NCBI GenBank assembly: GCA_000309945.1
Contig: CM001633.1
Coordinates: 1,448,723-1,512,722, forward strand
Reading direction: 5' to 3'
DNA from: Leptolyngbyaceae cyanobacterium JSC-12
GTDB taxonomy: Bacteria > Cyanobacteriota > Cyanobacteriia > Leptolyngbyales > Leptolyngbyaceae
Length of the DNA: 64,000 bases
Part shown: in pieces, positions 1 through 64,000 of the stretch
Layout: every line of letters starts with the position of its first letter
Position numbering within the stretch: the stretch's first letter is position 1
Translations under genes and position numbers: made by a program
Notes under the pieces: generated by a model
The model's database searches: none
Seen by the model: only the letters and a program-made list of their open reading frames with translations
Told to the model about the DNA's origin: nothing

Positions 1-136
1 ATTCAATCCGCTCATAAGTTGTAAAACGACGACCACACTTCAAGCACTCTCGCCGTCTCCGAACGCTTTGTCCTGCTTCCGCCGAGCGCGATTCAAGGAC
101 TCGGTTATCGCTGTGCTGACAAAAGGGGCAGCGCAT
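1..136 (-). CDS. nrdR: Transcriptional repressor NrdR, N-terminal part (cut by window edge)
   Basis: Reading the minus strand from the ATG at 134-136 gives 45 codons that run off the left edge. They begin [17 protein letters not shown] and contain the paired CxxC motifs C3-x2-C6 and C31-x2-C34 of the NrdR zinc ribbon, followed by the [11 protein letters not shown] segment typical of the family. NrdR is a zinc-finger/ATP-cone repressor of ribonucleotide reductase genes; the ATP-cone part lies outside the window. A GGAG sits upstream of the ATG. In many cyanobacteria psbB and psbT precede nrdR, but no PsbT-like peptide is readable in the 250 bases upstream here. Identification of the fragment is secure. 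Confidence 0.93.
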
Positions 137-936
137 GTTGCAAAGCTCCAGGCGAATGAGTGAGTACAATCGAGTTGCATTAATTCAACTTTACAAGTAT
201 CAAAGAACTTGGTAAGTATTGCTCCCATCAAATATAAACACGTTTTTCTTGTTTATATTCATTTTGATTCCCAACCATGATTATGACCGATTTACTTAAA
301 TCGCTTTCAGTCAATTTTTCTAGAAACTGATATTTGCTCAGAACATTTCAGCTAGAGATTGGTTAAACAGACGAATGATACAAATTGAACCGTTGAACTC
401 ACCAAAAATTTTCTGGAGATAAATAGACAGTTGCGTTAAGCAGGCAAAAGGGGGGACTCCCTAATTTGTTAAATTCTCATAAAGGCGGAAACGCTACCCA
501 GTTCACACATTTGTCGCAAGAAAAACGAAGGAGTGTAGCATTGAGAGTTACAAACGGAGTGACTGAGGGCAACCTAAAGTGAGAAAACAGCGAACAGGTT
601 GTCGTTTGAGGAGCTAAGTGGTGGAATTTCAGGACTTAAACGTTTCAAGCAAAGGCAAGAACAAGAAAGGATTTTGCTTAAACTGCCCTAGCGGCGGTGT
701 TGTTTCTGATTAAAGCCAGATTGAATAGTGAAGAGTAGCGTAGAACTCAATGAGTTTGTCTAAGTGCGCTGAAAATACCCAATACGCTCGTGAGAGTGTG
801 ATAGTGGTAAACAAGAAATCATCAGGGTGCTCTCACGGAATTGGCGTCGAACAATTCCTCTCACGTCTTCTAGATAGAGACTTTCTGTTAATCCTAAGGA
901 TAGTTAATCCACTGCCAGGTCGCAGGAGATCGGTTC
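137..936. other. Long intergenic region between divergent nrdR and cyaC
   Basis: These 800 bases separate the divergent starts of nrdR and cyaC. A 68-codon open frame at 750-956 overlaps the cyaC start, has no ribosome-binding site or recognisable similarity, and is not called. The stretch 440-740 is rich in purine-rich segments with short GGCGG/CCGCC-like complements and could fold, but it matches no RNA family I recognise. The cyaC ribosome-binding site (GGAG, 8 bases before the ATG) is at about 924-928. Confidence 0.5.
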
Positions 937-3900
937 ATGAAGGTCCAGCCGAATAGCAAACCTAAAATTCTGGTAGTGGATGATGAACCAGATAATTTAG
1001 ATTTGCTGTATCGAACATTTTATCGAGAATTTAAGGTTTTGCGGGCAGAAAATGGGCCCGCAGCACTGGATATCCTGGCAAACGAAGGGGATATCGCTGT
1101 CATTATTTCGGATCAGCGTATGCCCTACATGAGTGGTACTGAGTTTTTAAGCCTGACCGCAACTCAGTACCCAGATATTATTCGGATTATTTTGACAGGC
1201 TATACCGATGTTGAAGATCTAGTAGAAGCGATCAACTCCGGGAAAGTATTTAAGTATGTGACCAAGCCCTGGAATGATAGTGAATTGAAAGCCGTCGTCC
1301 ATCAAGCGGTGGATACTCACAATGTTCTCAAGGCACGGACCCGAGAACTTCAGCGATCGCTGCGGCAAGAGTCTTTGCTCAATGCTGTTACCAGTACCAT
1401 TCGTAGCGCTCTTAGTTATCGTCAAATTTTGCAGACCATTGGGCAAACTGTGGGGCATATTTTCGAAGCCAGTTATTGCCTGGTTTGCCCGGTTCAGGAT
1501 GGATGCGTGGATGATGACTGCTTTATTTACTTCAGCCATCCTAACCATCAACCTACACCGCAGGTGGCTTCAGAAGCAGCTACGACTTCGCTCAACACCA
1601 GCATCAATGAAAAAGAAACCCTGATTGAATACGCGATCGACCTATCTGATCGGGCAGCAATGACTCCTGAAAGTGACCATTTCAGTTCTTACAAAGAGAT
1701 GCTTGCCCAAACAGTTTGGGTTGCCCAAGACATTCAAATTATTGAAGATGTCGAAACTGACCCTCGGTTCCAAGGGGATGATCTCGCTATTGAAGATCGC
1801 CGCCACGTCTACGCCAGCTTGGGAATTCGCTCCAGTCTGATTGTGCCGTTATGGTATCAGCAAGAGCTAATCACAATCCTGGCACTTCACCAAGCGGGGC
1901 AGGTTCGGAGTTGGCAAGACGACGAAGTGCAATTGTTGGCAATGGTGGCGGATCAAGCTGCACTTGCCCTTTCTCAAGCCCGTGCCTATGAGCAACTTCA
2001 GGCATTGGCAAAGCGAGAAGCCCTGATTAACACGATTACAACGGCCATTCGTTCCAGCCTTGATCCCCAGGATATTTTTGCAGCCATTACTCAACAGTTG
2101 GGGCAGGCGCTTCATGCTGATGGATGTGCACTTTCTTTGTGGACAGAAGAAGATGAGTTTGTTCAATGTGTTGGGCTGCATGATGCGGCTCAACCAGGGC
2201 AACCAACCCTCGTTACGGCAGAAAATCCAGAACGAACCAACAATACTCCTCCATTTTCACTGCTAGATGAAGTCAAGGGACATATCGGAGACGATAACGC
2301 TCGTCCTATGCCACAGTCAGTTGTGCCGATTGACCGTAATCCGGTGTTAAGGCAACTAATGTTGACTAAACAGCCTGTGGTGTTGAATGATCTAACGCTC
2401 TACCCAGAGATGACCATCACGGAGCAACCGTTTCGGAATCCGACTCGAGCGCTCCTGGTAGTACCATTACTATCTGACGGTAAGATAATTGGTAGCATTT
2501 CTTTGCGCCAAAATCATCATGCTCGACGCTGGTTAGTATCAGAAATTGAGCTGGCACAAGCGGTGGCGGCACAGGCAGCGATCGCTGTTCAGCAAGCCCG
2601 ACTGTATCAAAAAACACGCCAGCAAGCCGAGCAGTTGTTGGAACTGGATCGCCAAAAGACTGAGTTTTTCCAGAATATTTCCCATGAGTTTCGCACCCCG
2701 CTAACCTTGACGATCGGTCCTTTAGAGGCAGCCGTTGCTAAAGAACAGGGATTATCTTACGAACAGTCAGTCATTGCTCTACGAAACTCCCGACGTTTGC
2801 TACGGTTGGTGAATCAACTGCTTGATTTACAACGCCTGGATGCTGGACGGATGCAACCTAGTTTCCGCCCATGTGACCTGGTGGACTTTGTTGATCAAAC
2901 TGTGGCATCATTTCGTCCTTATTGCGATCGCAAAGGAATTCAACTGATTACTCAATTAACTCCCTGTCCTCCGGTTTACCTGGATTTGGAGAAATTTGAC
3001 AAAGTATTGTATAACCTGCTCTCCAACGCCATGAAATTTACTCCAGGCGGTGGCAGCATTTCAGTGAGTTTGGAACCTGCTGGGGATCACTGCTTACTCA
3101 AAGTGATTGACACAGGCATCGGCATCCGTCCAGACCAAATTCCCTACCTGTTTGAGCGGTTTCGGCAAGCAGAAGGTTCTGCCAGCCGCAGTTACGAGGG
3201 TAGTGGTTTAGGGTTAGCATTGGTCAAAGAGTTGGTTGAACTGCACGGTGGACAAATTTCAGTCGATTCTACCTATGGCGAAGGCTCAACCTTCACCATT
3301 TGGGTGCAAACAGGAGTGGCTCATCTTCCTCCTCAACAGGTAATTGACGTTCAGGCAGAGCTTCAGCAAAATCGTGCGGCAATAGAACTAGCAGATATTG
3401 AGGCAGATCTGCAAGACTTTGAGCCACTACCAACATTACAGTCTTCCCTTCCAACTGAGAACTCAGAGTCTGATGCATCCACGAAACCGCCCACTGCTCA
3501 AATTTTAGTAGTGGATGACAACTCCGATGTCAGGACTTATGTATCTGGAATTCTACAAGAGCGCGGTTATCAAGTATTGTTGGCTCGTAATGGAGCAGAA
3601 GGCTTGAAAATAGCCCAAACTCATCAGCCGCACTTAATTGTCACGGATTTGATGATGCCGCAAGTGTCTGGGCTAGACATGATCCGGTTGATTCGGCAAG
3701 ACGAAGCATTGAGAGGAATCCCGATTATTCTACTGACGGCAAAAGCAGACGAAGATACCCGCATTGAAGGAGCAGAGCGGGGAGCTGATGCTTATCTTTC
3801 TAAACCCTTCAATGATCGCGAGTTGCTGGCAGAGGTGAGAAATTTATTGGCGCTAAAAGAAAACGAGCGGCGCGTGGCAGAGTTAAATAGCTATCTGACC

Positions 3901-4560
3901 GATTCGATCTTGAAACGGTTCCTGCCACCGTCGTTAGTGGAGCGGGCAGCCAAAGGCGAATTAGTGCTCGATTTGCGCCCTGAACCACGCATGGTCACTG
4001 TTTTGTTTAGCGATATTGTCGGGTTTACGCAACTATCTAATACGCTGCGATCGCGGCGAGTGGCAGAACTGTTGAATGAATACCTGGCAGAAATGACCCG
4101 TGTTATCTTTGATAATGGTGGAACCATTGACAAATTCATGGGGGATGCCATTTTGGCAGTATTCGGTGCGCCGGAAGAACTCACTCCCAATGAACAAGTG
4201 CGACGGGCAGTAGCGTCGGCTCGTGGCATGCGGAAATCACTTGTAAAACTCAACCAGCGCTGGAAAGAGCAGGGGATTGCGCAAGTGCAGTTTCGCTGTG
4301 GCATCCATCAGGGAACAGCAGTCGTGGGGATGTTTGGTTCATCGGAGCGATCGGATTACACTGCGATTGGTCCGAGTGTCAACATCGCGGCTCGCATCCA
4401 GGAAGCAGCTGATCCGGATAGCATTCTGGTGTCTGCTGCCGTAGCAGATTATATGGAAGAAGATGAAATTATCAAGTTCAGCCCCTTAAAGCTGAAAGGG
4501 GTAGATGAAACCGTGCTGACGTTTGCTGTGAAGCCGGAACCAACTCATCTATCCTCATAA
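937..4560 (+). CDS. cyaC: CyaC-type hybrid sensor kinase with adenylyl cyclase output
   Basis: This 1207-residue cytoplasmic signalling protein has the order REC-GAF-GAF-HisKA-HATPase-REC-class III cyclase. The first receiver spans about residues 10-125 with phospho-acceptor D59. Two GAF domains lie at about 155-560. The kinase box ISHEFRTP carries H583, with an N-box near 696 and DTGIGI near 725. The second receiver has acceptor D904. The cyclase domain starts near 1010, with metal-binding aspartates D1026 (LFSDIVGF) and D1070 ([12 protein letters not shown]). The layout matches CyaC of Anabaena and Spirulina, where phosphotransfer through the receivers controls cAMP synthesis. The ATG at 937 is preceded by GGAG. 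The 3' end overlaps queG tail-to-tail by 16 bases. Confidence 0.9.
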
Positions 4561-5543
4561 GGGGTTAGGGTGTTGGGCATTGTTGCAGGCAAGTGCTGAA
4601 GATTAGCTTGAGCATTACGCCGCAACATCCAGGGTTTAATCCGGCGCAAAGCTGATCCAGTGAATCGGCGCTCATACTCCTCATCAGATAATTCCGCGAG
4701 TTCTGAAAGAGTTGGCGCAATGTTCCAGGGATGGGGGTAGAATTCCGCCACATCTGTTGGTTGAGCAAATCGCTGATTCCAAGGGCATACATCCTGGCAA
4801 ATGTCACAGCCTGCTACCCAGCCTTGTAAATGGGGTGTGATCGCAACTGGCAACTGCTCTGCCCGATTTTCGATGGTGTGGTAAGCAATACACTGATTTG
4901 CATCGACAACATAGGGCTGCGGAATGGCTCCAGTTGGGCAAGCATCTAAACAACGGGTACAGGTACCACAATGAGTCGTATGAGGGCGATCGCAAGCAAG
5001 CGAGAGATTTGTTAACACTTCGCCTAAAAACACCCAGGAACCATACTTACGGGTAATCAAATTGCTGTTTTTGGCGATCCAGCCAAGTCCTGCTTGCTGC
5101 GCCCACACCTTATCTTGCACTGGACCTGTATCGGCATAGTAACGAGCCTGAATGTCTTCACCTTGGGCTTGCAACCAGGTTGCAAACGCCTTCAATTTTT
5201 TGTGTATAACCTTGTGATAATCTCGTCCCCAGGCATAGCGAGAGATCTTAGCGTCCTGCTTACCTGTGGGATGCGTAACTGGAGTGTAATAATTCAAGGC
5301 AACGCAAATGACGGATGTTGCGTCAGGCATGACTTCCCGAATATTCTGCCGCTTTGGGTTTGCCATCCACGCCATATCTGCCTGAAACCCATGATTGAGC
5401 CAGGCTTGTAAATGGGCGATCGCCGCTTTAGGGGCGTCTTCGACCGAAGCAATCCCAACTTGATGAAATCCCAGTTCTAAAGCCTTCTGCTTCACTAAAG
5501 ACGCCAACGTTTGTGGTGATAGAGTGGGATCTAGAAATACCAT
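4545..5543 (-). CDS. queG: Epoxyqueuosine reductase QueG
   Basis: The 332-residue protein catalyses the last step of queuosine synthesis in tRNA, reduction of epoxyqueuosine with cobalamin and two [4Fe-4S] clusters. Both cluster motifs are visible: [16 protein letters not shown] near residues 190-206 and [10 protein letters not shown] near 243. The family segment [12 protein letters not shown] precedes them. Length fits QueG, although some homologues carry C-terminal HEAT repeats that are absent here. The ATG at 5541-5543 is the natural start. It is convergent with cyaC, overlapping by 16 bases, and divergent from the carotenoid-protein pair. It needs cobalamin; cbiB lies 3 kb away but the two are not in one operon. 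Confidence 0.93.
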
Positions 5544-5688
5544 TTGTGAACTTTGTTGTCATTTTGTAAAAAAATGCTTTACATTAGTCAACATGGAGGT
5601 GGATTTCAACGTTAAGCCAATAAGTCATTGGATGCCGCCTTTCTAGCTGGAGTAAACCTCATTACGTCGTCAAGACAAGGATAAACCT

Positions 5689-6210
5689 ATGACTTTCACT
5701 ACAGAATCAACCTCAAATCGCTTCTCCAATCCCTATCTCGCGACTGTTGAAACCTCTGATTCTGTTGCATCTGTAACTGCTCAAATCAAGCGCCTCTCAA
5801 CTGACGACCAACTAGCCCTTCTTTGGTACGTTTACACCGAAATGGGTACATCTGTGACACCTGCTGCACCTGGTGCTGCACGTTTGCAGCTAGCTGAAGG
5901 GTTGTTGAATCAGATCAAGGCAATGTCCTTCAGTGAGCAACTTACCTTCATGCGCCATTTGGTTAATAAAGTTAACACAGCTGAAACCCGTGCCTATGGC
6001 ATTCTCAGCGCAAATACCAAGTTAGCCTTCTGGTATCAGTTGGCTGAATGGATGAGACAGGGCATTGTGATTCCTATGCCTGCTGACTACTCTACGGCAG
6101 CCGAAGCATCCCAAGCCTTGGCAGCATTGAAACAGCTTGATATGGGTCAGCAAATTACGGTTCTTCGTAATGTAGTGATTGATATGGGTGTTGACCCACT
6201 GTTTGCGTAA
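5689..6210 (+). CDS. Helical carotenoid protein (OCP N-terminal-domain homologue)
   Basis: The 173-residue, all-helical protein aligns by eye along its length with the N-terminal domain of the orange carotenoid protein (OCP) and stops where the OCP linker would begin. Carotenoid-contacting positions are kept: Y49 corresponds to OCP Y44 (LALLWYVYTEMG) and W115 to W110 (KLAFWYQLAEWM). R160-N161 in QQITVLRNVVIDMG corresponds to R155-N156. HCPs bind a keto-carotenoid and quench singlet oxygen or phycobilisome excitation, depending on clade. A CTD homologue follows 125 bases downstream, the arrangement known for HCP/CTDH pairs. The ATG at 5689 follows AAGGAT. The clade (HCP1-HCP9) cannot be set by eye. 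Confidence 0.92.
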   Translation: MTFTTESTSNRFSNPYLATVETSDSVASVTAQIKRLSTDDQLALLWYVYTEMGTSVTPAAPGAARLQLAEGLLNQIKAMSFSEQLTFMRHLVNKVNTAETRAYGILSANTKLAFWYQLAEWMRQGIVIPMPADYSTAAEASQALAALKQLDMGQQITVLRNVVIDMGVDPLFA

Positions 6211-6335
6211 GCTTCTGCTGGTTACAGGGGCTGCCAGATTGTTACCTCTCATTCAGAATTTATCTGGGGAAGCTAGTGTTAAGCCTGCTTCCCCTTTATT
6301 CTAGGCGGTCAATTCGTTGTTAAGGATTTTGCTTA

Positions 6336-6794
6336 ATGGGTGAGTTATTATCAATCATCAAAACAGGATTGGAGACAGAACAAAGCGCGATCGCTGGATT
6401 GAAAGAACCTGTAGTTTCAGAATATTTCCAAACGTTGAACGCGGGTAACTTTACGGCAACCAGTCAATTGTTCGCAGTAGATGGCGCATTGCAACCCCCG
6501 TTTGAAGAGGTCGTAATTGGTCCAGAAGCGATCGCAGCCTACTTAGAGCAAGAAGCCAGAGGAATCGAGCTTCAACCACAACAGGCAGAATCAACCCTGT
6601 TGAACAATGGGTGCACCGAGGTTGAAGTTGTTGGCAAAGTGCACACCCCGTGGTTTTCAGTCAATGTTTGCTGGATGTTTATCCTTAGCCCAACCAAAGA
6701 AATCTTTCTTGTCAAAGTCGAACTACTGGCTGGGCTTCAAGACCTATTGCAGATGCGAAACAACAAAAACAATAAGCAGGCTGCTGAACTCTAG
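6336..6794 (+). CDS. CTDH: OCP C-terminal-domain homologue (NTF2-like carotenoid carrier)
   Basis: The 152-residue NTF2-fold protein matches the C-terminal domain of OCP. It keeps the motifs ALQPPFEE and KVHTPWFSVNVCWMF, with Y30 (OCP Y201 position) and two tryptophans, W106 and W113, at the positions that hydrogen-bond or pack on the carotenoid ring. Compared with OCP, several residues are missing in the loop after TPWF, a normal trait of CTDHs. Cysteines C93 and C112 are present; a conserved cysteine in characterised CTDHs allows redox-controlled dimerisation, but which one is equivalent is unclear. CTDHs extract carotenoid from membranes and hand it to HCPs, so this gene and the HCP upstream probably act together. 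Confidence 0.9.
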   Translation: MGELLSIIKTGLETEQSAIAGLKEPVVSEYFQTLNAGNFTATSQLFAVDGALQPPFEEVVIGPEAIAAYLEQEARGIELQPQQAESTLLNNGCTEVEVVGKVHTPWFSVNVCWMFILSPTKEIFLVKVELLAGLQDLLQMRNNKNNKQAAEL

Positions 6795-7225
6795 GCGGCA
6801 ACAGAGCGCTCCCAAGAGCGTAATAGTGATCGTCGTCCCAGATCAACATCCTTTGGAGCGCACTTCCAATCAGGATGGCTAGTTCTCAGCAGGCTTTCCA
6901 ATGTTTCCTGGTCAAATAAATGCCAAACAGGTGCACCTGATACGTCTGCCTCAATAGCGTAGCAATTTTGGCTAATACACACAATTTTGCAACCACTTGC
7001 GGCACGTTGAATTGCCATAGACTCTCCAGGTTTGAGTGCCCGAAATCCTAAAACTGCCTGTTTAAACTCGTCTTGGGAAAAGACTGCTAAGCCTGGAATA
7101 GCGACTGTTAGACTGGCATCACCATTTACCATTAGCCAATAATGACGGCTGGGGTCAATTCCCTCTAACCAGGGAAGCTCATCATCTAAGCGATACCGGG
7201 GTGCTAAAGGGAACAACGGAGTCAT
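6791..7225 (-). CDS. Conserved cyanobacterial hypothetical protein
   Basis: A 144-residue soluble protein starting at MTPLFPLAPRYRLDDELPW. The longer open frame to 7306 adds 27 residues of low-complexity sequence with no ribosome-binding site, so the internal ATG at 7223-7225 is preferred. There are no membrane segments or recognised catalytic motifs. The sequence is acidic in the N-terminal half and ends in a basic, arginine-rich tail. The stop overlaps the CTDH stop by 4 bases tail-to-tail. I do not recognise a function. Confidence 0.72.
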   Translation of the reverse strand: MTPLFPLAPRYRLDDELPWLEGIDPSRHYWLMVNGDASLTVAIPGLAVFSQDEFKQAVLGFRALKPGESMAIQRAASGCKIVCISQNCYAIEADVSGAPVWHLFDQETLESLLRTSHPDWKCAPKDVDLGRRSLLRSWERSVAA

Positions 7226-7442
7226 AGTTCTATTGTTAAAGCGTTTGAAGGTCAATGAAAAGATATACACAGGTAAGGGGATGGTACAAATTCCACATTT
7301 ACCCACTTACATTAAAGATAAGTATTCAGTATGACTTTATTAAGGACAACTAAACTTCGCAAAACTTCTTATACCTAAGAGATTTTCTTAACTTTTAGTT
7401 ACATTCCCGGAAGTGGGCGATCGCCCCTCTGAGGCTGTTTCA

Positions 7443-7886
7443 ATGAAACTAACAACTCGTGGTCATTACAGCGTCAAAGCACTGCTAGATCTTGCCTTAC
7501 AACCTGGCTTTGGTCCTACCTCGGTGAAGGCGATCGCGCAGCGTCAGGATCTTCCGGCTCCCTACCTGGAAAAACTGTTAATTGAAATGCGGCGAGCTGG
7601 GTTAGTGCAGTCGGTTCGGGGAGCGCAAGGCGGATATCAACTCTCGCGTCCACCTGCTCAAATTTCACTGGGGCAGATCTTAGAGGCGGTTGGTGAAAGT
7701 CTTGATCCACTTCCGCGCCATACGCCCGACGATTCTCAGGCAGAAGATTGGGTGACCTTCACGTTATGGAACCGTCTGCACCAAAAACTGAAGGAAGCGC
7801 TTTACAGCATTTCCTTGGAGGATTTGTATTTTGATGCACGCAGTTGGCAGGCATCTCAAGGTCAGGCATCCAGTTTTGTAGTTTGA
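7443..7886 (+). CDS. Rrf2-family transcriptional regulator without cluster cysteines
   Basis: The 147-residue protein starts MKLTTRGHYSVKALLDLA, the canonical Rrf2/IscR N-terminus, and has the winged-helix recognition region ending in GAQGGYQLSRP. The ATG at 7443 matches the family start; the frame is open from 7413 but the extra ten residues do not belong. The three cysteines that ligate [2Fe-2S] in IscR are missing: the region after GESLDPLP has no cysteine. It therefore probably senses something other than a cluster, or needs no ligand. The 3' end overlaps the TRYCO1 gene by 25 bases tail-to-tail. Confidence 0.86.
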   Translation: MKLTTRGHYSVKALLDLALQPGFGPTSVKAIAQRQDLPAPYLEKLLIEMRRAGLVQSVRGAQGGYQLSRPPAQISLGQILEAVGESLDPLPRHTPDDSQAEDWVTFTLWNRLHQKLKEALYSISLEDLYFDARSWQASQGQASSFVV

Positions 7887-8290
7887 TTGGTTGCGATCGC
7901 TTGCTTCGGATAGGTACACTTCACGGTGATTTTGAGGTTGCTTTGGGCTTTGCCACTGGCAATGTAAGGAATGCCCGCATCTGCACTGAGATTGATTCCA
8001 AACTCTAACGTCACCTCGTCCACATCTGCCGCACCAAAGTTTTTGAATGCCGCCATGCAATAGTGAGCGTAGGTGCGAATTGTATTTTGCACCATCTGCA
8101 TTGACTGAGTGGGGTTCATGCGCGGAATGGACGGCATAGAGGGCAGTCCTTTTTGTCCACCACGGGTTTGTTCACCTGTTTCTGGGGCAGAAGGCTGCTG
8201 TGGGATGATGGGGGCAGTTTCGGTGTTCTCCTGGGCTTCAACGTAGATCACCATGCCGTCTTCAATCTGAATGGGAACAAGAGTAGTCAC
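7862..8290 (-). CDS. CU044_2847 / TRYCO1-like domain protein
   Basis: The 142-residue protein has the TRYCO1 pattern. It begins with a short strand, VPIQIEDGMVIYVEA, followed by a Pro/Gln/Gly-rich linker at about residues 22-58 and an amphipathic helix. The C-terminal hairpin contains EVTLEFGINLSADAG followed by SNLKITVKC. Domains of this type were named for co-occurrence with trypsin-like peptidases and effector-associated domains in predicted conflict systems. Here no peptidase or effector gene is adjacent: the neighbours are an Rrf2 regulator (convergent, 25-base overlap) and cbiB (divergent). The function of the stand-alone form is not known. Confidence 0.75.
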   Translation of the reverse strand: MTTLVPIQIEDGMVIYVEAQENTETAPIIPQQPSAPETGEQTRGGQKGLPSMPSIPRMNPTQSMQMVQNTIRTYAHYCMAAFKNFGAADVDEVTLEFGINLSADAGIPYIASGKAQSNLKITVKCTYPKQAIATNQTTKLDA

Positions 8291-8377
8291 GGGTTTATGG
8301 AAAAGAGATGAAATGCATATTGAGTATTCCCTGAAAATAAATTTGTCGATCAGGGGTGAGACCCCATATCTGGTTTG

Positions 8378-9361
8378 ATGGCGCGTGAGTGGAATACCGT
8401 TTTAGTTTTAGCGATCGCTGCTCTATTGGATTACCTCGTGGGTGATCCATGGAACTGGTGGCATCCGGTGCAGGGGATGGGTTGGGTAATCACTCACTCC
8501 AGTAAACTAGCATGGAAATGGTTGAAAGCTCCGCTTCCCTTACGCATTGCTGGAATTGGCTTGGGTGTTGGGTTGATTGCGGGAAGTGGAGGATTGGGTT
8601 GGGTGATCGCGGCTGGGACAAACCGGATTCATCCCCTGGTAGGAGTTGCTGTCCAGAGTGTGTTGCTTGCCAGTTGCTTTGCGGGTCGAAGTTTGCGAGA
8701 GGCGGCAACGGATGTTCTATGTCCATTGCAAGCAGGTGACTTAGAGCAGGCGCGATCGCGATTGTGCTTGTATGTAGGGCGCGATGTAGAGAATTTGCCA
8801 GAGCCAGAAATTTTGCGGGCAGTTCTGGAAACAGTCACCGAAAATGCCACGGATGGTGTAATGGCTCCATTGTTTTACGCGCTGCTGGGTGCCTTTATTC
8901 CAGGCGGGGGGAGTTTGCCGCTAGCATTGGGCTACAAGGCTGCCAGCACTCTAGATTCGATGGTGGGGTATCGCACGCCACTCTACGCCGATCTGGGTTG
9001 GTTTAGCGCCAAAGTGGATGATGTTTTGACCTGGGTGCCCTGTCGTCTGCTGGTGCTGACATTATCGCTCGTGTCTAGAAAGCCTCACCAAGTTTGGCGA
9101 ATGTGCCTGCGGGATGCACCTCAAGATCCCAGCCCAAATTCTGGCTGGAGCGAGTGCGTGTATGCTGCGATTTTGGGCGTGCAGCTAGGGGGCGTAAATT
9201 ACTACAAAGGTGTGGCGAAACCCAAACCTCTCTTGGGAGATCCGGTTCAGGCGATCGCACCTTCTCACATTCACAAAGCCCTGCATCTCACACGAGTATG
9301 TTTTTTAATCTGGTTCATTGGGGCGGTCGTGTTCAAAGGTATCCTTATCGGCTGGTCTTGA
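8378..9361 (+). CDS. cbiB: Adenosylcobinamide-phosphate synthase CbiB/CobD
   Basis: A 327-residue polytopic inner-membrane protein of corrinoid synthesis that attaches (R)-1-amino-2-propanol phosphate to adenosylcobyric acid. Family landmarks are DYLVGDPWNWWHPVQGMG at the N-terminus, the ETVTENATDGVMAPLFY segment in the middle and YKAASTLDSMVGYRT. Several hydrophobic helices are evident. The ATG at 8378 is preferred; an adjacent TTG at 8375 is in frame. It stands alone, with the next gene on the opposite strand 33 bases away. Confidence 0.93.
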   Translation: MAREWNTVLVLAIAALLDYLVGDPWNWWHPVQGMGWVITHSSKLAWKWLKAPLPLRIAGIGLGVGLIAGSGGLGWVIAAGTNRIHPLVGVAVQSVLLASCFAGRSLREAATDVLCPLQAGDLEQARSRLCLYVGRDVENLPEPEILRAVLETVTENATDGVMAPLFYALLGAFIPGGGSLPLALGYKAASTLDSMVGYRTPLYADLGWFSAKVDDVLTWVPCRLLVLTLSLVSRKPHQVWRMCLRDAPQDPSPNSGWSECVYAAILGVQLGGVNYYKGVAKPKPLLGDPVQAIAPSHIHKALHLTRVCFLIWFIGAVVFKGILIGWS

Positions 9362-9393
9362 AGCATCAGGTAGGAGCTAGGTTAGAACGGGAC

Positions 9394-10659
9394 TTAATCG
9401 GTTCTAAGAGCAGCGATTGGGTCAAGGCGGGCGGCGTTGCGGGCAGGAATTACCCCAGCTAGCAGTCCTACGATGAAGGCGAGGGCAAGTCCGGCAATCA
9501 CTGACCACAGGGAAATAATCAAGGGAAATCGAAAGATGACTGCTGCTGCAAACGCCAACCCAATGCCGATAGCGACTCCAACCGCTCCTCCCACCAGCGA
9601 CACGATGATTGCTTCCGTCAAAAACTGGCTGAGAATGGCGCTATTGGTTGCCCCGATCGCTTTGCGAATACCAATCTCACGGGTACGCTCAACCACTGAC
9701 ACCAGCATGATGTTGGCAATACCGATGCCACCCACTACAAGGGAAATCCCCGCGATCGCCCCCACCAGTACGGTAAACAAGCCCACTACGTTACTAAACG
9801 TGTTAATGATATCCACCTGGTTGCTGATACGAAAATCATCCGGTTCGGGGGGATAAATATTATGGCGGATGCGAAGTAAGTTGGTGACCTGAAATTGTGC
9901 CGCTTCTAGCTGAATCTGATCCTTCGCCTTCACCCAAAAGCCGCTGATTGCAGTGCCAGAGAGCGAGTTGTTGCCTACGATACGCGACGACATATTTGTG
10001 AGCGGGATATACACGCGATCGTCCTGATCTTGTCCACCTACTGAGCCTTTTGGCTCCATCACGCCGATCACGGTATAGCGCCCATTTTGAATCCGAACAT
10101 TGGCTCCGATCACTGCTTCGTCTGGCGCAAATAACTCATTGCGCACAGCACTACCCAGTACCACAACAGATTCAGCGTTATTAAGCGAATCCTGGTTGAA
10201 GAACTGTCCCTCTTTCGGAAAAATCTCCTTGACAGTTGGATAATTTAAGTCCGTCCCTAGAATCGATGTAGAGGTATTGCGATCGCTGAATACCACCTGC
10301 CCGAACCGTTGCAAATAGGCGGTAACACCTTCCGCTGCAGGGGCTTGTTGGGCTACTGCCTGGGCATCTTCCCATGTCAGGGTAGAAGCTGACCCCGCCC
10401 CCTGACTGACTCCACCAGAGCGGGCAATCCCCGTTAGCACCAGCATCACATTCGTTCCCAAGGACTGGATCTGCTGTTCCGTGGCTTTTTGCACCCCCTG
10501 CCCTACAGAAGTCACCATAATCACGGAAGCAATGCCAATAACCACCCCTAACATCGTTAAGGATGTTCGCAAACGGTTACTCCACAAGGCTTCCAATGCC
10601 ATTGTGACAATTTCTAGCAAGGAGACTTTGGTGGGGTGTACCTGCTTTGACTTGAGCAT
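9394..10659 (-). CDS. MacB-like ABC transporter permease (FtsX family)
   Basis: The 421-residue protein has one N-terminal membrane helix (about residues 31-52, SLTMLGVVIGIASVIMVTSV), a large periplasmic MacB-type core domain of about 220 residues, and three C-terminal helices ending IPARNAARLDPIAALR, a classic FtsX/MacB tail. Unlike MacB proper there is no fused ATPase domain at the N-terminus. It starts 12 bases after the membrane-fusion protein gene and is surely co-transcribed with it. Tripartite MacAB-type pumps export peptides, siderophores, glycolipids or antibiotics; the substrate is unknown. No ATPase gene follows: the next gene, cbiB, is convergent. Confidence 0.88.
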   Translation of the reverse strand: MLKSKQVHPTKVSLLEIVTMALEALWSNRLRTSLTMLGVVIGIASVIMVTSVGQGVQKATEQQIQSLGTNVMLVLTGIARSGGVSQGAGSASTLTWEDAQAVAQQAPAAEGVTAYLQRFGQVVFSDRNTSTSILGTDLNYPTVKEIFPKEGQFFNQDSLNNAESVVVLGSAVRNELFAPDEAVIGANVRIQNGRYTVIGVMEPKGSVGGQDQDDRVYIPLTNMSSRIVGNNSLSGTAISGFWVKAKDQIQLEAAQFQVTNLLRIRHNIYPPEPDDFRISNQVDIINTFSNVVGLFTVLVGAIAGISLVVGGIGIANIMLVSVVERTREIGIRKAIGATNSAILSQFLTEAIIVSLVGGAVGVAIGIGLAFAAAVIFRFPLIISLWSVIAGLALAFIVGLLAGVIPARNAARLDPIAALRTD

Positions 10660-10671
10660 TGCTCTCTTGCC

Positions 10672-12033
10672 TCAACGACCACTGGGGCGATCGCCACTGC
10701 TGCGCTGTCCACCCCCTCGTTGTCCACCTCCCATACCAGGAAAGATTGAGGGTGTTCTAGACGGCGGACGCTCACCTACCGGAAAACTGAGTAACACTTT
10801 CTGTCCACTTTCTAATCCCTCAGTCACAACAGTCTTGTCATTCACCGTTGCGCCTGTTTTGATGGCTTGAAAACGCGATTTCCCTTCCCCTTGATTTGCT
10901 AGCAATACCCCTGTTCCTTCTTCTCGTCGCACAATCGCCACTGTAGGAATTACCAGAGCATTGGTCAACGTGCCCACATTGAATTCCACATTCACATTCA
11001 TCCCAGCTTTGAGCTGGTTTTTGGGGTCTGCAATCGCCATCTTTACTTCAAAGTTGGTGACGTTTTGTTCGACAGTGGATTGGGTGGCAATTTGGGTTAC
11101 TCGTCCAGTGAAGGTTTGATCGGGGTAGGCATCGGCAGTAATGGTGACACGTTGCCCCAGCTTAATTTTGGGAATACTAGTTTCTGCCACTTTAGCAACC
11201 ACTTGATTGTTGGCAGCCAGCGCCAGAATTGAAGAAGATGTGGCAGAGGAGACTGAACTCCCGGATGTAGTGGGTGTAACAAAAGAACCCGGATCGGCAA
11301 ATTTGCGAGTTACCACGCCGCTGAAGGGTGCCCGAATCACAGTGTCATTGATTTGAGCTTGAATTGTTTGCAACTGTCCCTCTGCCCAGGTAACTTCGGC
11401 TCTTGCCTGGGCCACATCTTCTGGGCGAGACCCCGCTTGTTGCAGTGAGAGCGCTTGTTTTGCCAGATTCAGTTGGGCGATCGCGCGATCGCGGTCTGCC
11501 AGGGACGTATTGTATTCCCGCTGAGAAATTGCCCCAGTGGTGTATAGTTGCTGATTTTGCTGATAATTTTGTTCAGCCTGTCGCAGAGCAGCTTCTGCAT
11601 CTCGAACGCGGGCTTCTGCTTGAGCCACATCCTGAGTTCGGTTACCTGCCAACGCCTTTTGCAAACTGGCTTGGGCTGAAGCCAGTTGCCCTTTTGCTTG
11701 AGTAAGTTGCCCTTGCAGGTTGGAAGCGTCCATATATGCAAGGATTTGCTCCTGCTCCACGCGATCGCCCTCTTTGACCAGCAAATCTTTCAACACACCA
11801 GAGCTTTTAGGGCTGACGTTGACTGAGCGTTCTGGCTGGATCACGCCGTTAGCAGTAATGATGACGGGTAAATTTTCCCGTTCTACGGTGACTGTTTGCA
11901 CCCGCCGTTGCCGTTCCTGGCGTTGAGCCACCTGCATCTGACTGTAGGCAATGTATCCTCCTAATCCCACCAAACCCAATACCAAAATAGGCAATACCCA
12001 TCTCGGCACTTTCAGTTTCCGCAGGTCTTTCAC
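10672..12033 (-). CDS. HlyD/MacA-type periplasmic membrane-fusion protein
   Basis: The 453-residue adaptor has an N-terminal signal anchor (WVLPILVLGLVGLGGYIAYS, about residues 12-32) and a biotinyl-lipoyl half near 70-100 (LLVKEGDRVEQEQILAYMD). A long coiled-coil hairpin rich in Gln/Ala spans about 105-225, followed by the second lipoyl half (VIRAPFSGVV) and the beta-barrel and membrane-proximal domains. The C-terminal 35 residues are Gly/Arg/Ser-rich and likely disordered. The start codon is GTG at 12031-12033. It forms a two-gene unit with the permease 12 bases downstream, bridging it to an outer-membrane TolC-type channel encoded elsewhere. Confidence 0.88.
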   Translation of the reverse strand: MKDLRKLKVPRWVLPILVLGLVGLGGYIAYSQMQVAQRQERQRRVQTVTVERENLPVIITANGVIQPERSVNVSPKSSGVLKDLLVKEGDRVEQEQILAYMDASNLQGQLTQAKGQLASAQASLQKALAGNRTQDVAQAEARVRDAEAALRQAEQNYQQNQQLYTTGAISQREYNTSLADRDRAIAQLNLAKQALSLQQAGSRPEDVAQARAEVTWAEGQLQTIQAQINDTVIRAPFSGVVTRKFADPGSFVTPTTSGSSVSSATSSSILALAANNQVVAKVAETSIPKIKLGQRVTITADAYPDQTFTGRVTQIATQSTVEQNVTNFEVKMAIADPKNQLKAGMNVNVEFNVGTLTNALVIPTVAIVRREEGTGVLLANQGEGKSRFQAIKTGATVNDKTVVTEGLESGQKVLLSFPVGERPPSRTPSIFPGMGGGQRGGGQRSSGDRPSGR

Positions 12034-12175
12034 ACATTTGCTCCTTCTCTGACCTGTGTTGTTCCTATTAGACTTTAACTCTCAAAAATTGGTTCGGGAA
12101 TTCACTGGGATACCGTAGTACGTCTACCTGTCGTGCATCCAACGCTCTTACCTCCTGACTTCTGTCTCCTCCGCG

Positions 12176-12209
12176 CCAAATCTAGAATCTAACCAAATCT
12201 AGAATCTAA
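12176..12209. repeat. 17-bp perfect tandem duplication
   Basis: Two adjacent identical units, CCAAATCTAGAATCTAA, at 12176-12192 and 12193-12209. They lie in the 293-base divergent region between the membrane-fusion protein and the PGM1-like gene. Each unit contains TCTAGA and TTAGATTCTAGA-like symmetry. They could be operator copies or simply a replication-slippage duplication. Confidence 0.8.
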
Positions 12210-12326
12210 AATCAGCCATCTCAAATCCTTCACCTTCCCTCTAACTCACTTTATTCTCATTACCTTATTCTCATCCCCTTCTGGGTAGAGTAGGAGTGAT
12301 AGACGATTGGAGTCGCGGCAGGCATT

Positions 12327-13943
12327 ATGCAAACTCATCTCTCCCCGTCTGAGCCGATGGAGCGCTTTCAGGACTTGCAGCAACAGTTACGGGATCTGTG
12401 GCAGGGGGTTGAAACATTCGATCCTGATGATGCCGATATTGTGGTGGTGCCGTCGTTAAGTCTGGATCAGCGAGAGCTTCAGAAAATTGAAGGATTCCAC
12501 CATTACGAAGAACGGCTGCTGTTTTCCCTGATTCGGTTGCGCCATCCTCGTACCCGCATGATTTACATTACGTCGCAGCCGTTGCATCCCAGTGTGATTG
12601 ACTATTATCTGCAACTGCTGCCAGGGATTCCCTTTTCCCACGCCCGCGATCGCCTTCTGCTCTTGTCTACCTATGACTCTTCACTGAGTCCTCTAAGCCA
12701 AAAGATTCTGGATCGTCCCCGCTTGATTGAACGCATTCGGCAGGCAGTGCGGCGCGATCGCTGCTTCATGATTTGCTATAACTCCACGCCCGCTGAGCGA
12801 AACCTGGCAATCAAAACTGGAATTCCCTTGTTTGCGCTAGATCCTGATCTCTTGAAATGGGGCACAAAAGGGGGCAGTCGGCAAATTTTTGCTGAAGCAG
12901 AGATTCCTCATCCCGATGGCAGCGATTCCGTTTGGTCGGTGAATGAACTGGCAACAGCAGCAGCAGAATTATGGGAGCGGCAACCGAACTTAAAACGCAT
13001 GGTTGTGAAACTGAATGAAGGGTTTTCGGGCGAGGGGAATGCTTTACTGGATTTGCGTCCCATCCATGAAGTAGCTCCGGGTCACGCTTCTCACGCTGCC
13101 CGGATAGGTGCCTTGAAGGAACAGTTTGCCTGTATGCGGTTTGAGGCAAAGGGGGAAACCTGGGAGCGATTTAGCAGTCGTGTGCCGGAACTGGGTGCCA
13201 TTGTAGAGGCGTTTTTGGAAGGGGAAAAGCGATCGCCCAGTGTGCAGGGACGAATTACACCGTTGGGAGACGTGGAAATTATTTCGACGCATGACCAAAT
13301 TTTGGGTGGTCCCAGTGGACAAATTTATCTGGGATGCCGCTTTCCTGCCAACGAAGCCTATCGCCTGCGACTGCAAGATTTAGGAACGAAAATTGGGCGA
13401 AACCTGGCGGAGAAAGGGGCGATCGAACGGTTTGGTGTGGATTTTGTCGCTATTCATCAGCCCAATCAGCCTGGAAAACCAGAATGGGATATTCAGGCGA
13501 TTGAAATTAACCTGCGAAAAGGCGGCACAACTCATCCATTTATGACACTCAAATTTCTCACGAACGGACGCTACGACTCCAGCAGTGGCTTGTTTTACAG
13601 TCAGCAGGGACGTGCCAAATACTACATGGCAACCGACAACCTGCAAAAAGAGCAATATCGGGGTTTGTTGCCTAATGATTTGATGGATATCATTGCCCAA
13701 CACCAACTTCACTTTGACACGGGTACGGAAACAGGCACCGTTTTTCATCTCATGGGCTGTCTTTCTGAATTTGGCAAGTTGGGATTAACCAGTATTGGCA
13801 ACTCGCCCCAGCAAGCTGAAGAGATTTACAACAGACTGATTCGAGCACTGGATGAAGAAACGCGCCCCCTGCAACATCTGCAAAGCAGCGCATCCCCCTC
13901 TGTGACTCCTGGTTCCTCCATGCACTGGAGTGGCAGGTATTAA
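12327..13943 (+). CDS. ATP-grasp protein related to peptide ligase PGM1
   Basis: This 538-residue soluble protein has an ATP-grasp core. The lysine strand MVVKLNEGFSGEGNALLDL lies near residues 229-247, the EAFLEGEKRSPSVQGRI segment near 296, and metal-binding acidic/Asn residues in WDIQAIEINLRKGGTTHPF near 388-406. The N-terminal 170 residues and the C-terminal 100 residues match the cyanobacterial proteins annotated as related to pheganomycin peptide ligase PGM1. PGM1 joins an amino group to a carboxylate with ATP. No peptide precursor or biosynthetic partner gene is adjacent: upstream is a divergent efflux adaptor and downstream tRNA-Val. The substrate is unknown. Confidence 0.8.
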   Translation: MQTHLSPSEPMERFQDLQQQLRDLWQGVETFDPDDADIVVVPSLSLDQRELQKIEGFHHYEERLLFSLIRLRHPRTRMIYITSQPLHPSVIDYYLQLLPGIPFSHARDRLLLLSTYDSSLSPLSQKILDRPRLIERIRQAVRRDRCFMICYNSTPAERNLAIKTGIPLFALDPDLLKWGTKGGSRQIFAEAEIPHPDGSDSVWSVNELATAAAELWERQPNLKRMVVKLNEGFSGEGNALLDLRPIHEVAPGHASHAARIGALKEQFACMRFEAKGETWERFSSRVPELGAIVEAFLEGEKRSPSVQGRITPLGDVEIISTHDQILGGPSGQIYLGCRFPANEAYRLRLQDLGTKIGRNLAEKGAIERFGVDFVAIHQPNQPGKPEWDIQAIEINLRKGGTTHPFMTLKFLTNGRYDSSSGLFYSQQGRAKYYMATDNLQKEQYRGLLPNDLMDIIAQHQLHFDTGTETGTVFHLMGCLSEFGKLGLTSIGNSPQQAEEIYNRLIRALDEETRPLQHLQSSASPSVTPGSSMHWSGRY

Positions 13944-14045
13944 AAGTGAACGCGATCGTCCCTGCTATAAGTCGAGTTAAGCAAAAAGCTTATCACTCAT
14001 TCGCTTGACGGTAACGACAAGACTGACAAACATATCAAGACAACA

Positions 14046-14117
<72 letters not shown>

Positions 14118-14640
14118 GAACCACTTTTCTAAAACAATCAGAAGTAATCAGAAAACCTAGGACAGTTACCTCGTATCTAGAAATATAACATCCTCGATGT
14201 GTTCACATACTGGAATAAGTATTTATGTCTGGATCTATAAGTTCTTATAGCTTTTCCTATTGAAAGGATCTGAGATTGATGGCTTTTCGATCCCTAAGTC
14301 GAGGGTTAGTAATCTTCTCTAGTGGCAACTCAAATCTTCATCGATCTGGTCTCAGAAATGCTTAGACAGGACAAACATAAACCTCTAGCTTAAATCTCCG
14401 AGGTTCTAGCTATCGTCGATCTCCAAAATTTGATAGCAGGGCGTTTGCCTTCTTGTTCATATCCCTTTGGTTGGTGAAACGGCAAGGTAAGGTGATTAGA
14501 ATAACATCGCCTTGCTTAAGGTTATTGGACAAATCTCTTGCCTCCCTCAACTGTTGTTAAACATCGATTGTGAGTTCTAAATGGGACATTGTTGAAACCA
14601 TCACAAGTGAATAAGATTTTAGCCATAGAGTATCAAAATC
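14118..14640. other. Intergenic region with no recognisable gene
   Basis: This stretch of 520 bases lies between tRNA-Val and the end of argS. Base composition is AT-rich and stop codons are frequent in all frames. No RNA family, repeat or promoter pattern was recognised beyond short hairpin potential near 14400-14530. Confidence 0.5.
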
Positions 14641-16398
14641 CTACATTCGTTCGAGGGTTGGGATACCCAGTAGGAAAAGTCCGAGCTTGAGGGTGCGGGC
14701 AGTAAGGTCACAGAGGGCGAGGCGAGAAGTTCGTAAAGGTTCTTCGGCCTGCAAGACGGGGCAGCGATCGTAGAACTGGTTGAACTTTTGGCTAAGTTCA
14801 AACAAATATTGACAGAGTTTATTCGGAAATAAGTCTTGACCAACTTCTTCTACAATTTCATCCAGTTGCAAAAGATGTTTCGCAAGGGTGAATTCAGTAT
14901 CTTCTTGTAGCAAGATTTTGGCATCAGCACTAAGTGCTTCAAAATCAATTTGCCCCTTGCGACTGATGCCCTGCACCCGTACGTAGGCATAAAGCATGTA
15001 GGGAGCTGTATTACCATTCAGCGCCAGCATTTTATCAAAGCTGAAGATGTAGTTACTGGTACGGTTCTGACTCAAATCAGCGTACTTCACCGCGCTAATT
15101 CCGACTACCTGCGCCACATGGTTGATAAATTCCGCTGTTTCCTGACGACCTTCGAATTGGATTCGAGTTTCCAGGTCAGTACGAGCACGATCAACTGCTT
15201 CATCCAGCAAGTCCCGGAGACGTATCGTTTCTCCTGATCGCGTCTTTAGTTTCTTGCCATCCTCCCCCTGCACCAAGCCAAACGGTACATGCACGACTTC
15301 CACTGTATCGGGAAGCCATCCCGCCCGTCTTGCTACCTGAAACACCTGGGCAAAGTGGTTTGCTTGTCCGGCATCGGTAATGTAAATGATGCGATCGCTG
15401 TGGTCTTGCTGAATTCGGTAACGTAGTGCTGCCAGGTCTGTAGTGGCGTAGTTATAGCCACCATCAGACTTTTGCACAATCAGCGGTAGGGGATTGCCAT
15501 CCTTATTGGTGAAGCCTTCCAGGAACACGCACTTAGCCCCGTCATCTTCCACCAGTAAACCTGCTTTGTCCAAATCTTCGACAATGCTGGGTAGCAGGGG
15601 ATTGTAGAACGATTCGCCCCGCTCTATCAGACGAATATCAAGCAAATCATAAATCACCTGAAATTCTTGCCGTGATTGGTCACACAGTAATTCCCAAGCG
15701 CGACGGCTATCTGGATCGCCCGCTTGCAACTTCACCACTTCCAGCCGTGCTGTCTCCCGGAAGGCTTCATCTTCATCAAAGCGCTGCTTGGCTTTCTTGT
15801 AAAAGGCAACCAAATCACCCAAGTCAACAGCATTTGCTGTGGTCAGGGCTTCTGGAGCAACCTCTTTCAAGTAGGTAATCAACATGCCAAACTGTGTTCC
15901 CCAATCACCGACATGGTTTAGACGGAGAACGTCATGACCTTGAAACTCTAGAATGCGGGCAATACAGTCGCCAATAATGGTCGATCGCAGATGCCCAACG
16001 TGCATTTCTTTGGCGATGTTGGGGCTGGAAAAATCCACAATCACCCGCTGGGGCTGTTTTACAGGTGCTATGCCCAACCGCGCATCTGCCTGCATTGCTA
16101 CCAATTGGGCTGCCAGATAGGTTGGTTTTAGCTTCAGGTTGATAAATCCGGGTCCAGCAATTTCCGGCGGTTCGCAAAGTTCACTTACATCCAAATGTTG
16201 CACCAGTTGTTCTGCGATCGCACGGGGTGCTTTACCCAACGGCTTTGCTAGAGACATTGCCACATTGGCTTGATAATCGCCGAATTTGGGATTGCTGGTG
16301 GGCACCAGCATTGGATCTGTGTTAGCAAAGTCATTTCCAAAAGTAGCGACTAAGGCAGATTGGAGGGCAGTGTGCAGATGGGCGATCGTCGATTTCAT
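14641..16398 (-). CDS. argS: Arginyl-tRNA synthetase
   Basis: A 585-residue class I aminoacyl-tRNA synthetase that charges tRNA-Arg. The N-terminal Add-1 domain contains [17 protein letters not shown], which recognises the tRNA D-loop. The HIGH-box variant is HVGHLRS near residue 131, in the context [17 protein letters not shown]. The loop that replaces the usual KMSKS motif is [13 protein letters not shown] near residue 385. The C-terminal helical anticodon-binding domain ends LGIPTLERM. Length is normal. The downstream region holds no further gene on this strand. Confidence 0.96.
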
Positions 16399-16437
16399 AG
16401 GTTCAGCAGTGAATGCGCCTATCTAATTTAGCAATGT

Positions 16438-17439
16438 TCATCGCTCCAGCGATCGCCGTTGCAGTTCAGGGGGCGTTCGACAAAATTTTGACTGGGATTG
16501 AAACTCAGTAAATCCAGCAGCTTCCGACAAAGTGTAAAGGGGGCGATTTTTCACCTCATCATAAATCCGCCCAATATATTCGCCCAAAATCCCAATGCTG
16601 AACAGTTGCACGGCACCCAGAAAGAAGATGGCAGCGGCGATAATGGCGTATCCCGTTAAAGGGGAAGTTGGATAGAACAATCGCCAGTAAATTACCAAAA
16701 ATGCCATGACTAACGCCGCGCAGGCAGAAAACATTCCCAAATAGGTGGAAAGCCTGAGTGGCACTGTGGAGAATGCCACCAGTCCATTTACTGCCAAGCC
16801 AAACGATTTACGAAACGTGTATTTCACTTCGCCTGCAAAGCGAGGATCACGCTCAAACGGCACTGCGGTTTGCCGAAACCCAATCCACGATCGCAACCCA
16901 CGAATGTAGCGATTCCGTTCCGGCATGGCATTCAACACATCCACCACCTGCCGATCCATCAAACAAAAATCTCCCGTATCAGTCGGCATTTCCACATCTG
17001 CCAGATGCTTCAATATCCGATAGAACACAAAGGCAGTGAATCGCTTAAACCAACCTTCCTGGCGGCGTTGAACCCGTTGAGCATAGACGACATCAAACCC
17101 ATGCTGCCATTGCTCCACCAGCTTTGGAATCAGTTCGGGTGGGTCTTGCAAATCAGCATCCAGCACCACTACTGCCTGTCCACGAGCAAAATTTAGCCCA
17201 GCCGTGACCGCTATCTGATGCCCAAAGTTGCGAGCAAGGCTCAGGTAACAAATCCGTGCATCCCGTTCCCGCAATTCTCGCATTAGCATCAAGGAGCGAT
17301 CGCGGCTGCCATCATTCACCAAAATCAACTCCACTGCTCCATCCAGCCCATCCATCACCGCCACCACACGGCGATACAGTTCTGGAATGGTCTCCTCTTC
17401 GTTGTAAATCGGGATGATGAAAGAGTATTTGGGAGACAT
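16438..17439 (-). CDS. Family 2 glycosyltransferase, polyprenyl-phosphate type (GtrB/DPM1-like)
   Basis: The 333-residue protein has a GT-A domain at about residues 1-225. It opens with [20 protein letters not shown] and has the nucleotide-sugar-binding [13 protein letters not shown] segment near 92-104. Two C-terminal membrane helices (about 230-255 and 265-290) end in [16 protein letters not shown], the hallmark of GtrB/ArnC-type enzymes that load a sugar onto undecaprenyl phosphate. The C-terminal 35 residues are variable. It lies 39 bases upstream of argS on the same strand and could supply lipid-linked sugar for GT87/GT39-type enzymes such as those at 37.6-43.5 kb, but there is no direct linkage. 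Confidence 0.9.
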
Positions 17440-17546
17440 GGAAAATCAGGAGTCAGAAGGGTAGAAAGAGTAAGAGGGTTAGGGTATTGGGTGTCAGGAG
17501 AAGATTGCACGTTGCAGGAGTTAAAAGTCAGAAGTCAGGATGCGGG

Positions 17547-17616
17547 AGTAAGGAAGTGAAGGAGTAGAAGAGTAGTAAGGAAGTGAAGGAGTAGAAGAGT
17601 GGAGAAGTAAGGAAGT
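17547..17616. repeat. Purine-rich 27-bp tandem repeat (2.4 copies)
   Basis: A 27-base unit beginning AGTAAGGAAGTGAAGGAG occurs perfectly twice, at 17547-17573 and 17574-17600. A partial third copy (AGTAAGGAAGT) lies at 17606-17616. It sits in the 282-base gap between the glycosyltransferase and the pentapeptide gene. The strand is almost purely purine here and switches to almost purely pyrimidine at about 17630-17735, so the two halves could pair or form triplex-like structures. Confidence 0.85.
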
Positions 17617-17721
17617 AGAGAAGTACAACTATCGCTCCATTACCTCTCCACTCCATCACCTCATTACTCCATCACCTCTCCCCAATTCCTATTCCCCATC
17701 ACCCATCTTCAATCTTTCCCC

Positions 17722-19035
17722 TTACCTCCCCAACTTATTGGGAATCCCCTCACATCCACCGGGAATGGTACTGCGCGTTTTGGCTCCTCCCCAGGCACAG
17801 CAGTAATAGCGCTGTTCGTCATTCATTTGCTCGGCTCCAGTGAAGTCAGCACCTTCAATTACGGCTCCTGTGTGTTTGCCGGTGCGGTAGTCGGGTGGTT
17901 CGATGCGGCTGCGAGGACTGGCATCTTCCGCTTTGCCATAGAAGAAGCGAGTGTTATTGAGATCGGCGTAACGCAGTTTGGCATCACATAGGATAGTGCG
18001 GGACAGGTTGGCTTTAACTAGATCAGTGCGGCTGAGATCAGCGCGAATCAGGTTAGCTTCGCTTAAATCAGTCCAGCGCAGATCAGTCCCAGACAAATCG
18101 GCTCCTGCCAGCATGATGCCCAGGTCAATCACGCGCACACCCCGCACTCGGTCTTCTTCATAGCCACCAGTACCGTCTAAGATGGCTCGTCCTAGGCGCA
18201 GATCACGTTTTAAGGGAGAGAGCAATCGGGCGCGGCTGAGGAAGCGGATAATCTTGGCTTTGCCAGAAGCATCGACGCTGCTGAAGATGGCGGCGGTGCG
18301 GCCTTCGGCGATCGCTCGTTCTTGGGGCCAATCTTCCAGCAACCCTTCCTCATCCAGCACTAAATCCGATATGCCCTGGAAATAGGCATCAATGGTTTGC
18401 TGCTGCGTGATTGTGTTTTGCTGAATCGTCAAATCGCGGGAAATGATGTACTGCCGCCATGCGATGTAAACCGCCAAGATCGCAATTAAAATTTGCCCGA
18501 TCGCGCCTAAGACTTCCCCCAGAGCACCAATTGCATCCCACCCTAGATTTGCCAGTGATGTACCGATTTGGCGGAAAACCCCGGTAATTTGCAAAAAGCC
18601 CAATAGCGCGATCGCGCCAAATACGCTGCCAAATAAAATGGCGCGTTCCTGTTCGGGAATGAATTCAACCAGTAAGTGGCGTAGCGGTGCCCACAATATC
18701 TGAATAGCAATAATTAGTCCAACGATAGAGCCAGCAATACTAACCCAAAAGCTGTTTAGTGCTCCTCCCAAAAACATGATCGAGATCGCCAGCAGCAGAA
18801 TTAGCACCCGCGGTGGCTGATTTCCTGGAAGCGTAGTGCCCACAGCCGACAGTCTAGAATTGGAAGAGGGCGAGCGAGCTTCAGCCAATTGGGTTAGATT
18901 CCTCTGCGAAATCGCTGCAATTTCTTCTGCCGATAGAGCCGTTCGCAATGATTCTCTCTCGCCAGAAGTGAGTCCGTTCGGGAACCCATTGCTGGAAGTA
19001 TTATCAGATTTTGAGAATTTAGGATCGGTGGTCAT
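17722..19035 (-). CDS. Membrane-anchored pentapeptide-repeat protein
   Basis: The 437-residue protein has a hydrophilic N-terminus (about 1-70) and two to four hydrophobic segments between about residues 75 and 200 (VLILLLAISIMFLGGAL, FGSVFGAIALLGFLQITGV, IGQILIAILAVYIAW). A linker with QRAIAEGRTAAIFSSVDASGKAKI follows. About ten A(D/N)LxxxDL-type pentapeptides lie at about 320-385, giving a right-handed quadrilateral beta-helix, with a cysteine-containing tail. Pentapeptide proteins are abundant in cyanobacteria and mostly uncharacterised. The membrane domain suggests a scaffold at the plasma or thylakoid membrane facing the cytoplasm. Confidence 0.85.
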   Translation of the reverse strand: MTTDPKFSKSDNTSSNGFPNGLTSGERESLRTALSAEEIAAISQRNLTQLAEARSPSSNSRLSAVGTTLPGNQPPRVLILLLAISIMFLGGALNSFWVSIAGSIVGLIIAIQILWAPLRHLLVEFIPEQERAILFGSVFGAIALLGFLQITGVFRQIGTSLANLGWDAIGALGEVLGAIGQILIAILAVYIAWRQYIISRDLTIQQNTITQQQTIDAYFQGISDLVLDEEGLLEDWPQERAIAEGRTAAIFSSVDASGKAKIIRFLSRARLLSPLKRDLRLGRAILDGTGGYEEDRVRGVRVIDLGIMLAGADLSGTDLRWTDLSEANLIRADLSRTDLVKANLSRTILCDAKLRYADLNNTRFFYGKAEDASPRSRIEPPDYRTGKHTGAVIEGADFTGAEQMNDEQRYYCCAWGGAKTRSTIPGGCEGIPNKLGR

Positions 19036-19102
19036 GCCTCAAACCACGCATGGGACGTTTACGCTTATACTACCCTAGCCCTTTTAGCCTCAAATACAAG
19101 TC

Positions 19103-19516
19103 ATGCCATCTAATTCAATCAGTCTCACTTTAGATGCCGCTCAGAAGTTGCTGCGACAGTTCATTTGCATTGAGCGCATCCCCCCTGAACAACAGCCCGA
19201 CAAAGCAACAATTCAGCAGGCGGTGATGCTAGTTCGCGACCATTCTGATTATCAAATTCTGGGGATTTGCGCGGACACGGCAAACGATGCGATCGCCACC
19301 CTCCATGCCTACCTTACTGCCTTTGGCTTTTCTGAGTTCCCCCAACCATCGTCCATCGAGGGCGCTGTCTATCTCAAATTCAACCCCAAAACAGGGCTGT
19401 GCTATCTGGAACCTTACGACGGCACTCATCGCGGTGTGCTGATTTCTTGCCAATCTGCCTATGAGGGCGATATCAATGCCACCTTTGGGCATTTGCCATT
19501 AGATTTGTTTAGCTAG
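19103..19516 (+). CDS. DUF1824-family cyanobacterial protein
   Basis: The 137-residue soluble protein matches the cyanobacterial DUF1824 pattern, with conserved segments DYQILGICADTANDAI, GAVYLKFNPKTGLCYLEPY and RGVLISCQSAYEGDINATFG near the C-terminus. No catalytic motif is known. It lies 67 bases downstream of the divergent pentapeptide gene and 87 bases before the helicase gene, on the same strand as the latter. Confidence 0.82.
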   Translation: MPSNSISLTLDAAQKLLRQFICIERIPPEQQPDKATIQQAVMLVRDHSDYQILGICADTANDAIATLHAYLTAFGFSEFPQPSSIEGAVYLKFNPKTGLCYLEPYDGTHRGVLISCQSAYEGDINATFGHLPLDLFS

Positions 19517-19603
19517 AATTCAGTTCTAACTTTCAAAAAGTGAATGCTACCAGCGGGAAGGTACAAGAACACTCCTCCCTCGATCAATTCCCCTCATCCT
19601 CCC

Positions 19604-21850
19604 ATGTCCACCGTTGCTCCTGCTAAAACAATTGATGATCTCCGCCAAGCCCTGCGACCAGGACAGCGGGAACTGGCAGATTGGGATGGTGGTCCCTTAG
19701 CGGTTTCAGCCGTGCCAGGAGCCGGAAAATCCACTGGGATGGCAGTAGCTGCTGCGATCGCGATCGCTCGTTATCAACTTCATGCACGTCGGCAGTTAGT
19801 TGTGGTGACCTTTACGCGATCTGCTGCTGCCAATATCAAAGCCAAGATCAAACAGAACTTAAGAGATTTGGGATTGCCGCAGCAAGGATTTCAGGTTTCC
19901 ACGCTGCACGGGTTGGCATGGGCGATCGCCCGCACCCATTTGGAACTGACTGAACTCAATCATGAAAGTGTTCTAGTTACCCCGACTCAGAACAATCGCC
20001 TCATCCGCACCTGCGTGGAACAATGGATCGCTGCCAATCCCCAGCTTTATCAGCGCTTGCTGGAAGGGCGACAGTTTGACGGCGAAGAAACTGAGCGACT
20101 ACGGCGGCAATCCGTTCTCCGCACAGAAGTTTTACCAGAACTTGCCAACACTACGATTCGTGAGGCAAAAAGTTCTGGTTTGTTTCCGGCTGATTTGCGC
20201 CGTCTAGCCAATGAGATGACTGATGATTACTCGGTGCTGGCGATCGCGGGCGGATTGTACGAGCTATATCAGGAGCAACTACGCCGCCGCAACTGGATAG
20301 ACTACGACGAAATGATTCTAGCAGCTCTGCGTGCGCTGGATGACTCAACAGTGCGGTACTACTGGCAAACGCAGGTTTTTGCTGTGTTCGAAGATGAAGC
20401 GCAAGATTCCAGCCCGTTGCAAACTCGCCTGCTAGAAATTCTGGCGGCTGACCCGAATGAACCCACCAATCTCGCCAAACAAAATCTGGTACGAGTCGGT
20501 GACTCCAATCAAGCAATTAACTCTACCTTTACCCCGGCTGACCCGATCTTCTTTCGGGAATTTTGCGATCGCTGCCGCAAACAGCGTCGCCTTGCTACCA
20601 TGACCCAAGCCGGACGCAGCACTCGCACCATTATCGATGCTGCTAACTTTGTGTTGCAATGGGCAAACGCTGCCAAGCTTACAGGTACAGAAGAACCCTT
20701 CCACCATCAACTGATTCAACCCGTCGGTGCGAAAGACCCCCAGCCCAACCCTCCTATGGAAGGACGCGGGCTGGAGCTTTACACGCCAGATGATACCTAT
20801 CAAACCGTTGAACTTATTGGACAACGTGCTGTATCCCTGTTCAAACAGAATCCTGAAGCCACTGCTGCGGTGCTGGTGCGGGAAAATAAACAAGGGCAAT
20901 TTGTGGCACGAGAACTTTTTCGATGGTACGGCGAAACCCTCAATCTGTATGAAGTCGGAGGACTGGAACGACAATCGCATGTGCCTGCTGAAATGCTTAC
21001 TCTGTTACAATTTTGCGATCGCCCCCATTCACCCGACTACCTGAAATCTGCCCTGAGTACCTTCGTCGAACGCAAACTCATTCCGGCTCAAGACCTGAAT
21101 GCACTCACCAGTTTTCCGGAGCAGTTTCTTTACCCTGGACCACTCGATCCTCCGCAGGATGAACCTGTGGGGCAAGCTCGCTGGTTTTGCATTAGTTTGC
21201 TGCAAGCCCGGCTGGAACTACCCGCCTATCAACTCATCCCCTTCTTTGCCTATGCCTTGCGCTATGAGCAAAACGAACTGGCAACTGCCGACAAACTGAG
21301 CGATCGCATTAGCCAGCAAATGCAAGGCAAAAATACCTTATCTGCCATGATCAGTGTCCTCAACGAAATTGTCAGTTCTGAACGGTTTGAACCCGTCAAT
21401 GCCGATGATCATGACGAGCGTTACACCCAAAAAGGGCAACTCACCATCATCACCATGCACAAAGCAAAAGGGCTAGATTGGGACTACGTTTTTCTCCCCT
21501 TCTTGCACGACAGTCTTATTCCTGGAAAATTCAGAACCCCACCACAAGCCCAATTTCTGGGCGACTTTACCTTGTCAGAAATTGCCCGTGCCCACATCCG
21601 CGCCTATCTGCACCAACAAGCGACCTTTCCCGACATCTTCACCGCCTGGGAACGTGCTCAGAATTTGAAAACAGCGGAAGAGCTTCGTCTACTTTACGTT
21701 GCCATGACTCGTGCCAAACGCCTGCTGTGGATGTCTGCCGCAAGTCAAGCACCGTTTACCTGGAACAAGCCTGAAAACGTAGACGAGCGCAAACCTAGCC
21801 CTATCTTTTCTGCGCTACAAGAGCAGTTTCCCAGTTCGGTTATGGGTTGA
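19604..21850 (+). CDS. UvrD/Rep-family superfamily I DNA helicase
   Basis: The 748-residue protein starts at MSTVAPAKTIDDLRQALRPG. The frame is open from 19544, but the extra 20 residues are proline-rich and atypical. SF1A helicase motifs appear in order: Q-motif-like RPGQRELADWDG, Walker A AVPGAGKST near 36, motif Ia VTFTRSAAANI, motif II FEDEAQDSS near 263, motif IV/V TMHKAKGLDWDYVF near 617 and motif VI LLYVAMTRAKR near 696. The DEAQ rather than DExx box is tolerated in this family. Conserved cyanobacterial relatives exist in addition to true UvrD/PcrA. It probably unwinds DNA in repair or replication restart. Confidence 0.9.
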   Translation: MSTVAPAKTIDDLRQALRPGQRELADWDGGPLAVSAVPGAGKSTGMAVAAAIAIARYQLHARRQLVVVTFTRSAAANIKAKIKQNLRDLGLPQQGFQVSTLHGLAWAIARTHLELTELNHESVLVTPTQNNRLIRTCVEQWIAANPQLYQRLLEGRQFDGEETERLRRQSVLRTEVLPELANTTIREAKSSGLFPADLRRLANEMTDDYSVLAIAGGLYELYQEQLRRRNWIDYDEMILAALRALDDSTVRYYWQTQVFAVFEDEAQDSSPLQTRLLEILAADPNEPTNLAKQNLVRVGDSNQAINSTFTPADPIFFREFCDRCRKQRRLATMTQAGRSTRTIIDAANFVLQWANAAKLTGTEEPFHHQLIQPVGAKDPQPNPPMEGRGLELYTPDDTYQTVELIGQRAVSLFKQNPEATAAVLVRENKQGQFVARELFRWYGETLNLYEVGGLERQSHVPAEMLTLLQFCDRPHSPDYLKSALSTFVERKLIPAQDLNALTSFPEQFLYPGPLDPPQDEPVGQARWFCISLLQARLELPAYQLIPFFAYALRYEQNELATADKLSDRISQQMQGKNTLSAMISVLNEIVSSERFEPVNADDHDERYTQKGQLTIITMHKAKGLDWDYVFLPFLHDSLIPGKFRTPPQAQFLGDFTLSEIARAHIRAYLHQQATFPDIFTAWERAQNLKTAEELRLLYVAMTRAKRLLWMSAASQAPFTWNKPENVDERKPSPIFSALQEQFPSSVMG

Positions 21851-21859
21851 ACCTGTGGG

Positions 21860-22354
21860 CTATTTCCGAGCCGGAACCTCAACCATTGCTGTATCCTGAA
21901 TTACTTTGCCTTGATACAGCAGGTCATCATGCCCGTTGGTGTTGAGAGTGACAGTGATTTTGTTGAGTCCTGATTTGAGACTGGAATTGGGGAGGTGATA
22001 CCAGTTGCCGTACAGGCGAGCAACCTTTTGACCATTGATGTAGAGATGGGCGTGCCCTTCATTTGAACGATTACTTTTAGTATTGACTCGTTCTGGAGCG
22101 AAAGCAAAGTTCGCAACCCTAAGCTCTAAGTTCCAGCCATTCATCGGGTCAGGATGCACCACCAACTTCACCGTTGGCACAGGTTGTCCTTGTGGAATTT
22201 CGACTGCTCCATGTCGATGAGTTGCGCCGGAGTGGCTACCATCCCCCGAATGGCGTGGAGTCATGCCCGGCTTATTTTCATGGGCTGAAAGTGGCACAGA
22301 GTTGACTGTGAGAATACTAGCAATCGCAACCACTCCAAACAAAACCGATTTCAT
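21860..22354 (-). CDS. Secreted His-rich protein translationally coupled to petJ
   Basis: This is a 164-residue exported protein. The ATG at 22352-22354 shares one base with the petJ stop (TAATG) and is preceded by GGAAGG, so the start [15 protein letters not shown] is preferred over the frame start at 22366. A signal peptide covers about residues 1-24 (ending LSA). The mature N-terminus is rich in histidine (HENKPGMTPRHSGDGSHSG, then HRHG), with further His in EGHAHLYINGQK and NGHDDLLYQ, suggesting metal binding. The remainder looks like a beta-sandwich domain. Coupling to cytochrome c6 in a copper-switch locus suggests a periplasmic or lumenal metal-handling role; this is inference. No named family was recognised. 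Confidence 0.8.
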   Translation of the reverse strand: MKSVLFGVVAIASILTVNSVPLSAHENKPGMTPRHSGDGSHSGATHRHGAVEIPQGQPVPTVKLVVHPDPMNGWNLELRVANFAFAPERVNTKSNRSNEGHAHLYINGQKVARLYGNWYHLPNSSLKSGLNKITVTLNTNGHDDLLYQGKVIQDTAMVEVPARK

Positions 22355-22704
22355 TAAGCCTTCCACCCCTTTGCCGACTGATCTAATACGTATTCAGCCA
22401 CAGCTTGAATTTGGTCATCACTAAGACGATTTTTGAAAGCTGGCATCGCGCTCTTACCATTCGTCACCTGGTTGACAATGGCATCCAAGGTATCCATGCT
22501 GTACTGATGCAATGCATCGGCTTTCAAGCTTTTGCTGGCATTAATCACGTTGTTGCCGTTAGCATGGCAGGCGGCGCAGTTGGCGCTAAATACCTTCGCT
22601 CCGTTTGCCAAGACAGCGGCTGAAGCCTCCGCAAATGCCGGACGAGTCATCAATAGCATCAGGCAAGCGATCGCAATAATCAGTTTGACGAAAACCTTTC
22701 TCAC
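22354..22704 (-). CDS. petJ: Cytochrome c6
   Basis: A 116-residue precursor of the lumenal heme protein that carries electrons from cytochrome b6f to photosystem I (and to oxidase) when plastocyanin is unavailable. Residues 1-25 are a signal peptide ending AFA. The heme site is C43-A-A-C46-H47, and the axial methionine is M87 in the segment [16 protein letters not shown]. Length matches the family. The start is GTG at 22702-22704, preceded by GGAGGA. The coupled His-rich gene follows directly and a BlaI-type repressor plus M56 protease are divergent, as in the copper-controlled PetRP system. Confidence 0.95.
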
Positions 22705-22918
22705 AAGTCCTCCAGATTCGGCACACTACAATCGGCAGTTTCCTAATGTTGCCCCTCTCAAAAAAAAGTCGCAAAAACCCTGCTGGGGCAATAACTAACG
22801 CATGCCCCAAATCAGGGATAAATGCTTTCGAGAAGCAAACTGTAGATGTTAACTATCATGCGGTGAGTTCTGAGTCATCGTCAAAAGACAGGCTGTCAAA
22901 CTTAGCTTGCAATTTTCG

Positions 22919-22956
22919 ATTTCGCTATATCCTAATGATTTCGCTATATCCTAATG
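22919..22956. promoter_or_regulatory. 19-bp perfect tandem repeat upstream of the BlaI-type regulator
   Basis: The unit ATTTCGCTATATCCTAATG occurs twice without a gap, at 22919-22937 and 22938-22956, ending 26 bases before the regulator ATG in the 278-base petJ/regulator divergent region. Placement makes it a candidate operator pair or duplicated promoter element. It has no clear BlaI-type TACA/TGTA dyad, so function is unproven. Confidence 0.6.
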
Positions 22957-22982
22957 ACATATCTGCTTACGTCGTTCTCTCT

Positions 22983-23402
22983 ATGACTGCTTTACCAAAC
23001 TATCGACCCAAAAACCTGTCGCTCGGGCCACTTGAGCGGGAAATCTTGCACATTGTTTGGGAATTGGGAACTGTCAGCGTTAAAGATGTTCACGATCGCA
23101 TCCTGGAAGATCCTGATCGTGAACTGGCATATACCTCTGTAACAACTGTGTTGAATCGCCTCACAAATAAGGGTTGGCTAGCGTGTGACAGGCAGGGACG
23201 TAGTTTTGCCTGGCGATCGCTAATCTCGCAGGAACAGGCAAAAGCACTGGAAGCTTACGAGCAGTTGAATCAGTTTTTGGCGGTCAGTAATCCTGATGTT
23301 GTTGCAGCATTTGCGGATAGCCTGGATCAAACCAGTGTGGAACAGCTTGAAGCAATCGCTGCCAAACTCCGCGCCGTTCGCAAAGCCAGGGAGGCACACT
23401 AA
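22983..23402 (+). CDS. petR: BlaI/CopY-family repressor, PetR-like
   Basis: The 139-residue protein begins MTALPNYRPKNLSLGPLERE and has the BlaI/MecI winged helix (ILHIVWELGTVSVKDVHDRI, then LAYTSVTTVLNRLTNKGWL) followed by a helical dimerisation tail. The ATG at 22983 is chosen because the family starts there; the frame runs open 79 codons upstream. Its TAA overlaps the protease ATG by one base (TAATG). In Synechocystis, PetR of this family represses petJ and activates petE, and is removed by the PetP protease when copper is present. Adjacency to petJ supports that role here, though orthology is inferred from context. Confidence 0.85.
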   Translation: MTALPNYRPKNLSLGPLEREILHIVWELGTVSVKDVHDRILEDPDRELAYTSVTTVLNRLTNKGWLACDRQGRSFAWRSLISQEQAKALEAYEQLNQFLAVSNPDVVAAFADSLDQTSVEQLEAIAAKLRAVRKAREAH

Positions 23403-24244
23403 TGCATTTTCTGATGATGTTGATTGGCTTAGGACTAGCGTGGGGTGTGCGTTCTTTTGCCACTGCTGCAACGGGTAACTTAACTAAACGCTGGCAACAA
23501 ACATTAGGCTTATTTCTGTTTTCGCCTCTACTGTTGCTGATGACGGCGCTTGCCATCCTTTGCATGGGCCCATCTGGGCAAATGCTGGGGCACTGGGAAG
23601 GCTGGTTAGGCTACGATCTGGCATTCTGGTTTCTCGCATGGGCGATCGCATCTGGCATTAAGCTAGCCTGGGAAGGACATCAGACCGTTCAGCGACTTCG
23701 CCAAAATCCTGTGATCGAGATCAATGGCAACGTAGCCTACTTGCTCGACACCTCCGAGCTTTATAGCGCTCAAGTGGGGTTCTGGCAGCCAGAATTGGTC
23801 GTGAGTCAGGGATTGCTGACGACACTGGATGATGAACATCTGGAAGCCGTGCTGGTTCATGAACAAGCCCATGCCCACTACCATGACACTTTCTGGTTTT
23901 TCTGGCTGGGCTGGCTGCGTCGCCTCACGTGTTGGCTGCCCCACACCGAAGCCCTCTGGCAAGATTTGTTGATGCTGCGCGAACTCCGAGCTGATCAACG
24001 TGCGGTTAGCCAGGTTGATCCTTTGGTGTTGGCAGAATCTTTGCTGATGGTAGTGAGTGCGCCATTGATGCAACCAGAAGTTTGTGCCACCTTCAGTTGG
24101 ACAGTTTCCCGCGATCGCCTGACTGAACGCATCGACTCTCTCCTTGCAGATTCTGCTCCAGCTATGCCAACCAACCTCTGGTCAATGAGTTGGTTATTGC
24201 TCGTGTTGCTGCCGCTGATGACAATTCCGTTGCACGTTGGATGA
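23402..24244 (+). CDS. petP: M56-family membrane metalloprotease, PetP-like
   Basis: The 280-residue membrane protein has N-terminal helices at about 1-20, 33-55 and 72-92. A cytoplasmic zinc protease domain carries HEQAH at 153-157 and the third ligand context ELRAD at 194-198. A C-terminal helix covers about 257-277. This is a BlaR1/MecR1 protease without a beta-lactam sensor domain. In Synechocystis the PetP protease degrades PetR in response to copper. Translational coupling to the repressor (TAATG overlap) and position beside petJ fit. The ATG at 23402 is fixed by this overlap. Confidence 0.86.
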   Translation: MHFLMMLIGLGLAWGVRSFATAATGNLTKRWQQTLGLFLFSPLLLLMTALAILCMGPSGQMLGHWEGWLGYDLAFWFLAWAIASGIKLAWEGHQTVQRLRQNPVIEINGNVAYLLDTSELYSAQVGFWQPELVVSQGLLTTLDDEHLEAVLVHEQAHAHYHDTFWFFWLGWLRRLTCWLPHTEALWQDLLMLRELRADQRAVSQVDPLVLAESLLMVVSAPLMQPEVCATFSWTVSRDRLTERIDSLLADSAPAMPTNLWSMSWLLLVLLPLMTIPLHVG

Positions 24245-24245
24245 A

Positions 24246-24911
24246 ATGTCAACCAAAACGTTAGGACTCAGCGATCACCTTTATGATTACTTGCTCTCAG
24301 TCTCTTTGCGGGAGCCAGATGTATTGCGAGAACTGCGGCAGGAAACTGCCAACCATCCCATGAGCCAGATGCAAATTGCACCAGAACAAGGACAATTCAT
24401 GGCATTGTTGGTGCAGTTGATGGGCGCAAAGAAAACGTTGGAAATTGGAGTGTTTACTGGATACAGTTCCCTGGCAGTAGCACTAGCGCTTCCTCCCGAC
24501 GGCAGAATCATTGCCTGTGATGTCAGCGAAGAATATACTGCAATCGCTCGTCGCTATTGGGAAAAAGCTGGAGTTTCCCACAAGATCGATTTACGCATCG
24601 CTCCTGCTCTGGAAACGTTAGAGACTTTAATCACCTCTGGGCACTCTAATACCTTTGACTTTGCCTTCATTGATGCAGATAAAAGTCATTACAACGATTA
24701 CTACGAGCGATCGCTGCAACTCATCCGTCCTGGCGGATTAATTGCTATCGATAACGTTCTCTGGTCTGGTGATGTCGCTGACTTAGCTGTGACTGATAAT
24801 CGTACTGAAAAAATACGAGCCTTAAACCAAAAACTGCATCAAGATCAGCGCATTACTCTCAGTTTAGTTCCCATTGCAGACGGACTCACGCTTGCCATCA
24901 AACGATGTTAA
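24246..24911 (+). CDS. Class I SAM-dependent O-methyltransferase (CCoAOMT-like)
   Basis: The 221-residue protein matches the small cation-dependent O-methyltransferase family. It shows the SAM motif LEIGVFTGYSSLAVALALP at about 63-81, DADKS at about 140 with metal-binding Asp, and IAIDNVLWSGDVAD near 161-174. The ATG at 24246 follows the protease stop by one base, so it is probably the third gene of the petR-petP unit. Family members methylate catechol-like substrates; a substrate cannot be assigned. Whether the enzyme belongs to copper regulation or is merely co-transcribed is unknown. Confidence 0.88.
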   Translation: MSTKTLGLSDHLYDYLLSVSLREPDVLRELRQETANHPMSQMQIAPEQGQFMALLVQLMGAKKTLEIGVFTGYSSLAVALALPPDGRIIACDVSEEYTAIARRYWEKAGVSHKIDLRIAPALETLETLITSGHSNTFDFAFIDADKSHYNDYYERSLQLIRPGGLIAIDNVLWSGDVADLAVTDNRTEKIRALNQKLHQDQRITLSLVPIADGLTLAIKRC

Positions 24912-24932
24912 GCCCAGGTATAGAAGATGCCT

Positions 24933-25307
24933 CTACAATCCAACAAGTTCTCGTGATTCGAGACCGATGAGTTTTTGGGCGATCGCTAATTTTGTCTCTA
25001 GCTTGGCAACACTAAATTCGTTTCGCAGATGTTCGAGGCGAGCAGTAGCATTTGCCTTCTCAGCGGTTAGACGATTCAGGGCATCACAGGCATGGCGATA
25101 TTCCAGGTTGGCTTGCAATACTTCAAACCGTCGCGCCCGCCGTTGATTATCGTTTTTTAAGCCAGCTTCAAATGCAACAACACGATCAGCGTTTCCTTCT
25201 AATCGAGCAATGTGTTGACGTGCTTCATTCAGTTGGTGCTCAATCTCGTTTACCGCCTGGGCAGACTGAGCGATCGCGCTAGGATACTGACTCAGACTCA
25301 GTTTCAT
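24933..25307 (-). CDS. Coiled-coil hypothetical protein
   Basis: A 124-residue protein, almost entirely predicted helix with heptad character (AVNEIEHQLNEARQHIARLE, then CDALNRLTAEKANATARLEH), rich in Ala, Glu, Leu and Arg. The ATG at 25305-25307 follows GGAG with a good spacing and is preferred over the TTG at 25322. It is the second gene of a two-gene unit after 25341-25610, with a gap of 33 bases. Both may belong to a mobile or accessory module. Function not recognised. Confidence 0.7.
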   Translation of the reverse strand: MKLSLSQYPSAIAQSAQAVNEIEHQLNEARQHIARLEGNADRVVAFEAGLKNDNQRRARRFEVLQANLEYRHACDALNRLTAEKANATARLEHLRNEFSVAKLETKLAIAQKLIGLESRELVGL

Positions 25308-25340
25308 AATGAGAATCTCCAACAGATAGAATTTTGAGAT

Positions 25341-25610
25341 TTAGGCAACCAATTCAGCAAGTTGGGCGTGTTGAGGACGGCTGGGGACCTCTACCAAATT
25401 GGGAACTGAGTTAGACTGAATAGCCGCCTCCTCTAAAATCCTGACCTCAATATTGACAGCAACCAGATAGGAGCCTGCGCGATCGCCAACAGCTTTTGCG
25501 ACGATCTCTGCCAAAGCAGGATGCTCCGCAGTGATGGGATCGCGCAGTGTGCACCGCTCCCACTCGTATTTCGCCATTGGATCGAGACTGAGGATGTAGT
25601 GCTTAGTCAT
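25341..25610 (-). CDS. Small hypothetical protein, first gene of a two-gene unit
   Basis: The 89-residue protein starts MTKHYILSLDPMAKYEWERC and contains no membrane segment or known motif. The first half is charged and the last third is Pro/Ala/Leu-rich. It is directly upstream of the coiled-coil gene and 130 bases from copy A of the interspersed repeat. Its partner gene suggests a two-component module of unknown role. Confidence 0.65.
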   Translation of the reverse strand: MTKHYILSLDPMAKYEWERCTLRDPITAEHPALAEIVAKAVGDRAGSYLVAVNIEVRILEEAAIQSNSVPNLVEVPSRPQHAQLAELVA

Positions 25611-25740
25611 GATCGAGAACTTGAATTGCTTAGTACATATGTTCTATATTAACGGAATAGAATCCAGGCTGCAAGCGATCGCTCTCGCTGTTTATTCAGG
25701 CTTTATAGCCATAGGCATGTGAAACTTGGCTATAGTAAGT

Positions 25741-25803
25741 CAGAACGCTCACCCAGACTCGGGTTTTCAGGCATTCGACTGGTTCTGAGCATCCTGACCA
25801 AAG
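25741..25803 (+). repeat. Interspersed ~62-bp repeat, copy A
   Basis: This unit begins CAGAACGCTCACCCAGACTC and contains the conserved blocks TTCAGG and CGACTGGTTC. It aligns without gaps over most of its length to copies at 27397-27459 and (reverse) 27921-27982. It lies between the two-gene hypothetical unit and the 3' end of the deaminase gene. Confidence 0.8.
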
Positions 25804-25924
25804 CTGTAAATTTGTCTGTCAACCCGCATAAATTTGCAGATTTTTGGAGACAGGATGAATTGGCGTACATGTGGTGATTAGTCAGCAGAGTAATACATCA
25901 AATGTGCCGTCAAGGAGCTATCAG

Positions 25925-27283
25925 TTAACCAACTAACTGTTTTGCTAGTCGATTAGTCTGATCAATTAAATGTGGCTGATCAACAGTAGTTAAGCGCCCT
26001 TCAGAAATTACCTTGCGCCCATTGATGAAGCTGTAATCAACCGAATGTGCCAGACAGAGAACAATCGCCGCTACAGGATCATGCAAGGCTCCAGCAAATT
26101 GGGGACGATCCAGGTCGATCGCAATAAAATCAGCCGACATTCCAGGAGCAAGTGCACCAATGTCATCTCGTCCCAGTACCCTTGCGCCGCCCAGAGTGGC
26201 TATTTCTAGAATGTCTCGTGCGGTCATCGAAGCTGCATTGCGATCGCGCACTCGTGCCAGTAGAAACGCCGTCCGAGCTTCTTGCAGTAAGTTCCCTGTA
26301 TCATTTGATGAGGAACCATCCACACCAAGACTGACAGGCACTCCAGCATTCAGCATTTTACGAATTGGGGCAATTCCGCTGGCAAGGCGGGTGTTACTTC
26401 CTGGACAATGGCTTACCCCTGTCCCAGTTTCACCAAATTTCTGAATTGTGACATCATCCAACATGACGCAGTGCGCGTGCCATACATCACTTCCGAGCCA
26501 GCCCACAGATTCAGCATAGTCACCCGGAATCACGCCAAACATCTCCAAGCTGTAATCCACATCAGATTGGTTTTCTGCCAGGTGAGTATGCAATCGTACC
26601 CCAGAATGAGATCGCGCTAATGCAGCGGATTCTCGCATCAAATTCTGTGTGACGGAAAACGGAGAACAGGGAGCCAGGGTAATTCGCAGCATGGCATGAG
26701 AGGACGGATCGTGATACTGCTCAATTAACCGTTGAGAATCCTTCAAGATGGTGTCTTCCTGTTCCACTAACGAGTCGGGAGGTAAGCCGCCTTGGCTTTC
26801 GCCCACACTCATGCTGCCCCGACTAGCATGGAATCGCAGCCCAATCTCCTGCATTGCAGCGATTTCATCATCCAATCTACAACCGTTGGGATAAATATAG
26901 AGATGATCACTCGATGTGGTACAACCTGACAGCATCAGTTCCGCGGCTGCCATTTGAGCGCTTGTGTAAATTGCCTGGGGCGTGAGATTTGCCCACACGG
27001 GATAGAGGCTTTGCAGCCAGTGAAACAAGCTGCCATTTTGAGCAGCAGGCAATACGCGGGTGAGGACTTGAAAGAAATGGTGATGGGTGTTTACCAATCC
27101 TGGCAGCACAATGAAGCGCCGATGCAAATCTAATACTTCATCTGCTGTTTGCGGTAAGTCTTGCGTGGCGCCGACCTGTTCAATCAGGTGATCGCGAATA
27201 AACAGTGCTCCATCAGTGATTTCTCGGCGCTTGGTATCCATCGTTACCAGCGTATGAATGTGTTTAACCAGCAGGGTAGGCAT
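25925..27283 (-). CDS. 8-oxoguanine deaminase-like amidohydrolase
   Basis: The 452-residue amidohydrolase has the TIM-barrel metal motif VNTHHHFFQ near 64-72, then HTHLAEN near 233-239, HAHCVML near 269-275 and the catalytic aspartate in SLGVDGSSSND near 318-328. It is most like the 8-oxoguanine deaminase/hydroxyatrazine-ethylaminohydrolase branch, which hydrolyses the 2-amino group of 8-oxoguanine or related purines and triazines. The natural role may be salvage or detoxification of oxidised purine. It is monocistronic and bracketed on both sides by copies of the interspersed repeat (A and B). Confidence 0.82.
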   Translation of the reverse strand: MPTLLVKHIHTLVTMDTKRREITDGALFIRDHLIEQVGATQDLPQTADEVLDLHRRFIVLPGLVNTHHHFFQVLTRVLPAAQNGSLFHWLQSLYPVWANLTPQAIYTSAQMAAAELMLSGCTTSSDHLYIYPNGCRLDDEIAAMQEIGLRFHASRGSMSVGESQGGLPPDSLVEQEDTILKDSQRLIEQYHDPSSHAMLRITLAPCSPFSVTQNLMRESAALARSHSGVRLHTHLAENQSDVDYSLEMFGVIPGDYAESVGWLGSDVWHAHCVMLDDVTIQKFGETGTGVSHCPGSNTRLASGIAPIRKMLNAGVPVSLGVDGSSSNDTGNLLQEARTAFLLARVRDRNAASMTARDILEIATLGGARVLGRDDIGALAPGMSADFIAIDLDRPQFAGALHDPVAAIVLCLAHSVDYSFINGRKVISEGRLTTVDQPHLIDQTNRLAKQLVG

Positions 27284-27396
27284 TAGCTCGTGGAATGACA
27301 GAACATTTAGACATTTAATCGTACTGTATCTGAGACAAGCCGTTGGTTAGGAAACTCCCATTCTTTGCTGGCAACAAAGCTCCTGGTTGAACCGTA

Positions 27397-27459
27397 CAGA
27401 ACACCTACCCAGCATCGAACTTTCAGGAACTCGGCTGGTTCTAAACGTTCTAAACCAAG
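27397..27459 (+). repeat. Interspersed ~62-bp repeat, copy B
   Basis: This unit begins CAGAACACCTACCCAGCATC and shares with copies A and C the blocks CAGAAC, ACCCA, TCAGG and CTGGTTC in the same spacing. It lies about 114 bases upstream of the deaminase start, between the deaminase and the 70-residue small gene. Confidence 0.78.
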
Positions 27460-27679
27460 CAATAGTTCACAAATTTCAAATATTCGTAAACACTGAGACA
27501 AACTCTTTCATGAATGCTAAAACCGTATTAGCAGGGTCAGAGATTACCGCCATCCTTACAGAGCAATCGTAATAACACTCAAAAAAAAGATGAACGATCC
27601 AGGATACGTAAGGATGTTATGAATTTGTCAGCCGGGAAATATAAAAAAGTAGTTAAGATTGACCCAGAGGATTTTGAAA

Positions 27680-27892
27680 ATGGTTCGCGTACCTGGTAGC
27701 AGTGTTCGTTCTGCCATTGCGATGGGGCAGATCATGAGGCGAGTTATCGAGTCTGGCAAGATTACGCGTGCGGACGAAGTGGTGTTCCTACAAGCACTAT
27801 CCTCCGAAATTGATTTGACGGCTGAAGACATGATGACGCTGAAGGACTTGATGAAGCGGATGGATATGGGCTTAATCAAGATTGCAGATTAA
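27680..27892 (+). CDS. Small conserved-looking protein of 70 residues
   Basis: The ATG at 27680 opens MVRVPGSSVRSAIAMGQIMR, continuing with an acidic helical stretch (TAEDMMTLKDLMKRMDMG). Codon usage and composition look coding, with a bipartite helix-turn-helix-like pattern, but no family was recognised. The extra seven residues upstream in the frame (from 27659) are less likely. The gene sits between repeat copies B and C. Confidence 0.55.
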   Translation: MVRVPGSSVRSAIAMGQIMRRVIESGKITRADEVVFLQALSSEIDLTAEDMMTLKDLMKRMDMGLIKIAD

Positions 27893-27920
27893 GCTGAATG
27901 GCTGGAAAGGCTAAATATCT

Positions 27921-27982
27921 CTTGGTCAGAACACTTTGAACCAGTCGCATTCCTGAGAACTCGGTTTTGGGTCGACGTTCTG
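27921..27982 (-). repeat. Interspersed ~62-bp repeat, copy C (inverted)
   Basis: Read on the minus strand this unit begins CAGAACGTCGACCCAAAACC and ends GTGTTCTGACCAAG, so its ends are nearly inverted (CAGAAC/GTTCTG). It matches copies A and B in length and in the ACCCA, CTCAGG and CGACTGGTTC blocks. It lies 28 bases after the small gene. Confidence 0.8.
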
Positions 27983-28150
27983 ACTTGCCTTTGCCCTGTT
28001 TCATATGGCTACGGTTAGCTATGGAAAAGAGTGGAAGTTAGGTGCAGTTGCCACCATAAAACACCATAGGAAATGTGGCATTTGCGTTACACGTGTTTTC
28101 TACCCTCCACTCTCTTGCAGTTCCGCGCATGAGCTGTGCGCGATCGCGAC

Positions 28151-28765
28151 TTAGAATTTTGCTGGATTTAGCTCAAAGTTGCCATTGACGAAGGCAGTAA
28201 TTTCGGTGCCTGCATCATAAGTGACATTTTTTCCTTTGAACAAGAGGGCTACTGGGCTGAGCAATACGGCCGCCGCAATAACACCACCAGAGGTTCCTCC
28301 ACCAGATTTTTCACTGGCTCTCAGGGTAATCCGCTCACCGCTGACTAACGTGACTTCTTGAACGGCAATGTCTAACTTGCCTCTACGCCCCAACATTCCA
28401 GAACGCTGAGCTTCTACCACAATGCCCTTAGCTGCTGCGCCTTGAGCAATCACTACTTTGTTGCCAACGCGAACAGGTTCTACTACTTCGAACTCAACAA
28501 TGTCATTGGTTTTGGCATCTCTGGAAGAAACAGTTTGCTTAAATTTGAGTTTTATGGGGGTGCCATCGGCTAAGCCAAACTTGAGCACAGGAGTGGGAGT
28601 TTTAACGGTGCCAGTTGAATCGGGCGGTAGCGGAGACTGTACAGCCTGGCTCAAAAGAATTGGGACAGCCGTTTGAGCACTAACCGGGAGTGTGGCAATC
28701 GCGAAGGCATCAACGCTAGCGATTAGACTAGCGGTTGCAGCAATCAAAAGTGGATGTTTGATCAT
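28151..28765 (-). CDS. Exported hypothetical protein
   Basis: The 204-residue protein has a signal peptide of about 30 residues (ending PVSAQ). A Pro/Thr-rich stretch follows, then a beta-rich domain with the pattern GTPIKLKFKQTVSSRDAK and VIAQGAAAKGIVVEAQRSG. A glycine-rich hydrophobic hairpin (GGTSGGVIAAAVLLSPVALL) lies near the C-terminus and could be a membrane loop. The pattern resembles exported proteins with a flagellar-P-ring or SAF-like beta-clip (KLKFKQ...AQGAAAKG), but assignment is uncertain. It is monocistronic. Confidence 0.72.
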   Translation of the reverse strand: MIKHPLLIAATASLIASVDAFAIATLPVSAQTAVPILLSQAVQSPLPPDSTGTVKTPTPVLKFGLADGTPIKLKFKQTVSSRDAKTNDIVEFEVVEPVRVGNKVVIAQGAAAKGIVVEAQRSGMLGRRGKLDIAVQEVTLVSGERITLRASEKSGGGTSGGVIAAAVLLSPVALLFKGKNVTYDAGTEITAFVNGNFELNPAKF

Positions 28766-28868
28766 AGAGAGTGTCCTACATTTTTCCTAAGTAGTGGTCA
28801 GGAACTTATCTAGAACTCTTCTGAGCATTATGCAAACTCTACAACGAACTCCAAGGTTTTTTCTAAGA

Positions 28869-30740
28869 TCAGCCAACTGAGAAGCCGCGTTGGGTTTGGC
28901 GATCGCGGATATGCTCAAGCGACCCCACGGGAATAGCTGAGATCAACTGGCGTGTGTAAGCCTGTTTAGGCTGGCGATAGATGGTTTCAGCAGGACCAAT
29001 CTCTTCAATCTGCCCCTTGTTCATCACCATAATGCGATCGCTCATAAACTTGACGACGCTCAAATCGTGGGAAATAAAGATATAAGTTAAATCAAATTCA
29101 GATTGTAGTTCTTTCAACAAGTTCAGCACCTGCGCTTGTACCGAGACATCCAGTGCCGATACGGACTCATCGCAAATAATAAATTTGGGCTGCAATGCCA
29201 GCGCTCGTGCAATACAAATTCGCTGTCGTTGCCCACCCGAAAATTCATGCGGATAACGGCTGATCGCATCAGCACTCAATCCTACTCGCTCCAGCAGATA
29301 AGCCGTTCGTTCCCGTTGTTTATCCCGACTATCAGGCTTTTTGTGGATGCGCATTGGTTCCATAATGGCAGCCCCAACCGTCATGCGCGAGTCAAGTGAG
29401 CTGAACGGATTCTGGAAAACAATCTGCAAATCCTGGCGTAACCGTCTCATGCGATCGCGGGGGAGGTTCGTCAGATCTTCGCCCTCAAAGATGACCTCTC
29501 CTTCCATCGGCTTAATCAATTGCAAGATGGCTCGTGCCAAAGTCGATTTGCCACAACCCGACTCTCCCACCAAGCCCAGCGTTTCACCAGGATACACATC
29601 AAAGCTGATATCATTCACCGCCATAAAATACCGCTTCGTGCGCCCAAAAATACTGCGAATGGGAAATCCAACTCGAAGATTTTTCACTGTCAAAATTGGT
29701 GGTTTCTGCTGCAATGCGGCTAGGCGCTGATTCAGTTCTTCAAGCGATACTTCCTGTGCTAGCTGAAGCGCCCGATGCACGTCTTTTTCACGCTCCTCGA
29801 TAATCAGTTCGCCCGTTTCACTGGTTCTTACCTGCATAAAGTCTGACACAGTGGGCAAGCGGCGCAGACGCTGATTGGGCTGGGGGCGACAGGTAAGCAA
29901 CCCTTTAGTGTAAGGATGCTGCGGATTGGAAAAGATTTGCCAGACTGTACCCGCTTCTACAATTTTGCCGCGATACATGACGGCGACGAAATCGGCAATT
30001 TCAGCAATGATCCCTAGGTCATGAGTGATAAACATAATGGACATACCCCGGCGATCGCGCAGATCCCGCAGCAAATCCAAAATCGTTGCCTGAACCGTCA
30101 CATCCAATGCCGTTGTGGGTTCATCAGCAATCAGTAGCGCCGGATCGCAAGAAATTGCCATAGCAATCATCACGCGCTGCATTTGTCCACCCGATAACTC
30201 ATGAGGATAGCGGTTGAGAAAGGCTTGCTTGAATCGTTCAATTTCCCGGAGATCGCCCTTAAATCGCTCACTCAACTGCTCTTCACTGGGCAACAACCGC
30301 ACTTCTTGCAACCGTGCGATCGCCTCCTTCTGAGCATCCTCTTTGGTTACACGCTTATGCAGGCAAATTGCTTCTACCAACTGAAACCCAATCGTATACA
30401 CCGGGTTTAGGGAAGTCATCGGCTCCTGAAAAATCATCGAAATTTCGCCGCCCCGATAATCTTCCATGCGCTGAGTTGGCAACATCGCTAAATCTACAGG
30501 CTCTGCCTGGTCTTCTCGACCACGAAACAAAATCTTCCCACCCGTAACCTTGCCCGGAGCAGGCACCAACCCCATCACAGCTAGCGAGGTGACCGACTTT
30601 CCCGAACCCGACTCTCCCACAATTCCTAACGTTTGCCCGCGCTTGACCTCAAATGAAATCCCGTCTACTGCCCGGACAATCGCTTCGCCACCTTTAAATT
30701 GAACAGTCAGGTCTTCAACGTGTAGAACAGTGTCACTCAT
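28869..30740 (-). CDS. Oligopeptide-type ABC transporter, two fused ATPase domains
   Basis: The 623-residue cytoplasmic protein joins two nucleotide-binding domains of the Dpp/Opp (DppD-DppF) type, as in GsiA and YejF. Domain 1 has Walker A GESGSGKS, signature LSGGQMQR and Walker [13 protein letters not shown]. Domain 2 has [16 protein letters not shown] and [12 protein letters not shown]. Each domain ends in the oligopeptide-transporter tail with HPYTKGLL or QAYTRQLI. The start [13 protein letters not shown] at 30738-30740 is preferred over the frame start at 30755. No permease or substrate-binding protein is adjacent, so it must serve membrane partners encoded elsewhere. Confidence 0.92.
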
Positions 30741-30809
30741 GGAGATCAAGAACAAAAAGTTTCTTGGATTCTAACAGCCTCTCAGCCCAATAGGCGGAAC
30801 TTTTAAGTT

Positions 30810-32309
30810 CTAAGGAATTGCTGATTTTTTACTCTGGAAGGGAAGACGACGAACTTGCTGCCTCGCATGGTTAAGATATTGCTGGTATTCAATTGCCTTG
30901 CGTTGAGCAATAGCATAGTTAGGACTGGAGGGTTGCACATTTGTCATCAGGATAATTGCTTGTTCCCAGAGACTGGCGACTTGCTCCCAATCCTGGCGAG
31001 TTTTAGCCCGTTGTCCACGAGTCACAGCCATTTCTGCAAGTGAAATCGCTTGACGAAACGTTGCATCTGTTGGTCTCGTTGGGGAAGGTGGAACCGAAGA
31101 TCCTGGTACAGGCACTGAGCTAGAACCTGGCGGGCGGGAATTTGGTTGTCTGGGAAAGGGGACATGAATGTTGGGCATTCGCATAGACGGCAAAGAGGCT
31201 GGATTATTCAGATAAGTTTTAACGCCAAAGATGCCCGCGATCACACTGACGACTGCCAGCGCAGCTAGTGAGATTTTGACTAGGCTGAATGGGCGATCAC
31301 CTGTTACCTTCCCAGTTCGAGCATTCACCATCACTGAAAACCGACGGTTCTTGAAGTGATAAGTCGCTACCCATACTGGCAACAAGATGTGTTTGAAGGT
31401 AATGTCCCGATAAGAGGTAGAAACTGAATGGATGCGCTGTTCGTCACCACCAATCTCTCGTTGCACATCAGAATGAATCTGATCTGCCATTTGAACCTTT
31501 GCCTGTTCAAATCCTGCTTTTAAGCTGATCTGGTAACGCTGTGCTTTAAACCCAGCTAAATAAGACGAGTTGTAAGCCACCAGATTTGCTAAATCCCAGC
31601 CTGCAATAGCTGCCAAGTGCTGACCGTTAACGGCTGTGGTTCCCGCCACCAAAACATCATCAAAAAATCGGTTTACATACCCCGAAACTGAAGTCCAGCG
31701 CGTTTTTTGCACTTGTCGTGTTTTGGTTTCGGGGTTCCCATCAGAATCGGTTTCAGTGTAGGTTTCAGTAACGGTGTAATAGTCGCCTCGCTCTCCCCGA
31801 TAGTGGCTAGTTGTTTGGCAATCATACGTCCAAAAAGGTAGATAAATACCCTGAATGCTTTCCTGTTGAGATAACTTATGTAAGCCAGTTGGAGCAAACC
31901 AGCGCCGTTGTAACCATTGTTGAATCGACGCTTGAGCCGTGCGTCTATCCACTCGAAACGGCAACACTCCCTCTGGAGTCACGATCGGGTTTGCTGCCTC
32001 AGGATGTGCCACAATACTGGTGTCGCAAAACGGGCACTTTCCGGCAACCATGGGTGGCTCAAAGGCAAATTCAACATGACATCCCGGGCACTTCACCTCC
32101 AGGGCAGTGGTAGATAATGCGGCAATTCGCGTATGGTTAGCTGTTAGATACGCTTCATACGATCGCTCCAGCACAGAAGCATTACTGGCAGGAACGGGTT
32201 GTTCCTGACCGCAATAGAGGCATTCCAGATGTCCACTTTTGGGATTAAACTCTAACCTGCCGCCGCAGTTTGGGCAGGGAAATTGCTGATTACTCGATTG
32301 GCTCTGCAT
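30810..32309 (-). CDS. Double zinc-ribbon membrane protein (YdjG-like partner of SPFH protein)
   Basis: The 499-residue protein has two N-terminal zinc ribbons: C12-x2-C15 with C30-x2-C33, and C74-x2-C77 with C92-x2-C95. A middle domain with WTYDCQTTSHYRGERGDYY and LPVWVATYHFKNRRFSVMV follows. A single membrane helix at about 343-368 (SLAALAVVSVIAGIFGVKTYL) leads to a Pro/Ser-rich linker and a C-terminal helical region. Domain order and pairing with the SPFH protein recall YdjG/YdjI of Bacillus subtilis, where YdjG helps place the SPFH protein at the membrane. It starts 39 bases after the SPFH gene ends. Function in cyanobacteria is unknown. Confidence 0.78.
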   Translation of the reverse strand: MQSQSSNQQFPCPNCGGRLEFNPKSGHLECLYCGQEQPVPASNASVLERSYEAYLTANHTRIAALSTTALEVKCPGCHVEFAFEPPMVAGKCPFCDTSIVAHPEAANPIVTPEGVLPFRVDRRTAQASIQQWLQRRWFAPTGLHKLSQQESIQGIYLPFWTYDCQTTSHYRGERGDYYTVTETYTETDSDGNPETKTRQVQKTRWTSVSGYVNRFFDDVLVAGTTAVNGQHLAAIAGWDLANLVAYNSSYLAGFKAQRYQISLKAGFEQAKVQMADQIHSDVQREIGGDEQRIHSVSTSYRDITFKHILLPVWVATYHFKNRRFSVMVNARTGKVTGDRPFSLVKISLAALAVVSVIAGIFGVKTYLNNPASLPSMRMPNIHVPFPRQPNSRPPGSSSVPVPGSSVPPSPTRPTDATFRQAISLAEMAVTRGQRAKTRQDWEQVASLWEQAIILMTNVQPSSPNYAIAQRKAIEYQQYLNHARQQVRRLPFQSKKSAIP

Positions 32310-32348
32310 CTCAATCGTGATTCTAGTTTAGAAACTCCCACGGCAACC

Positions 32349-33437
32349 TTATGGATTTGATGGCGGTGGCGGCGGCGGAGACAGCAAGTTTGCCAGTTCT
32401 GTCACCGTACTTGCGAGTTGCCAATCGCTCATTCCAGAACGCCAAACAAAGGTTTGGGCAGTTAACCCGTTTTGTAGCAGTTGATGAATAGTAAAAGGTC
32501 CTAAATTCTGACCATCGCGAGACATGTACCATTGCGTTGGCGTCGGGGGAGGAGGCGGAACTGATGCATTGGGGGACTGAGGAGGATGTTGCATCGCATT
32601 GGCAAGTTGTTGCCCCATTGCCATACCAACGCCAAATTCTAGAGCAGTATTCCCCCCATCAGGATTTTGAGCAGATTGAGCGATCGCGTTTGCTGCTTGA
32701 TACTGAGCATACTGCTGCATATTCCCAAGCATCCCAATCGACGCCCGCTTGTCGAGGGCAGTCTCCACTTCAGGCGGTACAGAGACATTTTCAATCAATA
32801 GCTGAGTCAGTTCCAGCCCAAACCGCTGTAACTCAGACTGCATTGCCGTTCGGATTGTTTCACCAAGTTCTCTATATCGAGCTGCAAAATCAAACAATGG
32901 AATATGAGCAGCACCAAACCCAGAGGTAAACGCCGTCAGAATCATGTTGCGAATGTGATGACTAACCTCTTCTACCTGAAACAGTCCATCTGTGCTCACC
33001 AACTCCTGCAAAAATACTTCGGGTTGGGCAATACGCACGTTGTATGTGCCATAAGCTCGGAGCCGGACTGGACCTAATTCTGGATCACGAATAATGATGG
33101 GATTTGACGTGCCCCATTTGAGGTTCGTGAAAATTTTGGTGTTGAAGAAATAAACTTCTGCTTTGAATGGGGAATTGAAGCCATATGCCCATCCCATCAG
33201 GGTGCTGAGAATGGGTAAGTTTTGAGTACTAAGCTGATACATCCCTGGCTCAAAGGAATCAGCAATCCGTCCTTCATTTACGAAAACTGCTTTCTGCCCA
33301 GGACGCACAGTCAGCTTTGCGCCCATCTTGATTTCGTTGTTGTATCGCTGAAATCGATAGACCATCGTATCGTTGGTTGAATCCAGCCACTCGATGATAT
33401 CGACGAATTCACCCATGAGTTTGTCAAAAATACCCAC
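32349..33437 (-). CDS. SPFH/Band-7 protein of the YdjI (virion core) type with C-terminal GYF_2 domain
   Basis: The 362-residue protein opens MGIFDKLMGEFVDIIEWLDS, then has an SPFH domain with RPGQKAVFVNEGRIADSFEPG and KWGTSNPIIIRD, features shared with B. subtilis YdjI. A Gln/Ala-rich oligomerisation helix lies at about 230-265, followed by a proline-rich linker and a GYF_2 domain at about 300-350 (WYMSRDGQNLGPFTIHQLLQ), ending in a polyproline tail. SPFH proteins form membrane microdomain scaffolds or cages. It is the first gene of a two-gene operon with the zinc-ribbon protein. Confidence 0.86.
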   Translation of the reverse strand: MGIFDKLMGEFVDIIEWLDSTNDTMVYRFQRYNNEIKMGAKLTVRPGQKAVFVNEGRIADSFEPGMYQLSTQNLPILSTLMGWAYGFNSPFKAEVYFFNTKIFTNLKWGTSNPIIIRDPELGPVRLRAYGTYNVRIAQPEVFLQELVSTDGLFQVEEVSHHIRNMILTAFTSGFGAAHIPLFDFAARYRELGETIRTAMQSELQRFGLELTQLLIENVSVPPEVETALDKRASIGMLGNMQQYAQYQAANAIAQSAQNPDGGNTALEFGVGMAMGQQLANAMQHPPQSPNASVPPPPPTPTQWYMSRDGQNLGPFTIHQLLQNGLTAQTFVWRSGMSDWQLASTVTELANLLSPPPPPPSNP

Positions 33438-33534
33438 TCAGCCCTCCAAAGACATCCGCGAATTGAGCTACGAGTAACTACAAATCCCCACCCCTTAACT
33501 CCGGATTTTAACAAGTTTGAAACTAACGCAGAGG

Positions 33535-33930
33535 TTATCTCAAGGCATAGTCTGGTTGGTACTCCACTAGTTCAATTTCGTTGCCATCTGGATCGTTGAT
33601 GTAGAGTCTTGCTTTAGTCTCTGGTGATTCGCCAGTGTAGTACTCGATGCCATTGTGTTCTAACAGCGATCGCATTTTTTCGGCATCAGTAATCACAAAC
33701 CCTATATGGTTAATGCCAATGCCTTCGTAAGGGGAATGAGTGCGGGTTGCGCCAGGTGAGTCATTCAACGCCAGGTAAAATTGACCATTGCCAAAGTGCA
33801 GCCAGCGGCAACCCTGGTTAGTGCCTTCGGCGCGAACATACCAATCGGGAAATAGAGTTTGGTAGAAGCGTTTGCTATCTTCCAGGTTTTGAACATTCAG
33901 GTTGACGTGCTCAAAGCGGTTGAAATTCAT
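33535..33930 (-). CDS. VOC-family (glyoxalase/dioxygenase fold) protein
   Basis: A 131-residue protein with paired beta-alpha-beta-beta-beta modules. The N-terminal FEHVNLNVQNLEDSKRFYQ carries the first metal-ligand His position, with GINHIGFVITD in the second half and a final YINDPDGNEIELVEYQ segment carrying the ligand Glu. The pattern suggests a functional metal-dependent enzyme such as a lactoylglutathione lyase relative, but substrate specificity cannot be told from sequence. It is monocistronic, upstream of the SPFH operon on the same strand. Confidence 0.85.
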   Translation of the reverse strand: MNFNRFEHVNLNVQNLEDSKRFYQTLFPDWYVRAEGTNQGCRWLHFGNGQFYLALNDSPGATRTHSPYEGIGINHIGFVITDAEKMRSLLEHNGIEYYTGESPETKARLYINDPDGNEIELVEYQPDYALR

Positions 33931-34057
33931 GAGTTCCTCCAGTTGGAGTTATAAAAGACTGTAAATGTCAAGAAGCACTTTCCCCATCAATAAAGCGTAC
34001 TCGTTATGAATACGGATACGCAATAAGCATAAATGCGGTGCGAAGAAGTAATGAGTT

Positions 34058-34519
34058 TTAACGATTGAGAAATTGTTGCAACTCATCTAAGAGAGCAATT
34101 TGTCCCTTAACAATGCGGATTTTCGCGTCTTCAATTGAGAACCAGTCGGCGCGATCAACCTCTGGGAAATTTTGATATTTGCCAGAGTGGGGAGGAAACT
34201 CTAGTAGAAAGGTATTGCTTTTAATTTTGCTGGGGTCGCAGTCGCCTGCAAATGCCCAGGCTTTGACCCGTTTTCCACCCGTTTGTTTAATTTCGGTCAA
34301 TTCTACAAATTCACCTCTGGGAATTAGCCCCGTTTCTTCTTCAAACTCCCGTCGGGCAGCATCAAATGGTTCTTCATTTTCCAGGCACTCGCCTTTGGGA
34401 ATAGACCAGCACCCAAAATCTTTTTTTCTCCAGTAGGGACCGCCTGGATGGATGAGAAACACCTCAAGGATTCCTGCCTTGTGGCGATACATGAGTAGCC
34501 CTGCGCTTTTTCTGCCCAT
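34058..34519 (-). CDS. Nudix hydrolase
   Basis: The 153-residue protein contains a perfect Nudix box, Gx5Ex7REUXEEXGU, beginning GECLENEEPFDAAR and ending REFEEETGL near residues 43-65. The N-terminus MGRKSAGLLMYRHKAGILEV and the following WSIPKGE segment are typical of small Nudix enzymes of the MutT/diadenosine-polyphosphate type that also act as house-cleaning pyrophosphatases. Start and length are normal. It is monocistronic. Confidence 0.92.
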   Translation of the reverse strand: MGRKSAGLLMYRHKAGILEVFLIHPGGPYWRKKDFGCWSIPKGECLENEEPFDAARREFEEETGLIPRGEFVELTEIKQTGGKRVKAWAFAGDCDPSKIKSNTFLLEFPPHSGKYQNFPEVDRADWFSIEDAKIRIVKGQIALLDELQQFLNR

Positions 34520-34803
34520 CCCCTTTTTTCAAAATCTGACAACGACTTTACCGCAGCTTTGACCACTTAACAGGTATATCCACAACCGTTGGCATAGATT
34601 CAATACTGTGGAAGGGAGTAGGGGCTATTTCACGACAAGCTTTCGATAGCAAAGCTGATTCATACGAAGGTTGTATCGCAAATTTTCCTGAGCAATGACA
34701 TGTCTAAGAGTGTCAGTATGATACGGGTTGTTGCAAGATGCGGACTAACCTGTTCACAATTCAACTCACCTTAAATTTTTTCAACTTAGCTTTTACTGGT
34801 TCA

Positions 34804-36729
34804 ATGCACATTCACCGTCACTGGCAATCTCGGCTTGCACTATTGCTTCTGCCTATTTCCTCTTTGACTTCTCTCATTCCTCACTCTGCAGCGCGCTCTC
34901 AAGCCAAACCTTTTGATATTCAGGGACATTGGGCACAAACCTGTTTGCAATCCCTCGCACAGCAAAAGATTTTGGCGCCCTATGATGATGGCAACTTCCG
35001 CCCAGATGCGGCTGTTTCTCGTGCGGAGTATGCAGCAACGATTCAACGGGCATTTCCACAGCGCAGTCAAACTCAAAGACCAATTCAGTTTCGAGATATT
35101 CGCAATCATCCCAATGCTAGTGCTATTCAGTACATTCAACAAACAGGATTTTGGGTAAGTGAAGGGCGGGATGAGTTTAGACCCTCTCAGGCAATGACGC
35201 GATCGCAAGCCTTTGGTGGATTAGCAAACGGATTGCGTTACACCGCCAAACAATCAGCCTCCAGAGACTTAAGAGCTGCATTCAAAGACGGTAGACTTGT
35301 TCCTGACTATTTGCGAAACTCAGTTGCCGCTGCTTTAGAAAACCGTTTAGTCATTAACTATCCCGATGTTAAACGCCTGAATTCTAATCAACCAATTCGT
35401 CGAGCAGAACTAGCAGCTTCTTTGTGTCAGGCAATTCCTGCCCTATCATCTTCGGTTCCGCTGCAATATATTGCTAGCATCGAAACTCCAGTGGCTGTTA
35501 CGCCTAAACCCAATCCCTCGACTCCCAGCGCCCCAGTTATTGTGCCAACTCTTCCAGGAAGCCATTCGGGACAACCGCCAGTTCCAGGATTTCCTACTGA
35601 TCCGATCGTAACTCCGCCTAGAATTCCCACCCAGGAAATCCGTGGAGCTTGGATGACCAATATCGACAGTTTTGTATTGTTTAATCCCCGGATGTTGCGA
35701 GAGGCGATGCGAGATCTGGCTCGATTGAAATTCAACACCGTCTATCCAGTGGTATGGAATTGGGGGTATACGGTCTATCCCAGTTCGGTTGCCAGACGAG
35801 TAATTGGCTATTCCATTGACCCACGCTATCCAGGCCTACAAGACCGAGACCCATTGGCAGAAGTTGTGCAACTGGGACGCGAAAAAGGCATTGCCGTAAT
35901 CCCCTGGTTTGAATTCGGCTTTATGGCACCTGCCGACTCAGAACTGGCTACCAAATATCCTGATTGGTTTACGCAACGGCAAGATGGTTCCAAAATTTGG
36001 ATGCAAGGGGAATATCAGCGAGTGTGGCTGAATCCGTTTAAGCCGGAGGTGCAGCAATTTGTGCTAGCTCTGGTGGATGAAATTGTCAGCAAATACAACG
36101 TGGATGGCATCCAGTTTGATGATCATTTGGGACTAGGCGTTGAGTTCGGCTATGACCCTTATACCGTAGCGCTTTATAAAAAAGAACATGGCGGGAAAGA
36201 ACCTCCAAAAGATCCAAGAGATCCAGCCTGGGTAAAATGGAGAGCAGATAAGATTACAGAATTTATGGGACGTATTCACCGCACTGTGAAGGCACGCAGA
36301 CGCTCGGCAATTGTGGCGCTGTCTCCCAATTCTCAGAAATTTGCCTACGAAAACTATCTGCAAGATTGGCACACCTGGCGACAAAGGGGCTTTGTGGAGG
36401 AATTGATTTTGCAGGTATATCGCTCTGATCTCCAGTCATTTGAAAATGAACTGATGCAGCCAGAGATTCAGGAAGCTAAACTGCACATTCCTGTGGGCGT
36501 GGGGGTGCTAACTGGATTGAAGAACAAACCTGTTTCGATGAGTCTTGTTCAGCAAAAAATCCAGATTGCCCGCGATCGCGGCTTTGCAGGTGTCTCATTC
36601 TTCTTCTACGAAACCATGTGGAACCTGAGTAACGAGTCGGCTGATTACCGCAAGTCCATGTTCCAATCCATCTTTGCCCCCACAGTTACCCGTCCCAACA
36701 TTGAAGCAGGCTGGACACCCTTTAATTAA
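34804..36729 (+). CDS. SLH-domain protein with GHL10 (PF02638-type) glycoside-hydrolase-like domain
   Basis: The 641-residue exported protein starts at MHIHRHWQSRLALLLLPISS; an in-frame ATG at 34738 adds 22 residues. After the signal peptide come SLH-type modules at about 37-215 (GHWAQTCLQSLAQQKILAP and relatives), which anchor it to the wall or outer envelope. A Pro/Thr linker at about 220-280 follows. The GHL10 TIM barrel spans about 285-620, with IRGAWMTNIDSFVL, IPWFEFGFM and the acidic QFDDHLGLG near the presumed active site. GHL10 proteins are predicted to cut cell-wall or exopolysaccharide glycans. Confidence 0.87.
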   Translation: MHIHRHWQSRLALLLLPISSLTSLIPHSAARSQAKPFDIQGHWAQTCLQSLAQQKILAPYDDGNFRPDAAVSRAEYAATIQRAFPQRSQTQRPIQFRDIRNHPNASAIQYIQQTGFWVSEGRDEFRPSQAMTRSQAFGGLANGLRYTAKQSASRDLRAAFKDGRLVPDYLRNSVAAALENRLVINYPDVKRLNSNQPIRRAELAASLCQAIPALSSSVPLQYIASIETPVAVTPKPNPSTPSAPVIVPTLPGSHSGQPPVPGFPTDPIVTPPRIPTQEIRGAWMTNIDSFVLFNPRMLREAMRDLARLKFNTVYPVVWNWGYTVYPSSVARRVIGYSIDPRYPGLQDRDPLAEVVQLGREKGIAVIPWFEFGFMAPADSELATKYPDWFTQRQDGSKIWMQGEYQRVWLNPFKPEVQQFVLALVDEIVSKYNVDGIQFDDHLGLGVEFGYDPYTVALYKKEHGGKEPPKDPRDPAWVKWRADKITEFMGRIHRTVKARRRSAIVALSPNSQKFAYENYLQDWHTWRQRGFVEELILQVYRSDLQSFENELMQPEIQEAKLHIPVGVGVLTGLKNKPVSMSLVQQKIQIARDRGFAGVSFFFYETMWNLSNESADYRKSMFQSIFAPTVTRPNIEAGWTPFN

Positions 36730-36750
36730 TGTCTTAACTTAATTAGTGTC

Positions 36751-36978
36751 TTAACTAGCGTGGACTAGGGGCAACGCGACAGCGACCTCCGGGCGGAATT
36801 TGAAAACCATGACGCCAGGACGTTTGATTTTGATGGCATCATCATAGGCTAGATAACCCTCTAACACAGTGTCACCCTACTTGTATTCCACAACTTGCGT
36901 TTTCAGTTCTGCAAGTGCTGTTAGGGGAATGATCACGGTGGCGATCAGCGCAATAAGACAGGACAGCAAAAGTTTCAT
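36751..36978 (-). pseudogene. Decayed dienelactone hydrolase (N-terminal remnant with in-frame stop)
   Basis: The minus-strand ATG at 36976-36978 starts a signal peptide, MKLLLSCLIALIATVIIPLT, followed by ELKTQVVEYK. The frame is then broken by a TAG at 36877-36879. Reading on in the same frame gives GDTVLEGYLAYDDAI, then KRPGVMV, the usual N-terminus of exported cyanobacterial dienelactone hydrolases. Similarity stops at about 36810, before the catalytic Cys/Asp/His region, and the frame ends at a TAA at 36751-36753. The gene has thus lost most of its length and carries a nonsense codon. Confidence 0.8.
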
Positions 36979-37627
36979 AAGAATCTCCCCTCCAAGCAGA
37001 TAACTCTGAGAAGTATAGATCGCAAGTATTTGGTTTAACTTGGACGAAAAAGCCAGGGTAGGCGATCGCGCTTTTATACTCAAATCAAGATTGGGAGCAT
37101 CCTTTCAAGGGTTGCGCCTTTGAGGTAAATCTCTTGCAGAGAAATGAATATACGTAAGGTTGATTATAAAGAATTTGTGAAGACGGGAAAAAAAGGATAA
37201 ATCATCCCCAAATCTACTGTAAAAATCAGGTTGTTACCCAAAAAGAATAGAAACAACCATACTTAGGTTTGCTGCTGAGATCGCTATCCAATTAGCAAGT
37301 TGCTTCACAAAAGATGATGACTGACTTAATGCCCCTCGTATTGTTTCAACGATCCAGGTAACTAACAGCTTCGTTGCTGAACATTTCTTATCTATAGACC
37401 CAATTCTATTACCTTCATAAGAGTGAGGCATAGAAACTGTCAGCATTAAGCTAACATTTGCAAATGCAAGGATTTGAAGAAGATCCGACTAGAGGGAAAG
37501 AATTTGATATCTAGTTTTCAGTTTTGAGCAAGCGGTCAGAATACTTTAGAACGAATCCTGAGAAAGTATCAGGTTAATCTCTAACTCTTTTTCTAAAAAA
37601 AGCTAACCACATTTAGGATTTGCGGTC
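36979..37627. other. Intergenic region bordering the AT-rich glycan-enzyme cluster
   Basis: The 650 bases contain no convincing gene. A 70-codon minus-strand open frame (37234-37446) lacks a ribosome-binding site and has unremarkable composition. At about 37530-37575 the sequence GGTCAGAATACTTTAGAACG followed by ATCCTGAGAA resembles a degraded copy of the interspersed repeat (compare copy C in plus orientation). AT content rises here and stays high until about 43.5 kb. Confidence 0.5.
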
Positions 37628-39016
37628 ATGCCAACGATGAACAACCAGTTAAGGCATTTCTGGAAGGATCTTTCTCCGCTTACCCGCAATCTTCTCATAT
37701 TTGCGCTTTTTGACGCTATCATCTTCAACTTGTTGGTCATTCTTTTTAACTTAAAATTTGGCGATTCTGGGATTTTCAAAAGCACGCCTATCAGTGAACT
37801 CAGAGGGCTAATAACACAACGTTCTTATAATGATTCCTGGCTCCCGATGTCCGCCGCCTACGAATTCGTTCAATCAACAGCAGATGGCTCTCTGTATTCT
37901 GAGATTTTTTTTAACCAGGGGATCAAATTTCAATATCCTCCCAGTTCTCTGCTAGTCTTACATCTTTTAGAGTCAGAACCTTTAAGTCAACTTCTAAAGG
38001 CTTTAAACATTAGTACAGAAGTTGTATATAAGGAAATCTGTCGCATAGCAATTTTTGCTACAGTTTTCTTTTCTGTAAAAATATTTAATTTTACTGAGAA
38101 AAAACTTGAAGGAAATGCCTTGAGTCCAACATCGAAAACTGACCTGGTGGTTAGAAGTATTGTTCTAGGTTGGTTGGCATTAACCTTTTACCCACTTTAT
38201 CATTCCTTTAAGCTTGGGCAAATACAAACTTGGCTAAATGCCTTATTCGCGATCGTTTTGTGGCTCTGGCTTAAGGGTGATAAGCGTTTAGCAGGTGGAT
38301 TAACCGGCATTATGTGTTTGATAAAACCACAATCCCTCTTGCTTCTTCTTTGGGGAATGCTGCGAAAGCAGTGGCTTTTTGTGGTATCTTACCTAGCTGT
38401 TGTTTTCATTGGCTTTGGAATTTCAATTCTATTATTTGGATTCTCCAATCATTTAGAGTATCTAAAAGTTCTTTCTTTCATCTCCAGACATGGTGAGAGT
38501 TTTTTCCCGAATCAATCTTTTAATGGATTGTTAAATAGAGTATTGTTTAATGGCAATAATTTATTCTGGGAAGGTAATTCTTTTCCTGATTTTAATCCAG
38601 TTGTTTACTATGGGGCAACTTTGTTTTCGTTTGCTTTAGTTGGGTTAGCTCTTGTTCGTCCCAAAAGGTTGGATGAGAGAGGAAGTGTAGTAGATCTTGC
38701 AATTATTGCACTTACCAGTACGATTGCTTCTCCCGTTGCCTGGGAACATCACTATGGAATTTTAATTCCTATCTATGCTTACTTGCTGGCAAAATTTTCT
38801 GAATTTAAGTCTGCCAATAGAACCCTGATTTTGGGATTAGCTGTTAGCTATCTTCTTACTGGGAAATATATTCCCTTTGTAAACTTATTGGCTTTTGCAC
38901 CTTTCAACTTAAATATCATTCAGTCACACATCTTTTTTGGAGGATTAATCGCTTTAGTCTTACTCTATATTCTTAGAGATTCAAGATCAGATTTTGTAGC
39001 GAATAAATCTAAATAG
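37628..39016 (+). CDS. GT87-like polytopic glycosyltransferase (DUF2029)
   Basis: The 462-residue protein has about ten hydrophobic helices, beginning at residues 16-42. It shows the GT87 signature KFQYPPSSLL in the first large external loop after an aspartate-poor N-terminal helix, and a KPQSLLLLLWGML motif in the middle. GT87 enzymes are polyprenyl-phosphate-sugar-dependent mannosyl/glycosyltransferases; their lipid donor would come from GtrB-like enzymes. It is the first of four membrane glycan genes on the plus strand. The ATG at 37628 follows AGGA. Coding sequence is AT-rich compared with flanking genes. Confidence 0.83.
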   Translation: MPTMNNQLRHFWKDLSPLTRNLLIFALFDAIIFNLLVILFNLKFGDSGIFKSTPISELRGLITQRSYNDSWLPMSAAYEFVQSTADGSLYSEIFFNQGIKFQYPPSSLLVLHLLESEPLSQLLKALNISTEVVYKEICRIAIFATVFFSVKIFNFTEKKLEGNALSPTSKTDLVVRSIVLGWLALTFYPLYHSFKLGQIQTWLNALFAIVLWLWLKGDKRLAGGLTGIMCLIKPQSLLLLLWGMLRKQWLFVVSYLAVVFIGFGISILLFGFSNHLEYLKVLSFISRHGESFFPNQSFNGLLNRVLFNGNNLFWEGNSFPDFNPVVYYGATLFSFALVGLALVRPKRLDERGSVVDLAIIALTSTIASPVAWEHHYGILIPIYAYLLAKFSEFKSANRTLILGLAVSYLLTGKYIPFVNLLAFAPFNLNIIQSHIFFGGLIALVLLYILRDSRSDFVANKSK

Positions 39017-39107
39017 TTGCAATAGTTCAACTAAACTCTAAGTTATGAAATAGTTGAGTAAATTTGTTCAACGCTTAAGTATTGTCAATAGGTTGGGTGT
39101 GAAAATC

Positions 39108-40367
39108 ATGGTTACTCAAAAGACTATTTTGCCAAGTCAGCTAAATGCTGCCGAGCAACCAAATATTTTGAACCTTGTAGATTTTTGTAAGGGTTTTCTA
39201 ATCTTGTGGGTTGCCTATTTCCATTTTCATAAAGGGGATGGAATAGGATGGCAAGGAGTTCATCCATTTATCGTATTTAGTGGATTTGGATTAACCTATT
39301 CTTGCCTAATGAAGGGGACTCAGGGAGTCGATTGGAAGCAGTGGTTTCTCAAGCGAGCACAAAGAATTTTGCCAGCCTATTGGATTGTTTGCTTCGTTGG
39401 ACTAGTTCTTGCAATTTTCTTCAGCTTTTACAATCACGATTCTTGTAACCTACGAGATTGTGCTTTGAGACCGACGGTGCAGTTTTTTTTAGAAGTTTCT
39501 TTTCTCAAGGTTCTGTCGTACAGAACAATGTGGAGCCTGTTGTATCTAGACCATATGTGGTTTATTCCTTTAATTGTGAGTTTTTATGCGGTTTTCCCTT
39601 TACTCTTCAAGTTTTTAGTAGCAAGTGGTAATGTTACCAAAAATTGTATCCGATTATTTGCTATCGCAGTTGTTGCTGAGTTTTTGTACCGATTTTTAGC
39701 AATCTACTTACTTGATGGGTTTCCAGTTGGATATGAAAATGCACTGTTCGGGATTTCAGCTCCGGCACCTCTAGATACTCTTCCCTCCTGGTTTCCTTTT
39801 CAGTTACAAATGCCCTTTGGGTTGTTTCCCTCCAGGATTGGTGAGTTTGCTCTGGGGATGTTAGCGGCTGTTGCGATCGTGCATCATCAACAAAAGCTCA
39901 ACAGAGTTTTTGCCAGTTCAATGGTTGTATTAGGGCTTTTAGTTTGGGCAGTTGGGTGTGCTCTTATTTACATCAATCGGCTTGGTTGGGTTGCTGCTGA
40001 CTTTTTGATCGCGCTGGGTTTGGTATTAGTTTGTGTCAACTTAGCCTGGTTATCTCAGAGGCATTCTCCTTTCATATTCTCGAAGTTAACCACCTTAGGA
40101 ATCTGGTCTTACTGCATTTATTTGACACACAATCTCTTTAGACACATTTGGTTGCCTTTGGAGGTTAGAGTAATCAACCTATTGTCTGCCTTACCTAATT
40201 CGGCTCCATACAGCTTGTTTTTTGTTTTTAAGGTAAAAGTTGCGATGCTATTAATATTTAGTGCGGGAATTTTACTTGCTAGCTGGCTTCTGATGCGATT
40301 TGATCGATCCAAGCTACCAAAGTGGTTAATGCAAAACACCCTTGAGAAGGTTTTGACTCCTAGCTGA
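39108..40367 (+). CDS. Acyltransferase-3 (OafA-like) membrane protein
   Basis: The 419-residue protein has about ten hydrophobic helices and the acyltransferase-3 start LNLVDFCKGFLILWVAYFH, in which the usual catalytic His (FHxxxH type) is HFHKGDG. The following GVHPFIVFSGFGLTYSC and FLKRAQRILPAYW segments are typical of OafA/NodX enzymes that O-acetylate surface polysaccharides. The start ATG at 39108 is preferred; the frame opens with TTG at 39054. It shares its AT-rich composition with neighbours and probably decorates the glycan made by them. Confidence 0.85.
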   Translation: MVTQKTILPSQLNAAEQPNILNLVDFCKGFLILWVAYFHFHKGDGIGWQGVHPFIVFSGFGLTYSCLMKGTQGVDWKQWFLKRAQRILPAYWIVCFVGLVLAIFFSFYNHDSCNLRDCALRPTVQFFLEVSFLKVLSYRTMWSLLYLDHMWFIPLIVSFYAVFPLLFKFLVASGNVTKNCIRLFAIAVVAEFLYRFLAIYLLDGFPVGYENALFGISAPAPLDTLPSWFPFQLQMPFGLFPSRIGEFALGMLAAVAIVHHQQKLNRVFASSMVVLGLLVWAVGCALIYINRLGWVAADFLIALGLVLVCVNLAWLSQRHSPFIFSKLTTLGIWSYCIYLTHNLFRHIWLPLEVRVINLLSALPNSAPYSLFFVFKVKVAMLLIFSAGILLASWLLMRFDRSKLPKWLMQNTLEKVLTPS

Positions 40368-40481
40368 AAAATATGGCTTACCATTTGAGTTTGTAAAAGC
40401 TTCAAAGTTTACTGAAATTACCCAGTTAGGGTCTCTCATTATTGGGTAAGAGATTAACTGAGTTAATAGACATCATTTATC

Positions 40482-41780
40482 ATGAACATTTACTTTATTT
40501 TTTTCTTGTTATTACTTGTTTTGACAGTTACGAATGTTATTGCTCACCGTTATCTCAAGAAACGTTGGGCAATTTGGCTAATTTATGGGATTTCTTGCTT
40601 GTCTATTATTGGTTTTATGCTGTCGGTTTCTGCTCCAACAAGTTATGTATTTGGTGATTACAATAAGTCCTATTATACAGGTGGACGATTAGTGATTGAA
40701 AATCCAAAGTCGCTCTATACTGATGAAGTGGCATTTGCAAATATTCCTATTTTTGGTTTCCTATTCACTCCATTTGCATTTCTTCCTCAGAAAGCGTCTT
40801 ACCTTTTGTTAGCAATATTGAGTACGATCGTTGTTGGATTTACTTGTTACTTGTTAGTGCGTCCAAAGTTTCTGACACCACTTCAACGCATTTTGATTGT
40901 CAGTTTATTTGTAGTTTTTGGACCGCTTTACAATAGCCTTCGAGAAGGGAATAGTACTCATTTTGCCTTCCCTTTACTGCTGGGTGGGTTGTTATGCATC
41001 CAACAGCATCGTCAATTTTCAGGTGGAATATTGCTGGGTATTGCAGCATTGACTAAAATTCCGCTGATGCTTTTTGGTGTCTATTACATTGCTCGTAGGC
41101 AATGGCAAGTAGTAATCGGGTTTGTTGCTATTGTGCTCCTGATTGTTGCGATGTCTTTGCTGGTGTTTGGAATTGACTTGCACATCAGTTGGTTTAATTA
41201 CTGTATTTTGCCTTTTCTGAAAAGCAGTACAGTTGTTGCTTACAATAACCAGTCCTTGGATGCATTTTTAGGGCGTCTTTTTACTGACAATAGTTTGATG
41301 GACTGGAATCGACTTCAACTGGGAATAAATTACCGATTATTGCGCTACGCGATCGTTTCATTGTTAGTTGGCTCAACGATTTGGGTGTTCTGGAAGGCAA
41401 AGCAACCAACTACTAATGAAGAGCGTAGCCTAGAATTCGCAGTTGTTCTATGTCTAGCGATTATGCTGAGTTCTGTCTCGTGGACTCATTATTATCTCTA
41501 TTTACTAATTCCCTTATCATTGTTAGTCAGCGATCGCCTTTGGTTACCTCAAGGAAGATATTGGGTTGCCTTACTCGGCTTCAGCATACTGCTAATAATT
41601 CCTCCTCCGCGAGAAATTGGTTCAGCTAATTTAGTAACTCGATTTCTTGCTTCTCATTACTTTCTTGGAGCTACGATTCTACTTCTTGCCTTACTTGTAG
41701 CTCGCTGGCAATCATCAAGCAGGTTATTTTCGTCTAGTTTAGCGATCGCCCAACATTCAAATTTAGCCAAAGAAGAGTAA
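40482..41780 (+). CDS. GT87-like polytopic glycosyltransferase, second copy
   Basis: The 432-residue protein has about ten hydrophobic helices and a DYNKSYYTGGRLVIENPKSL loop after the second helix, with VAFANIPIFGFLFTPFAFLP matching the pattern of DUF2029/GT87 proteins. Overall arrangement is like the first GT87 gene but sequence similarity is low, so it is a separate enzyme rather than a recent duplicate. The start ATG at 40482 is without a strong ribosome-binding site. It lies third in the cluster. Confidence 0.82.
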   Translation: MNIYFIFFLLLLVLTVTNVIAHRYLKKRWAIWLIYGISCLSIIGFMLSVSAPTSYVFGDYNKSYYTGGRLVIENPKSLYTDEVAFANIPIFGFLFTPFAFLPQKASYLLLAILSTIVVGFTCYLLVRPKFLTPLQRILIVSLFVVFGPLYNSLREGNSTHFAFPLLLGGLLCIQQHRQFSGGILLGIAALTKIPLMLFGVYYIARRQWQVVIGFVAIVLLIVAMSLLVFGIDLHISWFNYCILPFLKSSTVVAYNNQSLDAFLGRLFTDNSLMDWNRLQLGINYRLLRYAIVSLLVGSTIWVFWKAKQPTTNEERSLEFAVVLCLAIMLSSVSWTHYYLYLLIPLSLLVSDRLWLPQGRYWVALLGFSILLIIPPPREIGSANLVTRFLASHYFLGATILLLALLVARWQSSSRLFSSSLAIAQHSNLAKEE

Positions 41781-41899
41781 TGTAGTAGTTTGCTTTTTAG
41801 TTGAAAGCGATCGCCTACTTTTAATGAAGTGGATGTTTGAGGAAAGCGAGATCCCAATGATTGCAATGTTCTCAACTAGGTAGAAAGGAGAATCCAAGT

Positions 41900-43459
41900 A
41901 TGAACAGTCATCGAAATAAATTTATTAAAGAATACCTTTGTGTTTTTATATTTTTTTGGGCGTTATTTGCGCTTGTGAATCATGGCCGTATTGTTGGGGA
42001 GGGAGAATACCATTATCGGCTTGCAGAACACATTATTAAAACAGGCGAACTGGGTTTCAAAGTTTCGCAAAACCATTATCTATTCTATAAATCACCGAAT
42101 GGGAATGAATATCTTGCTCATGAGATTGGCAATACCTTGCTAATGTTGCCAACTGCATTTGTCAATTTAAATTTGGAAAAATTATTATCAGGATTTGTTA
42201 GCTTAGAACTAATTACCAAATTGAAATCGTTCATTCTTTCATTTCAATTTGGTGTTTATTCAGCAATAACAGTCACTGCTTTCTACGGAATTTTGAGGAG
42301 TGGATTTCAACAAACAATATCGATAAGTTTTCTGGGAACTCTTAGTTTGGCTATAACAACTTATTTCTTAGATCATACCCGTCAGTCATTCGATATTGTA
42401 TTGTGTTGCACATTGTTAACGAGTTCCTTTCTATTTTTACTACTTTATAAGCATCAGCATGCACGCGGTAATTTATTTTTAGTTGCTGCTTTTTTATGTC
42501 TTGGTTTTGCTTTTATCACTCGGAAAACAGTTATTTTGTCAATTTTTGCTTCATTTCTTTACCTGTTCTTGCTACATAGAAACTCTTTAAGGAACGCACT
42601 CAATTCTTTCTTGATTGCTGTCGCGACACTTGCCCCGTTTTTTATTTGGCAACTCTGGTACAACCAATTGCGAACCGGAAACATTTTCAGGTCTCCTGTG
42701 ACTGCAGAGGTTTACGATACCTACAACGCTTTAGATGGCAATATTCTGGTTGGATTAGCAGGGCTTCTATTTAGCCCTGGTAAAAGTCTATTTATCTATG
42801 CACCATTATTGATTCTTTCGGTTTTTCTGTTTAGTAAATTTCAGAAACAACATCCCAAAGAAGCTATTTATGTTCTTACTGTCGCTGGATTATGGCTACT
42901 TCTACATGCGAGACTGAGAAGTTGGTATGGCGCTTGGGGTTGGGGCCCACGGCACTTTATTGCTGTTTTGCCAATTTTTTTAATTCCCTTCGTAGTCAAC
43001 CTTGAGTACGTTCTTAGAAAGCCAAGGTTAAGATTCTTTGCTGGGATGTTAGCCGCCTTTGGACTCATACTCTCTTTAGCGTCTATTATTTCTGATTTTA
43101 ACTTCAGGTTACATTACGCTGAAGAGCAAGGAAGACTCGATGACAGTATCTTTATTTGGGGATTTTGGCATAGCCAGCCAGTTGATATGTTGAGAGCTGC
43201 TGCAGAGAATATATGGCGGATGTTCACTGGTGGTGAAATTATCAAGACGAAATTATCTCCGGAGGGAAACTACGTTGCTAGTACTCTCAATGTTTGGGCA
43301 AATGGTTTTATTGAGGATGGCATTCCCTGGTTTGTTGTGGCTGCTGCTTTACTACCTCTAATTGTTTTGTTGGTTGCGACAGGCTCTTATCTAGTAAAAT
43401 TAATGCTTCAATCAGATGCACCTTCGTTGACAAGCAGGGAACTGCTGCGAGTGAAGTAG
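41900..43459 (+). CDS. GT39/PMT-like polytopic membrane protein
   Basis: The 519-residue protein has about eleven hydrophobic helices. The N-terminal loop GEGEYHYRLAEHIIKTGELG contains the acidic pair expected for GT-C catalysis, and a later GPRHFIAVLPIFL segment is frequent in mannosyltransferase-like and ArnT/PMT-type proteins. The start ATG at 41900 is preceded by AGAAAGGAG, a strong ribosome-binding site, so the 13-residue extension to 41861 is rejected. Donor and acceptor are unknown. It completes the four-gene AT-rich cluster. Confidence 0.8.
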   Translation: MNSHRNKFIKEYLCVFIFFWALFALVNHGRIVGEGEYHYRLAEHIIKTGELGFKVSQNHYLFYKSPNGNEYLAHEIGNTLLMLPTAFVNLNLEKLLSGFVSLELITKLKSFILSFQFGVYSAITVTAFYGILRSGFQQTISISFLGTLSLAITTYFLDHTRQSFDIVLCCTLLTSSFLFLLLYKHQHARGNLFLVAAFLCLGFAFITRKTVILSIFASFLYLFLLHRNSLRNALNSFLIAVATLAPFFIWQLWYNQLRTGNIFRSPVTAEVYDTYNALDGNILVGLAGLLFSPGKSLFIYAPLLILSVFLFSKFQKQHPKEAIYVLTVAGLWLLLHARLRSWYGAWGWGPRHFIAVLPIFLIPFVVNLEYVLRKPRLRFFAGMLAAFGLILSLASIISDFNFRLHYAEEQGRLDDSIFIWGFWHSQPVDMLRAAAENIWRMFTGGEIIKTKLSPEGNYVASTLNVWANGFIEDGIPWFVVAAALLPLIVLLVATGSYLVKLMLQSDAPSLTSRELLRVK

Positions 43460-43568
43460 ATTTAATTGATAAAGAACGCGCTCAATCAATAAAAGGACGC
43501 ACCAGATAGTTGTCGATGCGTCTTAATCTTATAGATTTGAAGTGAGCATAGATTTGGAAATAAGCCTG

Positions 43569-43979
43569 TCAAACCATACCACCAGCAGCTTGAAACCGAG
43601 CACGAGCACGCTTCAAAGTACGTGTGGCTTTGACAAATTCCTGGCGAGAGCCGCTCTGCTGAGCCTTATTAAATTCATCTTGAGCTTCAGAAAAAGCAAT
43701 CCGGGCTTCTTCTTTATTGATCGCATCCCCTCGCTCTGCTCCATTGACCAGGATAGTCACTTCATCATTTTCAACCTCGGCAAATCCACCCATCAGTGCG
43801 ATTGGTACCCAGTTCTTTTCAGCCCGGACTCGCATCACACCTGTATCCAGGGCGGTTAACAAAGGAGCATGACCTGACAGGATGCCCAATTGCCCAGTTG
43901 TGCTGGGAAGAATCACTTCCTCGGCTTCGGAGTCCCAAACGGTTTTGTCAGGAGCGACTACACGAACAGTTAAAGTCAT
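43569..43979 (-). CDS. atpC: ATP synthase epsilon subunit
   Basis: The 136-residue protein starts [20 protein letters not shown], as in cyanobacterial and chloroplast epsilon subunits, with [20 protein letters not shown] and a C-terminal helical hairpin that regulates rotation. The internal ATG at 43977-43979 matches the family start; the 14 extra residues are not conserved. It lies 107 bases after atpB on the same strand, forming the usual atpB-epsilon operon. In chloroplast nomenclature the gene is atpE. Confidence 0.95.
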
Positions 43980-44086
43980 AAATCTACACTTTTGTGTCGG
44001 AAGAATACTCGGAAGAATCATAAGATTCAGGTTAGAGGTTCTAGGTTCTAGGAGGAAATACCCCCTAGCCCCTAGCCCCTCAGCCT

Positions 44087-45553
<1,467 letters not shown>

Positions 45554-45662
45554 CTACTTCTGTGACTCAGCTAACCAAATGATTGAACTGGAAAACAATC
45601 TTAAAAATTGCCAAGAATTAGCTTATCACTGAACGGGTTACAGATGTTCAGACGATCGCTCG

Positions 45663-45698
45663 CAAAAAAGAAACCGGAAAATCGGTCTGATTCTCCGG
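45663..45698 (-). terminator. Rho-independent-type terminator for the PAS-LuxR gene
   Basis: On the minus strand a 10-base stem with one mismatch (CCGGAGAATC pairing with GATTTTCCGG, 45674-45698) is followed by TTTCTTTTTT (45663-45672). It lies 43 bases after the regulator stop. Confidence 0.75.
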
Positions 45699-45741
45699 CT
45701 GAACAGCGAGTTGAACTCCGTGCTTCTGAGATTGAAGAAAT

Positions 45742-46332
45742 TTAAGCGGAACAGAGTTCGTTAGGATTGTGTGAGTTGTAGTTTAATCGCCATTCCTCCT
45801 CGTCTAGATAGCTTTGACGTTTGGCTTTGATATTACCTAGATGTTTTTTCACAGTGTCTTCTGAGATATAAAGGTTTGCGGCGATGCGTTTGCGGCTCAA
45901 GCCGGAACGGCGCAGAATCCAAACCTGAGTTTCCCGCTGAGTTAAGCGCCAGTTTTGCGCCTCGGCGATCGCCAACATTTGCACAGCTTGATTCTGGTCT
46001 TGCAACCTGACTAACAGGCAGGGGCATTCTATTCCATCCAATGTCAACCATTGCACGCGAACTCGTAAGGTCATTTCCTCACACTCAACTTCTGACTCAA
46101 TCACAAAGAGTTTCTCCGGATTTAAGTCATGACTCTCAATTAGCGCCTCACACACCTGCCAAATTTCTGAGGGCACGTGCTCAACAGAAGTACCAGCTAG
46201 ACGATGACACAAGCGATGAGCCGTAATGTTGGCGTATAGTACCTGTCTTTGATGAGTTAACACTAGAATTCCATCAACAAACCCTTCCAGGATTGCCTGA
46301 AGGAACTCAGGGGGGCTTTGCAAACTATTCAT
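45742..46332 (-). CDS. PAS-LuxR transcriptional regulator
   Basis: The 196-residue protein has an N-terminal PAS-like domain (about residues 8-115, beginning PEFLQAILEGFVDGILVLTH). The C-terminal LuxR helix-turn-helix is at about 125-180, with LTQRETQVWILRRSGLSRKRIAANLYISEDTVKKHL split across the recognition helix. No receiver aspartate is present, so activity is likely set by a ligand at the PAS fold or by expression. It is divergent from rbcL across 800 bases, which makes the RuBisCO operon a possible but unproven target. A terminator follows at 45663-45698. Confidence 0.86.
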   Translation of the reverse strand: MNSLQSPPEFLQAILEGFVDGILVLTHQRQVLYANITAHRLCHRLAGTSVEHVPSEIWQVCEALIESHDLNPEKLFVIESEVECEEMTLRVRVQWLTLDGIECPCLLVRLQDQNQAVQMLAIAEAQNWRLTQRETQVWILRRSGLSRKRIAANLYISEDTVKKHLGNIKAKRQSYLDEEEWRLNYNSHNPNELCSA

Positions 46333-47131
46333 AGTATTCTTTGGGGGGCTTTGAACAAAGAGCGAACATTCATCTATCCCGACTGTATCCAGTTCCTCGT
46401 GCTTTGACGGTGAGAAAAGGTAACTCCTTAGCAGTGAGGAAATGTCATCGGTAGAGCAACCATCCAGAACTACATCGCTTTATTCCCTGATTACTGGCTA
46501 TCCCAGAGCAGATTGTGTGCAGGTAGGATATTCAAGTGAATAAACCCCGCAACTCAACCATCATGTCCGTCCCTCTAAAACCTTTCATTTTGTAAAGCAG
46601 GTGATGTCTGAGGACGTTTTGCTATAAGCAATGCCAGCAAAAGACTTGGTAGAGTCCGATTTCAATTGAAAACTTTCATTGCATTTTTCGATACCGAACC
46701 TTGTCCATTTCCAAATTCTCAGTTTTCTCTTGGAAAAACCTCTAGTTTTCGAGTTGGACGTGGTTTATAAAGTCCCGATTCTCCCGATTCTGAAGCATTC
46801 TTCGGTACAGAAACTATTTTGAATAATCCATAACTTGTTACAGAGAATCATCTTAATAGTTATTTTATAACTATTGTTTATTTAACTAAACAGAAGAACT
46901 GAAGTCTGGCTTATCTGAATGCTGATATATTCAGTCTAGACACGTTCCAAAACATTGGGTGAGCGCAGTTTGGGTGTTTCACCTTTGGATTTTTTGGAGT
47001 CTAGTGGTTAATTCACTTAACTGACATAGGGTAACCTGTCAAGCATTTCAGAGCGATTTGAGTGGTGATATTTAAATCGTTCTGATGCGTTTCGATCGCG
47101 GTTTTTTGACGAATTCACAGGAAGGGAGATT
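46333..47131. promoter_or_regulatory. Divergent regulatory region upstream of rbcL
   Basis: The 800 bases contain no coding frame of interest. A perfect 21-base dyad at 46855-46875 and a GTTAA-N5-TTAAC dyad at 47007-47021 (T-N11-A, LysR-like) lie 257 and 110 bases before the rbcL ATG. The rbcL ribosome-binding site GGAAGGGAG ends at about 47127. Cyanobacterial rbc operons have long leaders and are controlled by LysR-type RbcR/CmpR-like proteins and NtcA; which apply here is not shown. Confidence 0.6.
46855..46875. promoter_or_regulatory. Perfect 21-bp dyad upstream of rbcL
   Basis: The sequence AATAGTTAT-TTT-ATAACTATT has 9-base arms with a 3-base spacer. It is centred about 267 bases upstream of the rbcL start and about 530 bases from the divergent regulator start. 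It is a good candidate for an operator bound by a dimeric regulator; it lacks a T-run expected of a terminator on either strand. Confidence 0.6.
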
Positions 47132-48562
47132 ATGTCTTACGCGCAGACTCGAACTCAGGCTAAGGCTGGGTATCAAGCAGGGGTTAAAGATTACCGTCTG
47201 ACTTACTACACACCTGATTACACCCCAAAGGATACCGATATTTTGGCAGCTTTCCGGGTAACACCTCAGCCCGGAGTTCCCTACGAAGAAGCAGGCGCTG
47301 CCGTAGCTGCCGAATCTTCGACCGGAACCTGGACTACCGTCTGGACTGACTTGCTCACCGACCTTGATCGCTACAAAGGTCGTTGCTACGATATCGAACC
47401 TGTTCCTGGTGAAGACAATCAGTTCATCGCTTACATTGCTTATCCTCTCGATTTGTTCGAAGAAGGCTCTGTAACCAATTTGCTGACCTCCTTGGTAGGA
47501 AACGTGTTTGGTTTCAAAGCCCTAAAAGCCCTACGTCTGGAAGACATTCGTGTTCCTGTGGCTTACTTGAAGACCTTCCAGGGACCTCCCCACGGAATTC
47601 AAGTAGAACGTGACAAATTGAACAAATATGGTCGTCCTCTGCTGGGTTGCACGATTAAGCCCAAACTTGGATTGTCTGCAAAGAACTATGGTCGTGCAGT
47701 TTACGAATGTCTGCGGGGTGGTTTGGACTTCACCAAAGACGATGAAAATATCAATTCCCAACCCTTTCAGCGCTGGCGCGATCGCTTCCTGTTCGTGGCA
47801 GACGCAATCCATAAAGCGCAGGCTGAAACAGGAGAAATCAAAGGTCACTACCTGAACGTCACCGCACCCACCTGCGAAGAAATGCTGAAGCGGGCTGAGT
47901 TCGCCAAAGAGCTGGAAATGCCCATCATCATGCACGACTTCCTGACCGGAGGTTTCACCGCTAACACCACTCTGGCCCACTACTGCCGTGATAATGGCTT
48001 ATTGCTGCATATCCACCGTGCAATGCACGCTGTCATTGATCGGCAAAAGAACCACGGGATTCACTTCCGCGTATTGTCGAAGTGCTTGCGGATGTCAGGG
48101 GGTGACCATATTCACACTGGAACTGTTGTGGGTAAATTAGAAGGGGATAAAGCCATTACCCTCGGTTTCATTGACCTGCTGCGGGAAAACTACATCGAGC
48201 AAGACCGCTCTCGTGGTGTTTACTTCACTCAAGACTGGGCTTCTATGCCTGGCGTGATGGCGGTCGCTTCCGGTGGTATCCACGTATGGCACATGCCTGC
48301 TCTCGTAGACATCTTCGGTGATGACTCTGTGCTGCAATTTGGCGGTGGCACACTAGGTCACCCCTGGGGGAACGCACCGGGGGCAACAGCGAACCGGGTT
48401 GCTCTAGAAGCATGTGTGCAAGCACGAAATGAAGGTCGTGACCTGATGCGCGAAGGTGGAGACATCATCCGTGAAGCATGCCGCTGGTCTCCTGAACTGG
48501 CTGCGGCTTGCGAACTGTGGAAAGAAATCAAGTTCGAGTTTGAAGCGGTTGATACCGTCTGA
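47132..48562 (+). CDS. rbcL: RuBisCO large subunit (form IB)
   Basis: The 476-residue subunit has the cyanobacterial N-terminus [20 protein letters not shown], the carbamylated lysine K202 in [11 protein letters not shown], the loop-6 region and the active-site segments of form IB. Start is fixed by a strong GGAAGGGAG. The enzyme fixes CO2 in carboxysomes. It is the first gene of rbcL-rbcX-rbcS, with a 13-base inverted repeat between it and rbcX. Length is normal. Confidence 0.98.
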
Positions 48563-48576
48563 TGATTGGGGAGTAA

Positions 48577-48629
48577 AGATTGTAGATTTTAGATTTTGGT
48601 CAATCGCTTTAACCTGAAATCTACAATCT
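48577..48629. repeat. 13-bp perfect inverted repeat between rbcL and rbcX
   Basis: Arms AGATTGTAGATTT (48577-48589) and AAATCTACAATCT (48617-48629) are separated by 27 bases that contain further TAGATTTT and AAATCT copies. The hairpin lies in the 88-base rbcL-rbcX gap and is not followed by a T-run, so it could serve as a processing or stability element rather than a terminator. Related short repeats are common in cyanobacterial intergenic DNA. Confidence 0.75.
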
Positions 48630-48650
48630 CATATCTAAAATTTTCCCCTT

Positions 48651-49109
48651 ATGGATCTGAAGCAGATTGCAAGAGATACAACTAAGACGCTGGTTAGTTA
48701 TATGACTTATCAGGCGTTGCGGGTTGTGATAGCTCAGTTGGATGAGACTGAACCGAAGCGGGCTTACTGGTTACGTCAGTTTTCCCATCGGGTCAGCATT
48801 CAAGACAGCGAAGCCTATCTGGAAGCCCTCTTTAAAGAGGAGCAACGATTAGCTTTCCGCCTCTTGACTGTTCGAGAACACATAGCCGACGAGATTGCAG
48901 ATTATTTGCCAGAAATGCTTCGCACTAGCGTTCAGCAGGCTAATTTGCAGCAGCGCACTCAACAACTAGAGCGCATGACGCAGGTAGATCCAACCACTCG
49001 CCCAGAAGACGTTAATGCGGTTTCCAATGTGGAACAGTCTTCTGAATCCTTACCCGAACAAGATTCAGATTCCACTCCAGAGCACTTGCCGCCTGAATCC
49101 TTGTGGTAA
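48651..49109 (+). CDS. rbcX: RuBisCO assembly chaperone RbcX
   Basis: The 152-residue homodimeric chaperone binds the C-terminal peptide of RbcL and aids assembly of the L8 core. The N-terminal helix MDLKQIARDTTKTLVSYMTY and RFSHRVSIQDSEAYLEALF region are characteristic of RbcX. The C-terminal 40 residues are acidic, Ser/Glu-rich and variable between species. It lies between rbcL and rbcS, the usual cyanobacterial order. Confidence 0.95.
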   Translation: MDLKQIARDTTKTLVSYMTYQALRVVIAQLDETEPKRAYWLRQFSHRVSIQDSEAYLEALFKEEQRLAFRLLTVREHIADEIADYLPEMLRTSVQQANLQQRTQQLERMTQVDPTTRPEDVNAVSNVEQSSESLPEQDSDSTPEHLPPESLW

Positions 49110-49172
49110 GCGGTTTACAAGCTTTTTTGTACTTTTGTCACACCCTTTAGTTAATTTAAGTCGAGGACATCC

Positions 49173-49517
49173 ATGAAGACCCTGCCCAAAGAGCGTCGGT
49201 ACGAAACTTTTTCCTACTTGCCTCCGCTCACGGATGCTCAGATTGCGCGTCAAATTCAGTATGTGATCGACCAGGGCTATCACCCCTGCGTTGAGTTTAA
49301 CGAAGACTCCAATGCTGAAACTTATTATTGGACGATGTGGAAGCTGCCCCTATTTAATGTTTCTAGCCCTCAAGAAGTGCTGAACGAGGTGCAACAATGT
49401 CGTTCTGAGTACAATAACTGCTACATCCGTGTGGTGGCGTTTGACAACATCAAGCAATGCCAGGTGATGAGCTTTATCGTTCACAAGCCTGGTGCAAGCA
49501 GCGGCTATCGCTACTAA
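49173..49517 (+). CDS. rbcS: RuBisCO small subunit
   Basis: The 114-residue subunit starts [20 protein letters not shown], has [11 protein letters not shown] in the conserved core and lacks the plastid betaA-betaB insertion, as expected for cyanobacteria. It caps the L8 core of form IB RuBisCO. It is the last gene of the operon; a strong hairpin with a T-run follows at 49546-49571. Confidence 0.97.
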
Positions 49518-49545
49518 GCCTCGGTTTATTTTTTAGGTACAAAGA

Positions 49546-49571
49546 GGGTGGATTAATTTCCGCCCTTTTTT
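49546..49571 (+). terminator. Rho-independent terminator after rbcS
   Basis: Stem GGGTGG (49546-49551) pairs with CCGCCC (49560-49565, one G-T pair), loop ATTAATTT, followed by six T at 49566-49571. It lies 29 bases after the rbcS stop. Confidence 0.85.
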
Positions 49572-49807
49572 ATGGACTATGGAATTACGTAAACAAGCTG
49601 CATCTACTTTGATGCCACTGATCTCTTTCCACGAAATCTTGGAATGTTTACCGCACGACTTTATACTGAGCGTTGGAGCGTTTAGCCTTAGAGTTGAACT
49701 CTTGACCATGATCCCAGTTTGTCTAGTCTGATTTAGTTGATTCCAGCTAATTGATGCCATTTTGATGGTGCAACTCCATCCTGCTCTGAACTAGGAACAT
49801 CCATACT

Positions 49808-51721
49808 ATGACGATAACTAACGATCGCTTCCCCATTAATCTCGGAGCTTACAAACAAATCGCTCTAGACCCAACGAAACCTACCCTCACTGCTGAAGAA
49901 CGGGAAGCCCTACAAGCCAATATTCAACTGTGTCGGGATGCGATCGTGTTTTTTACCGCTACCGGAGCTGCACGCGGTGTCGGCGGTCACACGGGCGGTC
50001 CCTACGATACTGTGCCCGAAGTCATGATTCTGGATGCTCTATTTCGTGGTGCACCCGAGCAATTTGTTCCTATCTTTTTTGACGAAGCCGGACATCGAGT
50101 TGCGACGCAGTACCTCATGTCTGTGCTACGCGGGCATATGGCTCCTGAGCAGATCATGCACTACCGCATGGCAGGTTCTAAGTTGCCTGGGCACCCGGAA
50201 CTAGGCTTAACACCTGGAGTGCAGTTTAGCTCTGGGCGGTTGGGACATATGTGGCCCTATGTGAATGGTGTGGCAATGGCAAATCCTGGCAAGACAGTGT
50301 TCTGTCTGGGTTCAGATGGCTCGCAGCAAGAAGGCAATGACGCAGAAGCTGCTCGATTGGCGATCGCCCAGCACCTCAATGTCAAGCTAATCATCGATGA
50401 CAACGATGTGACGATTGCTGGGCATCCCTCCAAGTATTTACCTGGTTTTAGTGTTGCTAAAACCCTGGAAGGGCATGGCTTGAAAGTTCTGGAAGGTGAT
50501 GGCGAAGATCTGGATAACCTCTACAGCCGGATTTACGAAGCAGTGAACACTCCAGGCGCGATCGCCGTAATTAATAAGCGCCCCATGTGCCCTGGAATTG
50601 ATGGGTTGGAAGGCTCTAACCATGGGCATGATGTCATCTCACTGAAACTAGCGCTGCAATACCTGGAAAAACGCGGGCATACGGCAGCGGTGGACTATCT
50701 AAACCGCATTGAGAAACCCAAGAACACTTACACCTTCCTGGGCATTAGCGACAAGTGGGATTCTAACCGGAATGTATTCGGTGATGCGGTCAATGGCGTT
50801 CTTAGCAAAATGAGCGCGGAAGAACGCAAAGCCAAAGTCATGGTCATCGACAGTGATTTGGAAGGCTCCTGTGGTTTGAAGAAAATCCACGATGCCTATC
50901 CCGAAATTTTCATTCCCTCCGGCATTATGGAACGGGGTAACCTCTCCGCTGCTGCCGGGTTTGGGATGGAAAAGGGTAAGCAGGGGATTTTCGCCACTTT
51001 TGCTGCCTTCCTGGAAATGTGCATTTCCGAGATCACAATGGCGCGGCTCAACTATTCCAACTTGTTGTGCCACTTCTCTCACTCTGGCATTGATGATATG
51101 GCAGACAACACCTGCCACTTTGGACTCAACAACTTCTTTGCTGACAATGGCTTGGATGATGGCTACGACACCAAACTCTACTTCCCTGCCGATGCCAATC
51201 AAATGAAAGCCTGCGTTGAAAAAGTTTTCTTCGACCCAGGTCTGCGCTTTATCTTCTCGACGCGCTCTAAAACACCGATCATTCTTGACAGCAACGGCAA
51301 CGAGATGTTTGGCGAAAGTTACACCTTTACGCCTGGCAAAGATGAAGTGGTGCGAGAAGGTGCAGCAGGTTACATTGTTGCCTTTGGCGATGCGCTGTAT
51401 CGGGCGCTGGATGCAGTGGAGCGTTTGAAGCAAGATGGGATTGATGTGGGCTTGATCAACAAACCGACATTGAATGTGGTAGATGAAGAGGCGATCGCCA
51501 AGATTGGTAAGGCTCCTTTTGTGCTTGTAGTGGAAGCGTTCAACCGCAGAACTGGCTTGGGTAGCCGTTTTGGTTCCTGGTTGCTAGAGCGGGGCTATGC
51601 GCCCAGATATGCCTATCTTGGTACCCATCATGAAGGCTGCGGCGGTTTGTGGGAACAATACCCCCACCAGGGCATCGATCCAGTTGGCATCCTCAGTAAG
51701 GTGAAAGAACTGGTTAGCTAG
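49808..51721 (+). CDS. Divergent transketolase-family (TPP-dependent) enzyme
   Basis: The 637-residue protein has the two-part transketolase layout. The PP domain is at about 30-290, with GGHTGGPYDTVPEVMILDAL and a TPP motif GSDGSQQEGN near 170 ending in IIDDND. The PYR domain is at about 340-510, with MERGNLSAAAGFG holding the catalytic Glu position, and a C-terminal domain follows at about 520-637. The usual Calvin-cycle transketolase carries a GDGCxxEG-type motif and is about 670 residues; this protein differs across the active site, so it probably uses other substrates. It lies 290 bases after rbcS beyond a terminator, apparently as a separate transcription unit. Confidence 0.84.
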   Translation: MTITNDRFPINLGAYKQIALDPTKPTLTAEEREALQANIQLCRDAIVFFTATGAARGVGGHTGGPYDTVPEVMILDALFRGAPEQFVPIFFDEAGHRVATQYLMSVLRGHMAPEQIMHYRMAGSKLPGHPELGLTPGVQFSSGRLGHMWPYVNGVAMANPGKTVFCLGSDGSQQEGNDAEAARLAIAQHLNVKLIIDDNDVTIAGHPSKYLPGFSVAKTLEGHGLKVLEGDGEDLDNLYSRIYEAVNTPGAIAVINKRPMCPGIDGLEGSNHGHDVISLKLALQYLEKRGHTAAVDYLNRIEKPKNTYTFLGISDKWDSNRNVFGDAVNGVLSKMSAEERKAKVMVIDSDLEGSCGLKKIHDAYPEIFIPSGIMERGNLSAAAGFGMEKGKQGIFATFAAFLEMCISEITMARLNYSNLLCHFSHSGIDDMADNTCHFGLNNFFADNGLDDGYDTKLYFPADANQMKACVEKVFFDPGLRFIFSTRSKTPIILDSNGNEMFGESYTFTPGKDEVVREGAAGYIVAFGDALYRALDAVERLKQDGIDVGLINKPTLNVVDEEAIAKIGKAPFVLVVEAFNRRTGLGSRFGSWLLERGYAPRYAYLGTHHEGCGGLWEQYPHQGIDPVGILSKVKELVS

Positions 51722-52013
51722 TCAAACTGGTTAGTCAAACTTAGTCAAACATTGTCCTTCAAACTCCAGCGATCGCTCTCCTGGCAAATACAGCTTTGGG
51801 GGCTAAATAGGAGCTGAATAAAGGGTAGAACAATCGCTGATTGTTCTTTTACCGCTGAGATTCAAATGGTTTTCCCAACTTCTTCATCTAGTGTTCTATG
51901 CCACAGTGATGCTACGGGCTGTAACGCAAACTGGTAGCAAAGCTTAAGTGTATGAAGGCAACTTCATACAGAGGCTACACTGGTTAATGAGGATCTCACA
52001 AAGGCTGTTGCCG

Positions 52014-52382
52014 ATGTTCACCCCGTTTCTTTCCCCGGAAGACCGCCCCCCTGTTGAACTGGGACAGGTAGACAGATTTCTGCAGCGGCAATTACAAGAA
52101 GCTGTTACAAAGCGTTTTTATGAAGCCTGCGACGGTGTTACGCAAGCGTTATTGACGTGTTGTGACTGGCAGATTACAGCCGGGAAAGACGTATTGACCT
52201 TAATGATTCAGTGCCCAGACATGATGACAAATTGGCGAGTGTTGAACAATGTCGTGTCGTTGGGCAATACGCTGCAACAATTTGTCCCCAGTGCCAAAAT
52301 TCGCATTTGCCCACCCCCAGAAACAGGCACCCCCTTTGAGATTCGGGTTGATGAAATTTCTGTTTATCGCGATTTGATGTAA
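52014..52382 (+). CDS. Conserved cyanobacterial hypothetical protein
   Basis: The 122-residue soluble protein starts at MFTPFLSPEDRPPVELGQVD; the open frame from 51948 has a less family-like N-terminus. A central alpha-beta region contains FYEACDGVTQALLTCCDWQ and a later IRICPPPETGTPFEIRVDEI. Function is unknown. It is convergent with panB, with a gap of four bases. Confidence 0.7.
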   Translation: MFTPFLSPEDRPPVELGQVDRFLQRQLQEAVTKRFYEACDGVTQALLTCCDWQITAGKDVLTLMIQCPDMMTNWRVLNNVVSLGNTLQQFVPSAKIRICPPPETGTPFEIRVDEISVYRDLM

Positions 52383-52386
52383 GGAC

Positions 52387-53166
52387 TTAATCAGCCAGAA
52401 ACGTTCGCTCTTTTACGTTGGTTGTGTAGCTTTTCACCGCCTGCGTAATTGTTTCTCGCAGATTGCAGTAAGTTTTAGCAAAAGGGGGTTGCCGTTGCGA
52501 CAAGCCCAGTAGATCAGCGGTCACCAGAACCTGACCATCACAATGAGGTCCTGCCCCGATGCCAATAGTTGGAATGGTGAGTTTCTGAGTAATTTGGCAA
52601 GCAAGGTTGCTAGGAATATGTTCCAACACGATCGCAAAAGCTCCCGCCTGTTCTAGCGCGATCGCTGCTGCCAAAATTTCTTCTCCATCTGCTTGAGATT
52701 TGCCCTGTTGTCGATAACCCAGACGATGAACCGATTGTGGTGTTAAGCCGACATGCCCCATCACTGGAATACCAATTTGAGTAAGGCGATTGACTGTTTC
52801 TATTACTGTCGGATTGCCGCCCTCTAGCTTTACTGCCTGTACTCCTGTTTCTTTCAGCACTCGCCCAGCCGAATGAACTGCCTGCTGCACGCTTTCCTGG
52901 TAGCTCATAAACGGCAGGTCACACACTAGTAGCGATCGCTGCACCCCTCGCCGTACTGCCTTGGCATGGTGAATCATTTCATCCAGCGACACAGGCAGCG
53001 TGGTGTTGTAGCCTAACGCCACCATTGCGAGAGAATCACCAACCAAAATGACATCAACCCCAGCCTCGTCCAGCACATTAGCGAAAGCAAAATCCCAGGC
53101 GGTGAGAACTGCGATCGGGCGTCCCTGCTGTTTCCACTGCACGATTTGTTGAGTTGTAACGGGCAT
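52387..53166 (-). CDS. panB: 3-methyl-2-oxobutanoate hydroxymethyltransferase
   Basis: The 259-residue enzyme makes ketopantoate for coenzyme A synthesis. Motifs are [18 protein letters not shown], the metal-binding [17 protein letters not shown] and [18 protein letters not shown]-like segment (here RLGYRQQG), and [14 protein letters not shown]. The start [17 protein letters not shown] at 53164-53166 matches the family; the open frame extends 75 residues upstream but that part is not conserved. It is co-directional with the propeller gene, 55 bases downstream of it. Confidence 0.93.
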
Positions 53167-53221
53167 ACAAGAATAACGGATAAGGGATATTTCCCAGAAT
53201 AGCGAATCGATCTCCTGTTCC

Positions 53222-54487
53222 TCATCGTTCAACCGATTGAAAGGTTTGATGCGGGTAGCCCCTAAAGGTGGTTGTGTTGACCCATGCCAGCCCTTCACTA
53301 GTACCCACCCAAAGTTTGCCACCCGTATCAGGTGAGATGGAGAGAATGCGATTGGAGGGGAGGTAAGGAATTTCGCCCCCAGTTGCCCCATTGAATGGAT
53401 TTACCCGCAGCAATCCGGTCGTTGTCCCGACCCAAATGCTGTTCACTTTGTCAAAATGCAGGACTGTTACATTTCGTCCCCGCAGTTGGGTCACGGTTCG
53501 CAATTTGAATCGATTGGGATCTTCAGATGCTAGATACACCACCTCCTGCCGAATCTTCATCGGCTTTTGGGTGGACTTGGCTAATGTCTGGGCACGCTGA
53601 GCACCTTTTAGGTTGGGACGTTTGACCGTTTGTGCCACGGGTTCCTGAATTGTTCGAATTTCCCGCTTAATGCCTAGATCCGCTTCTAACAACTCTGTGG
53701 GAGTGCCTATCCACAGAGTTCCCCAGGGACTAGAGGCGAGGGCTTGCACCGTGGTTCCTGGAAGGTTGGTAACACGACGTTTGATCAGGGCATTGGCTGT
53801 GTTAATTTGCACGACCCCATCCAGGGTGCCTACCCAGAGATTGCCCAAGGCATCAAGGGTTAATGCATTAGCACTGACTCCGGGCAGGTTTTTCACAGTT
53901 GTCATTAATAACCCCTTATCCGGGCTGATGAGTGCCAGTCCGGCATCGGTACCGACCCAGAGATAACCTCGTTGATCAACCAGTAAATCCAGTACGCGAT
54001 TGGATGGCAAGGCAAAATTTTGCGCTGTAATAGTTCCGGTTTTGGGATCAATTCTGGCAAGCCCTTCGTAGGTACCGACCCAAATGCGTCCACTTTTGTC
54101 CTGAGTGATCGCACCCACCGTTTGATTCGGCAAACTCACCCGGTTCAAAATTCGTCCGGTACTGGGGTTGATCTTCGCCAATCCCTGCCAAGATCCCACC
54201 CACAAAGCTCCCTGACTATCTGGTTGGAGAGCACTTACTCGATAATCTGTACCGACAGTTTGTTCTTCCAGTTGCTGCCGCTGATTTGGGAGGGGCGATC
54301 GCCGGGAGGGCGGCGCATCGGGGGGATAGACTGGAGTGGTGTCTGGCTGAAGGGGCATTTGTGCCAGAAGGCGATCGCTGCCAGTATCCGCCAAGTTCAC
54401 CAATCCACTCAGCCAGGCTCCATAAATGCTGAACATCACGACCAAAGAACGAAACCAGCAATGCCTGAAAGGGTTAGAAGCCACCAT
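53222..54487 (-). CDS. Exported seven-blade two-component-regulator-type propeller protein
   Basis: The 421-residue protein starts [17 protein letters not shown] and has a signal peptide or membrane anchor of about 35 residues. Seven LWVGTxxGL repeats follow ([63 protein letters not shown]), the Reg_prop type that usually forms sensor domains of hybrid kinases. Here the seven repeats would make one complete propeller with no kinase attached, so the protein is probably a periplasmic binding or scaffold protein. Substrate unknown. Confidence 0.84.
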
Positions 54488-54777
54488 AGGATTCGCTCCA
54501 GTCAACCAACTTACTATTTCTGCGCCCCATCATACTCGGACTTTGGTAGAAGGGATGGTTTGTTGACACAGAAAGCCTCTAACCCGCAGCAGCAGGAGCT
54601 TTAAGGGGAAATGGACAAGTTTGTTATTAAATCTGGATATCTATATATAGATAATCTTCTTATGTCGTTAATAGTGAACAGAAATCCTTCGAGTTTTGAA
54701 GGTGAGCGATCGCGGTTTGTCTTCACATTTGAGGTCCTGTTGATTGTCAAGTAACACTCAAAACAGGTCAAAATTTT

Positions 54778-54801
54778 TCATGAGCTATAGGTTGCTCATG
54801 A
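54778..54801. promoter_or_regulatory. 8-bp dyad TCATGAGC-N8-GCTCATGA upstream of trmL
   Basis: Perfect 8-base arms at 54778-54785 and 54794-54801, spacer TATAGGTT, in the 400-base divergent region between the propeller gene and trmL. A 16-base palindrome TATCTATATATAGATA lies nearby at 54638-54653. Either could be an operator; the dyad is not followed by a T-run on the plus strand. Confidence 0.5.
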
Positions 54802-54887
54802 ATATTAAGAAAACCTATTGAATTTGGTTCGGAGTTGCGTATATTCCCTGTTCCCACGCAGAGTTCTTCCCGTCAGACGCCCGATTT

Positions 54888-55349
54888 ATGATCAATGTTG
54901 TTTTGGTTCATCCTCAGATTCCTCCCAATACTGGAAATATTGCCCGCACTTGTGCCGCAACGAACACAGCACTCCATCTAGTAGGACCACTGGGCTTTGA
55001 AATTAGCGATCGCTACCTCAAACGAGCTGGACTAGACTACTGGCATTTTGTCAATTTGCACTATCACAGTTCTGTAGAAGCATTTCAGGCGTTCTGTCAA
55101 ACCCAGCAGGGACGCTGCATTGGCTTTAGCACTAGAGGACGATATAGCTATATCCAGTTCCAATTTCAAGCAAACGACTGGCTACTGTTTGGCAGTGAAA
55201 CCGAGGGTTTACCCCCAGACGTTCTTGCCTGGTGTACTGAAACGGTCTATATTCCAATGGCGCAACCTGGCGTTCGCAGTCTCAATTTATCGGTTAGTGT
55301 CGCAATTGGTTTATTCGAAGCTCGGCGTCAATTGGCATTGATGAGTTAA
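54888..55349 (+). CDS. trmL: tRNA (cytidine/uridine-34-2'-O)-methyltransferase TrmL
   Basis: The 153-residue SPOUT enzyme methylates the wobble ribose of tRNA-Leu. It begins MINVVLVHPQIPPNTGNIAR, contains LVGPLGFEISDRYLKRAGLD and the trefoil-knot SAM segments LLFGSETEGLP and IPMAQPGVRSLNLSVSVAI. Length is normal. The start ATG at 54888 is clear from the family N-terminus. Confidence 0.94.
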   Translation: MINVVLVHPQIPPNTGNIARTCAATNTALHLVGPLGFEISDRYLKRAGLDYWHFVNLHYHSSVEAFQAFCQTQQGRCIGFSTRGRYSYIQFQFQANDWLLFGSETEGLPPDVLAWCTETVYIPMAQPGVRSLNLSVSVAIGLFEARRQLALMS

Positions 55350-56167
55350 ACCATGTCCAGCTAGAGGCTCAGAATTTTCCCTCAAAGAACCGACAAGTCT
55401 AGTCACAGAAGTGGTTTAATTCTCAACCACGATCGCGGTGCATGTAGCTATCTATTTAGCGCTTCATCTGCATATAGCGATTAAAGGATTTACAGATGAA
55501 TACTGCCAAGGTGAGTGACTCGATAGGATTGCTTAAATGCTTAAAATTCATTGGTTTTTGGATGTTCACTATGTTACGAATTTGTCAACTTTTCGATAAA
55601 ACATTTCTATAGGTATTTTTCAAGGTTTAGTGACAGTAATGAGTTCATCTTGCCTGGGGTTAACTTATACCTGAAACACCTGGCTGATAAGCTTTTTGCC
55701 GATTTTTGATGAGAATCTTTAAGCTTTTTATCAAACTTTACCAATCCCCAGCATATGTGATAACGTTCATGCTCTTAGAGGCAAGTTGCCCCGTTTTGTG
55801 ATGAAATTGTTGAGGAACCATGACCCATGAGGTCAACTTTTGTTTCAGAGGCAGGGCTGTTGATTGCCTTTGAGAAAACCAGGGAACGATTGAGCAAATG
55901 CTGTTCAGCTTGTTCAGCAGTTGTTCGATTGAGCTTGCTCCACAACAATTTCGTTTACACTCATGCAATTTCCCTGTTTGTATCAAGTTTCTTTGAAGTG
56001 CCTGGATTCCCAGGGCAAGTTGATTTGAAATGTGTTATCGGCTCTTTTTATGAGTGTAAACTTGTCTAAATCGAAAAAGCGGGGTAATCTTGCCTAAGTG
56101 TAATTACCGTCTGTGATCTGGATCGCATCTCAAGGTGATTGACATCGTTGACGGGAGATTAAGACCG
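55350..56167. other. Intergenic region before the LysM-M23 gene
   Basis: The 818 bases hold one short candidate frame (55496-55612) and otherwise no gene. c-di-AMP (ydaO-type) riboswitches often precede LysM/M23 genes in cyanobacteria, but the conserved GGGGGACCCA-like core of that riboswitch is not readable here. GGGAG before the peptidase ATG at 56168 is the ribosome-binding site. Confidence 0.5.
55496..55612 (+). CDS. Candidate 38-residue small protein
   Basis: An ATG at 55496 preceded by AAAGGA at eight bases opens a 38-codon frame ending TAG at 55610-55612. The peptide begins MNTAKVSDSIGLLKCLKF and is helical and hydrophobic in its second half, so a membrane peptide is possible. No family is recognised and codon evidence is thin. 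Confidence 0.25.
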   Translation: MNTAKVSDSIGLLKCLKFIGFWMFTMLRICQLFDKTFL

Positions 56168-58249
56168 ATGGCTCAAGGACAGTTAAACGCTGGAAGTTTA
56201 GGAGGTCGTTTTTTGAGACGAACAATTCCGCAGAAGGGTCAGCCTGTTCCTTCCCGTATGAGTGAGCACGAAGCTATGACAACTCAAGCAAAGCAGGTTT
56301 CTCCAGAGGGCAATCGTCGAGTTCGCACTTCGGCAGCCATGATTGGACTAGCAGTTTCAGTAGGTGCTTATAGTCTGCCCCTTCCGCATCAGGGAGATCA
56401 GGCAGTTGCTTCGGAGCCTACTGCAGAACCATCTACGTCTGATATTTCGGCTTCGTTTGAAACTGCTGCTGCATTCAGCACTGATAATCAAACTTCAGGT
56501 TCAGCTTCTGGAACGGAAGCCACTTTTCCCTCGGTAACGCACACAGTGCAGGAGGGGCAAACTCTCTGGGATGTTGCTCGTTTCTATGGCACAGATGCGT
56601 CTGCGATCGCCGTAGCTAACGGGCTTTCCTTAAACTCCGTGTTGAGAGTTGGACAGGTTCTGGTGATTCCAACCGATACTCGCATTGCCCAGGCAGTGAC
56701 TTCCAACGGTTCATCTGCAACACCCAGCTACTATGGTCCCGTTTCCAACTGGAAGACAGCCTCAAAGCTACCAACTCAATCATCTGCTCTGTCAGGGATT
56801 GGTGGAGCACTGAAGGAGAAGCAGGCGGAAGCCGTTCAAACCCTCCGGCAAAAGCGTGAGAATCTACGTTCCAGCCTGGTTGCGCTTAATCCTCAATCCC
56901 AGGAATCTGTTGTTTCCGTTGGGCTTAACTCGTCTGCACAGATTGAAGACAGCACCTCCTCGGTGCCGAGTGTGTTGCCTTCTGGCGATCAGACAACCTC
57001 TCAGCAAGTTCAGAGTGATAGTACGACTTCTGATACTCAGGTGGTGGCTCTACGTTCACTCAATGGGCTTACCCAGCCCAACCCTGGCTTGCTCGGTTCA
57101 ATGTCTTATCGAGTCAATCCAGGCGATACCCTTAGCGCGATCGCTCGTGCTCACGGTGTATCTGTTCAGCAACTACTGGAATTGAACCGCATTAGTGATC
57201 CAAATTACATTTTTGTAGGGCAAGCGCTAATTATTCCACGCACTCAGCGCCCTCAAAATGCAGAGTTGCAGGACAAATTCAATGGTGCGATCGCGGCAGT
57301 TCCCAGCACGACGGTAGTTGATGCCGCATCTGTCCCATCGCAACCTCGTCGCTCCGTGATGATGCCATCTGCCACTTCTGAAAAGGTTTCGGTCGTTACG
57401 CCCTTTACTGTAACTCCCCAACCCGTTGAAGACACTGGTGCAAGCTCTCGGTTACTCCGCTATAACCATGTTGAAAACCTGAAGTTGGAGATTGATCGCC
57501 TGCGCGAACGGTATCAGAGTTCAGGCGGCCGTTTCCAAAATGTATCCCGTGGGGATACCAGAGTTGTAGCAGCTTCTGTGATAGAGGCTCCTCTTGCTTC
57601 GGATGTGTCTGAGCCAGTCAACCCAGAGTTCAATCCAGAGCATTACTCCAGTCGTGTGCAGGCAATTCGCGATCGCCTGCGTCCGACTCAGGTTCCAACG
57701 AACAGTTCTAATGCTCCGATGAGAACCCAGCAACCTCAAGTTGTAGCAGCGGCTCCCCTGGGTTCCGAAAACTATGATCCCATCAAGTCGAGGCTTGGGA
57801 AAACGGTATCTCCTGAGCTTCCACCTCTGGGGTCGGGCAGTGAGTTTTTGCCCGGTGCACCTAGTAGCATTGAAGGCTATATTTGGCCGACTAGAGGGGT
57901 TCTCACCTCTGGATATGGCTGGCGCTGGGGACGAATGCACAAGGGGATTGACATTGCTGGTCCCGTAGGTACGCCCATTGTTGCGGCGGCTGATGGGGTT
58001 GTGACCTATGCGGGTTGGAATTCAGGCGGCTATGGCTACCTGGTTGAAATCCAGCATTCAGACGGTAGCATGACCCTGTATGCCCACAACAATCGAATTT
58101 TGGTTCGGGTTGGGCAGCAGGTTGCTCAAGGTCAGCAAATCTCTGAAATGGGCAGTACTGGCTACAGCACCGGACCTCACCTACACTTTGAAGTGCATCC
58201 TTCTGGCAGAGGAGCGGTTAACCCGATGGCGTATCTGCCCAGAAGCTAG
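56168..58249 (+). CDS. LysM and M23 peptidase envelope protein
   Basis: The 693-residue protein has an N-terminal membrane anchor or signal (about residues 58-75, AAMIGLAVSVGAYSLP). A LysM domain at about 124-168 (HTVQEGQTLWDVARFYG) is followed by a second at about 312-356 (YRVNPGDTLSAIARAHG), each binding peptidoglycan glycan strands. A C-terminal M23 domain spans about 571-690. Its zinc ligands are in HKGIDI (H, D) and GPHLHFEV (H), so it should be catalytically competent. It would cut peptide cross-links during growth or division. The ATG at 56168 follows GGGAG and is preferred over the TTG at 56135. Confidence 0.9.
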   Translation: MAQGQLNAGSLGGRFLRRTIPQKGQPVPSRMSEHEAMTTQAKQVSPEGNRRVRTSAAMIGLAVSVGAYSLPLPHQGDQAVASEPTAEPSTSDISASFETAAAFSTDNQTSGSASGTEATFPSVTHTVQEGQTLWDVARFYGTDASAIAVANGLSLNSVLRVGQVLVIPTDTRIAQAVTSNGSSATPSYYGPVSNWKTASKLPTQSSALSGIGGALKEKQAEAVQTLRQKRENLRSSLVALNPQSQESVVSVGLNSSAQIEDSTSSVPSVLPSGDQTTSQQVQSDSTTSDTQVVALRSLNGLTQPNPGLLGSMSYRVNPGDTLSAIARAHGVSVQQLLELNRISDPNYIFVGQALIIPRTQRPQNAELQDKFNGAIAAVPSTTVVDAASVPSQPRRSVMMPSATSEKVSVVTPFTVTPQPVEDTGASSRLLRYNHVENLKLEIDRLRERYQSSGGRFQNVSRGDTRVVAASVIEAPLASDVSEPVNPEFNPEHYSSRVQAIRDRLRPTQVPTNSSNAPMRTQQPQVVAAAPLGSENYDPIKSRLGKTVSPELPPLGSGSEFLPGAPSSIEGYIWPTRGVLTSGYGWRWGRMHKGIDIAGPVGTPIVAAADGVVTYAGWNSGGYGYLVEIQHSDGSMTLYAHNNRILVRVGQQVAQGQQISEMGSTGYSTGPHLHFEVHPSGRGAVNPMAYLPRS

Positions 58250-58283
58250 TCACCGACTTTTCATCCCTAAACTCTCTGTGAAG

Positions 58284-58322
58284 CCTCCCTTGCTCTTTTA
58301 GATGTAGATAAGGGAGGTTTTT
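58284..58322 (+). terminator. Rho-independent terminator after the M23 gene
   Basis: Stem CCTCCCTT (58284-58291) pairs with AAGGGAGG (58310-58317), followed by TTTTT (58318-58322). It ends 73 bases after the stop codon and just before the IS element. Confidence 0.85.
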
Positions 58323-58335
58323 GGCATGAATGAAC

Positions 58336-58837
58336 TACCCCGCTGCAAGCAGACGGGGTATCAGAATCAAAAAAGAGTAAGCTGCTCATCTCGGTGTAGC
58401 TTGAGATATTCGTTACCCTGATTTTTGACGTAGTTCGCAATCATCCCTTCATCCCCGTGTTTCCCAACTGTACTTGCAAAATAGCCATCACTCCAAAACT
58501 CTCCACCCCATAGCTTTTGCTTCACCTGAGGACAACGCCGAAACACTTCCCTTGCGGTCAAACTCTTGATCATTTTGACCAATTTGGTCACGCTGTATGT
58601 CGGCACCGATTGGACTAAAAAGTGCACATGGTCTTTGTCTACACCGATTTCTATAAATTTAATCTCGTAGCGTTTCTCAATCTCCAGGCAAACTTCTCGC
58701 AAAACTTCATCGACCTGTTCATCAAACACAGCCCGCCGATACTTTGCTGGAAACACAAGGTGGTATAGCAAAACCGTAACGTTATGACTTTTGTGGATGT
58801 ACTCGCTCATCCCTGCATTTTACGCTGCAGAGCAGCG
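58336..58837 (-). mobile_element. IS200/IS605-family insertion element (tnpA only)
   Basis: The transposase gene is bracketed by subterminal hairpins expected for single-strand transposition. One is TACCCCG/CGGGGTA at 58336-58342 and 58354-58360. The other is CGCTGC-AGA-GCAGCG at 58823-58837. No tnpB is present. True ends lie within tens of bases of the hairpins but cannot be fixed without an empty-site comparison. Confidence 0.8.
58367..58810 (-). CDS. tnpA: IS200/IS605 TnpA (Y1 HUH) transposase
   Basis: The 147-residue protein has the HUH motif (KDHVHFLVQSVP, H-x-H near residues 60-70) and the catalytic tyrosine region near the C-terminus (MIANYVKNQGNEY). The N-terminal LLYHLVFPAKYRRAVFD matches the family. 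It appears intact and potentially active. It lies alone inside the element, without the TnpB accessory nuclease. Confidence 0.93.
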   Translation of the reverse strand: MSEYIHKSHNVTVLLYHLVFPAKYRRAVFDEQVDEVLREVCLEIEKRYEIKFIEIGVDKDHVHFLVQSVPTYSVTKLVKMIKSLTAREVFRRCPQVKQKLWGGEFWSDGYFASTVGKHGDEGMIANYVKNQGNEYLKLHRDEQLTLF

Positions 58838-58856
58838 GGGAATTGACCCATAGAGA

Positions 58857-59027
58857 TTAAACCGCGAAACCCAGAATTTTAGTGATCGCGGGTAAGATTT
58901 CCGCAAAGGATTTAACGATGATGGTGGTTTCTGGCAAACCGGGAATCAGCGCATTCAAAGTTTTCCAGGCTTTGCAGCCAGATGCCTCCCTTGTTGGGAG
59001 TGTCAGGATTCTGCCCCAATCAAGCAT
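58857..59027 (-). CDS. Candidate small protein next to the IS element
   Basis: A 56-residue frame beginning MLDWGRILTLPTREASGCKA, starting 25 bases after the stop of the upstream gene, with a hydrophobic C-terminal half (IIVKSFAEILPAITKILGFA). It could be a real small gene co-transcribed with the Pro-rich membrane protein, or a chance frame. The IS element begins about 20 bases beyond its stop, so it may also be the 5' part of a gene cut by the insertion. Confidence 0.3.
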   Translation of the reverse strand: MLDWGRILTLPTREASGCKAWKTLNALIPGLPETTIIVKSFAEILPAITKILGFAV

Positions 59028-59051
59028 TTCGTGCAGGTTAACCAACGGTTT

Positions 59052-60251
59052 CTAGGGTTTGCCAGCGCGTTTGAGAATAATCATTTCGGAGCCGACGGCG
59101 GGACTGCGGGCTAGCAGTTCTCCGGTTGGGTCGGTAAGTTCTAGTTTGACGAAGTTGAGCTGTTGTGCCCGTTTGAGAATATCGTTCGCCAGTTTGTCTT
59201 GCTGGGCGGGTTCTAGACCATACCAGCGCTCGCCTACTTTTACTGTTAAACGACTGGCGCGGAAGTTTGCTTGCACGGATTGGATCAGTCCTTCGACTGA
59301 CTGATTGCTAACTTCAGCTACTTCATCTTGAATCCGAGCAATCAGTTTTTGTTCAGGCGTGAGCTTGAGGGGGGGAGATGGGGGAGTGGGGAAGGGAGAG
59401 GGAGCAAATTTGGGAGATGAGAGAGTTGGGGTGGATGAGGGGGACGGGATAGGGGATGCAGACGAGGGGGATGAAGAAGGGGAAGGAGTGGGTTTGGGTG
59501 GGGGGATGACTTTGACCTCTGGCAGGTTTTTGGGTTTGGGTACCTTTTTCTCTGGAGTGGGTTTGGCTGGGGCGGATTGGGAAGGGGGGGCGATCGCGAC
59601 TTGTTTGGGTGGTCTATTGGAAAACAGGGAAGAGGTCGTCCACAAAACAAGCACAAGCACACCTGCAATAGCGCCAGTGAGAGCTTTATCGGACAGGGCT
59701 TGATTGACAGAAGCAGGGAGGCGATCGCGAATTTTGGGTAGGATGGGACTCCACCATGTCCAGAAGCGTTGCCAACCTCGTTGTAGCAGGTTGCCCAGGT
59801 GATTCACCCTGTTAGGCAAAGTGGAGGATGGAGAGGCAGATGGGGAGGTGGACGTTGCTTCTGGAGTAGCAGGTTCTTGTTCCAAACGGGCAACGGCGGT
59901 TTCTAAAACCTGAATTGTGGCTTTGAGAAAACGAATGGTGCCTGCTTTCAGCCGCGGTTGGGCTTCTTGCCAAACTTGCTGAAGTTTTTGCAAGGTCTGA
60001 CTTTGAGCGGCTGAGGTGGGGGGTAAGGTTGCTGACTCTGGGGATGGTGTGGGTTGGGCGATCTCAGTTTCTGCTACATCAGCTGGTGCAGACTCCTGAG
60101 CAGCGACTTCTACTGCCATATCAATAGCGTCTGCGGGAGTTTCTGGGGATACTGCTGATGGAGTCCCTTCTGGAGAAGGGTCTTCTGGCAAATTAGATGC
60201 TGCTGAATCTGGTCGGGTGGGGTCGGGTGGGTGGGGCTGTTCCTCAGACAT
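59052..60251 (-). CDS. Pro-rich single-pass membrane protein
   Basis: The 399-residue protein starts MSEEQPHPPDPTRPDSAASN (internal ATG at 60249-60251). It has an acidic Pro/Glu/Ala N-terminus and one hydrophobic segment near 210-225 (ALTGAIAGVLVLVLWTT). A long Pro/Ser/Thr linker follows, and a C-terminal alpha-beta domain with VKVGERWYGLEPAQQDKLAND. It looks like an envelope-associated protein with an extended spacer that could cross the periplasm. No family recognised. Confidence 0.78.
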   Translation of the reverse strand: MSEEQPHPPDPTRPDSAASNLPEDPSPEGTPSAVSPETPADAIDMAVEVAAQESAPADVAETEIAQPTPSPESATLPPTSAAQSQTLQKLQQVWQEAQPRLKAGTIRFLKATIQVLETAVARLEQEPATPEATSTSPSASPSSTLPNRVNHLGNLLQRGWQRFWTWWSPILPKIRDRLPASVNQALSDKALTGAIAGVLVLVLWTTSSLFSNRPPKQVAIAPPSQSAPAKPTPEKKVPKPKNLPEVKVIPPPKPTPSPSSSPSSASPIPSPSSTPTLSSPKFAPSPFPTPPSPPLKLTPEQKLIARIQDEVAEVSNQSVEGLIQSVQANFRASRLTVKVGERWYGLEPAQQDKLANDILKRAQQLNFVKLELTDPTGELLARSPAVGSEMIILKRAGKP

Positions 60252-60438
60252 CGTTTCCTCCTCAGAGGCAGCACACACAATCTCAAAAACTCTTGCGCTC
60301 CCTCAGTGCATCACTCTATCATTTCCTGATCCCCTGGCTGCGTTATTTTTTTCGTGCAAACTAAGTAATGTTGCTGATAATGGTGAGGGCATGGCATTTT
60401 GCATCGCCTTTGTATTGAGCGAAGGGGCATGAAAACCA

Positions 60439-61356
60439 ATGGTGTCGGAAGTGGTAGCGGAGTCGCGGGGACGGCGATGGGTGCATCACCGAGTCTTGTT
60501 CATCGGACTGTGGTTGACGCTGATGCTGCTGGCAATCAAAGTATGGGTGGGCTGGGGGACGCGATCGCTCAGTCTGGCAGCGGATGCATTGCATACCCTG
60601 GTAACTTGTTTCAGTTTGCTGTTGAGTTTATTGGCTGTCTCCGCTCCCTATTCGGTTAAACGGCAAGCCGGAGGGCACACTCGCCTGGAATCAGGGTTAA
60701 CACTAGCGCTGGTAGGATTTTTAGGTGCATCTTACTGCTTCCTGGTGGGGGTCGCGGTTGAGCAAATTGGATTCCTGGGCAGTGCAGATTCGGTATCCAC
60801 ACACATTGATCACTCAATTCTGCTACTGTTGGGCGGCATGGTGGTGGTTAGCCTGGGTTTAAGTTTGTTTGGACGGCATCAAGCACTAACGCTGGAAAAT
60901 GCCATGCTGCGGTTTAGCTTCAGCCAGAGTTTGCAAGATACAGGCTTGCTAGCATTGGTGTTTGCAGGATTGGTTGGGGTACAGGCAGGATTCACCTGGC
61001 TCGATCCGGTGTTAACAGGAGTGATAATGCTGGTACTGCTATTGAATACCTGGCGCATTGTGAATTGGCAATTGCCATCAATGATGCAGCAAACGGCGAT
61101 CGCCCCGGAGGCGATCGCTAAAACGGCGCGACGGGTGGAGGGCATTTTGCATTGTTACAATATCCATTCACGTGGCATAGTGGGTCGCATGATTTATGTG
61201 GAACTGCGACTCATTTTGCATCCAGAGTGTGTCCCTGTTGCCGCAGCGATCATGCAACGGGTTGAACGGCTGATCGCGCAGCAATACGGTCCCGCGAAGG
61301 TGGTGGTGCATGTGGATGCCCCCTCACCAAGGAGTACCGATCATCGTAAAGGATGA
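60439..61356 (+). CDS. CDF-family cation transporter with altered metal site
   Basis: The 305-residue protein has six hydrophobic helices, and the last 90 residues form the cytoplasmic ferredoxin-like domain of cation diffusion facilitators. In normal CDF proteins helix 2 carries HxxxD and helix 5 HxxxD. Here helix 2 reads ADALHTLVTC, so the second acidic residue is Thr, and helix 5 reads FSQSLQD, so the His position is Gln. The metal site is therefore H/T/Q/D, and substrate or activity may differ from Zn2+ export. The 3' end overlaps the CHAT gene tail-to-tail by 33 bases. Confidence 0.85.
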   Translation: MVSEVVAESRGRRWVHHRVLFIGLWLTLMLLAIKVWVGWGTRSLSLAADALHTLVTCFSLLLSLLAVSAPYSVKRQAGGHTRLESGLTLALVGFLGASYCFLVGVAVEQIGFLGSADSVSTHIDHSILLLLGGMVVVSLGLSLFGRHQALTLENAMLRFSFSQSLQDTGLLALVFAGLVGVQAGFTWLDPVLTGVIMLVLLLNTWRIVNWQLPSMMQQTAIAPEAIAKTARRVEGILHCYNIHSRGIVGRMIYVELRLILHPECVPVAAAIMQRVERLIAQQYGPAKVVVHVDAPSPRSTDHRKG

Positions 61357-64000
61357 CCAGAAATAGGGATGAACCAAATTTTCGTCACGACTAGAAGAAT
61401 CTTCGGGTAAGGGGATTCCATCTCTTTCCACGCCCTGGATCTGGTTATCCCGAATAAACACTTGCCCCCGAATCATTGCTAACTGGGTTTGTTGCAGTGC
61501 TTCTGCCTTAATGCGAGCAGACTGCAAATCTTTGTAAAAGCGAGTGATCAAGGCGGCAGTGGCAGCATCGTTGACAGCCCAGAGACTTGCCAATGCTGAT
61601 TTCACACCAGATTGCACTGCCAAACCACCAAACCCTAACTCTGCTTCGCGATCGCCCAATGCAGTTGAACAGGCACTTAACACCAGTAGTTGCACTTGCG
61701 GATCATTCCAGCCCAGTTGCCGGATCTGATCCAGTTGCAACCGTTGATCCCAAAGCTGAATATAAGATTCAGATAAGCTTCCGGGGAGAAAATCGGCATG
61801 GGTTGCCAGGTGAATGATGCCGTAGGGGCGATTTTGGCGAGCCGACTTCAATGTGGATAACGTTGCCGTTTGGTTCAAAAATGCACTCCCTGACCAGAGG
61901 CTATTGACCAGGGTTGCCACTTCCACCTGCACAGCAGGTAGCGGTTCCTGTCCCTGAACGCTTTCAGAAATGCCCAGCGTCAACAGTTGAGCATCTTTGA
62001 TATCCTGATAGCGGGTGTCGGCAAGACTGACACTGGGCATTAAGCCAATGCTGTAGTGCTCAACTAAAAATTGCTGACCATTATGCAGAGCAGCGACAGG
62101 GAGCGATCGCAATCCCGTATCCATCAAAAACACCAGATTATTAATCTGACGAAGTTCCAACTCCTGCTGGATAGGGGCAATAATCCAGCGATAAAATTGC
62201 TGCGCCATTGGCAAGTAGGTGGTTGAGCGAGTTTTACGCGGATCAGAGACCTCTCGCCGAAACTTGGTTGCCAGTTGCATCACAGTGGCGCGGGTTGCCT
62301 GGGGAATGCGCCTGCGAACCACATTGCCCTGAGCAGTTACCACCAACACCTCGAGTTGATCATCGGGGCGCTCGGCGATCTGGGCTGGCTTCTCTGCTCC
62401 TGCCACCAATCCGCTAACACTGGCAGGACTTAGCGAGGCGGGCACAAAGCTGATATAAATCAGCCCTGGTTTAATCCCTGTTTCGCGCTCCACCTGACGC
62501 AAAATATCGCGTTGCTCGTCAATTGTCACAATTTTGGGAGGGGTTAATCCAAAATGCGCTACAAAATCATTGGTAAAGCGTTCTTCTGGCGTCCTGGGAA
62601 GCAGCACCCCATTGGGGGGGGGTGGTAATGTTGGATCAATGGCAGTTTTGGGATTGCAACTGGTGAGAATGCAGGTGGGGTTGCCAAATTCAACATTGGG
62701 GGGCGGTGTAGGGGATGGCTCAGTAGGTTCAGCCGTGACTGTGAGGGCGATCGCGCGTGGCGGGGAGGTAGAAATCACATCATCCACGGTTATGGTGAAG
62801 GCATTGGGCAGGGTTCCGATAAATCCAGGGGGTGGGACGTATTCTAATGTGGCATCGGGGGGAATAATCGTACCTGGAACGGCGATAACCCCATTAATTC
62901 GCAAGACCGCCCCTGGCGCGATCGCCACCACCCTCACAAACTGATTATCCGCATTCAAATCCACAGTAACAATGCCCAAAGCTGTGACTGGCACGTTCAC
63001 AGTCTGATTTACCGTGGTCGTTGGTAAAGTAGCCACGGCATTAATCGTAGGAGTGTCATTCGTAAAGGTGATACGAATATTGCCTTCCGGGGACACAAAC
63101 GGACTAGAAGGGAAATCAAAGGTGCCGGACTGAATAACATCTGCGCCGCCTGTGTTGATATCCCCAGCTGTGCCATTGGTGACACTGGCACCTGCTCCCA
63201 CCACAAAAGATTCGTTGGTTGGACCCCCATCGTGCTGAATCTGGACTGTTCCATTGGTGCCGTCGTTTGCCCCTTGGGTTGAGATCGTTGCCCCATCCGT
63301 TAAGATGCCAAACCCCTGTACTCGTCCTCTGGCAGAAATGATCACATTGCCACCATTCACCGCAGGTCCCTCACCTCCGCCTTGCACATTGATGGTTTCA
63401 AACCGAATATCACCACCATTAGTCAGGGTTTGCAGGATGACAGCATTGCCAGCCACTGGATTAAACGTAAATGGATCGGCTGTTGCTTCAATCGCACCCA
63501 GCGTCATACTACCCGTGGTGCTTGTGACTGAAATTGCTCCAGCCGTCGCTGCTCCAAGATATCCATAGCCATTGCTAATCAGGTTGCCTGCAACAATGTT
63601 GCCAGTGGCTTGTAAGGTGATGTTGCCGCCATTACCGGAGCCAAAGAAGGGAGCCGCCGTGGTGTCAATATTGCCTAAGGTTAAATTATTGCCCGTCAGG
63701 GTCACATTCCGTCCTGGAGCCTGAATGGTATCGCTGGCGTCCATCGCGATCGCGCCTCCAGCCTCAAACGTAATACTGCCCGTGCCAGGTTGAAAACTGA
63801 GGAAATTATCCGCTAAATCTTGAATGGTAATCGCATTGGTCGCTTGCAGAATCACATTCGTCGTGCCAGCTAACGCTTCCAGCGCCTGCTCAGAAATAGT
63901 AAACGATGTTGCACCACCATCTGTGGCAAAAATCTGTCCATCTGCGACTTCAGCATCGTCTGCACCCGGACCACCGTTGATGATTGTGATATTTACCGGG
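61324..64000 (-). CDS. CHAT-peptidase protein with beta-helix repeats (5' end outside window)
   Basis: The frame stays open from the stop at 61324-61326 to the right window edge, so at least 891 codons. The GTG at 63855 is internal: upstream codons read on through GGPGADDAEVADGQIFATDG. The N-terminal part in view has filamentous-haemagglutinin-like beta-helix repeats (GGAIAMDAS, GNGGNITLQA and similar). A cadherin-like or Big-type domain and a Pro-rich linker follow. The C-terminal CHAT caspase-like domain has catalytic His in HLATHADF and Cys in LSACSTALG. Known cyanobacterial relatives are secreted by two-partner systems. The substrate is unknown. Confidence 0.85.
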   Translation of the reverse strand, partial: PVNITIINGGPGADDAEVADGQIFATDGGATSFTISEQALEALAGTTNVILQATNAITIQDLADNFLSFQPGTGSITFEAGGAIAMDASDTIQAPGRNVTLTGNNLTLGNIDTTAAPFFGSGNGGNITLQATGNIVAGNLISNGYGYLGAATAGAISVTSTTGSMTLGAIEATADPFTFNPVAGNAVILQTLTNGGDIRFETINVQGGGEGPAVNGGNVIISARGRVQGFGILTDGATISTQGANDGTNGTVQIQHDGGPTNESFVVGAGASVTNGTAGDINTGGADVIQSGTFDFPSSPFVSPEGNIRITFTNDTPTINAVATLPTTTVNQTVNVPVTALGIVTVDLNADNQFVRVVAIAPGAVLRINGVIAVPGTIIPPDATLEYVPPPGFIGTLPNAFTITVDDVISTSPPRAIALTVTAEPTEPSPTPPPNVEFGNPTCILTSCNPKTAIDPTLPPPPNGVLLPRTPEERFTNDFVAHFGLTPPKIVTIDEQRDILRQVERETGIKPGLIYISFVPASLSPASVSGLVAGAEKPAQIAERPDDQLEVLVVTAQGNVVRRRIPQATRATVMQLATKFRREVSDPRKTRSTTYLPMAQQFYRWIIAPIQQELELRQINNLVFLMDTGLRSLPVAALHNGQQFLVEHYSIGLMPSVSLADTRYQDIKDAQLLTLGISESVQGQEPLPAVQVEVATLVNSLWSGSAFLNQTATLSTLKSARQNRPYGIIHLATHADFLPGSLSESYIQLWDQRLQLDQIRQLGWNDPQVQLLVLSACSTALGDREAELGFGGLAVQSGVKSALASLWAVNDAATAALITRFYKDLQSARIKAEALQQTQLAMIRGQVFIRDNQIQGVERDGIPLPEDSSSRDENLVHPYFWSSFTMIGTPW

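Follow-up and report, generated by a model that had tools for sequence, protein, structure and literature searches.

Published targets of the PetR/PetP system of Synechocystis PCC 6803 are petE, petJ and slr0601-slr0602. PetRP has been described as the switch between plastocyanin and cytochrome c6, and its Synechocystis regulon encodes four proteins (PMC7896320). In that organism PetR is reported to be spared from degradation by PetP when copper is low, while published commentary states that it is unknown how one protein activates petJ yet represses petE. The neighbours of petR named in PMC9252766 are petP, comB and petJ, and reports on copper acquisition by cyanobacteria are described as few (PMC8141849). 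In Anabaena, Zur controls the exported protein ZepA (all3515 family), which serves zinc acquisition (PMC10957091), IacT is a TonB-dependent transporter affecting copper transport in Anabaena (PMC4284471), and an Anabaena TonB-dependent transporter is reported to be induced by copper reduction (PMC4284471, PMC8141849).

Layout of the petJ and petR region

The window analysed here is a stretch of 64,000 nucleotides from Leptolyngbyaceae cyanobacterium JSC-12, in which petJ, a gene for an exported histidine-rich protein (HRP), petR, petP and an O-methyltransferase gene are all open at the following places:

21860..22354, minus strand: HRP, exported His-rich protein of 164 aa, with the ATG at 22354 as the preferred start (open reading frame, alignment of 56 relatives, dN/dS)
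22352..22356, minus strand: TAATG, in which the petJ stop codon overlaps the HRP start codon (letters inspected), with GGAAGG just upstream of the HRP ATG
22354..22704, minus strand: petJ, cytochrome c6 (NCBIfam NF045930, 146.2 bits, cut-off 135)
22880..22900, plus strand: candidate PetR box, GTCAAAAGACAGGCTGTCAAA (perfect), pointing toward petJ-HRP
22983..23402, plus strand: petR, BlaI/CopY-family regulator (PF03965, 109.4 bits)
23402..24244, plus strand: petP, membrane metalloprotease with HEQAH (matches to PF05569 and PF01435)
24246..24911, plus strand: O-methyltransferase (PF01596, 265 bits), beginning directly after the petP stop

The petJ-HRP and petR-petP pairs are divergent, with the box located between petJ and petR at 82 bp from the petR start and 176 bp from the petJ start. 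The petR product is the only PF03965 match in the genome, and petR and petP are adjacent and also overlap as TAATG. PetP scores 29.7 bits against M56 (PF05569), just under the cut-off of 31, and 24.5 bits against M48 (PF01435), over the cut-off of 20.3. The genome encodes both petE (C1:2525918-2526334) and petJ, the latter twice. This region was initially described as a PetR/PetP-like set-up with petJ, and that view was upheld, as the BlaI/CopY regulator, the adjoining HEQAH membrane protease and petJ are all present. The resemblance to the Synechocystis system thus extends to the regulator with its adjoining metalloprotease, to a divergent petJ with a box between, and to the presence of petE in the genome. 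The locus differs, however, in that petJ forms an operon with HRP, and in that the box is also found in this genome at a TonB-dependent receptor and a DsbD_2 remnant. While PetR/PetP targets petE in Synechocystis, the petE gene here carries no recognisable box (best match 11/17 in 300 bp, and no GACA-N4-GTC core in 200 bp), and the claim is therefore limited to the gene pair and to the petJ arm of the system, leaving out the petE arm.

The preliminary description also noted the TAATG overlap with GGAAGG, both of which were found in the letters, and regarded the O-methyltransferase as a possible passenger. The position of the methyltransferase gene could be judged at 11 further petP loci whose downstream sequence was long enough (a 12th, L021, ends there), and it lies beside petP in only one of them, that of the congener L014; it was thus rejected as a part of the system and is probably indeed a passenger. 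The TAATG coupling of petJ and HRP was seen within the genus only (the window and L014), and was rejected as a key feature, being lineage-specific, because wider relatives have gaps, an intervening TPR gene, or no petJ adjoining HRP.

Distribution and targets of the candidate PetR box

The 21-bp box between petJ and petR reads GTCAAAAGACA-N4-GTCAAA and represents a candidate PetR site. Allowing at most one mismatch, it was detected in 98 of 109 petR-positive genomes versus 10 of 277 petR-negative ones, these being plain genome counts uncorrected for relatedness. Such uncorrected counts, and the 11 boxes carried in total by the 10 petR-negative genomes (two of them in G032, which also lacks a BlaI-family gene), could be taken to mean that another regulator uses the box, or that it reflects lineage instead of control. 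We consider this very improbable, as a reversed control pattern yields 24 occurrences in the same 277 genomes, as the five petR-negative genomes that encode HRP have no box ahead of it, and as the presence of the box at petJ, petE and a GLTT gene agrees with the PetRP targets in print.

Additionally, the box fronts genes for TonB-dependent receptors, TonB/ExbB, DsbD_2/ferric-reductase proteins (DsbD_2+Ferric_reduct), PepSY proteins (PepSY_TM), MbnP and the ZepA family. Perfect boxes were found at a ZepA-family gene in L252 (NF040463, 247.9 bits; unrelated to HRP) and at an MbnP gene in L266, MbnP being the copper-binding protein family of methanobactin operons. Promoters of petE mostly carry the box core only. 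Boxes without a recurring target amounted to 6 of 52 in the 31 genomes with HRP and to 4 of 42 in 13 HRP-negative genomes, the latter chosen non-randomly and with 42 of their 45 sites taken. The occurrence of the box at TonB-dependent receptors, in this genome and elsewhere, recalls IacT at the level of the receptor class. A text search for the motif in three spellings gave, among the matches listed, only unrelated items, by which its absence from print is not shown; similarly, the available portions of the literature matches listed contain no link between PetR and TonB-dependent receptors or HRP.

The HRP family and its association with petJ and the box

HRP had been presented as a local addition to the petJ switch; instead, of the 386 genomes surveyed from the cyanobacterial phylum 31 encode it, and it is also found in Bacillaceae, Acidobacteria, Nitrospinota and others. 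Judged by sequence comparison, HRP is a conserved, uncharacterised family that spans several phyla and has no Pfam or NCBIfam model. Its dN/dS against the closest relative, L014, is approximately 0.09 (0.05 for petJ and 0.04 for petR), and HRP is therefore a real gene, even though these ratios are rough because dS is near saturation for HRP and petJ. Export was assigned from signal peptides judged by eye. In the alignment of 56 relatives His101, His103 and His142 are invariant and His48 is nearly so, the His-rich N-terminal stretch is variable save for one position, and conserved Met or Cys residues are absent.

Searches of Pfam and NCBIfam placed HRP in no family over cut-off, the Pfam results comprising three weak, unrelated matches (best E 0.016). 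Membership of the plastocyanin type, CopC, PCuAC or MbnP was rejected as no such Pfam match was obtained, that of ZepA/all3515 as NF040463 matched neither the HRP of the window nor those of L014 and L036, and that of DUF4399 as the HRP of the window had no match at E <= 1, with relative L054 reaching 16.9 bits against a cut-off of 28. The predicted fold is Ig-like and names no function for HRP: a profile search of solved structures returned no match up to E 1, Foldseek with the predicted structure returned nothing at E <= 0.001, and the best VIA-align Z of 8.5 was to unrelated Ig/FN3-like domains, within a range that its notes call common. In outline HRP may be likened to ZepA, as an exported, histidine-bearing protein under a metal-starvation regulator, although it differs in the missing NF040463 match and in the regulator concerned. 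MbnP is similarly placed under the box, while HRP itself has no MbnP match in the Pfam scan.

In the order, HRP is missing from 30 of 42 genomes; in the 12 that encode it, petJ is nearby in 11 and petR in eight, so that the proposed tie of HRP to petJ holds among these relatives as well as through the overlap in the window. Such proximity would be expected if HRP were a co-expressed helper of cytochrome c6, acting in heme handling, maturation or docking, and no copper carrier. The translational overlap and the petJ-TPR-HRP trios of L008, L009 and L084 point the same way, and a cytochrome-linked role fits equally well with the five petR-negative HRP genomes, which also lack a BlaI-family gene, since HRP lies near petJ in four of them. 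This explanation nevertheless appears unlikely, given that heterotroph lineages such as Bacillaceae also have the family, that the partner of HRP in L121 and L127 is a DsbD_2 gene directly after it, and that 13 cyanobacterial HRP genes carry the box although the stretch fetched around them contains no petJ. Neighbours outside the cyanobacteria include DUF2243, DoxX-like, YHYH and cobalamin genes, by which no copper role is named.

The strongest link between HRP and PetR is the apparently shared operator, which is present also where HRP stands alone. A box precedes HRP, or a petJ-led HRP operon, in 21 of the 26 petR-positive genomes with HRP and in none of the petR-negative ones, and in 13 of those 21 genomes neither petJ nor petR lies in the fetched stretch. 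It is absent at HRP in G185, G226, G097 and G171, and only a weak box is present in G027. Random windows contained no box in 3100 trials at the looser score of 14, and the HRP boxes had the petJ form and direction in 11 of 11 cases. The box ahead of it makes HRP look like a PetR target of the petJ type that responds to copper starvation, and the petJ control site at HRP suggests that the protein is produced under copper shortage and deals with scarce copper outside the cytoplasm. Alternatively, HRP may bind another metal, or buffer or detoxify metal in the periplasm or lumen without feeding copper uptake: His-only conserved ligands would suit Zn(II) as well as Cu(II), and two Pseudomonadales relatives (L038, L054) sit among cobalamin and CobW-like genes. 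We likewise rate this as improbable, since HRP appears to be controlled by a box that tracks PetR, part of a copper-responsive system in published work, and since a petJ-type operator would imply induction at low, not high, copper.

A possible role for PetR in copper acquisition

From the family, the box and the target set, all of which derive from sequence, and from the PetR/PetP logic of published work, we infer that PetR binds the box, that low copper induces HRP, and that HRP binds copper and contributes to its uptake. At low copper, PetR spared by PetP would act on the extended box to switch on petJ-HRP, together with genes elsewhere that resemble a copper-import route. HRP, via its conserved histidines, would bind copper outside the cytoplasm and hand it inward, while cytochrome c6 would meanwhile replace plastocyanin. 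We lean towards this account of HRP as an exported protein switched on by PetR at low copper that binds copper and passes it inward. Speaking for it are the tie between box and petR, the petJ-like boxes at HRP, which differ from the mostly core-only petE sites, the other genes under the box, the DsbD_2 partner in L121 and L127, the three invariant histidines and the Anabaena transporter. Counting against it are the petR-positive genomes with a weak box or none at HRP, the nearness of HRP to petJ in petR-negative genomes, the neighbours outside cyanobacteria, the petE of this genome, and the variable N-terminal stretch of a protein with neither Met nor Cys conserved.

A broader reading is put forward more tentatively, as one we hold to be conceivable but somewhat short of probable. 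PetR may be a general cyanobacterial copper-starvation activator that runs copper import from the outer membrane inward, by way of a TonB-dependent receptor, TonB/ExbB, exported binders (HRP, MbnP or ZepA-like) and DsbD_2/ferric-reductase and PepSY membrane proteins. The form of the operator would then set activation or repression, petJ-type genes having the extended box in a set orientation and petE a core palindrome, and HRP would be the first member to be noticed of a family of copper carriers common to several phyla. The two operator forms thereby offer a concrete and testable answer to how one protein may activate petJ and repress petE. If the box calls hold, PetR would also run copper acquisition in many cyanobacteria, and HRP would provide one small protein with which copper acquisition may be tested.

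Organisation and conservation of the petJ-HRP locus

The gene for an exported His-rich protein (HRP, 164 aa) overlaps petJ, which encodes cytochrome c6, through a shared stop/start sequence (TAATG, minus strand), while petR (BlaI/CopY-family regulator) and petP (membrane metalloprotease), together the PetR/PetP copper switch, lie on the plus strand. The features of the locus, including a 21-bp candidate PetR operator (the box), are as follows:

21860-22354, minus strand: HRP, directly after petJ
22354-22704, minus strand: petJ, first gene of the minus-strand pair
22880-22900: box, perfect match
22983-23402, plus strand: petR, first of three consecutive plus-strand genes
23402-24244, plus strand: petP, after petR
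24246-24911, plus strand: O-methyltransferase, after petP

Comparison with the closest named relative found, a Leptolyngbyaceae MAG (L014), yielded dN/dS values of 0.04-0.09 for each gene of the locus, indicating purifying selection. The JSC-12 genome contains one BlaI-family match, one HRP copy and one close plastocyanin gene (petE), directly 3' of which lies a second petJ or petJ-like gene (G000:C1:2525918-2526830). A 19-bp tandem direct repeat (TTTCGCTATATCCTAATGA; 22920-22957, starts at 22920 and 22939) is located just 5' of petR.

Within the order, HRP was identified in 12 of 42 genomes; in the fetched flanks, petJ was near it in 11 and petR in eight of the 12, and in the twelfth genome (G027) HRP directly faces petR. 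In a phylum sample of 386 genomes, HRP was present in 31 (one as a contig-end fragment) and petR in 109, and 26 genomes carry both (p 2e-11 by Fisher test, not corrected for relatedness). Less than approximately 6 kb separates HRP from petJ or petR in 13 of the 31, and these linked loci span six family labels and several gene orders, including petJ-petR-petP-HRP. The five HRP genomes devoid of petR (petR-) yielded no BlaI-family matches; petJ is near HRP in four of them and petE lies about 3 kb away in the fifth. In three loci (L008, L009 and L084), the gene between petJ and HRP encodes a TPR protein, all three proteins belonging to one cluster.

The box as a candidate PetR operator

In relatives, a long motif, GTCAAAAGACA-N4-GTCAAA, is common to the sequences upstream of petR. 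Allowing at most one mismatch, the box was detected in 98 of 109 petR+ as opposed to 10 of 277 petR- genomes (per-genome counts uncorrected for relatedness), amounting to 268 versus 11 sites, while the control pattern, read backwards, gave 17 and 24 sites, respectively. Eleven petR+ genomes lack a box at this threshold, four of which (G027, G171, G214 and G343) carry two-mismatch sites. The JSC-12 genome has three sites, i.e. in the window, 161 bp upstream of a TonB-dependent receptor gene, and at a DsbD_2 remnant. This remnant (L195:1730-2215(-) / L233:8030-8515(-)) is 161 aa long compared to about 410 in relatives, and has kept its box with one mismatch.

For HRP, the box was scored over 17 positions upstream of the gene, or of petJ where petJ heads the operon. 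Scores of at least 15 were obtained in 21 of 26 petR+ and none of five petR- genomes, while of 3100 windows drawn at random from these loci none reached 14 and 47 reached 13. The box precedes petJ in five of these 21 genomes and HRP itself in 16, with 13 of the latter boxes located in fetched stretches without petJ or petR. The petR+ genomes scoring below 15 were G185, G226 and G097, which share a family label, as well as G171 and G027 (score 13). Box and HRP are roughly 138-570 bp apart (HRP starts in relatives being extrapolated), compared to the usual 50-90 bp for petJ.

Upstream regions of petJ and petE were also surveyed regardless of the box, with one petJ per genome (G358 fell outside the fetched loci). 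The exact inner palindrome, GACA-N4-GTC (the core), was present at petJ in 19 of 25 petR+ genomes examined versus none of five petR- genomes, and at petE in 18 of 26 regions (25 petR+ genomes) versus none of four petR- regions and 120 of 3000 random windows. Seventeen of the 19 core-bearing petJ regions match the left half, GTCAAAA, at 6-7 of 7 positions; at least six left-half matches occur in two petE regions, both being promoters shared with petJ. No box was seen upstream of petE in JSC-12, which is among eight petE regions without the exact core.

The full box faces petJ (37/38), HRP (11/11), TonB receptors (8/8), DsbD_2 (7/7), GLTT-repeat (6/6), DsrE (4/4), PepSY (3/3) and ExbB (2/3) genes. 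It points away from petE (7/7, six being shared petJ/petE promoters), petR (9/12) and TonB (2/2, where the box is shared with ExbB or another gene). The Synechocystis PetR is an activator of petJ but a repressor of petE, and how it achieves both is described as unknown (PMC7896320). The presence of a petJ-form box at HRP predicts, at the level of sequence, that HRP would be induced by copper shortage.

Targets of the box

All 52 sites (at most one mismatch) in the 31 HRP genomes were classified, with petJ (23), HRP (9), DsrE-like (4), GLTT (3), TonB-dependent receptor (2), PepSY (2), DsbD_2 (2, one being the JSC-12 remnant, assigned by eye) and TonB/ExbB (1) genes as targets, and none recurring for six. 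In 13 HRP-negative genomes, 42 of 45 sites were fetched and assigned by reading to petJ or shared petJ/petE promoters (12), petE (1), TonB-dependent receptors (6), DsbD_2 (6), GLTT (4), DsbD_2-associated small secreted proteins (2), ZepA-like proteins (2), and MbnP, PepSY, TonB/ExbB, cytochrome oxidase subunit I and TPR (1 each), with four unassigned.

One exported His-rich protein directly under a perfect box (L252:2280-3149(+)) exceeds the all3515/ZepA cut-off (NF040463, 247.9 bits); another under a perfect box (L247:1214-2149(-)) was matched solely by similarity to the former. PMC10957091 describes this family as Zur-controlled zinc proteins; some ZepA relatives may serve copper. An MbnP-family gene (L266:2312-2809(+); PF20243, 71.5 bits) lies 93 bp behind a perfect box. 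In L255, L263 and L264 a recurring gene points away from the boxed DsbD_2 gene; that of L255 encodes an M28-family peptidase, the box lying between both.

Each of four genomes of genus g24 has two box sites, and four of these eight regions were labelled by script, as petJ (L275, L277) or a GLTT-repeat gene (L274, L276). The GLTT gene of L276 precedes a 138-aa gene and is adjoined by a 326-aa flavoprotein gene, a cluster that looks like slr0600-slr0601-slr0602. PetRP is stated in PMC12382314 to control petE, petJ and slr0601-slr0602. With this putative match to slr0601-slr0602, the box appears to recover the published PetRP regulon and is therefore read as the PetR operator.

The HRP family and its putative function

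A scan of one-per-species genomes identified 73 HRP loci which, going by their record titles, span cyanobacteria, Bacillaceae and kin, Bryobacterales, Nitrospinota, Anaerolineae, alphaproteobacteria, Pseudomonadales and a few others. The invariant positions in an alignment of 56 sequences are P, GHAHL, K, R, L, N and one further H, giving three histidines that never vary; another histidine close to the start is conserved to at least 90%, and the N-terminal His stretch is variable save one position. No Pfam or NCBIfam model matched HRP above its own cut-off, and AlphaFold confidently predicted a beta-sandwich of generic Ig/FN3 type (mean pLDDT 88.4, pTM 0.77).

A membrane protein of the DUF2243 cluster (named after the cluster representative) is encoded within the HRP stretch in all 22 Bacillales-type loci among L031-L069, two of which bear other genus names in their titles, and its gene is directly upstream of HRP in the loci whose gene order was read (L036, L053, L057 and L059). 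DoxX-like and YHYH genes adjoin HRP in other lineages. In Bryobacterales and Anaerolineae, the HRP domain occurs inside longer proteins (L048, L055-L060, L076, L081 and L086) with an extra C-terminal or N-terminal part, respectively; in L060, it is flanked by YHYH-like genes.

A DsbD_2 gene lies on the same strand directly 3' of HRP in L121 and L127, and after two intervening ORFs in L027. TonB-dependent receptors and TonB/ExbB would constitute the outer-membrane side of import. Together with DsbD_2+Ferric_reduct, PepSY membrane proteins, MbnP and the ZepA-family protein, these co-targets suggest, as judged from sequence, a function in import. Two sources report that IacT, a TonB-dependent transporter of Anabaena, affects copper transport (PMC4284471) and that copper reduction induces it (PMC8141849). 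Considering its three invariant histidines and the company of its co-targets, HRP itself may bind copper. The heterotroph lineages carrying the family speak against a role confined to cytochrome c6, and some link to this cytochrome is supported by the proximity of HRP to petJ where petR is absent.
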